This document shows positions 1-64,000 of a DNA stretch of 64,000 bases, in pieces. The stretch is taken from the NCBI RefSeq assembly GCF_037414475.1, contig NZ_CP147913.1, positions 6,446,001 to 6,510,000 of the forward strand, written 5' to 3'. The translations under genes were made by a program, and so were the position numbers. The notes beneath the pieces were generated by a model, which saw only the letters and a program-made list of their open reading frames with translations, ran no database searches and had not been told where the DNA came from. How positions within the stretch are numbered: position 1 is the first letter of the stretch; each line of letters begins with the position of its first letter. The stretch is from Myxococcus stipitatus (GTDB taxonomy: Bacteria; Myxococcota; Myxococcia; Myxococcales; Myxococcaceae).

Positions 1-440
1 TGGCGCGTCTGGTCCCGGTCCAGGTTCAGCCCGCGGGGCAGGTTGGCGCGAGGGATGAGTCCCTCGATGCGCTCCATGACGTAGAAGTCCGTGCCCAGGA
101 TGGTCGGGTCCTGGCACAGCCCCACCATGCGGGGCACCCAGGGATACGCGGGCTTGAGGGCCTGCTGTACGCGGTACTCGCGCGACATGTCGTGCGCGGA
201 CTTCGCCTTCGTGCCCGAGGGGGGCCTGCGGAGGATGAGGTCCCGGTGGGGATACAGGAGGCGATAGGTCCAGTTGGAGGCGCCACCGGAGAACTGCGTC
301 ACCGTGGGCGTGCCTTCCAGCGAGGGCACCTGTTGCTTCAGCCACGCGTCGACGGCGGCGACGTTCAGCTCCTCACCGGAGCGCACCGAGCCGGGCGTGT
401 CGATCGAGGCGGTGGAGGTGGCGTGGGTGGCCATGGTCAT
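1..440 (-). CDS. Phosphotransferase family protein (APH fold), N-terminal part, cut by window edge
   Basis: Only the N-terminal about 146 residues are in the window; the gene runs off the left edge. The visible part has the kinase-like N-lobe pattern of the aminoglycoside/choline phosphotransferase fold: FSGGASNWTYRL acts as the glycine-rich loop, LILRRPP gives the conserved strand, and VPRMVGLCQDPTILGTDFYVMERIEG is the hinge-like segment that precedes the catalytic lobe. Two in-frame ATGs exist (440 and 434); the first overlaps the stop codon of the upstream acyl-CoA dehydrogenase by ATGA, so the two are translationally coupled. In ACAD10/ACAD11 and in the bacterial levulinate pathway (LvaA with LvaC) such a kinase phosphorylates a 4-hydroxyacyl-CoA and the dehydrogenase partner removes the phosphate. 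The family is clear; the substrate is inferred from the neighbour. The catalytic loop lies outside the window. Confidence 0.85.
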   Translation of the reverse strand, partial: MTMATHATSTASIDTPGSVRSGEELNVAAVDAWLKQQVPSLEGTPTVTQFSGGASNWTYRLLYPHRDLILRRPPSGTKAKSAHDMSREYRVQQALKPAYPWVPRMVGLCQDPTILGTDFYVMERIEGLIPRANLPRGLNLDRDQTR

Positions 441-1672
441 CTCCGGGAGAAACCGCGCCGGGCCAGCTCGATGCGGGCGATGACGCCCTTGTGGACTTCG
501 TCCGGTCCGTCCGCGAGCCGCAGCGTGCGTGCCTGGGCGAAGAATGCCGACAGCGGCGTGTCCTGGGAAAGCCCCGCGCCGCCATGAATCTGCATGGCGT
601 CGTCCACGATGCGCTGGAGGACATTGGGCGCCACGACCTTGATGGCGGAAATCTCGGTCATCGCGCCCAGCGCGCCCACTTCATCCATCTTCCACGCGGC
701 GTACATCGTGAGCAGGCGGGCCTGGTCGATGGCGATGCGGGCATCGGCCACGCGCTCGCGGTTGCCGCCCAGGTTGAGGAGGGGCTTGCCGAAGGCGGTG
801 CGGTTCATGCCCCGGTCAATCATCAGCTCCAGCGCCCGCTCCGCCGCGCCGATGCAGCGCATGCAGTGGTGGATGCGGCCGGGGCCCAGCCGGCCCTGCG
901 CGATCTCGAAGCCCATGCCCGGGCCCCCGATGATGTTGGAGACGGGCACGCGCACGTTCTCGAAGTGGACCTCGCCGTGGCCGTGGGGCGCGTCGTAGTC
1001 GCCGAAGACGGGCAGCATGCGGCGGATGGTGACGCCCGGCGCGTCCAGGGGCACGAGCACCATGGAGTGCTGATGATGCCGGTCCGCCCCGGTGTCGGGC
1101 GTGCGGGCCATGAAGATGGTGACTTTGGCGCGAGGATGGCCCAGGCCCGTGGACCACCACTTGGCGCCGTTGAGGACGACCTCGTCACCTTCGACGACGG
1201 CGGTGGCCTCCATGTTGGTGGCGTCCGAGGACGCGACGCCGGGCTCCGTCATGCAGAACACCGAGCGGATGTCGCCCGCGAGCAGCGGCTTGAGCCAGCG
1301 CTCCTTCTGCGCGTCGGTGCCGTACTTCCACAGCACCTCCATGTTGCCGGTGTCGGGGGCGTTGCAGTTGAAGACCTCGGGGGCCATGAGGCTGCGCCCG
1401 GTCTCCTCGGCGATGGGGGCGTACTCGAGCGTGGACAGGCCCGGGGCGAGCTTCTCGTCGGGGAGGAACAGGTTCCACAACCCCTGCTCACGGGCGCGGG
1501 CCTTGAGGTCCTCCATCACCTGGGACACCGGCCACGTCTTCCAGTCACCGGCGCGCGAGGCCTCCTGAATCTCCTGGTAGTAGCGCGGCTCGGCGGGCTC
1601 GATGTGCTCGCGCATGAACCGCTTCACGCGCTCCAGGTAGTCCTTGCTTCTGGCGCTCGGCTCGAAGTCCAC
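437..1672 (-). CDS. Acyl-CoA dehydrogenase, ACAD10/ACAD11 type
   Basis: A flavin-dependent acyl-CoA dehydrogenase of 411 residues. FAD- and substrate-binding signatures are present (FCMTEPGVASSDATN, then WWSTGLGHP and QIHGGAGLSQDTPLS). In classical acyl-CoA dehydrogenases the catalytic base is the Glu of an EGT motif near the C-terminus; here the matching segment reads LADGPDEVH, with Asp near residue 388, which is the ACAD10/11 pattern. Together with the overlapping phosphotransferase gene downstream this suggests turnover of 4-hydroxyacyl-CoA by phosphorylation and phosphate elimination rather than plain beta-oxidation. I chose the GTG at 1672 because an AGGAGG ribosome site sits 7 bases upstream (1680-1685 on the plus strand reads CCTCCT) and family N-termini begin near this point; an ATG further upstream at 1723 gives a poorly conserved-looking extension. 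A LysR gene is transcribed divergently. Confidence 0.9.
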   Translation of the reverse strand: MDFEPSARSKDYLERVKRFMREHIEPAEPRYYQEIQEASRAGDWKTWPVSQVMEDLKARAREQGLWNLFLPDEKLAPGLSTLEYAPIAEETGRSLMAPEVFNCNAPDTGNMEVLWKYGTDAQKERWLKPLLAGDIRSVFCMTEPGVASSDATNMEATAVVEGDEVVLNGAKWWSTGLGHPRAKVTIFMARTPDTGADRHHQHSMVLVPLDAPGVTIRRMLPVFGDYDAPHGHGEVHFENVRVPVSNIIGGPGMGFEIAQGRLGPGRIHHCMRCIGAAERALELMIDRGMNRTAFGKPLLNLGGNRERVADARIAIDQARLLTMYAAWKMDEVGALGAMTEISAIKVVAPNVLQRIVDDAMQIHGGAGLSQDTPLSAFFAQARTLRLADGPDEVHKGVIARIELARRGFSRR

Positions 1673-1762
1673 GGCGGGGCCTCCTGTGTGTCCTGCGTGA
1701 GGTGCGGAGGGCATCCTTGGCACCCGTCCCTTGTTGAATCCACTGAATGTTGGTCATGTGTC

Positions 1763-1783
1763 GTCATGAACCCAGTTCATGAC
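1763..1783. promoter_or_regulatory. Perfect dyad over the LysR gene start, candidate LysR operator
   Basis: A perfect inverted repeat with 9-base arms and a 3-base centre; the core reads TCATGAAC, CCA, GTTCATGA. It contains a T-N11-A motif (T at 1767, A at 1779), the usual LysR-family recognition pattern. It lies at the LysR end of the 93-base gap between the LysR gene and the acyl-CoA dehydrogenase gene and covers the LysR start codon at 1766. This position fits autorepression plus control of the divergent operon. The symmetry is seen directly; the binding protein is inferred. Confidence 0.55.
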
Positions 1784-2719
1784 TCCGCCTCCAGGACCGG
1801 GCCCCTGGACCTCAACCTCTTCCGGGTGTTCGACGTGGTCTACCGGGAGCGGAACCTGACGCGCGCCGCGGAGGTGTTGTTCCTCAGCCAGTCGGCGGTG
1901 AGCCACGCGCTGGCTCGGCTGAAGGAGCAGCTGGGGGCACCGCTGTTCGTCCGGGAGGGCAGGGGCGTGGCGCCCACGCCGTTGGCGGAGCGGCTGGCTC
2001 CCGAGATTCGCGAGGCGCTCGCGCTGCTCCAGCAGGCTGTGCACCACACGCGAGGCTTCGAGCCCGCACGCGACGTGGGCACCTTCACGCTGGCGATGAG
2101 CGACATGCTGGAGCCGTCCATCGTTCCCCGGCTGGTGGCTCGGCTTCGGGAGGTGAGTCCCGAGGCGCGGGTGAGCAGCGTGAGGCTGGAGCGCGCGAAG
2201 CTGGAGCGGGAGCTGGCCTCGGGGCGGTTGGACCTGGCCATCGACGTGGAGCAGCCCACGAGCGCGGAATTGCGGCACACGGCCTTCACGCGGGACGCGT
2301 TCTGCGTGGTGAGCCGCAAGCGCAGGAAGCTGGATGTGACGGCGTACATGGCCGCGAGACATGTGACGGTGTCTTCACGACGCGCGGGCCTGGCGGTGGA
2401 GGACCTGGTGCTCAGCCGTCTGGGTTATCAGCGCGAGGTGACGGTGCGCTGTCGTCACTATGAGACAGCGTGTCGCATCGTGTCTGGCTCGGACCTGCTC
2501 CTGACGATGCCTCGGCGGCGCGCGGAGGAGATCAACGCGGAGCTCGACAATCACTTGCTGCCCATGCCGCTCGCGCTGCCTCGGCTGGAGCTGCATCTGT
2601 ATTGGCACCGCTCCGAGGACTCCGAGCCGCGCAGTCAATGGCTGCGCGCGGAGCTGCAAGCCTTGGCTCGGGGAATGATGAAGGCGGGGCGGGGTAGAGA
2701 GACCCCACGCGGGGAGTGA
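1766..2719 (+). CDS. LysR-family transcriptional regulator
   Basis: A 317-residue LysR regulator. The N-terminal winged helix-turn-helix is typical (LNLFRVFDVVYRERNLTRAA, then LSQSAVSHALARLKEQLG and LFVREGRG), followed by the periplasmic-binding-protein-like effector domain, with FTLAMSDMLEPSIVPRL as its first strand and helix. This subgroup resembles NodD/LinR/PcpR-like regulators, which share the SDMLEP-type motif. The start ATG lies inside a strong dyad, with no Shine-Dalgarno sequence in front, so the message may be leaderless. The gene is divergent from the acyl-CoA dehydrogenase and phosphotransferase genes, and by the usual LysR arrangement it should control them in response to a pathway intermediate. 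Confidence 0.92.
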   Translation: MNPVHDSASRTGPLDLNLFRVFDVVYRERNLTRAAEVLFLSQSAVSHALARLKEQLGAPLFVREGRGVAPTPLAERLAPEIREALALLQQAVHHTRGFEPARDVGTFTLAMSDMLEPSIVPRLVARLREVSPEARVSSVRLERAKLERELASGRLDLAIDVEQPTSAELRHTAFTRDAFCVVSRKRRKLDVTAYMAARHVTVSSRRAGLAVEDLVLSRLGYQREVTVRCRHYETACRIVSGSDLLLTMPRRRAEEINAELDNHLLPMPLALPRLELHLYWHRSEDSEPRSQWLRAELQALARGMMKAGRGRETPRGE

Positions 2720-2808
2720 GCCTCGGAAGGCTTCGTTCGGCGCGGATGCGACATTCGCTCCGCGGGGGCGTCATTGTAGCGAAACACGCTGCCTGGGGTC
2801 TCACAGCC

Positions 2809-3648
2809 ATGCCCAAACGCATCACGAACGTCGTCATCCTGAAGGGCGGGAAGGCCGAGATTTTTCGTTACGGCCACGACGGCCGACAGGCCCTGGAGCT
2901 CCTTGTCGGGGGGCCTGGGTACATTGACTCGAAGATTCTCGAGACGCGGGGGTGGCGGGCCTCGGAAGCTCTCGAGGACGTGAGGTCCTCCGCGTGTGTG
3001 GACTACGACCGGAAGGAGCTGGTCCTCGGCGGGGACTTTGGTTTCATCCGGGCCGACCCTGAGGGCGTCTTCGTCAGTGAGTGGGACCTCTGTCACATGC
3101 TGCTGCTCTATTGGCCGGGGTGGACGGTCAGCCATGCGGAGTACCACGCCATGGAGCTGGCCCTCACCCATGCGCAGAAGCGCGGACTGGAACTCCCCTC
3201 GACTCGGCCGCCGGTGGAGGAGTTACGACATCCGGTGTCCAGAGATTCCCTCGTTTCATTGGATGAAATCACCTTCCGATACCCGTGGAGCGAGGACTAC
3301 AAGTTCACCCCACCTCCCGCTCGCCTCTCGGAAGACTGTCGAGACGCGCTCCTCATCCGAATCAAGTCTCTGAGGCTTTCGGAGATGGAAGTCAGCCGAT
3401 GCTTTCACGCCGGCTTGCACTTCGTGGGCGATGTCGTGGGCGCGACCGCCGCGGAGCTGGATGCGTCGAGGATGGACCTGTCGACGCGAAACATGCTGTT
3501 CAAACACTTCAGGCGCGAGCTCAAGCTCAACGTGCCGACGACGCTGCCTGTCTTCCTGGATAACGCAATCCAGCGGGCACACGGATGGGAGCTCCCGGTC
3601 AAGCTCCCCATGGAATGGAAGGACTGGCGTCGTCAGGCGCTGGGTTGA
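2809..3648 (+). CDS. Unrecognised protein with an RNA polymerase alpha-CTD-like C-terminal domain
   Basis: A 279-residue protein whose first about 175 residues match nothing I know. Residues from about 182 to 245 resemble the helix-hairpin-helix fold of the RNA polymerase alpha C-terminal domain: a leading IKSLRLSEMEVSRCFHAG, then FVGDVVGATAAELDAS, then MDLSTRNMLFKHFRREL. This follows the order of alpha-CTD residues (leading helix, GI..V.DL..KTE.EL, R.LG..SL.EI). Such stand-alone alpha-CTD-like modules occur in uncharacterised bacterial proteins, where the role is unclear. The ATG at 2809 was chosen because the segment upstream looks non-coding; no strong ribosome site is visible. It is followed 12 bases later by another unknown gene and the two probably form an operon. 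Confidence 0.75.
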   Translation: MPKRITNVVILKGGKAEIFRYGHDGRQALELLVGGPGYIDSKILETRGWRASEALEDVRSSACVDYDRKELVLGGDFGFIRADPEGVFVSEWDLCHMLLLYWPGWTVSHAEYHAMELALTHAQKRGLELPSTRPPVEELRHPVSRDSLVSLDEITFRYPWSEDYKFTPPPARLSEDCRDALLIRIKSLRLSEMEVSRCFHAGLHFVGDVVGATAAELDASRMDLSTRNMLFKHFRRELKLNVPTTLPVFLDNAIQRAHGWELPVKLPMEWKDWRRQALG

Positions 3649-3660
3649 AGGAGACGCAAC

Positions 3661-4227
3661 ATGGGCTGGAATTTCGGCGGCATCATCATCGACCACGACT
3701 TCACCCAGGACGTCAGGAAATCCGAGGACCCGTTCGAGGTCCTGCGGGAAGCGGGCGTGGCCGCATTGAAAGCGATTGATGTCGAGGCGTTCGCCCACGA
3801 TGAGCCCATCGACCTCTTGGGGGCCACCAAGGACCAGTTCTGGGACCATGCGGTGGCCATCGTCCATGGGAAGACGCTCGTCATGGGCAAGTTCCTGGGG
3901 ATGGAGCAGGAGGCCTGGGTCGACGAGTTCTCCGAGTGCTCGAAGCGCGGCGCGGTGCTCGCGTACCACTTCAATGACGCGTCGGGGACATACATCTTCT
4001 CGCTCTTCCGAGACGGAGAGCGCGTCCGGTTCCGCAGCTTCGGCCCGGGGCTCTCCGACGACGAGGGAGAGCTCATCCCGGGGGAGCCGATGGAGGCGGG
4101 CGAAGAATGGGATGAGCACGGGTATGGTACCCAGAGCAATGTGATTGAGGCATTCCTGGGGCAGGACTTCTTCACGCTCTCCTTCGAGATGAAGATGGTG
4201 CACTTCGTGCCGAAGCCCACCCCATAG
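3661..4227 (+). CDS. Hypothetical protein, 188 residues
   Basis: I do not recognise this family. The protein is soluble and acidic, without signal peptide or membrane segment, and has alternating strand-like stretches (AVLAYHFNDASGTYIFSLF, then RVRFRSFGPGLS) ending in a hydrophobic strand (FFTLSFEMKMVHFVP). The layout recalls small immunity-like or DUF proteins, but no diagnostic motif is visible and I do not claim that role. A good AAGGAG ribosome site precedes the ATG. The gene begins 12 bases after the alpha-CTD-like gene, so co-transcription is likely, and it ends 12 bases from the convergent mutarotase gene. Confidence 0.75.
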   Translation: MGWNFGGIIIDHDFTQDVRKSEDPFEVLREAGVAALKAIDVEAFAHDEPIDLLGATKDQFWDHAVAIVHGKTLVMGKFLGMEQEAWVDEFSECSKRGAVLAYHFNDASGTYIFSLFRDGERVRFRSFGPGLSDDEGELIPGEPMEAGEEWDEHGYGTQSNVIEAFLGQDFFTLSFEMKMVHFVPKPTP

Positions 4228-4239
4228 CGAAGCCGGGGC

Positions 4240-5088
4240 TCAAGCCTCGATGTCGAACGCGAGCGACGCCCGCTCCCCTGGCTCCACGTGCAGCAGGCCC
4301 TGACCGGTGGCGAGCGCGCCGCCGGCGGCCGTCCAAGGCTCCACGCAGACGAAGTCCTTGCCGCGCAGCGTCCACACCACCAGCAGCTTGAACTCCTCGC
4401 TCCACGACAGGTGCACCGGACGCGCGCCAGGGCCGCGCGTGAGCCGAGTGCCCGGACCCGAGTGGTCCCGCAGGTGCAAATCCACTTCGTCCAGCGTCAG
4501 GTCGAAGCCGGTGAAGGGGACCTCGCGCTTGTGGAAGTTGTCCCACGCGTGCGTGGCGTCCGTCTCCACCGTGGCCACGGCCTTGGCCGCGTCCGGTACA
4601 CGGAAGTACGGATGGAAGCCCAGGTGCAGGGGCAAGGGACGCGAGTCCCGGTTCTCCACGTCGAAGTCGAGCGTCAGCCGCGTGCCCACCAGCGAGAAGG
4701 TGAGCTGCGCGTCGAACTCCCACGGGAACTGGCGCCGCGTCTCGTCGTTGGAGGACAGCCCCACCACGAGCAGCGAGTCCTCCGCCTGGCGCACCGTCCA
4801 CGGCATGCGCCGCGCGAAGCCGTGCTGCGACATCGTGAAGGACTTCCGGTCCGCCGGGTACGTGTCACCCGGCAGGGGCCCGGCGATGGGGAACAGCACG
4901 GGGATGCCTCCGCGCACGTTCTTCGCCGGGTCCGCCACGGTGGCCTCGTCGAGGTAGAGCACCTCGTCGCCGTCCACCGCCATCCTCGAGACGAGGGCCC
5001 CGCGTGAAGGAATCACCTCCACGCGGCACCCGCCGTCCACCAACGCATATGTGTCCAACCCGGCGATGCCGGGGAAGGCTCGGCTCAT
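4240..5088 (-). CDS. Aldose 1-epimerase / hexose-6-phosphate mutarotase family protein
   Basis: A 282-residue galactose-mutarotase-like beta-sandwich protein. It interconverts anomers of an aldose or hexose phosphate. The conserved pieces are visible: RGGIPVLFPIAGPL near residue 60, LHLGFHPYFRVP with the substrate His in the middle, and CVEPWTA near the C-terminus with the probable catalytic Glu. The size agrees with the YeaD-like subfamily, so a phosphorylated sugar is possible, but substrate is not readable from sequence. The start codon lies 6 bases past the stop of the 1-pyrroline-5-carboxylate dehydrogenase gene, so both are one transcript, although they share no obvious pathway. Confidence 0.88.
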   Translation of the reverse strand: MSRAFPGIAGLDTYALVDGGCRVEVIPSRGALVSRMAVDGDEVLYLDEATVADPAKNVRGGIPVLFPIAGPLPGDTYPADRKSFTMSQHGFARRMPWTVRQAEDSLLVVGLSSNDETRRQFPWEFDAQLTFSLVGTRLTLDFDVENRDSRPLPLHLGFHPYFRVPDAAKAVATVETDATHAWDNFHKREVPFTGFDLTLDEVDLHLRDHSGPGTRLTRGPGARPVHLSWSEEFKLLVVWTLRGKDFVCVEPWTAAGGALATGQGLLHVEPGERASLAFDIEA

Positions 5089-5094
5089 GCGAGC

Positions 5095-6750
5095 CTAGAT
5101 ACCCCCATCGTGGGGGTCGCTGTCCATGAAGGGGTAGGGCACCTTCGTGGGCGGGGCGAAGTTCTCCTTCACCGTGCGAGGACTCGTCCACCGGATGAGG
5201 TTGAGCAGCGAGCCCGCCTTGTCGTTGGTGCCCGACGCACGCGAGCCACCGAAGGGCTGCTGGCCCACCACCGCGCCCGTGGGCTTGTCGTTGATGTAGA
5301 CGTTGCCCGCCGCGTGGCGCAGCTCGTCCATCGCCGTGTTGATGGCCTTCCGGTCCCTGCCGAAGATGGCGCCCGTCAGCGCGTACGTCGCGCTCTGGTC
5401 CACCTCGCGCAGCGTCTCCACGTACTTGGAATCCGGATACACGTGCACGCCCACCAGCGGCGCGAAGATCTCCTCGCGGAGGATGCGGTGGCGCGGGTCG
5501 TTGAGCTGCACCAGCGTGGGCTTGACGAACCAGCCCTCGGAGCGGTCCGTCTCGCCGCCGGCGACGATGGACGCGTTCGAGTCCTGCTTCGCCAGGTCGA
5601 TGTACGAGGAGACCTTCTTGAAGGACTTCTCGTCGATGACGGCGCCCATGAAGTTGCGGAAGTCCGTCACGTCGCCCATGCGGATGTCGCCGATGAGCGC
5701 CTGGAGGCGGGGCTTGAGCTTGGGCCAGAGGGACTCGGGGACGTAGACGCGGCTGGCCGCGGAGCACTTCTGTCCCTGGTACTCGTAGCCGCCGCGGACG
5801 ATGGCCACCGCGAGCGCCTCCACGTCATCCGCCGCGGACGCGTGCGCCACGATGAAGTCCTTGCCGCCCGTCTCACCCACCAGCCGGGGGTACTGCTTGT
5901 ACTTGCTGATGTTCTCGCCCACCGTCCGCCACATGGTGTTGAACGTGGGCGTGGAGCCGGTGAAGTGGATGCCGCCCAGGTCGGGGCTGGCCATCACCGG
6001 GTTGCCCACGGTGGGGCCGTCGCCGTTGAGCATGTTGATGACGCCGTCGGGCAGGCCCGCTTCACGCAACAGCTCCATGAAGTACCAGGCGCTCAGCGCC
6101 GAGGTGGACGACGGCTTGAACACCACCACGTTGCCCATGATGGCGGGCGCGGTGCAGAGGTTCATCGCGATGGAGGTGAAGTTGAACGGCGCCACCGCGA
6201 ACACGAAGCCGTCCAGCGGACGGTAGTCCAGCATGTTCCACGTCTGCGCGGGGGACTCCGGCTGGATGGCCAGGATCTGCTCGGCGAAGTGGACGTTGTA
6301 GCGCAGGAAGTCGATGGCCTCGCACGCCGCATCAATCTCCGCCTGGTGGGCCGTCTTGGATTGGCCCAGCATGGTGGACGCGTTGATGATGGGGCGGTAG
6401 CGCGTGGCGAGCAGCTCCGCGGCGCGCAGGAAGATGGCCGCGCGCGAGGCGAACGGCATGCGCGCCCACTCCTCCTTCACCGACAGGGCGGCCTGGATGG
6501 CCTGCTGCGCGTGGCTGGCGTCGGCCTCGTGGAGCGTGGCCAGCACGTGGGAGTGCCGGTGGGGCATGCGCACGGTGTCCGTCTTGCCGGAGCGCACCTG
6601 CTTGCCACCGATGATGAGCGGGATGTCAATCTGCTCGCCGCTCATGCGCTTGAGCATGGCCTGGAGCTCACGGCGCTCGGGGCTACCCGGCGCGTAGGGC
6701 AGGATGGGCTCGTTACGGGGAGCCGGGACGCGGGGAATGGCGTTGATCAC
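5095..6750 (-). CDS. 1-pyrroline-5-carboxylate dehydrogenase (L-glutamate gamma-semialdehyde dehydrogenase)
   Basis: A 551-residue member of the ALDH4 family. It oxidises glutamate semialdehyde to glutamate with NAD, the second step of proline degradation. The stand-alone ALDH4A1-like length is seen, not the PutA fusion. The catalytic Glu lies in VGETGGKD (about residue 293) and the catalytic Cys in YEYQGQKCSAASRVY (about residue 329); the nucleotide region has FAVAPFNFTSIAMN and FTGSTPTF. I chose the GTG at 6750, with a GAGG 8 bases upstream, because it gives the family's usual N-terminus; the reading frame stays open far upstream but that stretch is arginine/proline-rich shadow sequence. 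No proline dehydrogenase gene is nearby. Confidence 0.95.
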   Translation of the reverse strand: MINAIPRVPAPRNEPILPYAPGSPERRELQAMLKRMSGEQIDIPLIIGGKQVRSGKTDTVRMPHRHSHVLATLHEADASHAQQAIQAALSVKEEWARMPFASRAAIFLRAAELLATRYRPIINASTMLGQSKTAHQAEIDAACEAIDFLRYNVHFAEQILAIQPESPAQTWNMLDYRPLDGFVFAVAPFNFTSIAMNLCTAPAIMGNVVVFKPSSTSALSAWYFMELLREAGLPDGVINMLNGDGPTVGNPVMASPDLGGIHFTGSTPTFNTMWRTVGENISKYKQYPRLVGETGGKDFIVAHASAADDVEALAVAIVRGGYEYQGQKCSAASRVYVPESLWPKLKPRLQALIGDIRMGDVTDFRNFMGAVIDEKSFKKVSSYIDLAKQDSNASIVAGGETDRSEGWFVKPTLVQLNDPRHRILREEIFAPLVGVHVYPDSKYVETLREVDQSATYALTGAIFGRDRKAINTAMDELRHAAGNVYINDKPTGAVVGQQPFGGSRASGTNDKAGSLLNLIRWTSPRTVKENFAPPTKVPYPFMDSDPHDGGI

Positions 6751-6977
6751 GCTGATGGACCTCGAGTTGGGGGCAGGGAAAAAGGGCGCGCGAGCATAAC
6801 CAACCGGCTCCTTCGGGGAAGCGCGGAAGCACGCTGCCGTCAGCACCCGGACACCTGCGCTTAACCCCTGGAATGCACAGGTATTTCCCGCGCGCGGCGC
6901 CTGCTCCGAGGGACAGGGAGGGGGCGCGAGAAGTTGGACGCATCGCGTCCATTCCCAGGCCTCCCATCCGGACGGGC

Positions 6978-7397
6978 TCAGGCCTTGTTGGCGGCCTGCG
7001 CGGGGGTGGAGGCCGCCGTGGAGACGGGGGCGTTCGCGCGCCGCAGGAGGGTGTGGATTTCGGCGATGAGCAGCGCGGGCTTCACCGGCTTGACCAGATA
7101 CGCGTCTGGCACCGGCAGCGTGGGGTCGCTGTCCGAGCGAGGCGCGAAGCCGCTGACGAAGACGATGGGGAGGTGCTGGAGCGAGGGCTCCTGGCGGCAG
7201 CGGCGGCACAGCTCGTAGCCGTCCATGCCCTCCATGTTGACGTCGGAGAGGAGCAGGTCGGGCGGCTGGCTCAGCGCTTGTGCGAGCCCCGCCTCACCGT
7301 TCGCCGCCACCGTGCAGTCGAAGTCGCCAGACAGCAACAGGCGCAGCGTCTCGCGCATGGTCCAGGAGTTCTCGACGATGAGGACCTTGGGCTTCAC
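6978..7397 (-). CDS. Single-domain response regulator
   Basis: A 139-residue receiver domain with no output domain and an alanine-rich tail. The phosphoacceptor is Asp52 (LLLSDVNMEGMDGY) and the conserved Lys is at about 103 (YLVKPVKP). The acidic pair after the first strand, usually Asp-Asp, reads Glu9-Asn10 here (LIVENSWTM), so metal binding may be altered. The GTG start at 7397 has GGGAG 5 bases upstream. No histidine kinase gene is adjacent; in myxobacteria such orphan receivers often work in chemosensory or kinase networks. It lies 227 bases upstream of the P5C dehydrogenase start, so it probably has its own promoter. Confidence 0.9.
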   Translation of the reverse strand: MKPKVLIVENSWTMRETLRLLLSGDFDCTVAANGEAGLAQALSQPPDLLLSDVNMEGMDGYELCRRCRQEPSLQHLPIVFVSGFAPRSDSDPTLPVPDAYLVKPVKPALLIAEIHTLLRRANAPVSTAASTPAQAANKA

Positions 7398-7770
7398 GGT
7401 GCTCCCGCTCCTCCTCCCGTTGGGACGTCGCGCCGGGTTGGACGCGGCCCTGATGGGGGAGCATCACCGCATGGCGCGCCTCGTACAAGGGGTCTGCCCT
7501 CACCCCCAGTCCCCGTGTCCCCGGTCCAGGGTGTCCGGACATGAAGTGTCACGATTCGCGGCGAGGACCTCGCCGGGGGGGCGCGCCGGAAGCGGGCCGT
7601 CCTCCACCTGACGCCGGTCTCCGGGTGGAAAGTCCAAGCGCGTCCGCCCGTGTCTCCTGCCCGACTCAACCCGGGACGTGCCGATGCGCCGGACCCGCGC
7701 ACACGCGTATGGGGTCGCCTGTCTTGGATGTGGTGGGCGCGGATTCCCCCGTTCCAACGGAGGGTGTCCG
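7398..7770. other. Intergenic region of 373 bases with two short dyads
   Basis: This gap lies between the divergent response-regulator and kinase genes. I see no convincing protein-coding segment. It should hold both promoters but I cannot place -35/-10 elements. Two symmetric elements stand out: TGTCCGGACA at 7532-7541 (perfect palindrome) and GGCGAG-GAC-CTCGCC at 7560-7574. Either could be an operator or simply GC-rich chance symmetry. The kinase gene is preceded by a good GGAGGG ribosome site a few bases before 7771. Confidence 0.4.
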
Positions 7771-10700
7771 ATGCAAGGAAACGTGATATTCCATCGACTT
7801 CTGGATTCTGACGACCTTCCGGTCCCCGCCTTCGTGAGCGACGAAGAGAAGACAACTGTCCTGGACGAGCGAAGCCGGCCTACGAGCTCCTCGTGGGGGG
7901 ACCGTCTCCGCACACCTGTCACGCTTTCGGGAGATGGCGTGGGGGCGCGCCGCTCGCTGGAAGTGGGGATGGTGGTGACGGGCCGCTACCGGGTGGAGGG
8001 GCTCCTGGGCGAGGGCGGCATGGGCCGCATCTGGCTGGCGGAGGACCTGCACGAGCGGCGGCGGGTGGCGCTCAAGGAGATGCAGGTCCCCGCGGGGTTG
8101 TCGGCGGCGAAGTCGGAGGAGCTGGTGCTGATGTTCCGGCACGAGTTCTTCGCGATGAAGAAGCTCCAGCACCCCGGCACGCTGAAGGTCTTCGACTGGG
8201 GGATGACGGAGGCGGGCAACCGCTTCATCACCATGGAGGTGGTGGACGGGAAGGACTTGAGCACGCTGGCGCGCGAGGCGCCGCTCGACACACGCACGCT
8301 GTACCGGGTGTTGTTGCAGATGGCGCAGGTGCTGGCGTTCATCCACTCGCGCCTCTACGTGCACTGCGACATCAAGGCGAGCAACGTCCGCATCACCAGC
8401 TCCGGCGCGGTGAAGCTGATGGACTTCGGGGTGATGCACCAATTGGGCACCCCGAGCCCCGGCAAGCTCAAGGGGACGTTGGAGTATCTGGCTCCGGAGT
8501 GGCAGCGCGGCGCGAGCATCGATGGGCGCGCGGACCTCTACTCGCTGGGCATCATGGCGTACTACCTGGTGACGCGCCGGTTGCCCTTCAAGCGCAACAC
8601 GCCCGCGGCGCTCCTGGCGGAGCACCTGACGCGTCCGCCTCCCAGGCCCTCCACGCTGGTGACGGTGGACCCGGCGTTGGAGGAGATCATCCTGCTGTTG
8701 CTGGCGAAGGACCCTCGCGAGCGCTTCCAGGACGCGGGCGAGCTGATGGAGGCGCTCTGCCACGCCAGCGGCGAGCCCATGCCGGAGGAGCCGCTGTCGG
8801 CGCGCTCCAGCTATCTGCACGTGCCGGAGGTGGTGGGGCGCGCGGCGGAGCTGGAGGCGCTGATGAACGGCCTGGCCGAGGCGGACTGGGGCCAGTCTCG
8901 CGCGGTGCTGCTGGGGGCGCCGGCGGGCGTGGGCAAGACGCGGCTGCTCCAGGAGTTCGAGCTGCAGGCGAAGCTGGCCGAGCTTCCCTTCGGCCGTGGG
9001 CAGTGCCGCGCGGAAGGGCAGGCGCCGTTGACGCCCATCGCGCAGGCGCTGCGCGCGTTGATGCCGCACACGCCCACGGAGGTGATGGAGCGGCTGTCAC
9101 CCCGGCTGTCGCGGTTGATGCCGTCCTTGTCGGCGGAGACGTCCGGCGTGGCGCCGGTGCCGGGTGAGGAGAAGCTGGGCTTCTTCGGGGCGCTGGCGGA
9201 GTGGGTTCAAATCCTCGGGCGGCGGATGACGTTCGTCCTGTGCTTCGAGGACTTGCACTGGGCGGACACCGCGTCGCTCGAGGTGCTCAACGTGCTCATC
9301 CGCGCGCTGCATGGGACACGCGGGATGGTGGTGGGCACGTTCCGCTCGGCGGAGCTGAGCCGGCTGAGCCTGGCGTTCCAGACGGTGGACGAGAAGCTCA
9401 CGCGCCGCATGGACCTGGAGCCGCTCGCGGCCGAGCACGTGGGCACGTTGGTGGGCCTGGCGCTGCCAGGGCTGGAGGTGCCCGAGGGGTTCGTGGCGAG
9501 GCTGCACGCCATCACGGGAGGCAACGCGTTCTTCGCCACCGAGTGCTTGCGTGCGCTGGTGGAGGAGGGCGCGCTGACGCGCGTGGGCGGGCGGTGGACG
9601 GCGCAAGCGGGGCTGGACACGCGGCCGCTGCCGTCGAGCATCCAGGCGGCGGTGCTGGAGCGCTTGTCGTCCGCGCCGGTGGAGCAGGTGTCGCTGTTGC
9701 GGCGGTTGGCGCCGGCGGGGCGGAGCCTGGAGCTGCCGATGGTGCGTGCGCTGGCGGAGCTCCCGGAGACGGAGTTGTTCGCGGTGCTGGATGGCATCGT
9801 CGAGCGGCAGTTCCTCCAGGAGGAGGAAGGCCGGTACGTCTTCACGCACGACACCGTGCACCAGGCGGTCTACGACAGCACGGTGGAGGACGAGCGGCGC
9901 GTGGCGCACGGGCGCGTGGCGCTGGCGCTGCAGACGCTCTACTACCAGCGCTCGGACCTGGCGCGCACGGTGGGGTGGCACTACCTGCGCTCGACGGAGC
10001 CGGAGCTGGCCATTGGTCCGTTGCTGGACGCGGGCCGCGCGGCGATGGAGGCGCAGGCGTTGCTGGAGGCGACGCTGCTGCTCAAGGAGGCGTCGGCGTT
10101 GTTGGAGTCCGCGCCCGACTTTCCCGGGCGCGACCGGCTGCTCCTGCGCATCTGGGTGACGCTGGTGGAGGTGGGCTACGCGAGCGACCCGCCCAGCTCC
10201 TTGGCCTTCGCGGAGAAGCTCTTCTCGCACTGGTCTTCGACGGTGGACCTGGTGGAGGGGCGCAAGGTCGCGTTGGAGCAGTTGGACGCGGCGTGTTCGG
10301 CGCCGGAGGAGGAGCGGCCGGCGCGGTTGAGGGAGTTGTTCCGCGAGCGTGAGGCGGATGCGCAGGTGTCTCCCGCGGACATCTTCTGGAAGATGGCGGA
10401 GCTGCGCATCCTGCAGGGCATGGCGCTGGCGATTGTCGGGCGCACGCGGGATTTGGACGCGCTGTTGGAGCGGGTGAGGGCGGAGCAGCCGGAGGTGTCG
10501 CCGTACCGGGCGGGGACGCAACTGGCGCCCGCGGTGCTCAGCGCGTACACGGGCCGTTCGGCGGGGGTGGTGGAGGCGCAGTTCGAGCAGCTCTCGCGGC
10601 TGCGCGGGTTGCGCGAGGTGATGGGGCGGCTGCCGCGCCGGTTGGCGTGGGCGTTGGGGATGGGCGGCTACATGATGAACATGAACCTGGCGTTGCGCGG

Positions 10701-11544
10701 GGAGCCGCTCGACGCGCAGGCGACGCGGGATGGCTACGCGGTGGCGGAGTCGCACGGCTTCACGGACGTGCGTGCCTTTCACCTGTTCACGGTGGTGACA
10801 CGCGCGGCCTTCACCGGGGACGGGGCGGCGTTCGTGCCCGCGTTCACGGAGAAGACGGACCTGGTGCGCAGGCTGGGCAACCCGCGGTTGATGGAGCGCA
10901 ACCTGGCCATCTTCACGCCGCCCTACTATCTGGAGCGCGGTGAGCACGAGCACGTGGCCGCGGTGGTGGCGCGCGGCGAGTCGCTCGCGCGGGTGTTGCC
11001 CGAGGACCGCTGGTTGCAGTGTCACGTCCGGGCGTATCAGGCGTGCAGGGACGTGTTGTTCGAGGACGCGGGGGCGGCGCGGCAATCCTTGCCTCGGGCG
11101 CTGGCGGCGGCGCGTGAGGGCGGGCTGCGGATGGAGACGCTGCTGCGTGTCTATCAGTCGCGCTTTGAGCGGGAGCAGGGGCATCTGGAGGCCGCGCGCG
11201 AGGCGGCGGAGCTGGCGCTGAATCGCGCGACGGACCCGGTGCTGGCCAACCCCTGGGACGAGGTGCTGGCCCGCCGGGCGATGGCCGCGCTCTTGCCCGG
11301 GGATGACGGACTGGTGCACCTGCGCCGGGCGCTCGCGTTGGCGGAGCTGACGGGCAATGTGTTGCAGGTGGGGCACGTGCGCCTGGCGCTCGCGGAGCGC
11401 GCGGCCTCGGTGGAAGCCGCCGTGGCCGAGCTGGAAGCGGCGGAGATGTCCTTCACCGAGGCACGGGCCTCCAATCTCCAGTCGCAAGCGGCGTCGCTTC
11501 GCGGCGCGCTTCAGCGCAGCGCGGAGACCCGGCAGAGCGCGTAG
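7771..11544 (+). CDS. Serine/threonine protein kinase fused to an AAA ATPase and a long helical-repeat region
   Basis: A 1257-residue cytosolic protein. After an about 70-residue leader comes a Hanks-type kinase: GEGGMG P-loop at 80-85, Lys102 in VALKEM, catalytic-loop Asp200 in YVHCDIKASN, DFG at 218-220, and GTLEYLAPEW. The catalytic loop carries Cys instead of Arg before Asp200, a non-RD kinase, so it may not need activation-loop phosphorylation. Residues about 353-620 form an AAA/NACHT-like ATPase (GAPAGVGKT 382-390, Walker B FVLCFEDLHWAD). The remaining about 600 residues are leucine/alanine-rich helical repeats (TPR/MalT-like). This kinase-AAA-repeat architecture is common in Myxococcaceae and resembles sensory PknB-type signalling proteins. 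The next gene starts 196 bases later. Confidence 0.93.
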   Translation: MQGNVIFHRLLDSDDLPVPAFVSDEEKTTVLDERSRPTSSSWGDRLRTPVTLSGDGVGARRSLEVGMVVTGRYRVEGLLGEGGMGRIWLAEDLHERRRVALKEMQVPAGLSAAKSEELVLMFRHEFFAMKKLQHPGTLKVFDWGMTEAGNRFITMEVVDGKDLSTLAREAPLDTRTLYRVLLQMAQVLAFIHSRLYVHCDIKASNVRITSSGAVKLMDFGVMHQLGTPSPGKLKGTLEYLAPEWQRGASIDGRADLYSLGIMAYYLVTRRLPFKRNTPAALLAEHLTRPPPRPSTLVTVDPALEEIILLLLAKDPRERFQDAGELMEALCHASGEPMPEEPLSARSSYLHVPEVVGRAAELEALMNGLAEADWGQSRAVLLGAPAGVGKTRLLQEFELQAKLAELPFGRGQCRAEGQAPLTPIAQALRALMPHTPTEVMERLSPRLSRLMPSLSAETSGVAPVPGEEKLGFFGALAEWVQILGRRMTFVLCFEDLHWADTASLEVLNVLIRALHGTRGMVVGTFRSAELSRLSLAFQTVDEKLTRRMDLEPLAAEHVGTLVGLALPGLEVPEGFVARLHAITGGNAFFATECLRALVEEGALTRVGGRWTAQAGLDTRPLPSSIQAAVLERLSSAPVEQVSLLRRLAPAGRSLELPMVRALAELPETELFAVLDGIVERQFLQEEEGRYVFTHDTVHQAVYDSTVEDERRVAHGRVALALQTLYYQRSDLARTVGWHYLRSTEPELAIGPLLDAGRAAMEAQALLEATLLLKEASALLESAPDFPGRDRLLLRIWVTLVEVGYASDPPSSLAFAEKLFSHWSSTVDLVEGRKVALEQLDAACSAPEEERPARLRELFREREADAQVSPADIFWKMAELRILQGMALAIVGRTRDLDALLERVRAEQPEVSPYRAGTQLAPAVLSAYTGRSAGVVEAQFEQLSRLRGLREVMGRLPRRLAWALGMGGYMMNMNLALRGEPLDAQATRDGYAVAESHGFTDVRAFHLFTVVTRAAFTGDGAAFVPAFTEKTDLVRRLGNPRLMERNLAIFTPPYYLERGEHEHVAAVVARGESLARVLPEDRWLQCHVRAYQACRDVLFEDAGAARQSLPRALAAAREGGLRMETLLRVYQSRFEREQGHLEAAREAAELALNRATDPVLANPWDEVLARRAMAALLPGDDGLVHLRRALALAELTGNVLQVGHVRLALAERAASVEAAVAELEAAEMSFTEARASNLQSQAASLRGALQRSAETRQSA

Positions 11545-11740
11545 CCGCGCCGGTGGCGGCTGTTCCAAGCCCCGACTGTCTTGCAACGGCATTGCGTTAC
11601 CGTGAGAAGGACGTCTCATTGCGGATTGTTTCAGCTCGCCTGTCGTCCGCCGGAGGGGCTCATCGGGACCTTCCGATGGGGGAGACGAAGGCCCATCTCC
11701 TGCTCGCAACCGAGGCGCGAGGGGAGGGTAGAGTCCGCGC

Positions 11741-12397
11741 ATGGCTCTCGCACCCCTTCGCTTCTGCTTCGACTACCTGTCTCCCTATGCCTATCTGGCG
11801 TGGACGCGGATGCCGGCGCTGGCCGCGCGCCATGGCCGTGGGGTGGAGCCCGTCCCGGTGCTGCTCGCCGGGGTGCTCAACGCCACCGGAAACATCGGCC
11901 CCGCGGAGGTGCCGGCCAAGCGCGGCTACATCTTCAAGCACACCTTCCGCATCGCCCACGAGCTGGGGGTTCCCTTCGGCCCGCCTCCCTCGCACCCCTT
12001 CGTCCCGCTGCTTCCCCTGCGAGTGACGGCGGCGGTGGATGACCTCGAGGCGCGCGGCCGGCTCGTGTCCGCGCTCTTCGCGCAGGCCTGGGGGGGCGGC
12101 AACGGCGTGGAGACTCCGGAGCAGGTCGCCGTGGCCATCCAGGCCGCCGGGCTGGACGCGCCGTCACTCCTCGCCGCCGCCCAGCGCCAGGACATCAAGG
12201 ACCGCGTGCGCCGCAACACGGACGAAGCCATCGCCGCGGGCGCCTTCGGCGTGCCCACCGTCATCGCCGACGGCGAGCTGTTCTTCGGCCTGGACTCCCT
12301 GGGACACCTGGAGCGCTTCCTCCGGGGCGAGGACCCCCTGAAGTCCGAATCCCTGGAGCGCTGGAAGAACCTGCCCGCCACCGCGTCCCGCCGCTGA
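11741..12397 (+). CDS. DsbA-family protein, 2-hydroxychromene-2-carboxylate isomerase like
   Basis: A 218-residue thioredoxin-fold protein of the GST-kappa/2-hydroxychromene-2-carboxylate isomerase group. Characteristic parts are FCFDYLSPYAYLAW at the N-terminus (a Ser replaces the CxxC of true oxidoreductases), a helical insert in the middle, and GAFGVPTVIADGELFFGLDSL near residue 180 with the cis-Pro loop. The family isomerises naphthalene-pathway intermediates using glutathione, but many members have unknown substrates and I would not infer naphthalene degradation here. A GGGAGGG stretch precedes the ATG. It is followed by an unrelated membrane-protein gene. Confidence 0.88.
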   Translation: MALAPLRFCFDYLSPYAYLAWTRMPALAARHGRGVEPVPVLLAGVLNATGNIGPAEVPAKRGYIFKHTFRIAHELGVPFGPPPSHPFVPLLPLRVTAAVDDLEARGRLVSALFAQAWGGGNGVETPEQVAVAIQAAGLDAPSLLAAAQRQDIKDRVRRNTDEAIAAGAFGVPTVIADGELFFGLDSLGHLERFLRGEDPLKSESLERWKNLPATASRR

Positions 12398-12491
12398 ACG
12401 AGGGCCCAGGACGCGCGAATTTTCCGCTAGGGTGCCCCGCTGGCGGGCCCGCCGTCCCGCGGCGCCCGCCTCGCCTCCAGGTGCTCACCGA

Positions 12492-13139
12492 ATGAACGTC
12501 CTCGCCGAGCTGGGCATCGTCGTCGCGGGCCTCGTGCTCGCCATCGTCCTCTTGGCGCTCAACTTCTGGCGCGCCCTCCTCTTCCTCTTCCCCCACAGCG
12601 TCCGCGTCGAGCCCGAGGCCCCCGCCGACCAGATGGACCTGCCGCTCGAGCTGGCCACCGTGGCCGTTCAGCTCCAGGCGCTCGGCTTCGTGGCGCTCGG
12701 CAGTCACGAGGAGAAGCCGCTGCTCCAGCGCGCCACGCGCTCCTACGACTTCGCCCACCCGGGTGAGCACGTCTTCGCCACGCTGTATCAAGCCGCCGAT
12801 GGTGAGCCCCGGCTCTACCTGCTCACGCCCCTGGCCCCCGAGGGCTTCGTCATCACCGCGGGCTATCGCCGCCCCGCCTTGGACCTCCCCGGTGTCTACC
12901 GCAGCGGTTCACTGTCGGACGCTTCCCCTGACCGTCTGCTGCGCGCCCACCTGCGCCGCATGGAGGGCGTCACCCCCGCGGGCGACTTCACCTGGGAAGG
13001 CCGCGTGGAGGCCGGGCGTTCATGGTATCGCGGGCTCGGTCGGAAGGAGATACGCCGACAGAACCTGCAAGGACTGTTGTGGACGGTGATGGCGCTTGCC
13101 ATCGTCGCCAGCGCCTTCCTGGGGCGGCGCGCGTCCTGA
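12492..13139 (+). CDS. Membrane-anchored hypothetical protein with terminal transmembrane helices
   Basis: A 215-residue protein. A hydrophobic helix spans about residues 7-28 and a second one about 192-210 near the C-terminus; the roughly 160 residues between them are hydrophilic, with mixed strands (HVFATLYQAADGEPRLYLLT) and a FVITAGYRRP segment. This resembles membrane-bound proteins with one soluble domain held between two helices. No catalytic motif is visible. I used the ATG at 12492 because the upstream extension is rich in Arg/Pro/Ala as expected for non-coding GC-rich DNA. Confidence 0.75.
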   Translation: MNVLAELGIVVAGLVLAIVLLALNFWRALLFLFPHSVRVEPEAPADQMDLPLELATVAVQLQALGFVALGSHEEKPLLQRATRSYDFAHPGEHVFATLYQAADGEPRLYLLTPLAPEGFVITAGYRRPALDLPGVYRSGSLSDASPDRLLRAHLRRMEGVTPAGDFTWEGRVEAGRSWYRGLGRKEIRRQNLQGLLWTVMALAIVASAFLGRRAS

Positions 13140-13203
13140 ACCCCGCTGCCCCGTCACTGCGTGCGTGCACCGCGCGCCCCTTGAGAGTAGGTAGACGACC
13201 ACC

Positions 13204-14400
13204 ATGAAGAGCGTGTCCAAGACCGAGGAAATCTTCTTTCTTTCCGGCAAGCGCACCCCGTTCGGCACCTACGGCGGCAGCCTGAAGGACCTCAGCGCCA
13301 CCGACCTCGCCGTCGAGTCCGCGAAGGCCGCCTTCGCCCAGGCGAAGGTCTCCCCCGAGCTCGTCCAGCACATCGTGTACGGCAACGTCGTGCAGACCAG
13401 CGCGGACGCCATCTACCTGCCGCGCCACGTGGGCCTGCGCACCGGCGTGCCCGTCCCCGTGCCGGCCCTGGGCGTCAACCGCCTGTGTGGCTCCGGCTTC
13501 CAGGCCTTCATCACCGCCGCGGAGATGATGCTCACGGAGCAGGCCGACTGCGTGCTCGCCGGCGGCACCGAGTCCATGAGCCAGGCGCCCCACGTCATCC
13601 GCGGCGCGCGCTGGGGGCTGCCGCTGGGCAAGGGCAACCTGGAGGACATGCTCTGGACGGCGCTGACGGACAGCTACACCGGCAACCCGATGGCGCTCAC
13701 CGCCGAGCAGCTCGCGGTGGACTACTCGCTCACGCAGGACCAGGTGGACGAGTACGCGGTCCTCACCCAGAAGCGCTTCGCCGCCGCGCAGGAGGCGGGC
13801 CGCCTCCAGGATGAAATCGCGCCCGTCACGCTCAAGACGAAGAAGGGCGAGACGGTGTTCGCCAAGGACGAGCACAACCGTCCGGAGACGACGGTGGAGG
13901 GGCTGCGCAAGCTGCCCAAGGTCTTCAAGAAGGACGGCGTGGTGCACGCGGGCGCCGCCAGCGGCATCTGCGACGGCGCGGGCAGCATGGTGATGGCCAC
14001 GCGCAGCTTCGTGGAGAAGCACGGCCTGAAGCCCATCGCCCGGCTGGTGAACTGGGGCGTGGCCGGATGCGACCCGAAGGTGATGGGCATCGGCCCGGCG
14101 CCCGCCATCCGCAACCTGCTGACGCGCGCGCAGGCGAAGCTGTCCGACATGGACCTCTTCGAGGTGAACGAGGCCTTCGCGCCGCAGTACCTGGCGGTGG
14201 AGAAGGAGCTGGGGCTGCCGCGCGAGCAGACCAACGTGAACGGCGGCGCCATCGCCGTGGGCCACCCGCTGGGCGCTTCCGGCGCGCGCATCACCACGAC
14301 GCTGGTCTATGAGCTCAAGCGTCGCGGCGGCCGCTATGGTATCGGATCCGCCTGTATCGGGGGCGGCCAGGGCATCGCGGTGCTCGTCGAGGCGCTCTGA
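13204..14400 (+). CDS. Thiolase (acetyl-CoA C-acyltransferase)
   Basis: A 398-residue thiolase. It condenses or cleaves acyl-CoA: biosynthetic acetoacetyl-CoA formation or beta-oxidation. The nucleophile is Cys95 (VNRLCGSGFQA), the general acid/base residues are His354 (GGAIAVGHPLGASGAR) and Cys384 (SACIGGGQG). The length matches the about 390-residue family. No 3-hydroxyacyl-CoA dehydrogenase gene is adjacent, so I cannot tell whether the role is degradation or biosynthesis. The next small ORF begins at the A of the TGA stop, giving translational coupling if that start is used. Confidence 0.95.
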   Translation: MKSVSKTEEIFFLSGKRTPFGTYGGSLKDLSATDLAVESAKAAFAQAKVSPELVQHIVYGNVVQTSADAIYLPRHVGLRTGVPVPVPALGVNRLCGSGFQAFITAAEMMLTEQADCVLAGGTESMSQAPHVIRGARWGLPLGKGNLEDMLWTALTDSYTGNPMALTAEQLAVDYSLTQDQVDEYAVLTQKRFAAAQEAGRLQDEIAPVTLKTKKGETVFAKDEHNRPETTVEGLRKLPKVFKKDGVVHAGAASGICDGAGSMVMATRSFVEKHGLKPIARLVNWGVAGCDPKVMGIGPAPAIRNLLTRAQAKLSDMDLFEVNEAFAPQYLAVEKELGLPREQTNVNGGAIAVGHPLGASGARITTTLVYELKRRGGRYGIGSACIGGGQGIAVLVEAL

Positions 14401-14432
14401 TGCCTGCACACGACTTCCAACCGGGACGCGAG

Positions 14433-14648
14433 ATGAGCAACGAGGTGGACGCGAAGACGGCCCGCGAGCGGGCCAAGGCCATCGCCGAGCAACGCCGCGC
14501 GGAGCGCCGCAACCGCAAGCGCAAGTGTGTGGTGTGTGGCGTGGAGGAGAGCGACAAGACGCCGCTCACCGCCCACCCGGAAGGTATCGGACCGGCCTGC
14601 AAGGACGAGGTCTCCTGCCAGGGCCGCAAGGCCAGCATGGGCCGCTGA
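14433..14648 (+). CDS. Small basic four-cysteine protein
   Basis: A 71-residue protein with a highly charged Arg/Glu/Ala helix (ARERAKAIAEQRRAERRNRK) and a compact C-terminal cysteine module: CVVC, about 20 residues, then C, then C, which could bind one zinc ion. I prefer the ATG at 14433; an ATG at 14400 overlapping the thiolase stop would add 11 residues. Function is unknown. It might bind nucleic acid through the basic helix and zinc knuckle, but that is only inference. A strong hairpin follows the stop. Confidence 0.7.
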   Translation: MSNEVDAKTARERAKAIAEQRRAERRNRKRKCVVCGVEESDKTPLTAHPEGIGPACKDEVSCQGRKASMGR

Positions 14649-14660
14649 AGCGCGCTTGGG

Positions 14661-14687
14661 GGGCCTCGCGCCACACGCGCGGGGCCC
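14661..14687 (+). terminator. Hairpin after the thiolase/small-protein operon
   Basis: An 11-base stem (one T-G wobble) with a 5-base loop, reading GGGCCTCGCGC and GCGCGGGGCCC around CACAC. It lies 13 bases after the stop at 14648. No U-tract follows, so intrinsic termination is only probable. High-GC genomes often lack U-tracts. Confidence 0.55.
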
Positions 14688-14865
14688 TGGCCCGCAGGCC
14701 TGGCCACGGATGTCGTCTGCGCGACGGTAGGAAGGGCGCCCCCGGGAGGGTGGCCGGGGTGGGACGTCCAGGACCTCCGGAAGCCGGTAAATCGGGCCCG
14801 TTTCTTGATGGCGGAATCGTCTCGGGGTAAACGTCCAGAATCTCAGCTTGAGACCGAGGGTCGGA

Positions 14866-15066
14866 ATGGGCGTTACGAGCTTCACGGGAGTCAAGGTGTT
14901 CTCCACCACGCTCGCGCGTGACCGCGAGAACATGGGTGAGAACATCACCAAGTGGCTCAAGGAGAATCTGGTCAACATCGACGTGGTGGACAAGGTGGTG
15001 ACCCAGTCCTCGGACAAGGAGTTCCACTGTCTGACCATCACGATTTTCTATCGCGCGAAGGCCTGA
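14866..15066 (+). CDS. Cse60-like small protein
   Basis: A 66-residue protein. The order of segments, an initial strand (VKVFSTT), an amphipathic helix (MGENITKWLKENL), then a strand with VDKVV and a final strand (CLTITIFYRAKA), matches the sporulation protein Cse60 family found in Bacillus and others. Cse60 is induced during Bacillus sporulation but its function is undetermined. A CGAGGG ribosome site precedes the ATG at the right spacing. It stands alone between two hairpins, so it is likely a monocistronic gene. Confidence 0.7.
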   Translation: MGVTSFTGVKVFSTTLARDRENMGENITKWLKENLVNIDVVDKVVTQSSDKEFHCLTITIFYRAKA

Positions 15067-15100
15067 GTCGCCGCCAGGCGACGCATTGAGTCGGCGTGCG

Positions 15101-15136
15101 AGGGCGCTCTCTCCCGGGGACCGGGTGGGGCGCCCT
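15101..15136 (+). terminator. Hairpin after the Cse60-like gene
   Basis: An imperfect stem: AGGGCGC at 15101-15107 pairs with GCGCCCT at 15130-15136, and CCCGG at 15113-15117 pairs with CCGGG at 15121-15125 inside it. It lies 34 bases after the stop and is followed by a short T-containing stretch (TCGTCATTTG). Likely an intrinsic terminator. Confidence 0.55.
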
Positions 15137-15210
15137 TCGTCATTTGGGGTTGCGAAGCGGCGCGGGTTCCACCACCTTTGACCGGCTGTTGAGCTCGTAG
15201 TGGAGGAAGG

Positions 15211-15945
15211 ATGCGACCGATGCGCAGCTTCGGCGGCAGGGGCGGAGGCGGATTCGGCCTGCCTGGCCTGGAGTCCATGTCGTCCAAGCTGGCGGTGGGG
15301 TTGGTGGCGGGGTCCGTGCTGTACCTGCTCCTGCGCTCCCAGGGCTCGGCGGCGGGGAGCCTGCTGCTGCTCATGCCCACCGGCGTGTTCGGCCACCTCT
15401 TCGTCTGGCAGCCGCTCACGTACGCCTTCATCGAGAGCGAGCCCATCAGCATCCTCTTCGGCGCGCTGCTGCTGTGGTCCATCGGCGGCTGGCTGGAGGG
15501 GTACTGGGGCGCGAAGCGGCTGTTGATGGTGGCGGTGGGGTGTACGGCGCTGGCGGGCTATCTGCTGGGGCTGGCGGCGTTCCTCGTCCCGCTGCCGTAC
15601 GTCTACCAGGGCGGCTGGGTGATGGGCTCCGTGCTGTGGGTGGCCTACGGGCTGACCATCGGCCGGGGGCAGACGAACTTCTGGGGCATCCCCCTGTCCG
15701 GCAATGCCTTCGCGGCGATCGGCGCGGGCTTCGTGTTGTTGCGCGTGCTGACGGCGGGGTTCGCCAGCCAGCTGCCGCACCTGGTCGCCATGGCGCTGGT
15801 CTTCGCGTACGTGCGCGGCGCGAGCCCCAAGCGGCTGCTCCTGCACTTCCAGCACTGGCGGCTGCAGCGCCAACTGCGCGAGCGGTCCAAGCACCTGCAC
15901 GTGGTGCCGAAGGACCGCCCGGACCGGGACCAGTACCTCAACTGA
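15211..15945 (+). CDS. Rhomboid-like multipass membrane protein, probably non-proteolytic
   Basis: A 244-residue protein with about six transmembrane helices and a basic cytoplasmic tail (about 200-244). The segment WQPLTYAFIESEPISILFGALLLWSIGGWLEGYWG resembles the rhomboid L1 and helix 2 region, and PHLVAMALVFAYVRG resembles helix 6 with its His. The catalytic GxSx motif of rhomboid proteases is not readable: the corresponding segment reads VMGSVLWVAYG. It may belong to the inactive rhomboid/TMEM115-like group. A glycine-rich leader (GGRGGGGFG) precedes the first helix. Convergent with the following regulator gene, with only 3 bases between the stops. Confidence 0.7.
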   Translation: MRPMRSFGGRGGGGFGLPGLESMSSKLAVGLVAGSVLYLLLRSQGSAAGSLLLLMPTGVFGHLFVWQPLTYAFIESEPISILFGALLLWSIGGWLEGYWGAKRLLMVAVGCTALAGYLLGLAAFLVPLPYVYQGGWVMGSVLWVAYGLTIGRGQTNFWGIPLSGNAFAAIGAGFVLLRVLTAGFASQLPHLVAMALVFAYVRGASPKRLLLHFQHWRLQRQLRERSKHLHVVPKDRPDRDQYLN

Positions 15946-15948
15946 GCG

Positions 15949-17604
15949 TCAGTGGGCCGCCTCCGGGTGGCCGTACTGCTTGAGCTTCCGGTAGAGCGTG
16001 GCCACGCCGATGTCGAGCTGCTCGGCGGTGCGTGCCCGGTTGCCCGCGTTCTGCGCCAGCACCGCGAGGATGTACTCCTTCTCCATGTCCTCCAGCCGGC
16101 GCGGGTTGCCGCTGGGCACGAGGCTGGGCGGCGCGGCGCGGACCTCCTCGGGCAGGTCCTCGCGCTCCACGCGTGAGCCCTCGCACAGGGCCACCGCGCG
16201 CTCCAGGGCGTTGCCCAACTCGCGCACGTTGCCCGGCCAGCCGTAGCGCAAAAGCTGGTCCGCGGCGTCGGGGGACAGCCCCGCCACCTTGCGGCCCAGC
16301 CGCTCGGCGGCCTCGGCGAGCAGCAGCCGGGCCAGGGGGAGGATGTCCTCGCGGCGCTCGCGCAGGGGCGGGATTCGCAGCTCGATGACGCGCAGCCGGT
16401 AGTAGAGGTCCTGGCGGAAGCGGCCCAGGCGCACCTCCTCGGCGAGGTCCCGGTTGGTGGCGGCGACGACGCGCACATCCACCTTGCGGCTGGTGTTCTC
16501 GCCCACGCGCCTCACCTCCTTCTCCTGGAGCGCGCGCAAGAGCTTGGCCTGCATGGAGGGGGGCACCTCGCCCACTTCGTCCAGGAAGAGGGTGCCTCCG
16601 TGCGCGGCCTCGAAGAGGCCCGGCCTGTCATGGGTCGCGCCGGTGAAGGCGCCGCGCGCATGTCCGAACAGCTCGCTCTCCAGGAGGCTCTCGGTGACGG
16701 CGGCGCAGTTGACGGCGACGAAGGCCTTGTGCGCGCGCGTGGACTCGTCGTGGATGAGGCGGGCGATGCGCTCCTTGCCCACGCCGCTCTCACCGGTGAC
16801 GAGCACCGTGGAGTCCACCTTCGCCGCGCGGCGGCCCAGGTTGATGACCCGCTGCATGGACTCCGCGCGAGCCACCATGCCCGCCGGGTCCTCCGTCACG
16901 CCCGCGCGCGCGAGCGACTGGCGCTTGGCGCGCAGCTTCCGCTCGGCTTGCTTCAGCGCGTCGGTCACCTGCGCGAGCACGCCCTCCATGCACTGGGTTT
17001 CATAGAAGCGCAGCACCTCCTTGCACTCGGTGCTCCACTCCTCCGACGGGCGGCCGACGATGTGGCACGCGGCGTCGCCCTGGCCCACGCAGCGCACCTC
17101 CGTGCAGTAGATTTCGCGGCCGTTGACGTAGCTCATGTAGCCGGACGCGAAGCCCGTGAGGCTCCAGCACACGGGGTGGTCCGCCTGGCCCAGATGCAAG
17201 AGGTGCTGCTCGGCCTCGTACGAGTCGCGCCACTGGGCCTCGGCGAAGGGCTCCGGTCCCTCCTCCGGCTTGCGCTCCACGCGCTCCACTCGAACCTGTC
17301 CCTGCAACGTGTGCAGCCGTCCGCCCGCGCGGCGCCACTGAGACTCGTCCTTCCACGCCACCGCCGACTTCATGGCCTCCGCGGTGCGCCAGCCGTGGGC
17401 GTAGCCCAGCCGCGTGAAGATGCCGCGCGCGGCCGTCATGCCCATCAGCCCCACCAGCTCCTTGCGCAAGAGCCCCAACGCCACCGGGTCCATGAGCAAC
17501 GCCCGCTGCCCCGCGAACTGGATGAGCCCGCCCCCAGGCTCGAAACTCAGCAGCTCCTCCAGCCCCAGCTCGAATTGCCCCGCCAACGGTCCGCTCCCTT
17601 CCAA
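15949..17604 (-). CDS. XylR/DmpR-type sigma-54-dependent activator
   Basis: A 551-residue enhancer-binding protein with an N-terminal XylR_N sensor (about 20-130), a V4R domain (about 140-205, with YCTEVRCVGQGDAACHIVG carrying the cysteine pattern that binds zinc in MopR/PoxR), an about 30-residue linker, the AAA+ domain (about 255-480; GESGVGKE, GAFTGA, DEVGEVP) and a C-terminal Fis-like HTH. Such proteins sense aromatic compounds such as phenols and activate sigma-54 promoters. The start used is TTG at 17604, because the conserved segment ELLSFEPGGGLIQF begins before the next possible start; this is the least certain point. It is divergent from an extradiol dioxygenase gene with a sigma-54-like promoter. 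Confidence 0.9.
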   Translation of the reverse strand: MEGSGPLAGQFELGLEELLSFEPGGGLIQFAGQRALLMDPVALGLLRKELVGLMGMTAARGIFTRLGYAHGWRTAEAMKSAVAWKDESQWRRAGGRLHTLQGQVRVERVERKPEEGPEPFAEAQWRDSYEAEQHLLHLGQADHPVCWSLTGFASGYMSYVNGREIYCTEVRCVGQGDAACHIVGRPSEEWSTECKEVLRFYETQCMEGVLAQVTDALKQAERKLRAKRQSLARAGVTEDPAGMVARAESMQRVINLGRRAAKVDSTVLVTGESGVGKERIARLIHDESTRAHKAFVAVNCAAVTESLLESELFGHARGAFTGATHDRPGLFEAAHGGTLFLDEVGEVPPSMQAKLLRALQEKEVRRVGENTSRKVDVRVVAATNRDLAEEVRLGRFRQDLYYRLRVIELRIPPLRERREDILPLARLLLAEAAERLGRKVAGLSPDAADQLLRYGWPGNVRELGNALERAVALCEGSRVEREDLPEEVRAAPPSLVPSGNPRRLEDMEKEYILAVLAQNAGNRARTAEQLDIGVATLYRKLKQYGHPEAAH

Positions 17605-17613
17605 AGTGATGTT

Positions 17614-17634
17614 ACTCTCTATCGTTTTGAGAGT
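17614..17634. promoter_or_regulatory. Candidate upstream activating site for the XylR-like regulator
   Basis: An inverted repeat ACTCTC-N9-GAGAGT centred at 17624. It lies about 98 bases upstream of the predicted transcription start of the dioxygenase gene and 10 bases upstream of the regulator start, where enhancer-binding proteins commonly bind both to activate the divergent gene and to repress themselves. The arms do not match the Pseudomonas XylR consensus, so binding by this protein is inference from position. Confidence 0.45.
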
Positions 17635-17695
17635 GTTTTTGCATGAACGATGGAGGTGGCTTCGTCATTTCAAGGAGTTGGAGTGTGGAGGACGC

Positions 17696-17711
17696 TGGTC
17701 CTGGGGTTGCA
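17696..17711 (+). promoter_or_regulatory. Sigma-54-like promoter for the dioxygenase gene
   Basis: TGG at 17696-17698, then the TTGCA element at 17707-17711, with exactly GG-N10-GC spacing (17697-17710). The -12 element is a perfect match; the -24 element (TGGTCC) is weaker than TGGCAC. The predicted start near 17722 would leave a leader of only 6 bases before the ATG at 17728, which is unusual and lowers confidence. The facing sigma-54 activator supports it. Confidence 0.55.
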
Positions 17712-17727
17712 GTAGAAGGCGCCCGTC

Positions 17728-18603
17728 ATGGGAGACGGCTTGGACAGACGAGAGGTCCTCCAGGGGGCGGCGGCGGCCGGGGTGGCGGGAGTCCTGGGAG
17801 GAGGTTCAGGAGGCGGCCGGACGAGGGCTCCGGCGCTCTTCGTGTCGCACGGCTCGCCCATGGTGGCGCTGGACGCGGATGCGTATCCGCGCGCGCTGCG
17901 CACGTTCGGGGACGGGGCGGGCAGCGTGAAGGCGCTGGTGGTGGTCTCCGCGCATTGGGAGACACCGGGCGAGGTGCGTGTCACCTCGAGCGCCCAGCCT
18001 CCACTCATCCATGACTTCTACGGTTTCCCGCAGGCGCTGTACCGGCTTCGGTACGGAGCGCCTGGGGCTCCCTCGCTGGCGGCGGATATCGTCTCGCGTT
18101 TGAGTGGCGCCGGGGTGAAGGCTGTCGCGGATGGAGAGCGCGGGTGGGACCACGGTACGTGGATACCGCTGCTTCACATGTTTCCGCAGGCAATGCTCCC
18201 GGTGGTGCAGGTGTCGATGCCGTTGGACGCGAGCCCCGCGGAGGTGGCGAAGCTGGGCGAGGCGCTGCGTCCGTTGCGTGCCGAGGGCGTGCTGTTGATG
18301 GGCAGCGGCGGCATCGTCCACAACTTGCGCCGGGTGAATTTCCACCACAAGGATGCGTCCCCGGAGCCGTGGGCGCAGGCGTTCGACACGTGGGTCGCGG
18401 AGAAGTTGGAGGCGCGCGACTTCACGGGCCTGCAATCATGGTTGGATGCACCGAATGGGAGGCTCGCGCATCCGAGGGCCGAGCATTTGTTGCCGTTGTA
18501 CTTCGTCCTCGGAGCTGCCCTCCCCGAAGACCGCCTCACCCCAGTGTTCGAGGGCTTCCATCACGGAACCTTGTCGATGCGCAGCTTCGCGCTGCGCGCC
18601 TGA
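17728..18603 (+). CDS. DODA-type extradiol aromatic-ring-opening dioxygenase with Tat-like leader
   Basis: A 291-residue LigB/DODA-class non-heme iron or zinc enzyme that cleaves catecholic rings, in the family of YgiD/4,5-DOPA dioxygenase. Metal-site residues are visible in FVSHGSPM (about 40-47), VVSAHWE (about 72-78), GWDHGTW (about 140) and LMGSGGIVHNL (about 190). The N-terminus DRREVLQGAAAAGVAGVLGG has a twin Arg followed by a hydrophobic stretch, so the protein may be exported by Tat; most relatives are cytosolic, so the leader is unusual. AGAAGG lies 8 bases before the ATG. The neighbour regulator and sigma-54-like promoter suggest induction by an aromatic compound. Confidence 0.88.
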   Translation: MGDGLDRREVLQGAAAAGVAGVLGGGSGGGRTRAPALFVSHGSPMVALDADAYPRALRTFGDGAGSVKALVVVSAHWETPGEVRVTSSAQPPLIHDFYGFPQALYRLRYGAPGAPSLAADIVSRLSGAGVKAVADGERGWDHGTWIPLLHMFPQAMLPVVQVSMPLDASPAEVAKLGEALRPLRAEGVLLMGSGGIVHNLRRVNFHHKDASPEPWAQAFDTWVAEKLEARDFTGLQSWLDAPNGRLAHPRAEHLLPLYFVLGAALPEDRLTPVFEGFHHGTLSMRSFALRA

Positions 18604-18633
18604 ACCCCGTAGTCCATCGAGGAGCACACCCCT

Positions 18634-19248
18634 ATGAAGACGACCCTGAAGAGCGCGATTGCCGTGTTGGTGGCCCTGCCGTCCATGGCCCTGGCCTCCA
18701 CCTGGACGGTGGACCCGGCCCACTCCAGCGCGGAGTTTTCCGTCAAGCACATGATGGTGACGAACGTGAAGGGCTCGTTCAACATCAAGGACGGCACGGT
18801 GAACCTGGACGACAAGGACGTCACCAAGTCCACCGTCGAGGCGACCCTGGACGCGGCGTCGGTGAACACGGCGAACGCCAAGCGCGATGAGCACCTGCGC
18901 GCGCCGGACTTCTTCGACACGGCGAAGTACCCCACCATCACCTTCAAGTCGAAGAAGGTGGAGAAGGCGGGCGAGGGCAAGCTGAAGGTCTCCGGTGACC
19001 TGACCATGCACGGCGTCACCAAGCCGGTCGTCCTGGATGTCACGGGCCCGACGAAGGAGTCCAAGGACCCCTGGGGCAACACCCGCACGGGCGTGGAGGC
19101 GACCACCAAGCTGAACCGCAAGGACTTCGGCCTGACGTACAACACGGCGCTGGAGACGGGCGGCGTGGCGGTGGGCGAGGAGGTCAGCGTGACGCTGGAC
19201 CTGTCCCTGACGAAGAAGGCGGATGCGGCGGCGGCGACGAAGAAGTAA
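18634..19248 (+). CDS. YceI-family periplasmic lipid-binding protein
   Basis: A 204-residue secreted protein with a signal peptide (about 1-21, MKTTLKSAIAVLVALPSMALA). YceI proteins fold as an extended lipocalin-like barrel that binds long isoprenoid chains. Diagnostic segments are WTVDPAHSSAEFSVKHMMV, RDEHLRAPDFFDTAKYPTITF, and GDLTMHGVTKPVVLDV; DPWGNTRTGVEAT is also typical. A GAGGAG ribosome site lies 9 bases before the ATG. It follows the dioxygenase gene by 30 bases and may share its transcript. A strong hairpin follows. Confidence 0.93.
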   Translation: MKTTLKSAIAVLVALPSMALASTWTVDPAHSSAEFSVKHMMVTNVKGSFNIKDGTVNLDDKDVTKSTVEATLDAASVNTANAKRDEHLRAPDFFDTAKYPTITFKSKKVEKAGEGKLKVSGDLTMHGVTKPVVLDVTGPTKESKDPWGNTRTGVEATTKLNRKDFGLTYNTALETGGVAVGEEVSVTLDLSLTKKADAAAATKK

Positions 19249-19272
19249 TCGTCGTTTCCAGCATGGAATGAC

Positions 19273-19305
19273 AGAGGGGCTCCCCACGGTGGTGGGGGCC
19301 CCTCT
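19273..19305. terminator. Strong bidirectional hairpin between yceI-like gene and the giant gene
   Basis: AGAGGGGC at 19273-19280 pairs perfectly with GCCCCTCT at 19298-19305; inside it CCCCAC pairs with GTGGGG, with a single unpaired T and a GGTG loop. The 14-base-pair stem lies 24 bases after the YceI stop and 29 bases from the stop of the convergent giant gene, so it can terminate both. Confidence 0.8.
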
Positions 19306-19334
19306 TGTCGTTCAGGGCTTCGGGTGTTGGCGCT

Positions 19335-22300
19335 TCAGCCTTCCGTCACGGCCTGGACGCTGGCGCGGTAGATGAAGATGCGCGGCGTGTTGGTGCGCTG
19401 GTCGGCGGGGACGACGAAGAAGCCGGGGGTGCTGCTCTTGAAGTCCTGGGAGAAGCCGGCGACCTGGCGGCCGTCGTTGAAGGTGACGCGAATCTTCTGA
19501 CCTTCCGCGGGGGGATGGCGGGTGCCCGCGGGGACGACGAAGAAGATGGCCTTGAGGCGCTTGCCGGGGATGGGCTCCGCGGCGAAGCCGCTCTGCTGCT
19601 CCAGGAGGATGACCTCATCGAGCAGGTCGGCGTCGCGGATGGTGCCGCGTTTCACCTGGCCCTCGACGGTGTGGATGATGACCTTGTGTTCGCCCTCGAC
19701 GAAGGAGGAGGTGCCCATGGGGGGCTCCGCCTCGAAGAGTGGCTCGAGTTGAGCGGCGGCGAGTGGCGGTGGGGGAGGCGCGGAGGGGCGCAGCGCGGCG
19801 CTCATGGCCGCCGCGGAGATGGCGGTGGCGGTGCGCGGAGGCGGCGCGGCTTCGGGCTCGGCGGCTTCTTCCACCAGTTCGATTTCGGCGAGCTCCTGCT
19901 CGGGTTCGGGCTCGAACTCGACGGCGACTTCCTCTTCCATGAGAGGGGAGAGGGGCGGCGTTGAGAGCACGGGGCTCGGGGTGGGGGCGGAGTAGTCCTT
20001 CCCGGGGATGCCGAACGGGCTGCTGTCCCTGGAGTGCCAGGGCGTGGTCTGGGGCGGAGGCTCCTCGGCCCAGGCCACTTCCTCTTCGACCTGGATGGGC
20101 TCGGCGGGGGCCTGCTCCTCGGTGGAGAGCTCGAGCGTCGGCTCCACGTCGATGGACGGGCTGCTCCACTCGGGCTGAAGCTCCACGGGGGCCGAGGTCT
20201 CGGCGCCGGGAGTGGCCCACTCGGACTGGACCGCGTCGGCGGGGAGCTCCTCGGCGGCCCATTCGGACTGAGTGGCTTCGGCCACGGGCGCGCTTGTGGT
20301 GGCCCACTCGGACTGGACCGCGTCAGCGGGGAGCTCTTCCGCGGCCCATTCGGACTGAGTGGCATCAGTCATGGGCGTGCTTGTTGCCGCCCACTCGGAC
20401 TGACTTGCACCAGTCGCAGGAGTGCTCGAGGAGTCCCACTCGGACTGGACTGCGTCGGCGGGGAGCTCCTCGGCGGCCCATTCGGACTGACTTGCACCAG
20501 TCGTAGGAGTGCTCGAAGAGGCCCACTCGGACTGGACCGCGTCGGCGGGGAGTTCCTCGGCGGCCCATTCGGACTGAGCGGCTTCGGCCACGGGCGTGCT
20601 CGAGGAGGCCCACTCGGACTGGACCGCATCGGCGGGGAGTTCCTCGGTGGCTGCCCACTCGGGCTGCGCGGCGCCAGACGCGGATGCATCCGTGGTGACG
20701 GCCCACTCCGGCTGCGCCGTGTCGGCGGAAAACGCTTCGGACGTGGCCGACCATTCGGGCTGCGCCGTGATGGATGCAGGCGTGCTCGCGTTGGAGGTCC
20801 ACTCCGGCTGGGCCGCGCCGGTGGGGAGTTCATTCGTCGTGGCCGACCAGTCGGACTGCGTGGCCCCAGATGCGACTGCTCCTGGCGTGGTCTCCCATTC
20901 GGGCTGGACCGCATCGGCGGGAAGTTCCTCGGCCGTGGCGGACCACTCGGGCTGCGTGGAGCCAGACTCCGATGCGCTCGATGCGGAGGTCCATTCCGGT
21001 TGAATGGCCTCGACGGGGAGCTCTTCGACCGTGGCGGACCACTCGGGCTGCGCGGCGGCGGACGCAGGCTCGTTTGGCGTAGTGCTCCACTCAGTCTGAA
21101 CCGCGTCAGCGGGGAGTTCCTCGACGGTGGCGGACCACTCGGGCTGAGCTGTGGTGGACGCGGGCTCGTTCGCCGTCGTGCTCCATTCCGCTTGGATTGC
21201 GTCAGCGGGGAGTTCCTCGACGGTGGCGGACCACTCGGGCTGAGCCGTGGTGGACGCGGGCTCGTTCGTCGTCGTGTTCCATTCCGCTTGAACTGCGTCA
21301 GCGGGGAGTTCCTCGGCCGTAGCAGCCCACTCAGGCTGAGCTGTGGCGGACGAGGTCTCGTTTGTCGTTGCGCTCCACTCCGCCTGAACGGCATCGGCTG
21401 GGAGCTCCTCGACCGTTGCGGACCACTCGGGCTGCGCGTCGGCGGACGCGTTTGACGTTGCCCCCCACTCAGCCTGAACGGCATCGGCTGGGAGTTCCTC
21501 GGCCGTGGCGGACCACTCGGGCTGGGCGGCGGCGGACGCGTCCGACGTTGCACCCCACTCAGCCTGAACGGCATCGGCAGGGAGTTCCTCGGCCGTGGCG
21601 GACCACTCGGTCTGGGCGGTGCTGGCTACAGGAGTGCCTTCGTTGGCGGCCCACTCAGGTTGAGCAGCGTCAGCGGGGAGTTCTTCGACCGTGGCGGACC
21701 ACTCGGGCTGCGCGACGGCAGCCACGGGCTCGTTTGTCGTTGTGCCCCACTCAGCCTGCGCGGCATCAGCGGGGAGCTCTTCGACGGTGGCGGACCATTC
21801 GGGTTGCGCGGCGCTGGTTCCAGGCGTGGCTTCGGTGGCGGCCCACTCAGACTGAACGGCATCGGCGGGGAGTTCTTCGACCGTGGCGGACCACTCGGGC
21901 TGAGCCGTGGTCGACGCGGGCTCGGCCGTGGACGTGCTCCACTCAGCCTGAACAGCATCGGCAGGGAGCTCTTCGACGGTGGCGGACCACTCGGGTTGAG
22001 CGGCGGACGTGGGATCGTTCGCCGTCGTGTTCCATTCCGTTTGGACTGCGTCGGCGGGAAGTTCCTCGGTCGTAGCAGTCCACTCAGGCTGAGCGGTGGT
22101 GGACGCAGGCTCGTTCGACGAAGCACTCCATTCCGATTGGACTGCATCGGCGGGAAGCTCTTCTGCGGGCAGAGTGGCTGCGGACGTGGTTGCCGTGGAA
22201 GACCACTCGCCCTGAATCGTATCGACCGGGACTTCTTCTGCTGAGGCAGCCCATTCGGGCTGAGCAGAGCCAATGACAGGCTCGTTCGCGTTGGCCGCCC

Positions 22301-25300
22301 ACTCAGACTGAACCGCGTCGGCGGGAAGCTCCTCGACCGTGGCGGACCACTCGGGCTGCGCGGCGCTGGTTGCAGGCGTGCCTTCGGTGGCGGCCCACTC
22401 AGACTGAACGGCATCGGCGGGAAGTTCCTCGACCGTCGCGCTCCACTCAGACTGTGTGGTGCCAGCGGCAGTCGGGCTCTCAGTGGCAGACCACTCCGTT
22501 TGAACCGCATCGGCGGGAATCACTTCGGACGTCGCGGACCACTCGGGCTGAGCGGTCGCGGACGCGGTCGTACTTGTGTCGGGCGCCCATTCCGCCTGAA
22601 TGGCATCAGCAGGAAGCTCTTCGGCCGTGGCGCTCCACTCGGGCTGTGCTGATCCGGATGCTGGCGTGTTTGTGTCAGGCGCCCACTCCGCCTGAACGGC
22701 ATCGGCAGGGAGTTCCTCTGCCGTAGCCGACCACTCCGGTTGCGCCTCTCCAGCAACGGGCGCGCTCTCGGTTGTCGCCCACTCCGCCTGAACGGCATCG
22801 GCAGGGAGTTCTTCTGCCGTAGCCGACCACTCCGGTTGCGCCTCACCAGTAACGGGCGCGCCCTCGGTGGTTGCCCACTCCGACTGAACCGCATCGGCAG
22901 GGAGCTCTTCTGCCGTAGCAGACCACTCCGATGGCGCTTCACCGGAAACCGGCGAGCCGTCGGGGGGCGCCCACTCCGCCTGAACCGCATCGGCGGGGAG
23001 TTCTTCTGCCGTGGCAGACCACTCCGGTTGCGCTTCACCAGAAACCGGCGCGCTCTCGGTAGTCGCCCATCCCGTTTGGACCGCGTCGGCGGGAAGTGCC
23101 TCGGCGGTGACAGCCGATTCGGGCTGCGCCTCGCCAGACACGGACTCGCTCGCGGATGCAGTCCACTCCGCCTGGGCCGCATCGGCAGGAAGCTCTTCGG
23201 CCGTGGCGGACCACTCGGGCTGCGTCGCGGAGTTATCGCTCGCGGGCGTCGCCCACTCCGCCTGAACTGCGTCAGCAGGAAGCTCTTCGGCCGTGGTGGA
23301 CCACTCAGGCTGAGTCGCGGAGTTATCGCTCGCGGGCGTCGCCCACTCCGCCTGAACAGCATCGGCAGGAAGCTCTTCGGCCGTCGTGGACCACTCAGGC
23401 TGAGTCGCGGAGTTATCGCTCGCGGGCGTCGCCCACTCCGCCTGAACTGCGTCAGCAGGAAGGTCTTCGGCCGTGGCGGACCACTCAGGCTGCGTCGCGG
23501 TGGTGGTGTCGCTCGTGGGCGCAGTCCACTCCGCCTGAACAGCATCGGCGGGGAGTTCCTCGGCTGTGGCGGACCACTCGGACTGCGCCGCGTCGGAGGC
23601 CTGTGCGGCAGGCGTCGCGTCAGCGCTCCATTCCGTCTGCACCGCGTCGGAAGACAGCTCCTCCGTCGCGGCCCACTCCGCCTGCGCAGTGCCCTCGTGG
23701 GCTGGCTCGCTCGTGGACGCCGTCGCCCACTCGGTCGAAGCCACCGCGCCGCTCTCCGTCGCGGGCGTCGCCTGCGCGGTCTCGCTCGACGCTGAAGCCC
23801 ACTCGGGCTGGAGCTCGATGACGTCGGGGCTCGCTAGCGCGGCGGTCTCACTCCACTCCGAAGCTCCCGCCGTGGACGCGTCCGTCGTGGCTGCCCACTC
23901 GGATTGCTCTTCGAGGGCCGCCGCATCCTCGGTCGCCGCGGATTGCTCCGAGGAGACCATTCCCGCGCTGCTCGCGAGCGGCTCCAACCCACCCGACTGC
24001 GCACTCCAGTCGCCATCACCGGAGCCCTCGAGCGAAAGCTCCATCCCACGATCATTCGACCCGGAGAACTGCCCCGCATCGAGGAAGTCACCCGCCGTCG
24101 CGAGGGGCACCGCATCCTCGGGACTGCCACTCAGGTCGAACGTCTCGGCCGAAGCCTGGACCCCCACTTCCGGAATTGCCGCCGCATCCGTGTCGACCTC
24201 GACGGTATCGGCCTGGAGATCCGGCCCGACACGCACGGAACGAATCTCCAACGAGGGCACCGTGTCGGCGTTGAACGGTGACGCCTCCGTCCGCGGACTC
24301 TCCTCCGCGCTCAGGTCCGCCACTTCGAAGGTCGGCGTCTCACCCGCGGCCACCGGCTCGGCGCTCGGGTGCTCCTCGGGCGCCGACTCCGTGTCCAGCA
24401 CCGCCGCGGAAGGCTCCGGTGTGAACTCGGTCTCCATGGACGCCGTCCACGCATCGGCCTCCATCGAATCCGCATGCTGCATCTCAAGCGTGCCGGTCGA
24501 CGCCGCGACACTCGAATCCAGACCCGACGCGCTCACGTCGGCACTGTCGAGAGCAATCTCCTCGACCGCGGCATCCTCGGTGACACCCGCAGACTCGACC
24601 GCCAGTCCCTCGCCGCTCGACTCCGGAGCCACGGGATCGAGCATGTCCGACGCATCGAGCGCGAGCTCCGCGCCACCCGTCGGCAACTGCTCCACCACCG
24701 CCGAATCATCGGTGAGCACCGCCGCGTCCTGCCCCACCGAGTCCGCACGGGCCATCGTGCCCGTGTCATGCGCGGTGAAGTCGAACTCCTCACCGGAGTC
24801 CTGTGCACTCGAGACGCCCTCGTCCGAATCGAGCGAGACCGCCTCCATCGCCCCGACGTCGATGACGTCATCCGCGTCGGCGATCTCCTCCGCCGAGGAC
24901 TCGACGGGATCCACCGCGAGCGGCGCGGAAGCCCACGCATCATCCATGGGCGCGGGAGTGTGCTCCTCTGCCAGCACCGGCTCGCTCTCGGCGGACGCGT
25001 CGAGCAACTCGACCTCCGACGACGGAACCTCCAGCTCGGACTCGGAAGGCGAAGCCTCGAGCACGGAATCCGAGGCATCCACCGGCGCGGATTCGACCTC
25101 CAGGGAGAGGTCGGCGAAGGACGCCTCGAGCGAAGCCTCCGGCTCGCGAGCCGTGGCCACGGGCTCCACCTGCGAATCGAGCTCCCCGAAGTCCTCTTCC
25201 GGCGCCACCGGTTCGGCGTCCGGCTCCGGCGACACCGCGTCGAACGACGCGGAATCGAGCATCCCGGAGTCACCCCCCAGGGGCTCCGAGCCCTCCAGGT

Positions 25301-26234
25301 CCGAATCCCCGAGGACATCCGCGAACGAAGAGGACGTCGACGTGGCCGACGGAGCGACGGGAGGCGGCGTGAGGCTCGGGGCCATCCACGGCGCGGGTTC
25401 GCTCAGCGCGGGGATGTCGATGTCGTCCGCGCTGAGGGCCAGGTTCTCCGGCCCCGCGGCGGGGAGCGGGGCATAGGCGCTCGGGTCCTGAGGCGCCTGC
25501 TCATAGCCCGTCTGATACGGCTGCTGCTGCCCGGGGATACCCTGCGCGTCCTGCGGCGAGGCCGGCCAGCCCTGGGCATAACCCTGGTTCGGGTCATAGC
25601 CCTGCTGCTGCGCATAGGCCTGGTTCGGGTCGTACCCCTGCTGCGCGTAGCCCGGGTAACCCTGGTTCGGGTCATAGCCCTGCTGCTGCGCGTAGACCTG
25701 GTTCGGGTCGTAACCCTGCTGCGCGTAGGCCTGGTTCGGGTCGTAGCCCTGCTGCGCATAGGCCTGGTTCGGGTCGTAACCCTGCTGCGCGTAGGCCTGG
25801 TTTGGATCGTACCCCGGCTGTGCGTAGGCCTGATTGGGGTCGTACCCCGGCTGTGCGTAGGCCTGATTCGGGTCGTACCCCGGCTGCGCATAGCCGGCGG
25901 GGTAGGGGTACCACTGACCATCCGCGCCGTAGTAGCCCTGGGGCTGCTGGGCGTAGGCCGGGTCCGGGTACGCGTACCACTGGCCGTCGGCGCCGTAGTA
26001 GCCCTGGGGCTGCTGGGCATCGCCGGCGGGGTAGGGGTACCACTGGCCATCCGCGCCGTAGTAGCCCTGGGGGGCTGCCTCCTGCTGCCAGGCGGCGGCC
26101 TCGGGCGTGTCCTGGACGCCGAGGAGCGCACGCAGCTCGCCCCAGCGAGCCTCCTCGACGGGAGACAGGCTTCCCAGTTTCCGCTTCTCGTCGAGGAAGC
26201 GAAATTCTCTCATGGCTGCGCGCGTGTCCGACAT
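19335..26234 (-). CDS. Giant repeat protein, tyrosine-rich N-terminus, tryptophan-bearing repeat array, C-terminal globular domain
   Basis: A 2299-residue protein that I cannot name. Order: residues 1-50 are a charged helical head (REFRFLDEKRKLGSLSPVE); about 55-115 hold three YYGADGQWYPYP units; about 115-215 hold nine GYDPNQAYAQ units; about 270-770 are a low-complexity acidic Ser/Ala/Glu/Val stretch; about 770-2025 carry about 35 roughly 30-residue repeats built from QPEWSATAEELPADAVQ (about 29 exact ELPADA cores); about 2040-2170 are Pro/Glu-rich; about 2175-2299 form a compact strand-rich domain beginning HKVIIHTVEGQVKRGT. No signal peptide or membrane helix. AAGGTG precedes the ATG by 5 bases. 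The Tyr/Gln-rich tract and aromatic spacer pattern resemble phase-separating scaffolds; that is inference. Confidence 0.9.
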   Translation of the reverse strand: MSDTRAAMREFRFLDEKRKLGSLSPVEEARWGELRALLGVQDTPEAAAWQQEAAPQGYYGADGQWYPYPAGDAQQPQGYYGADGQWYAYPDPAYAQQPQGYYGADGQWYPYPAGYAQPGYDPNQAYAQPGYDPNQAYAQPGYDPNQAYAQQGYDPNQAYAQQGYDPNQAYAQQGYDPNQVYAQQQGYDPNQGYPGYAQQGYDPNQAYAQQQGYDPNQGYAQGWPASPQDAQGIPGQQQPYQTGYEQAPQDPSAYAPLPAAGPENLALSADDIDIPALSEPAPWMAPSLTPPPVAPSATSTSSSFADVLGDSDLEGSEPLGGDSGMLDSASFDAVSPEPDAEPVAPEEDFGELDSQVEPVATAREPEASLEASFADLSLEVESAPVDASDSVLEASPSESELEVPSSEVELLDASAESEPVLAEEHTPAPMDDAWASAPLAVDPVESSAEEIADADDVIDVGAMEAVSLDSDEGVSSAQDSGEEFDFTAHDTGTMARADSVGQDAAVLTDDSAVVEQLPTGGAELALDASDMLDPVAPESSGEGLAVESAGVTEDAAVEEIALDSADVSASGLDSSVAASTGTLEMQHADSMEADAWTASMETEFTPEPSAAVLDTESAPEEHPSAEPVAAGETPTFEVADLSAEESPRTEASPFNADTVPSLEIRSVRVGPDLQADTVEVDTDAAAIPEVGVQASAETFDLSGSPEDAVPLATAGDFLDAGQFSGSNDRGMELSLEGSGDGDWSAQSGGLEPLASSAGMVSSEQSAATEDAAALEEQSEWAATTDASTAGASEWSETAALASPDVIELQPEWASASSETAQATPATESGAVASTEWATASTSEPAHEGTAQAEWAATEELSSDAVQTEWSADATPAAQASDAAQSEWSATAEELPADAVQAEWTAPTSDTTTATQPEWSATAEDLPADAVQAEWATPASDNSATQPEWSTTAEELPADAVQAEWATPASDNSATQPEWSTTAEELPADAVQAEWATPASDNSATQPEWSATAEELPADAAQAEWTASASESVSGEAQPESAVTAEALPADAVQTGWATTESAPVSGEAQPEWSATAEELPADAVQAEWAPPDGSPVSGEAPSEWSATAEELPADAVQSEWATTEGAPVTGEAQPEWSATAEELPADAVQAEWATTESAPVAGEAQPEWSATAEELPADAVQAEWAPDTNTPASGSAQPEWSATAEELPADAIQAEWAPDTSTTASATAQPEWSATSEVIPADAVQTEWSATESPTAAGTTQSEWSATVEELPADAVQSEWAATEGTPATSAAQPEWSATVEELPADAVQSEWAANANEPVIGSAQPEWAASAEEVPVDTIQGEWSSTATTSAATLPAEELPADAVQSEWSASSNEPASTTAQPEWTATTEELPADAVQTEWNTTANDPTSAAQPEWSATVEELPADAVQAEWSTSTAEPASTTAQPEWSATVEELPADAVQSEWAATEATPGTSAAQPEWSATVEELPADAAQAEWGTTTNEPVAAVAQPEWSATVEELPADAAQPEWAANEGTPVASTAQTEWSATAEELPADAVQAEWGATSDASAAAQPEWSATAEELPADAVQAEWGATSNASADAQPEWSATVEELPADAVQAEWSATTNETSSATAQPEWAATAEELPADAVQAEWNTTTNEPASTTAQPEWSATVEELPADAIQAEWSTTANEPASTTAQPEWSATVEELPADAVQTEWSTTPNEPASAAAQPEWSATVEELPVEAIQPEWTSASSASESGSTQPEWSATAEELPADAVQPEWETTPGAVASGATQSDWSATTNELPTGAAQPEWTSNASTPASITAQPEWSATSEAFSADTAQPEWAVTTDASASGAAQPEWAATEELPADAVQSEWASSSTPVAEAAQSEWAAEELPADAVQSEWASSSTPTTGASQSEWAAEELPADAVQSEWDSSSTPATGASQSEWAATSTPMTDATQSEWAAEELPADAVQSEWATTSAPVAEATQSEWAAEELPADAVQSEWATPGAETSAPVELQPEWSSPSIDVEPTLELSTEEQAPAEPIQVEEEVAWAEEPPPQTTPWHSRDSSPFGIPGKDYSAPTPSPVLSTPPLSPLMEEEVAVEFEPEPEQELAEIELVEEAAEPEAAPPPRTATAISAAAMSAALRPSAPPPPPLAAAQLEPLFEAEPPMGTSSFVEGEHKVIIHTVEGQVKRGTIRDADLLDEVILLEQQSGFAAEPIPGKRLKAIFFVVPAGTRHPPAEGQKIRVTFNDGRQVAGFSQDFKSSTPGFFVVPADQRTNTPRIFIYRASVQAVTEG
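20160..23930 (-). repeat. Coding tandem-repeat array (about 30-residue Trp units)
   Basis: The array encodes alternating Trp-containing motifs EWSAT and ELPADAVQ. Units average 90-100 bases but vary in length through small indels. The three units beginning near 23232, 23322 and 23412 are spaced exactly 90 bases apart and nearly identical, so they are recent duplications. It is coding DNA, not a CRISPR or intergenic array. Confidence 0.9.
25580..25885 (-). repeat. Coding GYDPNQ(A)YAQ tandem repeat, nine units
   Basis: Nine near-identical units of about 33 bases, reading GYDPNQAYAQ with Pro or Gln linkers; one unit is expanded to GYDPNQGYPGYAQ. It lies directly after three longer YYGADGQWYPYP units (25890-26070). 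The tract is Tyr-, Asn- and Gln-rich and should be intrinsically disordered. Confidence 0.9.
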
Positions 26235-26354
26235 CCGTCACCTTGCTGCGGACGGCGGACTGCCCGTTTACCGTCGCAGCGCAAATGGAGGGGGCTGCGA
26301 GTGTAGGGGACTCCCGGGGAGGGGTAAACCAAATGGACCGAGCTTGCCCGGCAG

Positions 26355-27770
26355 CTACCTCTTCTCGAGGGAACGCTGGACCTCGGTATCGAGCTCCTCC
26401 AGGGTCATTCCGTAGTGGGTCTTCAACGCCTCCTCGAAGGAGGCGTTCTCTTTGCACGCCGTGCGCAGGAGGGTCATCAGCCGGTGGGCCCCCTCCCGGC
26501 GCATCAGTTCTTTGACCGCCAGTCCGGATACGGCGTAGGCCATTTCGGGATGGGCGGTGTTCATCGGGGCGACCACGGCCATCTCGCTGACCTGGGGCAG
26601 CTTCGCCGACGACGCCAACACGGAGCGCATCTCGTTCGCAAGCCTCGGGTCGGGCCCGGGCGCGTCCAGGTACTTCCACTCCACGAACATGGCCAGTCCC
26701 TCGTTGAACCAGACGGGGAGGTAGGCCATGTCGTTGTCGGCGCCGCCGCAGAAGTCGGCGACGGCGGCGTGGACGTACTCGTGGATGAGGGTGGCCTTGG
26801 TCTGGCGCGTCAGCTCCGCCGCATCGTTGATGCGGATGGCGTTCGCCGAGTACCTGCCCGCCACGAGTCGTGCGGCCCGGCTGCCGTAGGCGGCGCGGAA
26901 CTCGTTGAACGTGTAGAGGACAACAGAAACGGGGGTCTCCCGCGTCTCGCCGAGCACCCCTCGGGTGAAGTGGTAGGCCTCGTTGAGGACTTCGACGACC
27001 TTGCCTTCGTAGTCGGCGCGCTGGCTGAAATCGCGCTCGTTGTTGAAGTAGCTGATGACGAACCGGCTGTTGGCCCGCACGCGCATGCCGGTGGCGTCCA
27101 CGCGGGACTCGAAGCCGACGTCGGGGGCGCGGACGCTCATCCCCGGCTGCGTCCCCAGCGAGACGACGGAGGTCTCATCGCTCCCCCGGCCCACCGAGGG
27201 CTGCGTGGAGGCACCTCCCAAGCGGCGGGAGATGCGCGTGGCCTCCGTGCGGGCCGCGTCTTCCTGCAACGTCTGCTGTCGGGCCTGCTTGAGCAGCCGC
27301 TTCGCCTCGGCCGCTTCGCGTGAACGAGGAGGCACCTTCTCCAGCGCGGCCTGTGCGCCCACCGCGTCCTGCTCCTCGAGCAGCAGCTTGCCCAGCTCCA
27401 GCGGGAAGCCGCCGTCCTTGGGATAACGCGTGACGCCCTTGAGCAACGCGGCCTCGGCCGCGGCGCGCTGCTCCGTCTTCCTCGCCGCGGATGCCAGACA
27501 GCGCAGCGCGGGCGCGGATTCCTCATACACGGCGGCGCGCTCACCCATCGAGTACGCCATGACGGCGTCGTCCTTCATCAGCGCCTGACAGCCCTTCACC
27601 AGCGCGCTGGACACCGTGGCCCGCTGCTCCTCGGGGACCGCCTTCTCGTCCCCGGACGCGAACGCCAGGTACAGCTCCTCCCATTCCTTCCGGCCCGACA
27701 GGTCCTTGGCTTTCTGGGCCGGCGTGGTGGGGGCGGCGGCGAGCAGCAGTGCGGCGAGCAGGGAAACCAT
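26355..27770 (-). CDS. Secreted gluzincin-like metallopeptidase with TPR-like N-terminal region
   Basis: A 471-residue protein with an N-terminal signal-like segment (VSLLAALLLAAAPTTPA), a helical repeat region (about 20-180; Ala/Leu-rich, TPR-like with KDGGFPLELGKLLLEE), a linker and a peptidase domain of the MA-like clan. Zinc ligands His330 and His334 sit in HEYVHA and the third ligand Glu is in WFNEGLAMFVEW, about 27 residues on. The HExxH-type motif has catalytic Glu331. Such proteins occur as exported peptidases in myxobacteria; substrate unknown. It lies 120 bases upstream of the giant gene on the same strand, so both might be one transcript. Confidence 0.85.
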   Translation of the reverse strand: MVSLLAALLLAAAPTTPAQKAKDLSGRKEWEELYLAFASGDEKAVPEEQRATVSSALVKGCQALMKDDAVMAYSMGERAAVYEESAPALRCLASAARKTEQRAAAEAALLKGVTRYPKDGGFPLELGKLLLEEQDAVGAQAALEKVPPRSREAAEAKRLLKQARQQTLQEDAARTEATRISRRLGGASTQPSVGRGSDETSVVSLGTQPGMSVRAPDVGFESRVDATGMRVRANSRFVISYFNNERDFSQRADYEGKVVEVLNEAYHFTRGVLGETRETPVSVVLYTFNEFRAAYGSRAARLVAGRYSANAIRINDAAELTRQTKATLIHEYVHAAVADFCGGADNDMAYLPVWFNEGLAMFVEWKYLDAPGPDPRLANEMRSVLASSAKLPQVSEMAVVAPMNTAHPEMAYAVSGLAVKELMRREGAHRLMTLLRTACKENASFEEALKTHYGMTLEELDTEVQRSLEKR

Positions 27771-27815
27771 GGCCTCAGTATGGCCGAGCCCCGCCGCCGC
27801 CGCGCAAGGCCCTCG

Positions 27816-29033
27816 CTACTTGCGGGCCACCTGCCACCCCAGCTCCTCGAGCGCCGTCTCCAACTCGCGGATATGCGCCGGGCCCGTGGTCTCCAAGGTG
27901 ACTTCCACCATCGCCTCGCCGAGTCCCGCCTTGGAGAAGGCGCGCTCGTGGTGGAGGTCCACCACGTTGGCCTTCAGGTCGGCGATGCGCGTGGTCAGCC
28001 GCGCGAGCATTCCGGGCCGGTCCGGCAACCGCACCTCCAACTGCACCAGACGGCCTGCCTTCACCAGGCCGCGCTCGATGATGCGGCTGATGACGTTCAT
28101 GTCGATGTTGCCGCCGCTCAGGATGATGGCGGTGCGCTTGCCCTTCGCGCGAGGCACATGCCCGTTGAGCACCGCGGCCACGCCCACCGCGCCCGCGCCC
28201 TCCACCACGCTCTTCTCCTGCTCCAGCAGCGTGAGGATGGCGGCGGCAATCTCCTCCTCGTCCACCGACACCACCGCGTCCACGTACTTGCGGACCATCT
28301 CGAAGGTGAGGTCGCCCACCTTCTTCACGGCGATGCCATCCGCGATGGTGGTCCCCGCGGCGGGCAGCTCCACCAGCTTCCCCGCCTCCACGGAGGCCTT
28401 CATGCTGTCGATGGTGGACGACTGCACGCCAATCACCTGGATGCCCGGCTTGGACTCCTTCAGCGCGCACGCCACGCCGGAGATGAGCCCGCCGCCGCCG
28501 ATGGGGACGAGGACGACCTCCACGTCCGGCCACTGCTCCAGGAGCTCCAGGCCGATGGTCCCCTGGCCCGCGATGACATGCGGGTCGTTGAACGGGTGGA
28601 CGAAGACGAGCCCCTCGTCCTTCTGCAGACGCAACGCCTCCGCGTAGGCCTCGTCGTAGTTGGTGCCCTTGAGCACCACGCGCGCGCCGTAGTCATCGCG
28701 CGTGCGTGACACCTTGATGAGCGGCGTGCGCTCCGGCATGACGATGGTGGCCTTCACCCCCAACCGCCGCGCGTGGTACGCGACGCCCTGCGCGTGGTTG
28801 CCGGCCGAAGCGGCGATGACTCCGCGCTTCTTCTCCTCCGGCGTGAGCGTCAGCAACTTGTTGAGCGCGCCGCGCTCCTTGAAGGCGCCCGTGCGCTGGA
28901 GGTTCTCCAGCTTGAAGTACACCGCGGCGCACTCGGTCCGCTCCGTGAAGTAGTCCGACGCGGGGCAGGGGGTGGGCCGGATGGCGTCGCGCAGGCGCTC
29001 CCTGGCGGTGAGGATGTCCTGGAGGGTGACCAT
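27816..29033 (-). CDS. ilvA: Threonine ammonia-lyase (threonine dehydratase) with C-terminal ACT domain
   Basis: A 405-residue PLP enzyme converting threonine to 2-oxobutanoate. PLP Lys52 is in GAFKERGAL, the phosphate loop is PIGGGGLISG, and SAGNHAQGV is the substrate-binding Asn segment. A single ACT domain fills the C-terminus (RLVQLEVRLPDRPGMLARL, about 330-405), as in the shorter IlvA/TdcB forms; the double-ACT form of enteric biosynthetic IlvA is not seen. The ATG at 29033 gives the family N-terminus VTLQDILTARERL; a longer frame upstream looks non-coding. Isoleucine synthesis or catabolic threonine use are both possible. Confidence 0.93.
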   Translation of the reverse strand: MVTLQDILTARERLRDAIRPTPCPASDYFTERTECAAVYFKLENLQRTGAFKERGALNKLLTLTPEEKKRGVIAASAGNHAQGVAYHARRLGVKATIVMPERTPLIKVSRTRDDYGARVVLKGTNYDEAYAEALRLQKDEGLVFVHPFNDPHVIAGQGTIGLELLEQWPDVEVVLVPIGGGGLISGVACALKESKPGIQVIGVQSSTIDSMKASVEAGKLVELPAAGTTIADGIAVKKVGDLTFEMVRKYVDAVVSVDEEEIAAAILTLLEQEKSVVEGAGAVGVAAVLNGHVPRAKGKRTAIILSGGNIDMNVISRIIERGLVKAGRLVQLEVRLPDRPGMLARLTTRIADLKANVVDLHHERAFSKAGLGEAMVEVTLETTGPAHIRELETALEELGWQVARK

Positions 29034-29160
29034 GGGCGCCGCGTCTAGCGGAAGCGCGCCCCGGGCGGAAGGGACAGCCGGCACGAGAGGGCCTGTCCTT
29101 GTCACTTGCCGCGATGCGGCAGGCTCGCCCGGAGGGAGTCCGGACGTGCGTCCGCGCGCG

Positions 29161-30390
29161 TCAGATGCCGCGCAACACGGTGGCCTTGCCCACCCGGCCG
29201 ATGGCCAGGATGTAGGCCGCCGTCCTCATGGAGACCTTTCGCGAGCGGGCAATCTGCGCCACGCGCTCGTAGGCCTCCTTCATCGTCTTCTCCAGCTCCG
29301 CGTTGACGCGGTCCTCTTCCCAGGACAGGTGCTGGAGGTTCTGCACCCACTCGAAGTAGCTGACGGTGACGCCGCCGGCGCTGGCCAGCACGTCGGGCAC
29401 CACGAAGATGCCGCGCTTCTCGAAGATTTCGTCCGCTTCCGGCTGCGTGGCCCCGTTGGCGCCTTCGATGATGAGGCGCGCGCGCACCGCGTTGGCGTTG
29501 TCGCGGGTGAGCGCGTGGCCGAGCGCCGCGGGGATGAGCACCTCGCAGTCGGCCGCGAGCACCTCTTCGTTGGTGCAGGCGGTGCCACCGCCGAAGCCCG
29601 TCACGGTGCCGGTGCGCTTGACGTGTTCGAAGAGGGACGGGATGTCCAGGCCCTGCGGATTGCGCACGCCGCCCAGCACGTCCGCCACGGCCACCACCAC
29701 GCCGCCGTCCTCCCAGAGCAGCTGCGCGGTGTGGCTGCCCACGTTGCCGAAGCCCTGGATGGCGAAGCGCGTGCCCTTCACCGGCAGGCCCAGGTCGCGG
29801 AGGATTTCGCGGCACACGTACTGGAGGCCTCGCCCGGTGGCCGCTTCACGGCCCTTGGAGCCGTAGAGCTCCAGCGGCTTGCCCGTCACCACCGCCGGCG
29901 AGTGGCCGTGGTAGCGCGAGTACTGGTCCATGATCCACGCCATCACCTGGGGGTTGGTGTTGACGTCGGGCGCGGGGATGTCGCGGGTGGGGCCGATGAC
30001 GTCCTGAATCTGGTCGACGAACTTGCGCGTCAGGCGCTCCAGCTCCTTGAGGCTGAGCTGGGACGGGTCGCACGCGATGCCGCCCTTGGCGCCGCCGTAG
30101 GGCAGGTTGACGACGGCGGTCTTCCACGTCATCAGCGACGCGAGCGACGAGGACTCGTCCTGGTCCAGCTTCGGGTGGTAGCGAAGGCCGCCCTTCATGG
30201 GGCCTCGGCTGTTGTCGTGCTGGATGCGGTAGCCGAGGAACGTGCGAATCTCGCCGGAGTCCATCTCGATGGAGACCTGGACCTTCACCTCGCGAAGGGG
30301 CGTGGCGAGCAGAGTCTCGATGGGGGTGCCCACGTCCATGATCCGCGCGGCCTTGCGGAAGTAGTAGTTGGTACCCTCGACGGCGGTCAT
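29161..30390 (-). CDS. Glu/Leu/Phe/Val dehydrogenase family protein, probably glutamate dehydrogenase
   Basis: A 409-residue NAD(P)-linked amino-acid dehydrogenase. The substrate Lys residues are in GPMKGGLR (Lys66), MTWKTAV (Lys90) and the catalytic Lys102 in PYGGAKGGI; the Rossmann motif is IQGFGNVGSHTAQ. Length and the GPTRDIPAPDVNTN segment fit hexameric glutamate dehydrogenase (gdhA/gudB-like). It links 2-oxoglutarate and ammonia to glutamate, consistent with the nearby threonine dehydratase. AGGAG lies 11 bases before the ATG. The upstream gene is a divergent XRE regulator, with 93 bases between, which may regulate it. Confidence 0.93.
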   Translation of the reverse strand: MTAVEGTNYYFRKAARIMDVGTPIETLLATPLREVKVQVSIEMDSGEIRTFLGYRIQHDNSRGPMKGGLRYHPKLDQDESSSLASLMTWKTAVVNLPYGGAKGGIACDPSQLSLKELERLTRKFVDQIQDVIGPTRDIPAPDVNTNPQVMAWIMDQYSRYHGHSPAVVTGKPLELYGSKGREAATGRGLQYVCREILRDLGLPVKGTRFAIQGFGNVGSHTAQLLWEDGGVVVAVADVLGGVRNPQGLDIPSLFEHVKRTGTVTGFGGGTACTNEEVLAADCEVLIPAALGHALTRDNANAVRARLIIEGANGATQPEADEIFEKRGIFVVPDVLASAGGVTVSYFEWVQNLQHLSWEEDRVNAELEKTMKEAYERVAQIARSRKVSMRTAAYILAIGRVGKATVLRGI

Positions 30391-30483
30391 GTTTCGCAGG
30401 GCTCCTGGTAGCGGTGGACCCGGGTGAGCCCGCACCGCGCGCGAGACCTTAACAGATGGGGTGCGCTACCATAGGAAACTGCC

Positions 30484-30981
30484 ATGTCTCCTGGCCCTCC
30501 GGATGCTTCGACGGTGAACGGACACCTGCAGGGCCTGGCCCGGAGGATTCGGGCCCTGAGGGAGCGCCGGGGGCTCACCCAGGAGGACTTCGCGTCTCGG
30601 TGTGGCATCTCGGTCTCCTTCGCCTCCCTCTTGGAGCGAGGCGAGCGGAGCCCCAGCTACGAAACGCTCCTCCAGGTGGCGGGGGCGTTGGAGCTGCCGC
30701 TGTGGGAGCTGCTCCGGCTGGACGACGTGGATGATGCGGGGGCCCACCGCCTGGAGGGCTTCGTGCGGGCGCGGAGGCTGTCGCGTCCGGACGTGGACCG
30801 GCTGCTGAAGGTGGCGGAGATGATGTTCACTTCAGGGGCCACGCCCGTGCCCCCCGCGAGGCCGGAGTCCGCGAGGTGTGTCGAGCCCGGCTGCCAGCGG
30901 GCCGTCCTCGCCCGAGGGCTCTGCACCGCGCACTACCACCGGGAACGGCGCAAGAAGACCGTCGGGCCACGGGAGGGCTGA
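30484..30981 (+). CDS. XRE-type helix-turn-helix regulator with Cys/His tail
   Basis: A 165-residue regulator. The N-terminal HTH_3 domain is textbook (RIRALRERRGLTQEDFASRCG, SVSFASLLERGERSPSYETL). The middle (about 80-115) is an Arg-rich linker. The C-terminus is CVEPGCQRAVLARGLCTAHY, a small Cys/His module that could bind zinc and that is not a normal part of XRE regulators. It is divergent from glutamate dehydrogenase and may sense nitrogen or metal status. The ATG at 30484 lies 9 bases after a weak site. Confidence 0.85.
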   Translation: MSPGPPDASTVNGHLQGLARRIRALRERRGLTQEDFASRCGISVSFASLLERGERSPSYETLLQVAGALELPLWELLRLDDVDDAGAHRLEGFVRARRLSRPDVDRLLKVAEMMFTSGATPVPPARPESARCVEPGCQRAVLARGLCTAHYHRERRKKTVGPREG

Positions 30982-30988
30982 GCACCCG

Positions 30989-31340
30989 GCGACATAGGAG
31001 CCGCTGAAGCGCGGGAGGAGCCCCGGCGATGGCTCGCGGCGCGATGGCCTCAGAGGAGCGCTCTCCATGCCACCTCTCACGCGCGCGGGAGGGCGCCTCG
31101 GCAAGGGCTCGCCGCGAGATGGCCTCCGGGGAACGCACTCCATGCAACCTCGCACGAGCGTGGGAGGAACTGCGGCGAGGACTCGCCGAGAGGCACTCTC
31201 ACGGCAACATCGCGCGAACCCAGGATGAATCGCGACGAGGGGGCTCAGCGCGACGGCCTCTTGGGACCGCGCTCACCGTCCCTCCGTGCCCACCCGGGAG
31301 GTCTCTCGGCGACAGTGCGCCGAGCGATATCCTCCCAGGA
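30989..31340. repeat. Degenerate tandem repeat in a gap between convergent genes
   Basis: A 376-base gap with no gene. It holds a tandem repeat whose units start at about 31026, 31101, 31175, 31234 and 31309 (spacing 75, 74, 59 and 75), with a half unit from 30989. Each unit begins GCGA-like, carries GGCCTC or similar about 18 bases in, and ends near a GGGAGG-like block followed by CTCG. Units differ at roughly a third of positions. Function is not clear; it could be an old repeat decaying, a protein-binding array or a weak structural element. It runs up to the helicase stop at 31358. Confidence 0.6.
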
Positions 31341-31357
31341 AGGTTCACGAGGTGTCG

Positions 31358-33766
31358 CTACTTCTTGCGTGCGCGCTCGACCTTCAGCGTGCGCTCACCG
31401 TGCTGCTTGCCGTGGGTGGCCTCGAAGGCGGAGGCGTCCTCGTCCGCGACGAACACGTACGCGTACGTGGGACGCAAATCCATCCGCACCACCTTGCCGG
31501 CCGGAGCACCCGCGGCCTCGAGCGCGCTGGTGACACCCGCCTCGTCCAGCCCGTCCTGCTTGCCCAGGCCGACCCACAGGCGCACCTGGCCCGGCACGTC
31601 CGGCAGGGCCTCGTGACGCGGACGGCGCTCCTCGCGCGCGCCGCGGGGACGGTGCCGCTCAATCTTCAGCACCTTCTCGCCCACCTGCTTGCCGTTGAGC
31701 GCCTCGAAGGCGGGCGCATCGGCCTCGGCGACGTAGGCATAGCCGTACGTGGGCCGCAGCAGGGCCTTGAGCACCTTGCCCTCGGGCGCCCCCGCGGTCT
31801 CCAGCGTGGCGGGCAGCTTCGCCTCGTCCATGCCGTCATCGGAGCCCAGGTTCGTCCACAGCTTCACCTCGCCCGGCCCCGCGTCGGGGGACGGAGGCGG
31901 GCGCGTGCCCGGCTCGCGCTCGCTGCGCGGCTTGCTCTTCTCCACGCGCAACGTCTTGGAGCCGTGCTGCTTGCCATTGAGCGTCTCGAACGCGGCGGCG
32001 TCCTCCTCCGCGACGAACACATACGCGAACGTGGGACGCAGCTCCGCGCGCACCATCTTCCCCAGCGGCGCGCCCGCATCCTCCAGCGCCGTGGCGATGC
32101 TGCCCGGCCCCAGGCCATCCGCCGTCCCCAGGTTCACCCACAGCTTCGCCTCGCCCGGACCCGCCTCCAGCGCGGCGGCGCCACGGCTGGAGTCCCGCTC
32201 GCGGCGGGGCTCATCGCGGCGCGGGCGGCGCTCGCGGTCCGGGTGCTCCGGACGCGCCATCGGCTTCTCACCGCGCTCCCGGCGCTCGCCCCGCTCCCGG
32301 CGGTCCTCCCCACGCTCACGCTCGCGGCGGCGGCCCTCGGGCTTGCGCTCCGGGGTCGGCTCGCGACCCTCGGCCTCCTGCGCCGCCTTCGCCTTCTCCA
32401 TCCGCAGGTGGCTGAAGAAGTACTTCAGCAGGAAGGCGACCAGGTCATCCGCGTTGGGCCGCGTCTTGAGCTGCGCGGCCAGGGGCAGGAAGCCCTCGAA
32501 CACGGAGCCGCTGGCGGCCTCCTGGATTTCGCGCACGTGGCGCTCGGTCCACAGGCGCATGGCCTCTTCGGGGGCCGGCATCTCCTGCTTGTCGAACTTG
32601 ATGCCGTACTTCTTCTCCAGCGCCGTGTACGTCGCCAGCTCGCGCCCGGAGAAGAGGTTGATGGCCGTGCCCTTGTTGCCGATGCGGCCCGTGCGGCCCA
32701 CGCGGTGCAGGTACACCGCCGGGTCCTCCGGCAACGAGTAGTTGATGACGTACTCCAGCCCGGAGATGTCGATGCCGCGCGCCGCGATATCCGTGGCCAC
32801 CATGAAGGCCACCTCGCCGCGCTTCACCTTCGCCATCACCCGCTCGCGCTCCTTCTGCGGCAGGTCTCCGTTGAGCAGCTCCGCGTCGAAGCCGTTGCGG
32901 TTGAGCACCGCCGTCACCAGCGCCGTGTCATCCCGCGTGTTGCAGAAGATGATGGCGTTGGGCGGCTCCTCCTTCTCCAGCACGTAGATGAGGTTGCGCG
33001 GCTTGGGGAAGGCGTCCGACACGTCGTAGCGGACGTGGTGGATGTGCTCCACCGTGAACACGTCGCCGGAGAGCAGCAGCGTCTCCGCGTTCGTCGTGTA
33101 CCGCGCGATGAGGTTCTGGATGTCCGTGGGGACGGTCGCGCTGAACAGCAGCACCTGGCGCGTCTTGGGAAGGCGGTCGAGGATGCGGGTGACCTCCTCG
33201 TAGAAGCCCTGGTTGAGCATCTCGTCGGCTTCGTCCAGCACCGCGTGGTCGCACCCGTCCAGCTTCAGGTTGCCGCGGTTGATGTGGTCGAACACCCGGC
33301 CCGGCGTGCCCACGATGATGGGCGTGCCTTCCTCGAGCGCGTCCTCCTGCTGCTTCATGGAGGCGCCGCCGTAGATGGCCGCCACCTTCACGCCCTTGTA
33401 CTTCGCCAGCTTGGTCAGCTCGTCCGCCACCTGGAGCGCCAGCTCCCGCGTGGGGCAGAGGATGAGCGCGCGCACCCGCTTGTCGTCGGGGGAAATCTTC
33501 TCCAGCAGCGGCAGGCCGAACGCGGCCGTCTTGCCAGTGCCCGTCTTGCTGCGGACAATGAGGTCCTTGCCCTCCATGGCCGGCCGGAACGCGCGTGCCT
33601 GGACAGGAGTGGGATGGGTGTAGCCGCGCTCCGCCAGCGCACGGCGGAGGGGCTCGGACAGATTCATGTCGTCGAAGCCGATGTCCGCGATGTATTCGGC
33701 GGGACGCGTCGGCGCTTCGTCGGTGGCCGGGCTGCCCGGCGAGGTGGGCTCTTGGATGTCGCTCAT
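31358..33766 (-). CDS. DEAD-box RNA helicase with three tandem DbpA-type RNA-binding domains
   Basis: An 802-residue helicase. The N-terminal core (about 30-440) has Q-motif FDDMNLSEPLRRAL, motif I SKTGTGKT, motif II VLDEADEML, SAT (FSATVPTD) and motif VI HRVGRTGR. An Arg/Glu-rich disordered linker (about 475-535) leads to three repeats of the DbpA RNA-binding fold, starting near residues 540, 633 and 725 (each begins KLWVNLG-like and ends with GKQHG then LRVEK-like). DbpA and CsdA of Escherichia coli carry one such domain. The tripled form suggests high-avidity or multi-site structured-RNA binding, probably in ribosome assembly or cold adaptation. The ATG at 33766 is 68 bases from the divergent sigma-factor start. 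Confidence 0.93.
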   Translation of the reverse strand: MSDIQEPTSPGSPATDEAPTRPAEYIADIGFDDMNLSEPLRRALAERGYTHPTPVQARAFRPAMEGKDLIVRSKTGTGKTAAFGLPLLEKISPDDKRVRALILCPTRELALQVADELTKLAKYKGVKVAAIYGGASMKQQEDALEEGTPIIVGTPGRVFDHINRGNLKLDGCDHAVLDEADEMLNQGFYEEVTRILDRLPKTRQVLLFSATVPTDIQNLIARYTTNAETLLLSGDVFTVEHIHHVRYDVSDAFPKPRNLIYVLEKEEPPNAIIFCNTRDDTALVTAVLNRNGFDAELLNGDLPQKERERVMAKVKRGEVAFMVATDIAARGIDISGLEYVINYSLPEDPAVYLHRVGRTGRIGNKGTAINLFSGRELATYTALEKKYGIKFDKQEMPAPEEAMRLWTERHVREIQEAASGSVFEGFLPLAAQLKTRPNADDLVAFLLKYFFSHLRMEKAKAAQEAEGREPTPERKPEGRRRERERGEDRRERGERRERGEKPMARPEHPDRERRPRRDEPRRERDSSRGAAALEAGPGEAKLWVNLGTADGLGPGSIATALEDAGAPLGKMVRAELRPTFAYVFVAEEDAAAFETLNGKQHGSKTLRVEKSKPRSEREPGTRPPPSPDAGPGEVKLWTNLGSDDGMDEAKLPATLETAGAPEGKVLKALLRPTYGYAYVAEADAPAFEALNGKQVGEKVLKIERHRPRGAREERRPRHEALPDVPGQVRLWVGLGKQDGLDEAGVTSALEAAGAPAGKVVRMDLRPTYAYVFVADEDASAFEATHGKQHGERTLKVERARKK

Positions 33767-33834
33767 CAAGCAGGGGCATAGCTCCTGCATTACCCTCTGG
33801 CAACAATCGCGGCACTTTGGGGTATGGAGAGCCG

Positions 33835-34947
33835 ATGGCGAGTGGAGGGAAAAGAACCAAAGGAACGTCTTCCCGGCCCAAGTCGAAGCGGGCGGCGGGA
33901 AGCGCGCCTCCCCGTGCGGAAGAGGTTGACGTCCAGGCGGAGGACGCGGGTGCCGAGGCGCAGGTGGACCCGGACTCCCTGGAGCCCGACGAGGCGGAGC
34001 TGGTGGAGGTCGAGCCCGAGGAGGCCGCGCCCCGGCTCGCGCCCTCGAAGGCGCTGGCCCGAGCGGGTGAATCCGGGCTCAGCAACCGGGACCCCCTCCA
34101 GGCCTACATGGCGGAGGTGCAGCGCCATCCGCTGCTCTCGCGCGAGGAGGAGCTGGCGCTGTCGCGTCAGTACCGGGACACCCAGGATGTGCGCACCGCG
34201 TACCGGCTGGTGGCCTCCAACCTGAGACTCGTGGTGAAGCTGGCGCACGAGTACCACCGCAACCCGCTGTCCCTGTTGGACCTGGTTCAAGAGGGGAACA
34301 TCGGGCTCATGCAGGCGGTGAAGAAGTATGACCCTGAACGGGGCGTGAAGCTGAGCAGCTACGCGGCCTGGTGGATTCGGGCGTACATCCTTCGCTACAT
34401 CATGGACAACTGGAAGATGGTGAAGCTGGGGACGACAGAGGCCCAGCGGAAGCTCTTCTTCAAGTTGCGCCAGGAGCAGGAGAAGCTCATCGCCCAGGGC
34501 TTCGAGCCCAGCCCCAAGTTGCTCGCGGAGCGGCTCAACGTCACCGAGCAGGACGTGGTGGAGATGGACCAGCGGCTGGGGCACGACGAGGTCTCCATCG
34601 ACGCGCCGCTGGGCTCGGATGACGAGGGCTCGCGAGCCACCCGCGCGGACCGCTACCTGCCGTCGGGCGCCACCCCCGCCGATGAGCGGCTGGGCTCCGA
34701 GCAGCTCAAGGCCCTCTTTCGCGAGAAGCTGGCGGCGTTCTCCCAGTCGCTGGAGGGCAAGGAGCGCTACATCTTCGAGCACCGCCTCACCGCGGACGAG
34801 CCCCTGACGCTCCAGGACATCGGCGACAAGTACGGCGTCAGCCGGGAGCGCGCGCGTCAAATCGAGGCGGCGCTCATCCAGCGCATGCGTGAGTTCATGC
34901 GCGAACACATCCCGGACTTCGACCTGGTGGCGACCCCCAAGGGCTGA
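33835..34947 (+). CDS. RNA polymerase sigma-70-family factor, RpoH (sigma-32)-like
   Basis: A 370-residue sigma factor. An acidic low-complexity N-terminus (about 1-80) precedes region 1.2/2 (DPLQAYMAEVQRHPLLSREEEL, region 2.2-2.4 LVQEGNIGLMQAVKKYDPERGVKLSSYAAWWIRAYI), region 3 (SPKLLAERLNVTEQDVVEMDQRL) and region 4 (LQDIGDKYGVSRERARQIEAAL). The order and spacing fit RpoH rather than RpoD (no large region 1.1). Myxococcus encodes several RpoH-like factors used in heat shock and development, and this may be one of them. It is divergent from the helicase gene, with a 68-base shared promoter region. Confidence 0.9.
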   Translation: MASGGKRTKGTSSRPKSKRAAGSAPPRAEEVDVQAEDAGAEAQVDPDSLEPDEAELVEVEPEEAAPRLAPSKALARAGESGLSNRDPLQAYMAEVQRHPLLSREEELALSRQYRDTQDVRTAYRLVASNLRLVVKLAHEYHRNPLSLLDLVQEGNIGLMQAVKKYDPERGVKLSSYAAWWIRAYILRYIMDNWKMVKLGTTEAQRKLFFKLRQEQEKLIAQGFEPSPKLLAERLNVTEQDVVEMDQRLGHDEVSIDAPLGSDDEGSRATRADRYLPSGATPADERLGSEQLKALFREKLAAFSQSLEGKERYIFEHRLTADEPLTLQDIGDKYGVSRERARQIEAALIQRMREFMREHIPDFDLVATPKG

Positions 34948-35021
34948 TGCCGGAGCCCTGCGCCGAGGGCGAGGGGAGGACTATGCTCGTCCCCTCGCCA
35001 GTGTCTTGCCGGGGGTACTTC

Positions 35022-35591
35022 ATGGGCCGCATTCGCCGTGCCTGGGGCGTGAGTCTTGCCGTCGTCGCGTGGGTGTTGGCCGCGGGCTGCGCCAGTTCAC
35101 TGCGGCAGAACTACATGCGCGACAAGGCCGCCGACCACGTCTACCGCAAGACGCTGCCGGACATGTGGCCCGGCGTGAAGCAGGTGCTCAAGGAGCGCGG
35201 CTACTCCTGGAAGGAGATGCCGGGCCGCTTCGTGCTGGAGACGGAGTGGCTCGACTCCGGAGGCGGCACGCTCGGGCCCGCGTCCGCGTCGCGCTTCCTG
35301 GTGGAGGGCCTCACCCTGGCCCAGGGGGGCACCATCCTCCGGGTGATGCGTGGCAACCGGCTGTCGCAGGCGGTGGGCTCGGGCTACGTGACGCAGGAGC
35401 TCGCCACTGGTAACTCGACGCGCGCGCAGGAGGAGCAGGCCCAGGCCCGCGAGAGCTCCACCAGCAGCGGCGTGCTTCCCACGCAGCAGAGCTATGCGCG
35501 GGATTTGGAGCTGGAGCTGCTCCTGCTTCAGCGCATCGACCCGGAGGCCGCCGCGAAGCTGGAGGTGGACGCGGTCAGCGCCCACCCCTGA
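35022..35591 (+). CDS. Probable lipoprotein
   Basis: A 189-residue exported protein. The signal peptide ends in a lipobox-like LAAGCA, with the lipidated Cys at about residue 26. The mature part has no recognised domain; a central beta-like stretch (TILRVMRGNRL) and a C-terminal acidic helix (RDLELELLLLQRID). I chose the ATG at 35022 because GGGGG lies a few bases upstream and the shorter product has a normal signal peptide. It begins 75 bases after the sigma-factor gene and may be co-transcribed with it. Confidence 0.8.
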   Translation: MGRIRRAWGVSLAVVAWVLAAGCASSLRQNYMRDKAADHVYRKTLPDMWPGVKQVLKERGYSWKEMPGRFVLETEWLDSGGGTLGPASASRFLVEGLTLAQGGTILRVMRGNRLSQAVGSGYVTQELATGNSTRAQEEQAQARESSTSSGVLPTQQSYARDLELELLLLQRIDPEAAAKLEVDAVSAHP

Positions 35592-35612
35592 GTGTCACGA
35601 CGTGCCCTGGTG

Positions 35613-37181
35613 CTACTTCTTCCAGGGGCGCGAGATGACACACGCGTTGATGCCGCCCACGCCCATGGACAGCTTGCCCGCGCAGCCGGCGGGAGTCGCC
35701 ACGGCCTCGTCGAAGACGAAGCGCTCGTGCACGTGGGAGATCTGCTGGTTGAGCTCCGTGCGCTTCAGCGGCGTGGGGAACACCCCGCCGCGCGCATAGC
35801 CCAGGTACTGCGCCGTCAGCTCCCAGCCGCCGCCCGCGGACATGCCGTGGCCGAAGGTGCCCTTGCGCGCGGTGATGAGCACCGACTCGGGCATCACGTC
35901 GCGCAGGTTCTGCACCTCCAGGTAGTCACCCGGCGTGGCCGTGGCGTGCAAATCCCAGCTCCCCACGTCGGCGGGCGTACAGCCCGCGGCGGCCAGCGCC
36001 TCGCGGATGGCCAGGGTGGGGCCTTCCTTGGACGGGGTGATGATGTGGTCGGCGTCCGCGGTGACACCCACGGACACGGGCTCCATGCCCAGCGGCTTGA
36101 AGCCCTTGGACGTGAAGTAGTCGTAGTCGCCCATCACCCACACCACGGAGCCTCCCGCGATGTGCGTGCCGCGCAGCGCGGTGAGCGGCTTGGAGATGGC
36201 GGCGTCCGCGGAGATGACGCGGGCGTTGTAGAAGCCGCCCACCACCAGCGGGTTGGGCGCCGCGTCCGTCATGCCCATCACCACGGCCTTGGCCTCGCCC
36301 AGCTGGATGGCGTTCATCGCCAGCTTCAGGCCGTAGCCGAACGACGAGCACGCGGCCACCGGAGCGAACGTCATGCCGGTGATGCGGCCGAGCATCGAAA
36401 TCTGCGAGGCGGGCGTGTTGTGGATGTTCCACAGCACGTTGGAGGACACCGCGTTCCACGGCGGCTCCGGCGAGCTCCACTTCTTCTGCAGCCGGGCGTT
36501 GCGGGTGCGCTTCTCCTTGATGACGGCCAGCTTGGCGGACTCCACGTCGGCGCCATCCGGCACGCCGATGGCCTCGATGTCGCGCAGCTCCGCCAGGTAC
36601 TCGCGCAGCTCCACGGAGCGGCCCGTCCAGTACGCCCACCACGCGTCCTCGGCCTCGTCGCGGACAGCCTCGTCCACGGACGCGGGCTCCGGCGGCAGGC
36701 CCGCAAGCGTCTCACGCGTCTCCAGCCACTGGCGCAGCGCCGAGTTGCGCTCGGGCGCGGCCCAGAAGCGGTTCCACCGCCGCTGCGCGCGGTACAGGTC
36801 CAGGGAGATGGCCTGGATGGTGGGCAGGTCGCCCAGACCCGTCCCCACGTAGACGTGCGCGCGGGGCCCCAGGGCTTGCAATTCCTGCTCAATCCCGGGG
36901 TTCTGCGCGAGCGATTGGATGAACGCGCCGATGGCGAACTGCGTCGGCTGCCCCATCTTCCGCTCCAGCTGCGAGAAGCGGTTGGCGGGGAAGCGCGCGT
37001 CAATCCACGGCTTGTACTCCGCCAGGTCGAAGTCCGGCGTGCCGACCAGGAAGTTGTCCGGCCCGAAGCCGTTGAAGGGGGACAGCCAGCTTTCGGAGGA
37101 GGCGAGGTTCCTCTCGAACGCTTCAATGTTCCTGGACCGGGGGGCGACGACGCCCCAGCCGAAGATACCAACTCTGCGCAC
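35613..37181 (-). CDS. Beta-ketoacyl-ACP synthase family protein (FabF-like) with an enlarged insert
   Basis: A 522-residue ketosynthase with an intact Cys-His-His site: Cys278 (VAACSSFGYGLK), His412 (DLHATATPGDYLE) and His445 (KGTFGHGMSAGGG). This chemistry condenses malonyl-ACP with an acyl chain. Between about 130 and 245 is a long Arg/Glu/Trp-rich segment (AWWAYWTGRSVELREYL) that typical FabF proteins of about 410 residues do not have. No ACP, ketoreductase or acyltransferase gene is adjacent, so it is not part of a classical cluster. The GTG start at 37181 follows AAGGAA; 20 bases separate it from the upstream membrane-protein gene, so they form one operon. Confidence 0.9.
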   Translation of the reverse strand: MRRVGIFGWGVVAPRSRNIEAFERNLASSESWLSPFNGFGPDNFLVGTPDFDLAEYKPWIDARFPANRFSQLERKMGQPTQFAIGAFIQSLAQNPGIEQELQALGPRAHVYVGTGLGDLPTIQAISLDLYRAQRRWNRFWAAPERNSALRQWLETRETLAGLPPEPASVDEAVRDEAEDAWWAYWTGRSVELREYLAELRDIEAIGVPDGADVESAKLAVIKEKRTRNARLQKKWSSPEPPWNAVSSNVLWNIHNTPASQISMLGRITGMTFAPVAACSSFGYGLKLAMNAIQLGEAKAVVMGMTDAAPNPLVVGGFYNARVISADAAISKPLTALRGTHIAGGSVVWVMGDYDYFTSKGFKPLGMEPVSVGVTADADHIITPSKEGPTLAIREALAAAGCTPADVGSWDLHATATPGDYLEVQNLRDVMPESVLITARKGTFGHGMSAGGGWELTAQYLGYARGGVFPTPLKRTELNQQISHVHERFVFDEAVATPAGCAGKLSMGVGGINACVISRPWKK

Positions 37182-37201
37182 GGTATGACTTTCCTTGGCC
37201 G

Positions 37202-38650
37202 CTAGGGGGCGAGCGGCTCGATCTTCAAATTGTCGAAGTGGACGCGGGTCTGCCAGCCCGAGAAGGCGAAGTACTGATTGCGAGTCCCCTCCAGAGGCGA
37301 GGGGTCCTGGAGGGTGAGGAAGGGCTGTCCGTCCAGCTCCCAGGCGAGGGTTCCACCACGCCGGGTCAGCTTGAAGTGGTGACGCTTGCCCGGCACCACG
37401 GCGGCGCCGTCGCGCGCGACGCGGTCCGGCGTGTGCTCGTTGCGCCGCGCGATGACGGATTGGGTGTTGCGCCAGCCACCGAAGATGAAGACGTAGCCTG
37501 TCGCCGTGTACTGCATGCGCAGGTCTCCGGCATAGAAGGAGCGGCCATCGCCCCACGCCTCGACCTTGATGTCGCCCTGGGGGGCATCCGTCCAGGCGTC
37601 GAACTCAATCACCGCGTCGCGGGGGATGGGGCGCTTGAGCCACACGGGGCGGTTGTGGAGGGCCTCCACCACCAGCGCGCCATCCACCAGCTTCGTCGCC
37701 GCCGCGTTCGTCACGTTCCACGCGTCACCCAGCGTGTCGCGGTTGAAGTCGTCCGCGAAGGGCCCTGGAGGAATCGCGGGCGTCGCGGCCGCGAGCTTCG
37801 CGGGCATCCGGTCCGGCGTGTCCACACGGAGGTTGTCGTAGAAGATTTGCGACTCGAAGCCGGAGAGCCCCAGGCGGTCGTGCCCCGCGCCCTTGAGCGG
37901 GTGCGGGTCGTCCAGCTCCAGGAACAGCTCCCCGTCGATGTACCAACGCAGGAGCGTGCCGCGCCGCTCGATGCGCCAGTGGTAGGTGCGGCCCGCCTGC
38001 ACGGGCGTGCCTCGCGCCTCCACGCGCACGCGGGTGTCGTCCTTGAACACGCTGGCCAGGTCGGCGCTCTGCGCGGTGTCGCCCTGGGACTCCGCCTTGC
38101 GCGCCGCGCGGCGCTTGAGCGCGTCCAACAGCGGCGCGTTCATGTCCAGCCGCGCAATCGCGGACGACGAGTTGTTCCAGCCGCCTTGCACCAGGATGTA
38201 GCCGGAGCTCGGGTCCACGCCGTTGCCGAAGACCTCCACCCGGATGTCGCCCTCGGGGAGCTCCGAGCGCACGTCGAACTCGATGGCCACGTCGTCCGGC
38301 AGCGGCGCCTGGAGCCAGAGCGGGTTGTTCTTCACGCCCGGCGCCAGCAGCTCACCATCCAACACCCGCCAGTAGCCTCCCGTGGTGAAGAAGTCCCGCT
38401 TCACCACGCTGGAGTCCGTGAAATCCTGGGTGTAGGGGACTGTCGTCGTGGCCTCCGCGTCCGCCCGGAACAGGGCCCGGTGGATGAGCGGAAACTGGAT
38501 GAAGAGGATCAACCCGACAAGCACGGCCCAGCCGCGGCGAGACAGCCCCTCGGGCTTGACCCACGCGCTGTCCGCGGTGGGTTCCTGCCGGGGAGCGGCC
38601 TCCGAGGGGGAGTCCTGCTTCTCCTTCTCCTTGCGCCTGGGCTGGCCCAT
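37202..38650 (-). CDS. Membrane-anchored protein with two duplicated concanavalin-like sugar-binding-type domains
   Basis: A 482-residue protein with a charged N-terminus, one transmembrane helix at about residues 38-60 (WAVLVGLILFIQFPLI) and two homologous halves (about 75-275 and about 290-475). Each half reads PxxQDFTDSSVVKRDFFTTGGYWRVLDGEL or DDFNRDTLGDAWNVTNA, then VAIEFDVRSELPEGDIRVEV, with GGWNNSSSAI / GGWRNTQSVI and a final DNLRV/DNLKI strand. These resemble LamG/concanavalin-like beta-sandwich domains that may bind polysaccharide in the periplasm. No enzymatic motif is visible. AAGGA precedes the ATG. Confidence 0.75.
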   Translation of the reverse strand: MGQPRRKEKEKQDSPSEAAPRQEPTADSAWVKPEGLSRRGWAVLVGLILFIQFPLIHRALFRADAEATTTVPYTQDFTDSSVVKRDFFTTGGYWRVLDGELLAPGVKNNPLWLQAPLPDDVAIEFDVRSELPEGDIRVEVFGNGVDPSSGYILVQGGWNNSSSAIARLDMNAPLLDALKRRAARKAESQGDTAQSADLASVFKDDTRVRVEARGTPVQAGRTYHWRIERRGTLLRWYIDGELFLELDDPHPLKGAGHDRLGLSGFESQIFYDNLRVDTPDRMPAKLAAATPAIPPGPFADDFNRDTLGDAWNVTNAAATKLVDGALVVEALHNRPVWLKRPIPRDAVIEFDAWTDAPQGDIKVEAWGDGRSFYAGDLRMQYTATGYVFIFGGWRNTQSVIARRNEHTPDRVARDGAAVVPGKRHHFKLTRRGGTLAWELDGQPFLTLQDPSPLEGTRNQYFAFSGWQTRVHFDNLKIEPLAP

Positions 38651-38743
38651 CAATCCTTCGGGGGTTTTCCGGGGGGAAAGCCGGCGGAATGTACGCGCCA
38701 CGCCGGTGGACGTAAAGCACGGCGGGCTGTCCCCGGAGGTTGG

Positions 38744-39454
38744 CTACTTGACCCCCCAACGTTTCTCGAGCGCCCGCTGTTCCGCCTGGCGCTGCTTCAA
38801 ACGTTCCTTTTCGGCGCGTTGCTTGTCGGCCTCTTCGGGCGAGGGCCGCATGGCAATCTGGTAGACGGCGCCGGCGACGGCGAACAGGCCCGCGGCGATG
38901 ATGACGCCCCAGGGCTTGCTGGCCATGGTGGCCACCAGCCCACCGAACTGATGGAGCGCCGCCAGCGCGCCAATCACCAGCACCCAGCCGCCCACTGCGG
39001 AGGCGACCACGGCGCTGACGATGCGGTGGAGCAGCGCGCCCACCAGCCCGCCGATGATGAAGCCCGGCGCGAAGCCGAGCAGGAAGTCCTGCGGCCCGGC
39101 GATCTGCCCCGCGACCAGGCCCAGCGGGACGCCCAGGCCGATGAAGGTGATGGCGGGGGGAAACAGGAAGCCCAGGACCAGGAGCGCCGCCGCGACGAAC
39201 GAGGGCATCCTCGGGTCCAGGTCCGGCATGCCCAGCTTCGCGGTGACGGCGCCGGTCCACACCAACCCGAGCAGCGCGCCCAGGGGGCCGGCCAGGATGC
39301 GGAACATCCGGGGGCCTCCGCCGACGAGCAGGAGCACCACGCCGAAGACACAGCAGACGATGCCTGCCCACATGGGCAAGAGCCGGTAGATGCCGACCCA
39401 TCCCGACGGGTTGAGCTCCTGATAGGCCTTGAGGGCCTGGAGGAGGCCTTCCAT
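38744..39454 (-). CDS. Multipass membrane protein with charged C-terminal tail
   Basis: A 236-residue protein with about six hydrophobic helices (VCCVFGVVLLLVGGGP and GLVWTG first, then PAITFIGLGVPLGLVAGQI, then FLLGFAPGFIIGGLVGALL, VVASAVGGWVLVIGALAAL and IIAAGLFAVAGAVYQIAM) and a Lys/Arg/Glu-rich tail (about 205-236). The glycine-rich helices resemble DUF4203-like membrane proteins. Function unknown. An AAGGAG site 8 bases before the ATG at 39454 decided the start. It lies upstream of the preceding membrane-bound gene with a 93-base gap. Confidence 0.75.
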   Translation of the reverse strand: MEGLLQALKAYQELNPSGWVGIYRLLPMWAGIVCCVFGVVLLLVGGGPRMFRILAGPLGALLGLVWTGAVTAKLGMPDLDPRMPSFVAAALLVLGFLFPPAITFIGLGVPLGLVAGQIAGPQDFLLGFAPGFIIGGLVGALLHRIVSAVVASAVGGWVLVIGALAALHQFGGLVATMASKPWGVIIAAGLFAVAGAVYQIAMRPSPEEADKQRAEKERLKQRQAEQRALEKRWGVK

Positions 39455-39526
39455 GGCTCCTGCTCCTTGCATTGCGGCGCGCCCCGGCCCGTCCCGGTGG
39501 GCGTGTGAGGGCGCCGACGATGTAGC

Positions 39527-39790
39527 TTAAGCGTAGCGGGTCCCGGCCAATAACAGCAGGGCGGTGAACACAGCGGCGGCGAGCAGGGCGAAGCCGTAGA
39601 GCGACCCGGGGGTGGAGGAGCGCCGCAGGAGCTCCTCGGCCAGGGCCCGGTCCTCGGCGGAGGGAGTGCCCGCCAGCAGACGCTCGGCGTCGCGCCGCGC
39701 CCCGGCCACGTCACCTGCCTCCTTGCGCGCCCAGGCGGCCCGGACCTCGGGCGAACCAGGCGGCTCGGGCGTCTGTCCGCCTTTTGCCAT
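39527..39790 (-). CDS. Small tail-anchored protein with TPR-like charged head
   Basis: An 87-residue protein: residues 1-60 are charged and helical (ARKEAGDVAGARRDAERLL), and residues about 64-84 form one C-terminal hydrophobic helix (YGFALLAAAVFTALLLLAG). This topology suggests a tail-anchored membrane protein. Its promoter region is shared with the divergent DUF4159 gene. Confidence 0.6.
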   Translation of the reverse strand: MAKGGQTPEPPGSPEVRAAWARKEAGDVAGARRDAERLLAGTPSAEDRALAEELLRRSSTPGSLYGFALLAAAVFTALLLLAGTRYA

Positions 39791-39847
39791 GGGCCCGTTC
39801 TATACCGGGGAATGCGAGCACCCGTCGACGGTATATAGAGGCGCTCT
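39791..39847. promoter_or_regulatory. Mirror-symmetric divergent promoter region with paired TATAGA elements
   Basis: TATAGA occurs on the minus strand at 39799-39804 and on the plus strand at 39834-39839; each is exactly 8 bases from its start codon (minus ATG at 39790, plus ATG at 39848). An inverted repeat TATACCG-N21-CGGTATA (39801-39835) covers both. If these are -10 elements the two messages are nearly leaderless. I see no convincing -35 at 17-base spacing. Confidence 0.45.
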
Positions 39848-40606
39848 ATGTCCGCGCGGCGTCTGACCCGTCGAAACCTCCTGCTTGGCACCGCCGCGCT
39901 CGCCCCGCTGCTGTCTGGGCGTGCACAGGCCTTTGGTGAGAAGAGCCGCTTCATCCCCGCGGTGGCGAAGCACGGCGGGCGCTGGGACGGGCGGATGTCG
40001 GGGCTGCGCCGCATCGCGTGGGAGCTGCAGCGGCGCACGTCCGTGGAGGTGGTGCCGGACGCGCGGCCCTTCGCGCTGAGCAGCCCGGACCTCTTCGAGT
40101 ACCCCTTCCTCTACTTCGGCGGCGATGGCGCCTTCCCCGCGCTCAACGACGCGGAGGTGGCCAACCTGCGGCGCTACCTGACGTACGGCGGCTTCATGCT
40201 GGCGGACGCCAACGACGGCAGCGACGGGGACGGCTTCGACGCCAGCTTCCGCCGGGAGATGGCGCGGGTGCTGCCGCAGAGCCCGCTGACGGAGGTGCCC
40301 TCCGGACACGTGGTGTTCAAGTCCTTCTTCCTCCTGGACGCGGCGCCCGGAAGGCTGCTCAACAAGCCGCAGATGCTGGCGGCGAACCTGGGCAAGCGCT
40401 CCGCGGTGCTGTACTCGCAGAACGACGTGGCGGGGGCGTGGAGCCGCAACGAGACGGGCGACTTCGAGTTCGACGTGAGCCCCGGCGGCGAGCCGCAGCG
40501 CGAGCTGGCCGTGCGCCTGGGCATCAACGTGTGCATGTACGCCCTCTGCCTGGACTACAAGGACGACGCCGTCCACCTGCCGCTCATCCTCAACAAGCGG
40601 CGCTGA
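39848..40606 (+). CDS. DUF4159 domain protein with Tat signal
   Basis: A 252-residue exported protein. The leader has a twin-Arg motif (RRLTRRNLLLGTAALAPLLSG). The DUF4159 domain follows, with FEYPFLYFGGDG, LRRYLTYGGFMLADAND, GHVVFKSFFLLD and QNDVAGAWSRN. The fold is related to glutamine-amidotransferase-like hydrolases, but active-site residues are uncertain. Such genes are regularly found beside von Willebrand-type and DUF58 genes in bacterial operons; here the next gene has a VWA-like region 27 bases downstream. Role unknown. Confidence 0.88.
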   Translation: MSARRLTRRNLLLGTAALAPLLSGRAQAFGEKSRFIPAVAKHGGRWDGRMSGLRRIAWELQRRTSVEVVPDARPFALSSPDLFEYPFLYFGGDGAFPALNDAEVANLRRYLTYGGFMLADANDGSDGDGFDASFRREMARVLPQSPLTEVPSGHVVFKSFFLLDAAPGRLLNKPQMLAANLGKRSAVLYSQNDVAGAWSRNETGDFEFDVSPGGEPQRELAVRLGINVCMYALCLDYKDDAVHLPLILNKRR

Positions 40607-40633
40607 CGCCACCGGCCGACGCCGGGAGCCTGG

Positions 40634-42913
40634 ATGAATTCCCCCACCTTCAACGCCTGGAAGCTCGTCAGCCTCTCTCCCTTGCCCACCTGGGCGTTGG
40701 TGTTCCTCGCGCTCGGGTTGCTCTTGGGAGTGGCGCTGGCCGCGTGGGGCGTGCGCAAGGAGCCCTCGCGCGCGCGGCGCATCCTCCTGTGGACGCTTCG
40801 GCTGGGCGCGGGTGTGGCCGCGCTGTTCTTCCTCCTGGAGCCGGGCATCCGTCACCTCCAGGTGGCGCGGATGAAGAACCGGGTGGCGGTGCTGGTGGAC
40901 CGCTCCGCGTCCATGGGGTTCCCCTCCGAGCCGGGCGGCCCCACGCGCACCGCGCAGGTGGCCCGCTTCCTGGAGAAGGCCGCGCCGGGGCTCGCGGGAT
41001 TGCAGGACCGCTTCACGGTGGAGTTGCACGGCTTCGACCCGGAATTGTCGCCGGTGACGGCCGCGTCGCTGGTGAAGGAGCCACCGCGCGGAGGCACCAC
41101 GGACCTGTTGTCCGCGCTGCGCTCGGTGGCGGGCGCGGGGCAGGGCGCGCGCAAATTGTCCGGCGTGCTGCTGTTGAGTGATGGCGCGGACAACGCGGAA
41201 TTGAAGGCGGGCGCGGTGGGCCGGGCGCGCGCGGCGCTGGTGGACCTGGGCGTGCCCGTCTCCACCTTCACCGTGGGACAGGAGGCGCTCAAGGACCTCT
41301 CCATCGAGGGGCTGAAGGTGGATGACTTCGCCTTCGTGCGCAACTCGCTCACGGTGGAGGCGGAGATTCATGGCCGGGGCTTCCGGGGCCAGGAGATTCC
41401 CGTGGTCCTCCGTCAGGAGGGCAAGACGGTGGCGAGCAAGACGGTGCGCCTGGAGACCTCCGACGACGTGAAGCCCGTGTCCTTCACCTTCACGCCGGAC
41501 CAGACGGGCCGCTTCGTCTACACGGTGTCGGTGCCCACCTTCCCGGACGAGGCGGTGGCGGAGAACAACAGCCGCTCCTTCACGTTGAAGGTCATCCGGG
41601 ACCGCGTGCGCGTGCTGCTGGTGGTGGGGCGCCCCTCGTGGGACGAGCGCTACCTGCGTGGCCTCTTGAAGCAGGACGCCAACGTGGACCTCATCTCGTT
41701 CTACATCCTGCGCACGCTGTCGGACGACCCGGGCACGACGAATGACCGCGAGCTGTCCCTCATCCCGTTCCCCATGGATGAGATTTTCGACACGAAGCTG
41801 GACACCTTCGACGTCGTCATCTTCCAGAACTTCGGCTACACGGACCCGTCGCTGTCCATCGCCGAGTACGAGCGCAACCTGGAGCGCTACATCCACAACG
41901 GCGGCGCCTTCGTGATGCTGGGCGGCGACAGCGTGCTGGGTGAGGGCCGCGCCAACATGCCCACGCTCATGGAGGCGCAGCCCGTGGCCGCCGCCGGGCC
42001 CGCCAACCCGGAGCCCTTCACCGCGCGCCTCACGCCGGAGGGACTGCGCCACCCGGTGACGGCCATCGGCATGGGCGCGTCCGCCACCGAGGCGGCCTGG
42101 GCGGAGCTGCCTCCCATCCCCGGCATCAACATGACGCGCGCGCGCCCAGGCGCCACGGTGTTGCTGGAGCATCCGCATCTCACCTTGGATGGGAAGAACG
42201 TGCCGCTCGTGGCGGTGTGGGACTACGGCCGGGGCCGCGCGCTGGTGATGGCCACGGATGCGTCCTGGTACTGGGCGTTCGCCGCGCACCGGGATGGCTC
42301 GCCCAGCCGCGCGTATGACCGCTTCTGGGGCAACGCGCTGCGGTGGCTGGTGAGAGACCCGGACCTGACCACGCTGAAGGTGACGGCGGACCCGCCGTCG
42401 GTGGAGCCGGGGCGGCCGGTGGCGGTGGTGGTGCAGGCGCGCAGCGCGGACTACCAGCCCGCGCAGGACGCGCAGGTGCGGGTGGAGTTGTTCTCCGTGG
42501 CCTCGCAGAAGCCCGTGGCGGTGCAGACGGGCGCGACGGGACAGGACGGCGTGGTGCGCGTGGAGTTCGCTCCGCCGGAGCCGGGGCCGTACAAGCTCCT
42601 GGCCACGGCGAAGAAGGGTGAGTCGGAGCTGGGGCAGGGCGAGGACGCGGTGGCGGTGCGCGCGGTGGGCCCGGAGCTGTCGGATGCGTCCGTGCGGCCG
42701 GAGTTGATGGAAGCGATTGCCCAGGTGACGGGCGGCAAGGCGTTCAAGCTTCCGCAAGACGGGCTGCCGGACGTGCCGCTGCTGGACCCGCCCGTCGTCG
42801 AGGTGGGCCGCGCGAAGGACCAGCCCTTGTGGGACCGCTGGTACTACCTGGTGGCCCTCATTGGCCTTTTGGGCGCGGAGTGGTTCGCGCGGCGCCGGTT
42901 CGGTTACGTCTGA
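40634..42913 (+). CDS. Large membrane protein with VWA-like and glutamine-amidotransferase-like regions
   Basis: A 759-residue protein. Two helices at about 18-40 and 50-68 are followed by a VWA-like domain starting VLVDRSASMG (Asp89-Arg-Ser-Ala-Ser, the DxSxS metal site), a beta-rich middle region (about 240-330), a glutamine-amidotransferase-like segment (IFQNFGYTDPS, GGAFVMLGGDSVLGEG, about 395-480), another beta region and a terminal helix (about 738-755). The architecture matches the membrane proteins found with DUF4159 and BatA/BatB-like genes. It is likely a surface or membrane-stress protein in a stable two-gene operon with the DUF4159 gene. Confidence 0.85.
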   Translation: MNSPTFNAWKLVSLSPLPTWALVFLALGLLLGVALAAWGVRKEPSRARRILLWTLRLGAGVAALFFLLEPGIRHLQVARMKNRVAVLVDRSASMGFPSEPGGPTRTAQVARFLEKAAPGLAGLQDRFTVELHGFDPELSPVTAASLVKEPPRGGTTDLLSALRSVAGAGQGARKLSGVLLLSDGADNAELKAGAVGRARAALVDLGVPVSTFTVGQEALKDLSIEGLKVDDFAFVRNSLTVEAEIHGRGFRGQEIPVVLRQEGKTVASKTVRLETSDDVKPVSFTFTPDQTGRFVYTVSVPTFPDEAVAENNSRSFTLKVIRDRVRVLLVVGRPSWDERYLRGLLKQDANVDLISFYILRTLSDDPGTTNDRELSLIPFPMDEIFDTKLDTFDVVIFQNFGYTDPSLSIAEYERNLERYIHNGGAFVMLGGDSVLGEGRANMPTLMEAQPVAAAGPANPEPFTARLTPEGLRHPVTAIGMGASATEAAWAELPPIPGINMTRARPGATVLLEHPHLTLDGKNVPLVAVWDYGRGRALVMATDASWYWAFAAHRDGSPSRAYDRFWGNALRWLVRDPDLTTLKVTADPPSVEPGRPVAVVVQARSADYQPAQDAQVRVELFSVASQKPVAVQTGATGQDGVVRVEFAPPEPGPYKLLATAKKGESELGQGEDAVAVRAVGPELSDASVRPELMEAIAQVTGGKAFKLPQDGLPDVPLLDPPVVEVGRAKDQPLWDRWYYLVALIGLLGAEWFARRRFGYV

Positions 42914-42933
42914 GCGCGTGGGTGGGCCCAGGT

Positions 42934-42954
42934 GCGCCTCGCAACCCGAGGCGC
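42934..42954 (+). terminator. Hairpin after the VWA-like gene
   Basis: GCGCCTCG at 42934-42941 pairs perfectly with CGAGGCGC at 42947-42954 around a 5-base loop. It lies 20 bases after the stop. No U-tract follows. Confidence 0.6.
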
Positions 42955-43017
42955 TGGGGTGGGTTCTGGAAGTGGGCTAGAGAGTGACTCCGACCTGGCC
43001 CTCTTCACGGAGTCCTC

Positions 43018-44610
43018 GTGCGTCTTGCCCTCGCGCTGCTGTTCATCGTCCTGCCGCTGTCGTCGCCCCTCGCGCAATCGCTTCCACCGGACCTGGATGC
43101 CACCGTCGAGCGGACCCTGAAGACCTTCGAGGTCCCGGGCGTGGCCCTGGCCGTGGTGAAGGACGGCAAGGTGCTGCTGGCCAAGGGTTATGGCGTGCGC
43201 AAGCATGGGGACGCGACGCCGGTGACGGCGGACACGCTGTTCAACATCGCCTCCAACAGCAAGGCCTTCACGGCGGCGGCGCTGGCCATCCTCGTCGACG
43301 AAGGGAAGCTCCAGTGGGACGACCGGGTGGTGGACCACCTGCCCTCGTTCCAGATGTTCGACCCGTACGTCACGCGCGAGCTCACGGTGAGGGACTTGCT
43401 CGTGCACCGCAGCGGTCTGGGCCTGGGCGCGGGGGACTTGCTGTACTTCCCGCCGTCCTCGTTCACCGAGGATGAGATTGTCTCCAAGCTGCGCCACATC
43501 AAGCCGGCCATCAGCTTCCGCAGCCGCTACGCCTACGACAACATCCTCTACCTGGTGGCGGGCAAGGTCATCGAGAAGGTGAGCGGCCGGCACTGGCGCG
43601 ACTTCGTGCGCGAGCGCATCTTCACGCCGCTGGGCATGCGCGACAGCAGCACGCACGTGAAGGGGCTGCGCGTGGGGGCCAACGTCGCCACGCCGCATGC
43701 GAAGGCGGACGGTGTGCTCAAGGCCATCGCCCCCACGAGCATCGACAACAACGCGCCCGCGGCCGCCATCAACTCGAGCGTGAATGACCTGGCCAAGTGG
43801 ATGATGACGCAGCTGGGCCGGGGCGTGATTCCGGGCACGGACGGCAAGAAGCGTCTGTTCAGCGAGGCGCAGTCGAAGGAGATGTGGGCGGCGCAGACGG
43901 TGATGGCCGTCTCGGAGCCCTCCAAGCCGATGGAGCCCCTGCGCGCGAACTTCGCCGCGTACGCGCTGGGCTGGGCGGTGCGCGACTACCGGGGCTACAA
44001 GCTGGTGGGCCACAGCGGCGCGCTGCCGGGCTACTTCTCGCGGGTGATGCTGGTGCCGGAGCTGGGGCTGGGCATCGCCGTGCTGACGAACCAGGAGGAG
44101 CGCGGCGGCTTCGAGGTCCCCATGTGGACGGTGCTGGACGCGTTCGTCGGCGCGCCCAAGACGGACTGGGTCGCCGCGTTCAAGGCGGATGACGACGCGA
44201 AGCGCGCGAAGGCCGAGGAGAAGGTGGCCGGCCAGAGCGGCACGCGCAACACGCAGAGCAAGCCGTCGCTGCCGATGGAGTCCTACGCGGGGACGTACCG
44301 CGACGCGTGGTACGGCGACGTGACGGTGACGCGTGAAGGCGACAAGTGGATGCTGCGCTTCACCCGGACGCCGAGCCTCGTCGGCGAGCTGTCCCACTGG
44401 CAATACGACACGTTCGTCGCGCGCTGGAAGGACCGCTCCCTCAACGCGGATGCCTTCGTGTCCTTCTCGCTGAAGCCGGATGGCTCGCTGAGTGAGATGC
44501 GGATGCAGCCCATCTCGCCGCTGACGGACTTCAGCTTCGACTTCCAGGACCTGCTCTTCACGCCCGTGAAGGAGCTGCCGGCCGCCGCGGTCGCCAAGCC
44601 GGTGCACTGA
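43018..44610 (+). CDS. Secreted serine hydrolase of the beta-lactamase class C/penicillin-binding fold
   Basis: A 530-residue protein with a signal peptide (about 1-20, ALALLFIVLPLSSPLAQ). The catalytic SxxK motif is Ser79-Asn-Ser-Lys82 (ASNSKAFTA), the second motif is Tyr-Asp-Asn in YAYDNILYLV, and the third is HSG (LVGHSGALPG). This set defines the class C beta-lactamase, esterase and D-aminopeptidase superfamily; it does not tell which. The C-terminal about 110 residues (MESYAGTYRDAWYGDVTVT) form a DUF3471-like beta domain. Start is GTG, with CGGAG a few bases upstream. It is convergent with the Cu/Zn superoxide dismutase gene. Confidence 0.92.
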   Translation: MRLALALLFIVLPLSSPLAQSLPPDLDATVERTLKTFEVPGVALAVVKDGKVLLAKGYGVRKHGDATPVTADTLFNIASNSKAFTAAALAILVDEGKLQWDDRVVDHLPSFQMFDPYVTRELTVRDLLVHRSGLGLGAGDLLYFPPSSFTEDEIVSKLRHIKPAISFRSRYAYDNILYLVAGKVIEKVSGRHWRDFVRERIFTPLGMRDSSTHVKGLRVGANVATPHAKADGVLKAIAPTSIDNNAPAAAINSSVNDLAKWMMTQLGRGVIPGTDGKKRLFSEAQSKEMWAAQTVMAVSEPSKPMEPLRANFAAYALGWAVRDYRGYKLVGHSGALPGYFSRVMLVPELGLGIAVLTNQEERGGFEVPMWTVLDAFVGAPKTDWVAAFKADDDAKRAKAEEKVAGQSGTRNTQSKPSLPMESYAGTYRDAWYGDVTVTREGDKWMLRFTRTPSLVGELSHWQYDTFVARWKDRSLNADAFVSFSLKPDGSLSEMRMQPISPLTDFSFDFQDLLFTPVKELPAAAVAKPVH

Positions 44611-44634
44611 CGGCGCGGTGTCTTCACGCGCGGC

Positions 44635-44663
44635 GGGGCCCCTCTCGAGGACGAGGTGGCCCC
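44635..44663. terminator. Bidirectional hairpin between serine hydrolase and superoxide dismutase genes
   Basis: GGGGCC at 44635-44640 pairs with GGCCCC at 44658-44663 and CCTC at 44641-44644 with GAGG at 44653-44656, with one unpaired T and an 8-base loop. It lies 24 bases from one stop and 16 bases from the other, so it probably stops both convergent transcripts. Confidence 0.6.
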
Positions 44664-44679
44664 AGGCCGCGAAGGCGGA

Positions 44680-45246
44680 CTACTGCTTCTCCACCACGCC
44701 ACAGGCGATGCGGCCACCCGCGTCGCCGGTCGGGTCGGAGTGATAGTCGTCCTCCTTGACGTGGACGACCACCGCGGAGCCGTCCTTGTCGAACAGGGAC
44801 TTCACGGTGAGGCCGTTCTGGGAGAACGTGTCGAACGTCACCTTGCCGTCCTTGTCCGCGTAGAGGTTCGGCAGGTCACCCACGTGCTTGCCCTTGGGCG
44901 AGAGGATGCCGTGGGCCTTCTTCGTCGGGTTGAAGTGGGCGCCCGCCGTCTTGAAATCCGGCGCGTCGCACTTGCCCGTCTCGTGGATGTGGAAGGCGTG
45001 CTGTCCCGGCGGCAGGTCGCGGAACTGGCCCTTGATGAGCACGCCGTGCTTGGTCTGCTCGAAGATGACCTCGCCCACTTCCTTGCCCTGCGCGTCCTTC
45101 ACCAGGGCCTTGGCCGACTCGCCCTTGGCGGGCGCGCTCTTGGCCTGCGCGGGAGCCGGAGGCGTGGCCGCGGGGGCGGCAGCGTCCTGCGCGAGCACGG
45201 GCGTGGCGGTGAGAACGGTGGCGGTCAGCAGCGCGCGAATCGTCAT
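44680..45246 (-). CDS. sodC: Cu/Zn superoxide dismutase, periplasmic
   Basis: A 188-residue exported dismutase converting superoxide to peroxide and oxygen. The signal peptide runs to about residue 20 (TATVLTATPVLAQ). Copper and zinc ligands are visible: HAFHIHETGKC, GAHFNP, GDLPNLYADKDG and VVVHVKEDDY, with the disulfide partner Cys in GGRIACGVV. An Ala/Pro-rich linker precedes the barrel. GGAGGAAGG precedes the ATG by 9 bases. A 115-base gap separates it from the upstream methyltransferase gene, so it likely has its own promoter. Confidence 0.95.
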   Translation of the reverse strand: MTIRALLTATVLTATPVLAQDAAAPAATPPAPAQAKSAPAKGESAKALVKDAQGKEVGEVIFEQTKHGVLIKGQFRDLPPGQHAFHIHETGKCDAPDFKTAGAHFNPTKKAHGILSPKGKHVGDLPNLYADKDGKVTFDTFSQNGLTVKSLFDKDGSAVVVHVKEDDYHSDPTGDAGGRIACGVVEKQ

Positions 45247-45361
45247 AACGTAGGGTCCTTCCTCCAGAGGGGGATGTTGCTCGGTGAGGGGGGACACTAG
45301 CGGGTGTTCGCCGGGCCTGCAGGGAATCCGTGCGGGAGACGACTCGCTCCCGCGCGGACCC

Positions 45362-46945
45362 TCACTCCTGGCCGGGCGGCGGCACCAACAGCGGCACGGG
45401 GACCACGCGCGAGGCTCCGAACGCGGGCGCCCAGGTGCGTTGCACCTCCACGCTGTTGAGGAACCTCACGATGGCCTGGAACGCGGGCAGCGGTCCCCCC
45501 AAGGTCTCCGCCCACTCCAGTCCTCGTGGCGAGAGGTTGGGCACCAGCGGGCCCAGCTCCTCCGTCGTCGTCGAGGAGCGGGTGACGCGCAGCCCTTCGT
45601 CCCGCAGGCGCTTGGGCACGTACAGCGGCGCGAAGCGCGCGTGGCGGTGGTCGTGCACGCAGCCTTCCTCCTCCAGCAGCGCCGCGGACAAGGGCAGCTC
45701 GCGCACGTTGAACAGCAGCTTCACCGCGCCCACGTGAGGGTCATACGGCCCGCGCAGCCGGTGGTCGCCGCGAGGAATCAAGCGCCGGTCCAGATAGCAG
45801 TAGGCGCGAGTCTCCGGGGGCAGCGTGCCTCGGTGCCGCGCGCCGCCGTAGCGGTAGAAGGGCCGCAGGTGCTTGGCGTCCACCTCCAGCGGCGGGCCCA
45901 CCTTGAGCGCGCGCAGCTTCGGCAGCAGCTCCTCCGGCAGGCCGTGGGCCCGGGCGAACTCCGGCAACTCCTCCATGGTCGCGGCGGCGAAGGCGCGAAT
46001 CCTCGCGAGCAGCCGCTCCGGGTCCGCGTCCACCAGCAGCTCGTCGAAGCGCGTCTTCACGCCCGGCAGGCTCACCGGCACCAGCGTGGTGAGCGGCTCG
46101 CCCTCCGCGCTCCAGCGCGCATCCAACGCGCTGGCCTCGGGCGTGGTGGGCGCCAGGCGCCACTCGGGGGCCTCGGGCTTGAAGTGCTGCCAGTCGCCTC
46201 GCCGCTCGAAGCGCGGCGGGTCCACATGGCCGGGCAGCGAGGACCACACGGTGATGCACGTGCGCACCTGGGTGCCCGCGAAGGCACCGGGCCCCAGGTC
46301 CACCACCTCGCGCAGCGTGAGCATGGACAGGAGGGATTCGCGCAAGGGCGCATAGAGGAACGCGTCCAGCAGGCTCGCCGGGGTGATGAAGGCGAGCACT
46401 CCGGGCCGGTTGGAGAGCCGGTGCGCGGCCACCAGCAGGAAGAAGGCGAAGTCGTCGCGCAGGCTCGTGCCGGGGGGTAGCGCCCGCGGTAGCAGCGCGC
46501 GCAGCTTCGCGTAGGCGCTGGCGTCCTTCAGGACGGCCGACGTGCCGTTGTAGGGCGGATTGCCCACCCAGAGCTCCCGGTGCTCCGGGGGCGTGGCGGC
46601 GAGCAGGGGCTCCAGCCCACCGCGCAAGGTGTCACCCTCGCGGATGTCCGCCTCCGGCAGTCGTGTCTGGCAGAGCCGGGCCACCTTGGCGTCCAGCTCC
46701 ATGCCGCACAAGCGTGCGCTGGGCCAGATCTTCGAGGCCGCGGCCAGGAAGGCCCCACCTCCACAGGCCGGGTCAATGACTGTGAGCGGTCCTGCTCCCA
46801 GGTGCGCCATCGCGAGCGATAGCGTCCGTTCGACCAGGGGCGCGGGTGTGAAGAACGCACCCATCGCCTTTCGGTCCAGCTCGGGGAACTGGTGGACGAG
46901 CCTCTCTTCGTCCACATCCAGCAACCTATTCGCGGCGCGCGGCAT
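45362..46945 (-). CDS. Class I DNA adenine N6-methyltransferase (Eco57I-like), no restriction partner visible
   Basis: A 527-residue methyltransferase. SAM-binding motif I reads IDPACGGGAFL (about 57-67) and the catalytic motif IV is NPPY (Asn129-Tyr132), the N6-adenine form. An upstream motif X-like segment MGAFFTPAPLVER begins at 28. After the catalytic half, a large C-terminal part (about 200-527) is probably the target-recognition domain. No endonuclease gene or recognisable helicase is next to it; it may be an orphan regulatory methylase or a solitary remnant. The start ATG at 46945 gives the usual N-terminal spacing. Confidence 0.85.
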   Translation of the reverse strand: MPRAANRLLDVDEERLVHQFPELDRKAMGAFFTPAPLVERTLSLAMAHLGAGPLTVIDPACGGGAFLAAASKIWPSARLCGMELDAKVARLCQTRLPEADIREGDTLRGGLEPLLAATPPEHRELWVGNPPYNGTSAVLKDASAYAKLRALLPRALPPGTSLRDDFAFFLLVAAHRLSNRPGVLAFITPASLLDAFLYAPLRESLLSMLTLREVVDLGPGAFAGTQVRTCITVWSSLPGHVDPPRFERRGDWQHFKPEAPEWRLAPTTPEASALDARWSAEGEPLTTLVPVSLPGVKTRFDELLVDADPERLLARIRAFAAATMEELPEFARAHGLPEELLPKLRALKVGPPLEVDAKHLRPFYRYGGARHRGTLPPETRAYCYLDRRLIPRGDHRLRGPYDPHVGAVKLLFNVRELPLSAALLEEEGCVHDHRHARFAPLYVPKRLRDEGLRVTRSSTTTEELGPLVPNLSPRGLEWAETLGGPLPAFQAIVRFLNSVEVQRTWAPAFGASRVVPVPLLVPPPGQE

Positions 46946-47126
46946 CGAGAAAACATCCTAGCCAGCGCCGCTCTCCGTGGTGACACGTCCAAAGCTTTGC
47001 AAACGCACTCAACGCCCGGATGTGATGTCCCAATCAATTCACATGCCCGGAAGTCTGAGATGGTTTACCCCGCAGCGCGTGTTTTCAGCCCGCAGGGGCC
47101 CCGCGGGTAGTCCTGATGTGCCCCGC

Positions 47127-47570
47127 TCAACCAGGTTGGCTGGAGGTCCGGGGGGCGCGGAGGACTTCCCAGGCGCGAAAAACACCCATCCCCACCAACA
47201 TCGCGCCGACAAAGAGCACCACGGTGGTGCCTCCCACGGGCGCGGATACCAGCGCCGGGCCCGGGCAGTAACCGGACAGGCCCCAGCCAATGCCAAACAG
47301 CGCCGCGCCCGCCACCAGACGCCCGTCCACCAATGAAGGCGGCGCGGGAGGAAAGGCCTGCGCGAGCACGGGCTTCGCGCGGCGCACGATGAGCTTGCGC
47401 AGCAGTCCGTAGGTGCCCAGCGCGCCCGCCATGACGAAGGCGAGGCTGGGGTCCCACGCGCCCGCGACGTCGAGGAAGCCCACCACCTTCGCGGGGTTCG
47501 TCATGCCGCCCACGCCCAGCCCCAGCGCGAAGAGCAGCCCCGCCAGGCCCGCCATCAAGGTCGCCTTCAC
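47127..47570 (-). CDS. YeeE/YedE-family membrane protein, second subunit (DUF6691-like)
   Basis: A 147-residue protein with about four helices. The segment [12 protein letters not shown] contains the conserved Cys of this family, and [16 protein letters not shown] is the typical early motif. Together with the following gene it matches the PmpA/PmpB-type pair linked to thiosulfate or sulfur-compound uptake. The start is GTG at 47570 with GGGAGG upstream. The neighbouring gene's stop overlaps this start by four bases (GTGA), so they are coupled. Confidence 0.88.
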
Positions 47571-47992
47571 GAGACACCTCCCAGCACATGACGGGTGACG
47601 AAGACGGTGAGCGCTCCGGCCGCCATGAAGGTGAGCGTGGCGACCAGCGAGCGCCTGGCGCCTCGCGCGAGACCGCAGACCCCGTGGCCGCTGGTGCAGC
47701 CGCTGCCCAGCCGGGTGCCGAAGCCCACGAGCAGCCCCGCGGCGAGCGTGGCGCCGATGCCGGAGATGACGGGCGGACCGAAGGACTCCGGCCGGACGAG
47801 CGCGAGCAGCACGCCGCCCACGGCGAGCCCCCCGACGAAGGCCGCGCGCCACGCGGTGTCCGCCTTGGAGGGAGTCAGCAGGCCCGCGGTGATTCCGCTG
47901 ATGCCCGCGATGCGGCCGTTGAACAGGAGAAGCAGGGCGGCGCCCGCGCCGAGCAGGACGCCCCCCAGGAGGGGGAGAAGGAACATGTTCAT
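47567..47992 (-). CDS. YeeE/YedE-family membrane protein, first subunit
   Basis: A 141-residue protein with about four helices. It shows the two conserved blocks [10 protein letters not shown] and [20 protein letters not shown]; the Cys residues in the second block are thought to relay sulfur in YeeE-like transporters. It is the half of a split YeeE/YedE (PmpAB) unit, the other half being the overlapping downstream gene. Role in thiosulfate or sulfane-sulfur transport is inferred from the family. An ECF sigma factor is divergent. Confidence 0.9.
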
Positions 47993-48082
47993 GGGTGATG
48001 GGACCTGCCGAGGGTGGAGACGCAGTGAAGTGGGTCGGGCATCACGAAGCGAAGGGAAAGCGTGTCGAGGGGGGAAGTCCCG

Positions 48083-48096
48083 GGTGACACGTCACC
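48083..48096. promoter_or_regulatory. Perfect dyad in the gap between YeeE pair and ECF sigma factor
   Basis: GGTGAC-AC-GTCACC, arms of six bases and a two-base centre, in the 238-base divergent gap (47993-48230). It could be an operator for a dimeric regulator. No regulator gene other than the sigma factor is adjacent. Confidence 0.35.
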
Positions 48097-48230
48097 GATT
48101 TGCGGTGAGAGTCGCCTCGACGGGAAAAGGATTCAGCGGTCCGTGCCGATGTTGAGGGAAAGAGGAGGTCCCCGCTCGGACCGAGCAGGCGTCCCGGCGC
48201 TTTTCACCCAGGGAGAAAGGGAGCAGGCAC

Positions 48231-48812
48231 GTGGTTGCGACAGACAGGGCGGCAAGGGGAGGCCAGAGCGACGCGGCGCTTGTCGCGGCGGCGCGCAAGG
48301 GGGACCGGGAGGCGCTGGAGGCGCTGCTCGCCCGGTACGCATCGCCGGTGTACCGGTTCGGGGTGCGCCTGTGCGGCTCCGAGGAGGTGGCGCGCGACGT
48401 GTTGCAGGAGACCCTGATGACGGCGTTTCGCGGCCTGCATGCGTTCCGCGAGCAGGCCCAGCTGTCCACGTGGCTCTACCAGGTGGCGCGCTCCCACTGC
48501 TCACGGGAGCGGCGGCGCGAGGCGCGAGGGGGTGTGCCGGTATCGCTGGACGAGGAGGCCGCGCGCGCGGTGCCGTCCGGTGAGCGGCCCCTGGACGAGG
48601 CGGCCCACGCGCGAAAGCTGGGTGCGGAGATTCGCGATGCGCTGGCCTCGTTGTCCGCGACGGACCGGGAGGCGCTGCTGCTGCGCGACGTGGAGGGCCT
48701 GTCCGCCGAGGAGGCCGCACGTGCGACGGGCATCGACGTGCGCGCGCACAAGAGCCGCCTGCACCGCGCACGCATGCGCCTGAGGGCGAAGCTGGACGGC
48801 GGCGCGCTGTAA
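48231..48812 (+). CDS. ECF-type RNA polymerase sigma factor
   Basis: A 193-residue sigma factor with regions 2 and 4 only. Region 2: YRFGVRLCGSEEVARDVLQETLMTAFRGL and TWLYQVARSHC. Region 4: LSATDREALLLRDVEGLSAEEAA and HKSRLHRARMRLR. An anti-sigma gene, usually adjacent, is absent on either side, so regulation is unclear. The start is GTG at 48231, with GGGAG 8 bases upstream. Its position next to the YeeE/YedE pair hints that it may respond to sulfur or redox stress, but nothing in the sequence proves it. Confidence 0.92.
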   Translation: MVATDRAARGGQSDAALVAAARKGDREALEALLARYASPVYRFGVRLCGSEEVARDVLQETLMTAFRGLHAFREQAQLSTWLYQVARSHCSRERRREARGGVPVSLDEEAARAVPSGERPLDEAAHARKLGAEIRDALASLSATDREALLLRDVEGLSAEEAARATGIDVRAHKSRLHRARMRLRAKLDGGAL

Positions 48813-48816
48813 GAAA

Positions 48817-48857
48817 GGGGCGGGACCCAGACCCCTTGGCGGCCCGGGTCCCACCCC
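48817..48857. terminator. Bidirectional hairpin between ECF sigma factor and acetate symporter genes
   Basis: GGGACCC at 48822-48828 pairs with GGGTCCC at 48846-48852, extended by GGGG at 48817-48820 with CCCC at 48854-48857 across one mismatch. The stem lies within a 99-base gap between convergent genes. Confidence 0.65.
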
Positions 48858-48911
48858 CGTCTTCCTCCGGCAGGAGCGTGACGGAGGAGGGCTATGTCTC
48901 GGGGGATGGCC

Positions 48912-50540
48912 TCACGCCTTGGTGGCCGTGGGGTGTGGCGCGGGGCCGGGGCTCACGGAGGGCACGGGGGGCACGGGCACCGCGGCGGGTTTGCCCGCGC
49001 CCACGTGCATGCGGTGCTTCACCTCGGAGAAGCGCTCGCTCGCCTCCTTCTCCGGGAAGAGCAGCGAGACGGCCACACCCACGAAGAAGGCCAGGGGCAT
49101 GGTGATGATGCCCGGGTTCTTCAGGGGGAACAGGGCGCTGGTGTTCTTCAGCAGGTCTATCTGGACGGTGGGCGACAGGAAGATGAGCAGCACCGCGCTG
49201 AAGGAGCCCGTCAGCATGCTGGCCACCGCGCCATTCGTGGTGAAGTTCCTCCAGGCCATGGACAAAAGCAGGGCGGGGAAGTTGGCGCTCGCGGCGATGG
49301 CGAATGCCAGCCCCACCATGAAGGCCACGTTCTGCCCCTTGAAGGCCATGCCCAGCACCACCGCGAGCACTCCGAGGAAGAGGCTGGCGAGCCGCGCCAC
49401 CTTGAGCTGCTCGTGCTCGGGGGCCTGGCCCTTGCGCACCACGCTGGACCACAAATCGTGGGACAGCGCCGCCGCTCCGGACAGCGTCAGGCCAGCCACC
49501 ACCGCGAGGATGGTGGCGAAGGCCACCGCGGAGATGAAGCCCAGGAAGCCCGTGCCGCCCACGACCTCCGCGAGCATGGGCGCGGCCATGTTGCCGCCCT
49601 TGTCCACGCCGGTGATGGCCTGGCGCCCCACGAGCACCGCCGCGCCGAAGCCCAGGATGAACGTCACCAGGTAGAAGTAGCCGATGAGGCCCGTGGCGTA
49701 GAACACGCTGCTGCGCGCCGCCTTCGCGTCCGGCACCGTGTAGAAGCGCATCAGGATGTGCGGCAGCCCCGCGGTGCCGAACATCAGCGCCAGCCCCAGC
49801 GACACCGTCTCCAGCGGATTGCTCACCAGCGTGCCCGGTGCCAGCACCTGCGCGCCGTACTGCTGTGCGGCCTCGTTGAAGAGCGCCAACGGGCTGAAGC
49901 CGAACCGGAAGAGCACCACTCCCGCCAGCGCGGAGGCGCCCGCGAGCAGCAGCACCGCCTTGACGATTTGAACCCACGTGGTGGCGATCATCCCGCCGAA
50001 CAGCACGTAGAGAATCATCACCACGCCGACGATGACGACGGCGACCTCGTAGGAGAGCCCGAAGAGCAGGTGGATGAGGTTGCCGGCGCCCACCATCTGC
50101 GCAATCAGATAGAAGCTCACCACGGTGAGCGTGCCCAGCGCCGCGGACAGGCGCACCGGCGTCTGCTTGAGCCGGTATGCCACCACGTCCGCGAAGGTGT
50201 ACTTGCCCAGGTTGCGCAGGGGCTCGGCGATGAGGAACGTCACCACGGGCCAGCCCACCAGCCAGCCCACCGAATAGATGAGCCCGTCGAAGCCGGAGAG
50301 CGCGACGAGGCCCGCGATGCCCAGGAAGCTGGCGGCGCTCATGTAGTCGCCCGCCAGCGCGAAGCCGTTCTGCAGGGCGCTCACGCCACCGCCCGCGGCG
50401 AAGAACTCCGACGTCGTCTTCGTCTTTCGCGCCGCCCAGTAGGTGATGGCCAGCGTGACGCCGACGAAGAGCAGGAAGAAGAAGATGGCCGTGGCGTTGG
50501 GCTGGCCGAACTGCGAGCCCGTCGTGGAAGTGGGATTCAT
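48912..50540 (-). CDS. actP: Cation/acetate symporter (ActP-like, SSS family)
   Basis: A 542-residue sodium:solute symporter with about 13 helices. Family signs: [22 protein letters not shown] (typical N-terminal SSS segment), [28 protein letters not shown], and [11 protein letters not shown]. The four-gene context with acetyl-CoA synthetase and a DUF485 protein identifies it as an acetate permease. It imports acetate that Acs then activates. It is the last gene of the porin-acs-DUF485-actP operon, preceded by a 13-base gap. Confidence 0.93.
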
Positions 50541-50553
50541 GGGGGCGTGCCTT

Positions 50554-50832
50554 TCAACAGCGCAGTTGGCTCAGGGCCCGGTCGTACTTGCCGTTGGCCC
50601 AGAGCATGTAGATGCCCGTCAGCGCCCAGGCGGTGACGATGACCAGGGCGCCCAGGAGGATGCCCACCGACAGGCCAGGGACGATTTGCTGGCCCATCAG
50701 CGGCTTGTTGAAGGCCACCAGCAGGATGAAGCCGAAGTAGGCCACCAGCGTGGCCAGCGTGAGCGCGGCGGCCACGCGCCAGCGCGACGCGGCGAGTGCT
50801 TCCAAGGCATCGCTTCGAGAGGGCTCGGACAT
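50554..50832 (-). CDS. DUF485 small membrane protein
   Basis: A 92-residue protein with two helices ([18 protein letters not shown] and [19 protein letters not shown]). DUF485 proteins (YjcH of Escherichia coli) are co-encoded with ActP symporters and probably serve the transporter, but their exact role is not settled. CCGGAG lies 8 bases before the ATG. It sits between the acetyl-CoA synthetase and actP genes with gaps of 20 and 13 bases. Confidence 0.9.
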
Positions 50833-50852
50833 GTCGTGTCTCCGGAGAGGGG

Positions 50853-52817
50853 TCAGGACTTCGCGCGGACAGGGAGCGACTTGGAGAGCAGTTCGTCGAG
50901 CACGGCGGGGTCGGCGAGGGTGGTGGCGTCGCCCAGGTTCTCCGTCTCGCCGGAGGCAATCTTGCGCAGCATGCGGCGAAGAATCTTCCCGGAGCGTGTC
51001 TTGGGCAGGCCGTTGACCACCACCACCCGGTCCGGCGTTGCGATGGGGCCGATGACGTGGCGCACCTGCTCCTTGAGCGCGCCCACCATCTGCTCCGTGG
51101 AGGTCTCCAGCCAGTCCGGCTTCACGGTGACGAAGGCGCAGACGCCCGTCCCCTTGATGTCGTGGGGGAAGCCGACCACGGCGGCCTCGGCCACGGCTTC
51201 GTGCGCGACGAGCGCGCTCTCCACCTCCGCTGTGCCCAGCCGGTGGCCCGACACGTTGAGGACGTCGTCGACGCGGCCGGTAATCCAATAGTAGCCATCC
51301 TCGTCGCGGCGGCAGCCGTCGCCGGTGAAGTACAGGTTGGGGAAGCGCGAGTAGTACGTCTCCACGAAGCGCTGGTGATGGCCGTACAGGGTGCGCGCCT
51401 GTCCCGGCCACGAGCGCGCCAGACACAGGTTGCCGCTGACGCCGTTGCCTTCAATCACCCGGCCCTCGTCGTCCAGCAGCACGGGCTCCACGCCGAAGAA
51501 GGGCAGGGTGGCGGAGCCCGGCTTGCACGGCGTGGCTCCGGGCAGCGGCGAGATGAGGATGCCGCCCGTCTCCGTCTGCCACCACGTGTCGATGACGGGG
51601 CAGCGGCCCTCGCCCACCACGTCGTGGTACCAGCGCCAGACCTCCGGGTTGATGGGCTCGCCCACGCTGCCCAGCAGGCGCAGCGACTTGCGCGAGGACT
51701 TCTTCACCCACGCGTCGCCCTCCTTGATGAGCGCGCGCAGCGCGGTGGGCGCGGTGTAGAGGACGGTGGCCTTCACGTCGTCCACCACCTGCCAGAGCCG
51801 GCTCGCGTCGGGGTACGACGGCGTGGACTCGAAGAGGACGGTGGTGGTGCCGTTGGCCAGCGGCCCGTAGAGCAGGTAGCTGTGGCCCGTCACCCAGCCC
51901 AGGTCCGCGGTGCAGAAGTGGATGTCGTCCGGGCGCACGTCGAAGACGTAGTGGTGCGTGGTCGCCGCGTAGACCAGGTAGCCGCCCGTCGTGTGCAGCA
52001 CGCCCTTGGGCTTCCCGGTGGAGCCGGAGGTGTAGAGGATGAAGAGCGGGTCCTCCGCGTCCATCCACTCGGCGGGGCAGACGCCTCGGTGGCGCGCCAT
52101 CTCCGCGTTGAGCCAGAAGTCACGGCCCTCCATCATGGGGACCTCGCGCGGCGTGCGCTGCACCACCAGCACGGACGTCACCTGGGTGAGACCTTCCACG
52201 GCCTCGTCGGCGATGGCCTTGGTGGGCACGCTCTTGGGACCGCGGGGCCCCTCGTTGGCGGTGACCAGCACCTTCGCGCCCGAGTCGAGGATGCGCTCAC
52301 GCAGCGACTCCGCGGAGAAGCCCGCGAACACCACCGAGTGCACCGCGCCGAGCCGCGCGCACGCGAGCATGGTGTACGCCAGCTCCGGAATCATGGGCAG
52401 GTAGATGCAGACGCGGTCGCCCTTGCGGACCCCGTGGGCCTTGAGCACGTTGGCCACGCGGCCGACGTGGTGTTGGAGCTCGCGGAAGGTGATGGCCTGG
52501 TACTCGCCCGGCTCGTTCTTGGCCCAGAGGATGGCCGTCTTGCCGGGGCGCTCGCGGGCGTGGCGGTCCACGCAGTTGTAGGCGGCGTTGAGCTTGCCGC
52601 CGCTGAACCAGGAGAAGTCCACCTGCTCGGCGTCCACCTCGCGCACCGCGTCCGGTGGATGGAACCAGGTGAGCCTCCGGGCCTGCTCGCCCCAGAAGGC
52701 CTCGGGCGCCTCCAGACTCTGGCGATAGAGGCGCTGATAGTCCTCCAGGCTCTTCACGTGCGAGGCGCGGGAGAAGTGCTCCTTCGGCGGGACGAACGAA
52801 TCCTTCACGACAGTCAT
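50853..52817 (-). CDS. acs: Acetyl-CoA synthetase (acetate-CoA ligase)
   Basis: A 654-residue AMP-forming acetate-CoA ligase. ATP-binding motif [11 protein letters not shown], acyl-adenylate motifs ([41 protein letters not shown] cut here in description), and the regulatory acetylation motif PKTRSGKI with the Lys targeted by protein acetylases and sirtuin-type deacetylases. Size and N-terminal [18 protein letters not shown] match Acs. It converts acetate plus CoA plus ATP to acetyl-CoA. It lies 27 bases after the porin gene in one transcript. Confidence 0.96.
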
Positions 52818-52844
52818 CGGGGGTGACCTCGGGGAGTGGGGACT

Positions 52845-53954
52845 TCAGTAGAAGAACTGCAGTTGCGCGGTGCCGGTGAGGCCCGTCTCCGCCTCGGAGA
52901 TGTCTCCGGTGCGCGACAGGGCGACTTCGGTCTTCAGGTTGAACGTGTGCTTCTTGAACCAGAGGTTGAAGCCGGGCCGCAGCGCGAGCGAGTCCTGCGC
53001 GTCGACGCGCGAGCGGAAGTACGTCGCGGACACGACGGGCTCGACGACGCCGATGCGATAGCCCAGCTCCGCGAGGAAGCCCGTGCCGCTGTTGGGGTTA
53101 TCGAACCCCTGACGGTAGTGGTACACGGCCGCCTGGAAGACGAGCTCCATCGTGGCGCCGAGCGGCACGTCCGCGAAGAGGTCCGCGGACAGCGCCAGCG
53201 AGTCGTGCACCCCGCTGGCCGTGGCGATGGCATCGGGCTGGTAGTCCACGCCCGCGCCCACGGACAGGTGCGGCTTCTCCGCGAAGTAGATGCCCTGGAA
53301 GAAGAGGTCCTCCTCGCGCGTGAGGAAGTTCATCCTCGCCATGGCCACGCCCCGAGGCCAGTCGTCGGGGTTGATGACCCGCCCGTCGGGCAGGACGCTG
53401 CCCCTCACGCCGTTGAGGATGGCGGCCCGGAAGCCCAAGGGGCCGGCGAAGCCTCGCAGCTGCACGCCCATGTCTCGCCACACCTTGCCGACGCCCGGCG
53501 TGAAGCGGATGACGTTGGAGTGGAAGTCGACGGTGTCGAGCGCGATGGCGCCCTGGAGGTTGTGCCGGGACAGCGGCGCGATGAGGAAGCCCGCGTCCAC
53601 CCAGACCTTGTCCAGGAACTCGTAGGAGACGAACGCGTCCTGGACGTAGAAGTCGACGTCGTATTTGCCGTCCTTGCCGAAGTTGGGCTGGTCCGTCTCC
53701 ATGAAGAACGTCAGCTTCTTCGTCACCGCGCCGAAGACGAGTAGCCGCACGCGCCGCAGGAAGAAGTCCGTGCCCACGTGCCCCACGGGTGCGCCGTCCT
53801 TCGTGAGCTGCACCTGCGGCTGCATCAGGAGATTGACGTTGAGGTAGGCCTCTTCGTTGATGGTGAGCTTCCCGGCGACCGCGGTGCCTGGCAGCGACAG
53901 GACCACCGCGAGCGCGGCCAGGTGCGGCAACAAGCGCGAGAGGGTGTGGGGCAT
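52845..53954 (-). CDS. Outer-membrane porin-like protein
   Basis: A 369-residue protein with a signal peptide (about 1-28, ending PGTAVAG) and a mature part of alternating beta strands with aromatic ends (FLRRVRLLVFGAVTKKLTFFMETDQ, FVSYEFLDKVWVDAG, SATYFRSRV, TAQLQFFY at the terminus). The terminal Phe/Tyr pair is typical of outer-membrane beta barrels. It resembles phosphate-selective porin O/P-like proteins. As first gene of the acetate operon it probably lets acetate or related small acids cross the outer membrane. The ATG at 53954 was chosen for the signal peptide; the leader would be only a few bases if the promoter below is right. Confidence 0.85.
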   Translation of the reverse strand: MPHTLSRLLPHLAALAVVLSLPGTAVAGKLTINEEAYLNVNLLMQPQVQLTKDGAPVGHVGTDFFLRRVRLLVFGAVTKKLTFFMETDQPNFGKDGKYDVDFYVQDAFVSYEFLDKVWVDAGFLIAPLSRHNLQGAIALDTVDFHSNVIRFTPGVGKVWRDMGVQLRGFAGPLGFRAAILNGVRGSVLPDGRVINPDDWPRGVAMARMNFLTREEDLFFQGIYFAEKPHLSVGAGVDYQPDAIATASGVHDSLALSADLFADVPLGATMELVFQAAVYHYRQGFDNPNSGTGFLAELGYRIGVVEPVVSATYFRSRVDAQDSLALRPGFNLWFKKHTFNLKTEVALSRTGDISEAETGLTGTAQLQFFY

Positions 53955-53966
53955 GCCCCGGCCCAG

Positions 53967-53982
53967 AGCAACACTCCGGCCA
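53967..53982 (-). promoter_or_regulatory. Sigma-54-like promoter of the acetate operon
   Basis: On the minus strand the sequence reads TGGCCGGAGTGTTGCT, with GG-N10-GC spacing (53968-53981 on the plus strand reads GC-N10-CC). The -12 part (TTGCT) matches fully and the -24 part (TGGC) matches at four positions. The implied start near 53956 leaves only two bases before the porin ATG, so either the message is leaderless or this element is slightly displaced. The upstream NtrC-type regulator supports it. Confidence 0.6.
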
Positions 53983-54035
53983 AATCGGGTCACCCGAAGT
54001 TTCAAGACCTTGGAGGTTGGCTCGCCGCGTCAGGG

Positions 54036-54072
54036 TGTTACCGAAGGTGACGTGGACGTTACCTGGGTAACG
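54036..54072. promoter_or_regulatory. Two tandem dyads, candidate regulator-binding sites upstream of acetate operon
   Basis: Site 1 reads GTTACC-GAA-GGTGAC (54037-54051, one mismatch); site 2 reads GTTACC-TG-GGTAAC (54058-54071, perfect, extended by one outer C-G pair to 54057-54072). Their centres are about 21 bases apart, two helical turns, about 87 and 108 bases upstream of the predicted sigma-54 start. This spacing and place are typical of enhancer sites for NtrC-type dimers. I infer binding by the regulator encoded next door. Confidence 0.6.
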
Positions 54073-54078
54073 CTTCGT

Positions 54079-54106
54079 GCGGTGCGTCGTAACGAATCCG
54101 CACCGC
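54079..54106 (-). terminator. Hairpin after the NtrC-type regulator gene
   Basis: GCGGTGCG at 54079-54086 pairs perfectly with CGCACCGC at 54099-54106 around a 12-base loop. It lies 40-67 bases after the regulator's stop codon and before the two dyads, so it could end the regulator transcript. It may also be a binding site; no U-tract is present. Confidence 0.4.
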
Positions 54107-54145
54107 GGGCTCGGAGGACTCAGTGAGGCGATGGTCGCGGGCACC

Positions 54146-55521
<1,376 letters not shown>

Positions 55522-55525
<4 letters not shown>

Positions 55526-58515
55526 GCGGCGGCCCCCGGGCCTGGGCGGCGCACGTCGGACTCCTCGGTTCCGCGCGCGTCCGGCAGGCTCACCGTCACG
55601 CTAGTCCCTCCACCGGGTCGGCTGTCCACCTGGATGGTGCCCCCGTGCTCGCGCACGATGCCCGCGACCAATGCCAGACCCAGGCCCGTGCCCTCTCCCG
55701 GTTGCTTCGTGGTGAAGAAGGGCTCGAAGACCCGCTGCGCCAGCTCCGGTGGAATGCCATGTCCCCGGTCCAGCACCCGCACGTGGATGTGGCCGTCCAC
55801 GGCGTCTGCTTCCAACTCAACGCGTGCACCCTCGGGGGAGGCGTCCACCGCGTTGGTCAACAGATTCACCAGCACCTGCTCCAGCCGCTGCGAGTCTCCC
55901 TGGACGGCGAGCCCCTCGGGGCAGCGGTGCTCGAAGCGCACGCCGCGAGAGCGGGTCTCCGTCCGCGCGAGCCGCGCCAGTTGCAGGGCCTCCGTCAACA
56001 AGGGGGCGACTTCCACCCGCGTGAAGGGTCGCGCCTCTCCGCCCACCGTGCCCGCATGGCTGAAGCCCACCAGCGCGCGGACGATGGCGTTGATGCGGCG
56101 GCACTGCTGGAGGATGAGTCCGGTGCGCTCGCTCACCGCGGCGGCGTCATCCAGCTCATACTTGAGGTTCTGCGTCAGGCTGGCGATGGCCGTCAGCGGA
56201 TTGCCAATCTCGTGCGCCACGCCCGCCGCCACGCGCCCCAGCGAGGCCAGCCGGTCCTGATGCGCCAGGCGCGCGTCCACCGCCTTGCGCTCCGTGAGGT
56301 CCTCCACGACCAGGGCCATGCCCTCCGAGGTCCCTTCACCTTCCTCCGCGGGCGTCAGCCGCGAGCGATGAAGCCGCAGCGTGCGTTCATCGCCGGAGTC
56401 GGAGACCCGCACGCGTGCTTCGGTGTCAGGCTCCGCGCCCACCGCGAAGCCAGACAGGAGCGAGCCCCAGGGCGCGGGCAGGGCGGCCAGCGGATGGCCT
56501 CGCGCGGCGTGCTCCTCCACGCCCGACAGCCGCTCGAGCGCGGCGTTCCAGATGACCACTTCACCATCCGGCCCCACCGCGCAGACGCCCAGGGGCAGGT
56601 CCTCCAGGATGCGCCGCAGGTAGCGCCGCACGGCCTCCACCGCGTGCACGGGCCCCTGCATGCCGCGTGCGTCGCGCAGCCGCTCCTCCACGAAGCGCAG
56701 TTGCTCCGCCAGCGCGGTGCGCGTGCCCGGGCCCAGCCGGAGGGCCTCTTCGACGGTCAGCCTCGCGAGCACCGGGCCCAACAGGCCGGACAGGTTCCGC
56801 TCCACGCCGTCGCGCAGGCGGCGAAGCTCGGACGGCCTGCGCTCGTCTGCGGACATGCCGAGGGACTCCAGGGCGCGGTCCACCTCGGCCGACGCGGCCT
56901 CTTCTCCGAGCAGCGGGGCCAGTCGCTCACGAAACTCCCGGGGAGAGCCCGCCTCCACGCCACCGGAGACCAGGCTGGGGGCCTCGCGTGTGCAGGCCCG
57001 CGCCGCTTCGCGCTCCGACTCCGACTGCCGCGTGGCCAGGGAGACGCCCACGAAGGCCAGGGTGTTGAGTGTCAGCGACGCGAAGGTGGAGAAACCCCAC
57101 GGCTCGTCACCGGGGAAGCCCAACTGCACGGCCATGCGATGGGTCCACGCCACCACGCCGGGCGAGGCCCATAGCGGCACCACCAGCGTCACCATCCATG
57201 TGGCGCCGCCCGCGCCCAGGCCCGCGAGCAGACCCGCGCGCGTGGCGCGCTTCCAGAAGAGCAGGCCCAGCACGCCGGGCGCGAACTGCGCCACCGCGAC
57301 GAAGGACACGAGCCCCAGGTCCACAAGCCCCAGGCCGCGTGTGTCCAGCAGGTGGTAGAAGCCGAAGCCCGCCAGGATGATGAGCGCGATGAGCAGCCGC
57401 CGCGCCCACAAGAGCCAGCCATACAGGTCCGGCCGCCCCCGCGCGTAACCCAGCGGCAGCACCAGGTTCGTCAGGCACATGGGCGCGAGCGCCAGCGTGG
57501 TGACGATGACCATGGCGCTGGACGCGGAGACACCGCCGAGGAAGGCCACCAGCGCCAGGCCCGTCGCGCCGCGCGAGGCGGGCACCGCGAGCATGTGGAA
57601 GTCCGCCGGCCACGGCAGGTGCAGGGCCTCGCCGCTCCACAGCAGCACGGGCACCGCCAGGTTCATCACCAGCAGCACGAGCGGAAAGGCCCAGGTCGCG
57701 GTGGCCAGGGCATCGCGCTCGGGCGCTTCGGTGAAGGCCACGTGGTAGCTGCGAGGGGTGAGGAACGCGGCCGCGCAGGACAGCACCAGCAGCGGCGCCC
57801 AGGACGCCTCGCGCGCGGGGCGGCGCAGTTGCTCCACCGCTTCGGGGTGTGACTCCAGCCAGGTCCACAACCCCTCCACGCCGCCAAAGACAGATGACAC
57901 GGCCCACGCGCCCACCGCCACCAGGGCCACCACCTTCACGGCGGACTCGAAGGCGATGGCCAGCATCAATCCCTCATGCCGCTCGCGAGGCGTCAGGTGG
58001 CGCGCGCCGAAGAGCACGGCGAAGATGATGAGCACCGCGCTGAACGTCAGGCCGACGAGCGTGGGCGACGCGGTGGGGCTCAGCACCTTCGCGGACTCCA
58101 CCACCGCACGGACCTGAAGCGCGAGGTAGGGGAGGCTGCCCGCCAGCATGAAGAGTGTCACCGCGGTGCCGGTGGCCTGTCCCGGGTAGCGGAAGGCGAG
58201 CAGGTCCGCGAGCGAGGTGAGTTGAAGCTCGCGCGTCAGACGCAACAACGGGCGCCACAGCACGGGGACCAGCAGGCACGCCAGGGTGACGCCCAGATAG
58301 ATGCCCAGATAGCGGAAGCCGTGCCGCGCCGCGTAGCCCACGCTGCCGAAGTAGGACCAGGACGTCGCGTAGACGCCCAACGCGAGCGCATACACCAGCG
58401 GGTGTTGGGTGATGCGTGAGGAGATGAGGCCCTTCTCGGCGGCATACGCGACGAGGAAGAGCAGCAGGAGATAGACGACGGAGGCGGCGACGAGCGACCC
58501 CAGCTCAAGCGTCAT
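55522..58515 (-). CDS. Histidine kinase with an N-terminal sodium:solute-symporter-like domain (CrbS-like)
   Basis: A 997-residue membrane kinase. Residues about 1-480 are a 12-13-helix SSS domain (KGLISSRITQHPLVYALALGVYATSWSYFGSVG cut here; typical of kinase-linked symporter domains), then a coiled linker, a PAS-like region (about 610-730, LGVCAVGPDGEVVIWNAALERL), a HisKA domain with His768 (VAHEIGNPLTA) and a HATPase domain (QVLVNLLTNAVDASPEGA, DRGHGIPPEL, GTGLGLALVAGIV). The symporter region may sense acetate or couple transport to signalling. Its ATG at 58515 overlaps the small upstream gene by 11 bases. Confidence 0.93.
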
Positions 58516-58705
58516 GGCCACCGCTCCGGTACGCGGCCCAGCCCCCCAAGGCAATGACACCCAGCCACACCACGAAGGGCATGTAGCCGGGAGCGTCCTC
58601 GGCCAACCACAGCCGGCGCAGGGGGGAGCCGAAGAGGAGCACCGCGATGGTGAACACGAGCAGCGACGGCATCGCGGGCGTGTCCGGTTCCGGGGTGCGC
58701 TTCAT
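58505..58705 (-). CDS. Small two-helix membrane protein coupled to the kinase gene
   Basis: A 66-residue protein with two hydrophobic stretches (about 13-31, PSLLVFTIAVLLFGSPL, and about 43-58, PFVVWLGVIALGGWAAY) and a short charged ending. Its stop overlaps the start of the SSS-kinase gene by 11 bases, so translation is probably coupled. Small membrane subunits accompany SSS transporters (DUF485 for ActP, DUF4212 for others), so this may be an accessory subunit for the kinase's symporter domain. No family assignment can be made by eye. No clear ribosome site; the message may be leaderless. Confidence 0.6.
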   Translation of the reverse strand: MKRTPEPDTPAMPSLLVFTIAVLLFGSPLRRLWLAEDAPGYMPFVVWLGVIALGGWAAYRSGGHDA

Positions 58706-58789
58706 GGAGGTGAGAATAGCAGCGCGGCGGGGGAGGTTCTCCTTCCTCGGGACAGTGATGGTCTTCGCGGGCACGGGGCTGATAAGCCC

Positions 58790-60349
58790 ATGCCAGACAT
58801 GTCCGCGAACGCCCCTGTGTTCACCGAGCTCCCTCAGTTCACCTTGGACCGGGCCTCGCTCCGGTTGCTCCCCGAGTCGTTCTGCCGGCGCAACCAGGTG
58901 GCCATCCTGGGCACGGTGGACCCGGGGGCCCACGACACCCCGGTGACGGTGGGAATGACCCAACCGGACAACACCCAGGTGCGCGAGCTGATGGTGGAGT
59001 TCCTGCGCCGGCCCCTCCAACCGGTGCGCCTCAATCCGTATGAGATTGAGACCGCGCTCGAGGTGGGCTTCGGCGCCGGGCCCCGCGTCACCTGGGATGT
59101 CTTGCTCGAATCCGGCACCCCGCTCTCCAACCCGCCCACGCCGGTGGAGCTGGTGGAGCACGTGTTGCTCAGCGCCGTGGAGATGAAGGCGTCGGACATC
59201 CACATCGAGAGCTACTTCGACGACGTGGACCTGCGCTACCGCGTCGACGGCATCCTTCACCAATCCTATACAGACATCGACCCGCGCTCGTTGCCGGAGG
59301 TGGTCAGCCGCATCAAGGTGCTGGCGGGGTTGGACATCACGGAGCGGCGCCGGCCGCAGGATGGCCGTCTGCGCGCCAGGGTGGAGCAGCCCGAGGGGCG
59401 CAAGGTGGTGGACTTCCGCGTCAGCGTGGTGCCAAGTCCCGCGGGCGAGGACGTGGTCATCCGCATCCTGGATGCCAGCGTGGGGCTGGTGCCCGTGGAG
59501 AAGCTGGGCATGTCTCCCGGGATGCAGCGCACCTTCCTCCAGCTCCTCTCCAATCCGGAGGGGCTGGTGCTCGTCACGGGGCCCACCGGCAGCGGGAAGA
59601 CCACGACGTTGTACTCGGCGCTGGCGCGGCTGAATGACGGACTGCGCAAGATTGTCACCGCCGAGGACCCCATCGAGTACTACGTCCCCAAGGTGAACCA
59701 GAAGCAGGTGACGGCGCAGATGCCGTACTCGGCGCTGTTGCGTGCGCTGTTGCGACAGGACCCCAATGTCATGTTGGTGGGTGAGGTCCGGGACCAGGAG
59801 ACCGGCAACATGGCGCTGATGGCGGCGGCCACGGGCCACGTGGTGCTGGGCACGCTCCACACCGCGGACGCCGTGGGCTCGGTGGCGCGGCTGCGCGGCC
59901 TGGGATTGGACGACCTGGACGTGGCGGACTCGCTGCTCGCGGTGCTGACGCAGCGGCTGGTGCGGCGCATCTGCGAGCAGTGCGCGGAGGACACGAAGCC
60001 CACGGTGGAGCAGGCGGCGTTGTTGGGGCGGCTGCTGAACGGCCTGCGCACGCGCGCGGGGCGGGGATGTGCCGCATGTCACCACACCGGTTACCGGGGC
60101 CGGCTGGGCATCTTCGAGCTCCTGGTGGTGGACCCGGACCTGCAAGGCCTCATCGCCAAGGGCGAGCCAACGGTCCGCCTGTGGCGGCACGCTCGGGCGC
60201 GGGGGTTGAAGACGCTGGTGGAGGACGGGCTCGCCAAGGTGGACGCGGGTATCACCACCGTGGCGGAGCTGGTGCGGGTGGTGCCCTATCGGCACATCGT
60301 CGCCACCCGGGACGAGCGCGACGGTCCGGAGGACGAGGGGGCGTCGTAG
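58790..60349 (+). CDS. PilB/GspE-type secretion ATPase
   Basis: A 519-residue ATPase of the type II secretion/type IV pilus assembly group. The N-terminal MshEN-like part (about 10-130) precedes the ATPase core with Walker A GPTGSGKTTT, the Asp box (DIHIESYFDDVDLRYRVDG), Walker B (PNVMLVGEVRD) and His box (GTLHTADAV). A zinc-binding pair CEQC and CAAC sits about 460-480, as in GspE and PilB. No other pilus or secretion gene is visible, so it may be an orphan or one of several pilus-like motors. The next gene is an FHA protein. Confidence 0.93.
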   Translation: MPDMSANAPVFTELPQFTLDRASLRLLPESFCRRNQVAILGTVDPGAHDTPVTVGMTQPDNTQVRELMVEFLRRPLQPVRLNPYEIETALEVGFGAGPRVTWDVLLESGTPLSNPPTPVELVEHVLLSAVEMKASDIHIESYFDDVDLRYRVDGILHQSYTDIDPRSLPEVVSRIKVLAGLDITERRRPQDGRLRARVEQPEGRKVVDFRVSVVPSPAGEDVVIRILDASVGLVPVEKLGMSPGMQRTFLQLLSNPEGLVLVTGPTGSGKTTTLYSALARLNDGLRKIVTAEDPIEYYVPKVNQKQVTAQMPYSALLRALLRQDPNVMLVGEVRDQETGNMALMAAATGHVVLGTLHTADAVGSVARLRGLGLDDLDVADSLLAVLTQRLVRRICEQCAEDTKPTVEQAALLGRLLNGLRTRAGRGCAACHHTGYRGRLGIFELLVVDPDLQGLIAKGEPTVRLWRHARARGLKTLVEDGLAKVDAGITTVAELVRVVPYRHIVATRDERDGPEDEGAS

Positions 60350-60429
60350 GAATCGGGAGGGAGAAGACTCGACGTGTGTGCGGGCTCCCCGCAGAATCTC
60401 CCGCCTTCGAGAGGCGTGGGGGTTCCATC

Positions 60430-60957
60430 ATGATGACCGTTCAGGAGTTGCGCGCGCTCAGCACGCGCCTGACCGAAGCCTTCTTCTGCAAGCAGGTGGG
60501 TCCGTTCGTGCTGGTGCAGAAGCCGCCCAGCCCGGTGATGGCGCAGCTGGCGATGAAGATGGGCGCCGCGCGCACGACGATGGCGCGGGATGTCCCCAGC
60601 CTGGAGCGGCAGCAGGTGGCGCTCTGGCTGCACTTCGGCACGCTCACCGTGGCCACGCTCCCTCCCGTGTCCGGGCAGGATGTCCTCACCGTGGGGCGCC
60701 TGCCGGACTGCGACCTGGTGGTCAACGAGCCCTCGGTCTCCAAGCGCCACGCGAAGCTGTGCTGGTGGGGGGAGTCCAGGGGCTGCACGTTGGTGGACCT
60801 GAAGTCGAGCAACGGCACCTTCGTGAACGCGCGCGAATTGGAATCCGGCGGCGAGCTGCACCTGCGCGACGGCGACCTGTTGGGCTTTGGCGACGCGACG
60901 TTCGCCTATCTTTTGGCGCCGTCCTTCTACGCGAAGATGAAGCGTGTGAGCCTTTGA
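60430..60957 (+). CDS. FHA domain protein
   Basis: A 175-residue protein. Residues about 75-165 form an FHA domain (LTVGRLPDCDLVVNEPSVSKRHAKL, LKSSNGTFVNARE, LRDGDLLGFGD) that binds phosphothreonine peptides; the phospho-binding Arg, Ser and Asn are all visible. The N-terminal 70 residues are helical. Given the kinase at 7.8 kb and the abundance of Ser/Thr kinases in these bacteria, it may relay kinase signals. It lies 80 bases after the PilB-like ATPase gene and may be co-transcribed. Confidence 0.9.
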   Translation: MMTVQELRALSTRLTEAFFCKQVGPFVLVQKPPSPVMAQLAMKMGAARTTMARDVPSLERQQVALWLHFGTLTVATLPPVSGQDVLTVGRLPDCDLVVNEPSVSKRHAKLCWWGESRGCTLVDLKSSNGTFVNARELESGGELHLRDGDLLGFGDATFAYLLAPSFYAKMKRVSL

Positions 60958-60986
60958 GCCGAGTGTGGCCACCGGCCGCTGACGGC

Positions 60987-61388
60987 CTATCTGGCCGAGG
61001 ACGTTGAACGCAGCAGGAAGAACGCGGCCACCAGGGCCGCGGCGCCCACCACCACCGCGAGCCCCAGGGGCAGGTGGGCGTGCTTCATGCCCAGATGGAG
61101 CAACACGCCCACGCCGCCGAGCCCCAGCAGCACCAGGGCCCACTTGAGCACCAGCACCAGGGCCGCCCCGAGCGCCATGAAGCCGAGGCCCCGGAGCAGG
61201 ACTTCGAACCCCACGTGCGTCACGATGCCCTGAAGCGTGTTGGGCTTTCCCAGCAACGAACACCGGGGGCAGACGTGCTGGCCGTCCTTGAGCACCGGGG
61301 GCCTCCGGAGCCTGGCGCCACAGGAGTCGCAGGACCCACCCAGCCCGAATCTGTACTTCCATGCCGCAGGCCGCTTGGAAGTCGCCAT
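60987..61388 (-). CDS. Zinc-ribbon protein with transmembrane helices
   Basis: A 133-residue protein with an N-terminal zinc-ribbon (CDSCGARLRRPPVLKDGQHVCPRC, two CxxC pairs; residues about 20-43) and two to three hydrophobic helices (about 68-92 and 108-128). Zinc-ribbon plus membrane architecture is found in many small bacterial membrane proteins of unknown role. Convergent with the FHA gene. The ATG at 61388 was used since it begins with a short basic leader (ATSKRPAAWKY). Confidence 0.75.
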   Translation of the reverse strand: MATSKRPAAWKYRFGLGGSCDSCGARLRRPPVLKDGQHVCPRCSLLGKPNTLQGIVTHVGFEVLLRGLGFMALGAALVLVLKWALVLLGLGGVGVLLHLGMKHAHLPLGLAVVVGAAALVAAFFLLRSTSSAR

Positions 61389-61509
61389 GGTGCGAAGCCT
61401 ACGCCCACGCCGTCTCGCGTGCGGGAGTCGCCCGGTTTCGTGAGGAGGTCCTGGACCCACGGTAGGCTGCCCCCGGGTGCGTCGACGGCACCCTTGAAGG
61501 GACGGAGAC

Positions 61510-62691
61510 GTGGACTCGAGGTTGGAAGATTTCGGGCCGCCCAGGGATGAGCAGGAGCTGTCCGCGGTGACGGACATCCTGATGCATGCCTATGCGATGA
61601 CTCCCGCGGACTGCGCGGCGTGGAGACAACGGCTGGACCCGCGGGACCTGCGGCTGCTTCGCGAAGAGGGCAAGGTGGTGGCGACGTTGGCCTCGCTCCG
61701 CATGGGGCAGTGGTACGGAGGACGCAGCGTGCCCGTCGTCGGCGTGGGGGGCGTGGGTGTCTCTCCCGTGCACCGTGGACAGGGGACGGCGACGCGGCTG
61801 ATGACGCGGCTGCTCCAGGAGGCCCGTGCGTCGGGTGCGCCGCTGTCCGTGCTCTATCCCGCCACCCAGCCGCTCTACCGCCGCTCCGGCTATGAGCAGG
61901 CCGGCGCGCGCTACGAGGTTCGCGTCCAGATGTCCGCGCTGGAGATGGGCGAGCGCTCCTTGTCGCTGCGCGCCGTCGAGCCCCAGGACGAAGCGGCCAT
62001 CACCGCGTGTTACGCGAGCGTGGCGCGCCACCGGCCCGGTTGGTTGGACCGGGGCGAGTTCTCCTGGCGCCGGGTGAGGGACCCTCGCAGCGAGCAGGTG
62101 CACGGCTACGTCGTGGAGGGCACCTCCGGCATCGAGGGCTATGTCTACCTGGCGCGCCGGCCGCTCAAGGACTTGAAGCAGGAGCTGGGCCTGTCGGACA
62201 TCGTCGCCACCACACCGGCGGCGGCGCGGCGGCTCTTGCGCTTCCTGGGGGACCACCACTCCCTGGGGATGGAAGTCGTGTGGTACGGCGGCCCGGACGA
62301 CCCATTCCTCCTCCTGCTGCGCGAGCAGTCCTACTCCGTGCGGGTCTACATGCACTGGATGGTGCGGGTGCTGGACGTCGTCTCCGCGCTGGAGGCCCGA
62401 GGCTGGACGCCGGGCCTGTCTGGCTCCGTGCACCTGGAGGTGGAGGACGACCTGTTCCCGGAGAACCAGGGGCGGTTCATTCTCGAGGTGGAGAAGGGCG
62501 TGGCGCGCGTGACGCGCGGCGGAGAGGGCGGGCTGCGGCTCCACGTCCGTCAGCTCGCCTCGCTCTACACGGGTTTCCAGTCCGCCGCCGCGCTGCGCTC
62601 GGTGGGGCTGGTGGAGGCGGATGACGCCTCGGTGGAGTCGGCGACGGCGCTGTTCTCCGGGCCGCAGCCGTCCCTGCGGGACATGTTCTGA
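61510..62691 (+). CDS. Eis-like GNAT acetyltransferase
   Basis: A 393-residue acetyltransferase of the Eis-type: N-terminal GNAT (acetyl-CoA site VGVSPVHRGQGTATRLM, about 80-95), a second GNAT-like domain in the middle and a C-terminal SCP2-like domain (about 290-393). The last residue is Phe, consistent with Eis enzymes using a C-terminal carboxylate as base. Eis of mycobacteria acetylates aminoglycosides and other lysines; here the substrate is unknown. The start is GTG at 61510 with GGAG a few bases upstream. Confidence 0.88.
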   Translation: MDSRLEDFGPPRDEQELSAVTDILMHAYAMTPADCAAWRQRLDPRDLRLLREEGKVVATLASLRMGQWYGGRSVPVVGVGGVGVSPVHRGQGTATRLMTRLLQEARASGAPLSVLYPATQPLYRRSGYEQAGARYEVRVQMSALEMGERSLSLRAVEPQDEAAITACYASVARHRPGWLDRGEFSWRRVRDPRSEQVHGYVVEGTSGIEGYVYLARRPLKDLKQELGLSDIVATTPAAARRLLRFLGDHHSLGMEVVWYGGPDDPFLLLLREQSYSVRVYMHWMVRVLDVVSALEARGWTPGLSGSVHLEVEDDLFPENQGRFILEVEKGVARVTRGGEGGLRLHVRQLASLYTGFQSAAALRSVGLVEADDASVESATALFSGPQPSLRDMF

Positions 62692-62807
62692 CCGGACCGG
62701 GGCGCCGCCTCGGTGGTCCCGCGTGACGGCGCGGGGCTCGGCCGGGGTGGCTATCCGTTCGAGCCCGGGGGTGGTAGAGCCTGGGCCTTCATTGACAGGA
62801 GCAGTCC

Positions 62808-63803
62808 ATGCGGGCGTTCGTCACCGGCGGTTCCGGTTTCGTGGGCAGGTATCTCCTCGCCGCCCTGAAGTCTCGAGGTGATTCGGCCCGTGCCCTGGCG
62901 CGTTCTCCGGCGGCGGTGGCCACGGTGGCGGCGGCGGGCGCGGAGCCCTTCGAGGGCGACCTGTCCGATGTCGAGCGGCTGAAGGCCGGAATGGAGGGCT
63001 GTGACACCGTCTTCCACGCCGCCGCGCTGGTGAAGTCGTGGGCGCCTCGCTCGGAGTACTACGAGGCCAACGTCCGGGGCACGGAGCGGGTGCTGGAGGC
63101 CGCGCGCGCGGCGGGCGTGAAGCGGCTGGTGCACATCGGCACGGAGGCGGTGCTGGCGGACGGCACGCCGATGGTGAAGGTGGATGAGACGTGGCCGCTG
63201 CCGGAGCGCCCCATCGGTGACTATCCCTCCACGAAGGGCGAGGCGGAGCGCCGGGTGTTGAGCGTGAACTCCGCGGACTTCACCACCGTGGTGGTGCGTC
63301 CCCGCCTCATCTGGGGACTTGGCGATACGTCGGTGTTGCCGCAGCTGGTGGACGCCGTGCGCTCCAAGCGCTTCAAGTGGATTGACCAGGGCCGCTACCT
63401 CACGTCCACCTGCCACGTGGCCAACTGCGTGGAGGGCGCGCTGCTGGCGGCGGAGAAGGGCCGGGGAGGCCAGGCCTACTTCCTCACCGACGGCGAGCCG
63501 GTGATGTTCCGCGAGTTCATCACCGCGATGCTCAAGACGCAGGGCGTGGACCCGGGCTCGAGCTCCATCCCCTACGGGCTGGCCGCCGTGGTGTCCATGG
63601 TGTCCGACTTGCTGTGGGGCACGTTGGGGCTGCCGGGCCGTCCCCCCATCAGCCGCACGGAGGTGCTGCTGATTGGACGGGAAGTGACGGTGAGCGACGC
63701 CAAGGCCCGGGAAGAGCTGGGCTACGAGGCGCGGCTGCCGCGGGCCCTGGGGCTGAAGGAGATGGAAGCGGCGTTCCAAGAGCGGGCGTCACGCGCTGCA
63801 TGA
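62808..63803 (+). CDS. NAD(P)-dependent epimerase/dehydratase (3-beta-HSD-like extended SDR)
   Basis: A 331-residue extended short-chain dehydrogenase. Nucleotide motif FVTGGSGFVGRYL at the start, active-site Tyr and Lys in DYPSTKGEAE (YxxxK), and RPRLIWGLGD in the middle. The LVHIGTEAVLADGTP segment and the 3-beta-HSD-like C-terminus suggest a sterol, hopanoid or isoprenoid-linked substrate, but substrate is not readable. A good AGGAG ribosome site lies 7 bases before the ATG. Confidence 0.9.
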   Translation: MRAFVTGGSGFVGRYLLAALKSRGDSARALARSPAAVATVAAAGAEPFEGDLSDVERLKAGMEGCDTVFHAAALVKSWAPRSEYYEANVRGTERVLEAARAAGVKRLVHIGTEAVLADGTPMVKVDETWPLPERPIGDYPSTKGEAERRVLSVNSADFTTVVVRPRLIWGLGDTSVLPQLVDAVRSKRFKWIDQGRYLTSTCHVANCVEGALLAAEKGRGGQAYFLTDGEPVMFREFITAMLKTQGVDPGSSSIPYGLAAVVSMVSDLLWGTLGLPGRPPISRTEVLLIGREVTVSDAKAREELGYEARLPRALGLKEMEAAFQERASRAA

Positions 63804-63863
63804 GGCGCGCGTGGGCCGTGTGCGCTAGCCTGCGAGGCGGCCGACGCGCGAGGAGACTGGGCC

Positions 63864-64000
63864 ATGCGTAGATTTGAGTTCGTCGAGGGAACAAGCTCCA
63901 AGTTCTGGCAGCCCGAGGTCCAGGGCAATGTCTTCATCGTCACCTTCGGCCGGATTGGGACCGCGGGGCAGCGCAAGGAGAAGGGGTTCCCGGACGCCGC
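63864..64000 (+). CDS. WGR domain protein, N-terminal part, cut by window edge
   Basis: Only about 45 residues are visible. They match the beginning of a WGR domain (RRFEFVEGTSSKFWQPEVQG, then FGRIGTAGQ), a small nucleic-acid or protein-binding module found in bacterial proteins with PARP-like or regulatory functions. The rest lies beyond the window. GAGGAG precedes the ATG by 9 bases. Confidence 0.75.
   Translation, partial: MRRFEFVEGTSSKFWQPEVQGNVFIVTFGRIGTAGQRKEKGFPDA

Follow-up and report, generated by a model that had tools for sequence, protein, structure and literature searches.

What kind of protein is encoded at 19335-26234 of the window (the whole stretch of DNA that was analysed, 64,000 nucleotides), and what keeps so long and repetitive a chain in being? 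The gene lies on the minus strand, starts with ATG and specifies 2299 residues (ORF list and translation); the genome is a single contig of 10.31 Mb. The host bacteria, of the phylum Myxococcota, are known for motility and multicellular development. By composition the product has a mass of 239 kDa, a pI of 4.05, no Cys and a net charge of -394. That charge, and a single Lys in the 2127 residues of its middle (96 would be expected from the eight neighbouring genes), mark the product as a polyanionic repeat chain of an extreme kind.

The original prediction had described a scaffold-like, disordered protein with multivalent aromatic repeats, matching nothing known. The first part still fits best and is now firmer, given the charge, the disorder-type composition, the regular Trp and the conservation. 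The second part has to be given up: both ends have a counterpart, as the tail belongs to the DUF6982 family and the head resembles the hairpin that precedes PilZ domains. Reading from the sequence, we tentatively favour a cytoplasmic, multivalent polyanionic hub of Myxococcota that would be docked via its ends. The features on which the argument draws are these:

19335-26234, minus strand: whole gene, 2299 aa (ORF and orthologues)
26100-26234, minus strand: head (aa 1-45), hairpin-like, resembling the N-termini of PilZ proteins (profile and sequence comparison)
25899-26066, minus strand: three GYYGADGQWYxYP repeats (aa 57-112; pattern count)
25578-25880, minus strand: nine GYDPNQxY repeats (aa 119-219; pattern count)
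23901-25559, minus strand: acidic disorder-type segment (aa 226-778; composition, charge-hydropathy)
24081-24140, minus strand: short conserved motif FDLSGSPEDAVPLATAGDFL (aa 699-718; orthologue comparison)
20145-23900, minus strand: EW array (aa 779-2030), 76 Glu-Trp pairs with a period of about 16 residues, in EELPADAVQ-type and variable half-units
19707-20144, minus strand: Pro/Ala/Glu-rich linker (aa 2031-2176; composition)
19347-19691, minus strand: DUF6982 (PF22478) domain (aa 2182-2296), first half modelled as an SH3/LSm-like barrel (Pfam, model)
26355-27770, minus strand: upstream neighbour, peptidase MA_2 protein
15211-15945, plus strand: rhomboid-like membrane protein (DUF1751)

The middle chain and its surroundings

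The three GYYGADGQWYxYP repeats that had been predicted were all recovered, with an exact YPYP in two of them, as were the nine GYDPNQ repeats. The predicted richness in Tyr, Gln and Asn suits only the short N-terminal tract that these repeats occupy (aa 56-225), which contains no Lys or Arg; elsewhere, negative charge and Trp dominate. For the third repeat class, the estimate of about 35 Trp-bearing units comes near our counts (29 for EELPADA[VAI]Q, 33-34 for looser patterns), while the Trp feature itself had been undercounted. The EW array spans 1252 residues without Lys or Arg and holds 78 Trp, of which 76 follow a Glu. The gaps between EW pairs are exactly 16 residues in 48 of 75 cases and 14 or 15 in 19 more. 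When the array was shuffled 1000 times, EW occurred 11.1 +/- 3.0 times, at most 20. The net charge between aa 813 and 2062 is -238. Searched against its own genome, the array found itself and one weak match (E 0.08; 150 of 196 candidates scored).

By charge-hydropathy, the YYG/GYDPNQ tract, the acidic segment, the EW array and the linker all fall to the disordered side of the boundary, which together with the net charge bears out the acidic disordered segments first proposed. The head is barely on the folded side (0.423 vs. a boundary of 0.421). Also on the folded side is the C-terminal region, and the globular domain expected there proved to be DUF6982 (the domain by itself scores E 2.4e-28).

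Within the disordered region, the motif VPLAxxxEFL (24081-24140) is found in the full-length same-genus orthologues examined and in some distant ones; our pattern fails to pick it up in the rows of g19, g20 and Corallococcus, as in most distant rows. It occurs four times in L126. A role as a genome-wide docking motif was considered and set aside, the giant protein alone matching well (next match, E 0.48).

The neighbouring genes code for a thiolase, YceI, a dehydrogenase of the glutamate type, a peptidase and a rhomboid-like protein. When 29 diverse loci were compared, 20 had a frame like the thiolase at 13195-14397, 19 one like the rhomboid-like protein and 12 one like the peptidase, counts that are depressed by loci cut at contig ends. 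These neighbours point to deep synteny and offer no functional clue. There is one promoter-like site (0.4 in shuffles) and there are two terminator-like sites (3.8 in shuffles). A separate tandem repeat, 2.5 copies of 75 bases, lies outside the giant gene at 31008-31192.

Distribution, turnover and constraint

The original prediction allowed that the repeats might be an assembly artefact or the gene a decayed remnant. Neither holds. An artefact is ruled out by the recurrence of long open frames in separately assembled genomes (1916-2358 aa in 16 of 18 same-genus relatives), and a remnant by those same long frames and by the constraint on the repeats seen in pN/pS. In the other two same-genus relatives, G011 and G012, the matches lie near contig starts and the frames are 203 and 448 aa long.

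Named close relatives of the gene come from Myxococcus, Pyxidicoccus, Corallococcus, Hyalangium and one Myxococcaceae MAG. The C-terminal domain is present in 29 of 31 genomes (our own and 30 relatives), as a single copy in each. Across the phylum, the Pfam model places DUF6982 above its cut-off in at least 155 of 195 genomes; the figure is a lower bound, as G182, G184 and G185, which have no row in the Pfam count, carry a DUF6982-like domain by our own profile (G182 also by Pfam). There is one match in 150 genomes, two in G032, G153, G166 and G167, and three in G165; the matches in G165, G166 and G167 include frames of only about 145-163 aa. In our own genome one further match falls below the cut-off (E 0.70), and a plasmid collection gave none. 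A gene that is usually single copy and present in most of the phylum genomes examined argues for a basic cellular role.

Head and DUF6982 occur in one frame far beyond the genus, while the middle varies. The lengths of frames matched by the head equal those matched by DUF6982 in G138 (2153), G028 (1206), G036 (891) and G183 (498), and DUF6982 is present in all eight further head frames checked. At E<=0.05, the head profile has matches in 73 of the 97 genomes searched. In the window protein, the conserved head and the conserved DUF6982 enclose a disorder-type chain some 2100 residues long that carries about -0.19 charges per residue.

How steady is that charge? For 49 of 75 sequences the limits of the middle could be set, the other 26 being omitted because our pattern found no head in them (divergent heads or contig-end cuts); two or more of these 49 rows duplicate a contig already present (L029/L086, L041/L108). 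Per residue, the net charge is -0.193 in the Myxococcus genus (sd 0.005, n=20, window included), -0.195 in Corallococcus (n=6), -0.197 in g17 (n=2), -0.191 in g15 (n=4) and -0.192 in g19 (n=2). It deviates in four genera: g20 (-0.164, n=5), g14 (-0.180, n=1), g38 (-0.120, n=2) and g28 (-0.117, n=1). A value near -0.19 is therefore kept in five of nine genera; the sequences being related, the small spread is suggestive and is neither a set of independent cases nor a formal test. Lys numbers 0-2 in the middles of the 20 Myxococcus-genus rows, and Cys is absent from the middle in all 49. In aligned columns of the middle, identity with the window protein is 0.73, 0.75 and 0.64 in the sister species and 0.40-0.49 in seven of ten comparisons. 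Steady charge despite such turnover of sequence makes the protein a natural case in which to test selection on the bulk properties of disordered proteins.

EW pairs in the middle number 76 for the window protein and 32-74 for the remaining rows of the genus; g20 has 9-18, g14 has 10, and g28 and g38 have 0. Trp itself ranges from 28 to 97 in the middle chain of Myxococcus, Corallococcus and near genera. Since other genera have few EW pairs or none, the array is best seen as elaborated in some genera only, and it is not the core function.

Could the middle then be an entropic spacer, an expandable low-complexity chain kept soluble by its negative charge, with only the head and DUF6982 of importance? 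We regard this as fairly unlikely. DUF6982 frames do vary widely in length and repeat type (about 145-2358 aa, some of the short ones at contig ends), and over the longer sequence the middle is only 25-39% identical in seven of ten pairs. The ratios of non-synonymous to synonymous change speak on both sides. Between the window and three sister species (L073-L075), pN/pS is 0.03-0.10 in DUF6982, 0.08-0.13 in the head, 0.10-0.15 in the YYG/GYDPNQ tract, 0.23-0.34 in the linker and 0.43-0.48 in the acidic segment; for the EW array it is 0.29-0.34, which tells against a spacer. Against the more distant L082, where the head and DUF6982 stand at 0.21-0.23, the linker reaches 0.75 and the array 0.64, as a spacer would have it; misaligned repeats may inflate the array values. 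On these ratios, the EW array is under protein-level constraint that weakens with distance.

The units can also be compared within the gene. All 48 unfiltered 16-residue EW units give pN/pS 0.44 at pS 0.65. The 34 units picked by the pattern EELPADAVQxEW give 0.09 at pS 0.71. Splitting the 16-residue units yields 0.12 for the 25 of ELP type and 0.53 for the 23 that are variable. As selection by pattern holds certain positions constant, 0.09 and 0.12 are underestimates. The high pS means that the units are not recent copies. The EW pair and the ELPADA core have been retained among units whose codons have diverged, and Trp, a costly residue, numbers 89 in the middle against 25 expected. Both observations count against a spacer.

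The two ends

Sixteen heads were searched against 97 genomes, and the 36 matching places outside frames that are evidently or probably the giant protein were fetched and classified. Thirteen are PilZ proteins, in which the matching segment comes directly before the first PilZ domain; by eye they make up about five families and so are not 13 independent events. The matches are weak (E 5e-6 to 0.03), and the best in our own genome, L134, has E 0.079 and is by eye the counterpart of L153. Pfam confirmed PilZ in seven of eight head-bearing proteins submitted, and one PilZ protein also matches TIGR02266 just below cut-off (66.1 vs. 68.7). Two of the 36 are DUF6982 proteins (L163, L194). Three are short proteins (L164, L165, L193), with no Pfam family in the two submitted. 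They come from one family of the phylum, are about 200 aa long and have a hairpin-like head followed by a short C-terminal beta-type tail that recalls DUF6982 by eye; they may be minimal relatives. Two related proteins, L162 and L178, begin with a head-like segment, hinting that the head may be a more general docking module; by eye the 1312-residue frame of L162 has TPR-like and Ser/Thr-kinase-like sequence and a kinase-like end. The remaining 16 have neither a PilZ nor a DUF6982 domain: L195 has the look of a truncated DUF6982 protein, L159 is a charged protein, and most of the others look like chance or shadow frames.

A few head matches stand apart. A small contig of G117 (L161, G117:C2:7001-13000) carries two partial copies of head plus YYG in frames of 472 and 163 aa; G117 also holds a full gene, and the partial copies are possibly due to duplication or to an assembly effect. 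L023, matched by a 78-aa head query, was dropped as lying opposite a dehydrogenase-like ORF by eye, and inspection by eye of the weak own-genome matches L135 and L137-L139 brought up nothing of relevance.

The head bears on two rival readings. One makes the giant a secreted or surface fibre protein, of the matrix or the spore coat, and we consider it highly improbable. Its Tyr- and Trp-rich tracts do seem to recall fibre proteins by composition; against this, the charged head is common to PilZ and kinase-like proteins, and no hydrophobic N-terminal stretch is visible on reading the sequence. The other, argued from analogy, is an adaptor of the type IV pilus or of cell polarity: the head and an LSm-like barrel would dock on the motility machinery and the arm would link other parts. 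The PilZ-type head suits such a role, as in M. xanthus motility is impaired in mutants of three PilZ proteins, and PilZ mutants also show developmental defects, according to the part of the source available (PMC8316039). An LSm core can also act as a protein adaptor, for in cyanobacteria Hfq docks on PilB in an Hfq-PilB-EbsA complex, as described in the available text of PMC8092324. However, the eight neighbouring frames scanned with Pfam include no pilus gene, and we judge the adaptor unlikely.

The tail is the firmer match. DUF6982 covers aa 2182-2296 (profile 2-130 of 134), scoring 91.4 bits in the whole protein and 99.3 with the domain alone against a cut-off of 24.5, and it is the sole family found by a Pfam scan of the whole protein, which has no PilZ domain. 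That DUF6982 might be a disguised PilZ domain was rejected, as the two profiles do not align (hhalign E 0.44). The family is known by name only, and our literature search found no paper naming it. When 27 diverse DUF6982 domains are aligned, nine residues prove invariant (H16, G20, G25, F59, D82, R84, G88, P104 and R113).

What fold does it have? AlphaFold, from an alignment of the window sequence and 14 close relatives (15 rows), gave a mean pLDDT of 50, with five strands in residues 11-60 (67-79 on average per block) and low confidence at residues 62-127; the second half modelled alone reached 59, with three strands. In Foldseek, the first half matched Hfq chains at ranks 1-9 (E 0.10-0.15, probability 1.00, TM by target 0.59-0.62). 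VIA-align gave, among the 50 rows listed, Z 6.1-6.9 for Hfq, 6.5 for one Edc3/Scd6-related entry and 7.3-7.6 for dihaem cytochrome c; Z under 8 may reflect only a common arrangement, and the cytochrome likeness was set aside for this reason, a small barrel being such an arrangement. The halves of DUF6982 align collinearly (49 columns, score 16.7, P 0.005; maximum of 50 column shuffles 14.8). We propose with modest confidence that the first half of DUF6982 is an LSm/SH3-like barrel, and with low confidence that the second half is another, in tandem.

The modelled fold invites comparison with Hfq. Could DUF6982 be an Hfq-like RNA regulator, whose tandem LSm barrels would bind RNA in competition with the polyanionic arm, in bacteria without Hfq? 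The setting is inviting: the Hfq profile PF17209 matched none of 31 genomes, our own included, at E<=0.01 (controls positive in 5 of 14 genomes), and M. xanthus, like myxobacteria, lacks an hfq homologue yet has the regulatory sRNA Pxr, by the portion of PMC5684412 at hand. The Foldseek ranking, the many Hfq chains at Z 6-7, the collinear halves and the basic residues that are conserved or nearly so (R24, K56, R84, R108, R113) all point the same way, as does the acidic tail tip of E. coli Hfq, which mimics nucleic acid in autoregulation (PMC5606850, in the text accessible). Yet no Foldseek match to the DUF6982 model reached E<=0.001, the model is of low confidence and poor in its second half, small barrels are common, dihaem cytochrome c tops the middling VIA-align rows, and hhalign gives the likeness of the halves a probability of only 7%. 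Sequence searches of the PDB are no kinder: a single DUF6982 sequence found no solved relative, and the profile found three non-significant rows, including Sm D3 at E 0.87. We hold this model-based reading to be improbable. Its extension to a giant Hfq substitute, in which a tandem LSm-like tail and a nucleic-acid-mimicking arm would make a star-shaped RNA- or RNP-like hub, with the PilZ-type head leading to c-di-GMP partners, is decidedly doubtful. An LSm-like tail in bacteria without Hfq nevertheless raises the question of which factor handles sRNAs in myxobacteria, just as the PilZ-type head raises that of what PilZ hairpins bind.

The proposed hub and known systems

How might the favoured polyanionic hub work? 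The C-terminal barrel domain would dock on a partner or self-assemble, as LSm barrels often do, and the head would bind whatever PilZ-type hairpins bind, which would place the protein in a c-di-GMP, motility or polarity setting. The arm would act as a brush in which weak EW stickers recur; by multivalency it may gather basic or Trp-binding (e.g., TPR) clients, and might do so as a condensate. Bulk charge, sticker motif and the two ends would be under selection, and copy number would drift. More speculatively, tandem barrels could form a ring from several chains with one arm each. The confinement of the EW array to some genera counts against the array as the core of such a hub. Further points against the hub are the looser constraint on the array at greater distance and among its unfiltered units, the faint head-PilZ likeness in our own genome, the uninformative neighbours and the four genera that deviate in charge.

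No study of the giant protein was found among the literature matches listed, from which papers citing only the M. xanthus locus tag would escape. It can be set beside four known systems. By its tail, above the curated cut-off, it belongs to the DUF6982 family, in which it is distinguished by an acidic repeat arm of about 2100 residues, other frames going down to about 145 aa. Its head weakly resembles the N-terminal segment of PilZ/TIGR02266 proteins of Myxococcota, although it has no PilZ domain of its own. With Hfq and other LSm proteins, it may share the barrel modelled for the first half of its tail domain; next to that domain it has an acidic disordered extension, a feature that E. coli Hfq shows beside its core (PMC5606850, available part). 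Unlike Hfq, it has no match to the Hfq profile, two barrels are proposed per chain, and the arm is N-terminal and about 2100 residues long. Finally, in joining disorder-type composition (by charge-hydropathy) to regularly repeated stickers, the features sought in a condensate scaffold, it can be compared with PomX and PomY, Myxococcus proteins reported to form condensates in the accessible parts of two papers (PMC10307791, PMC11725790).
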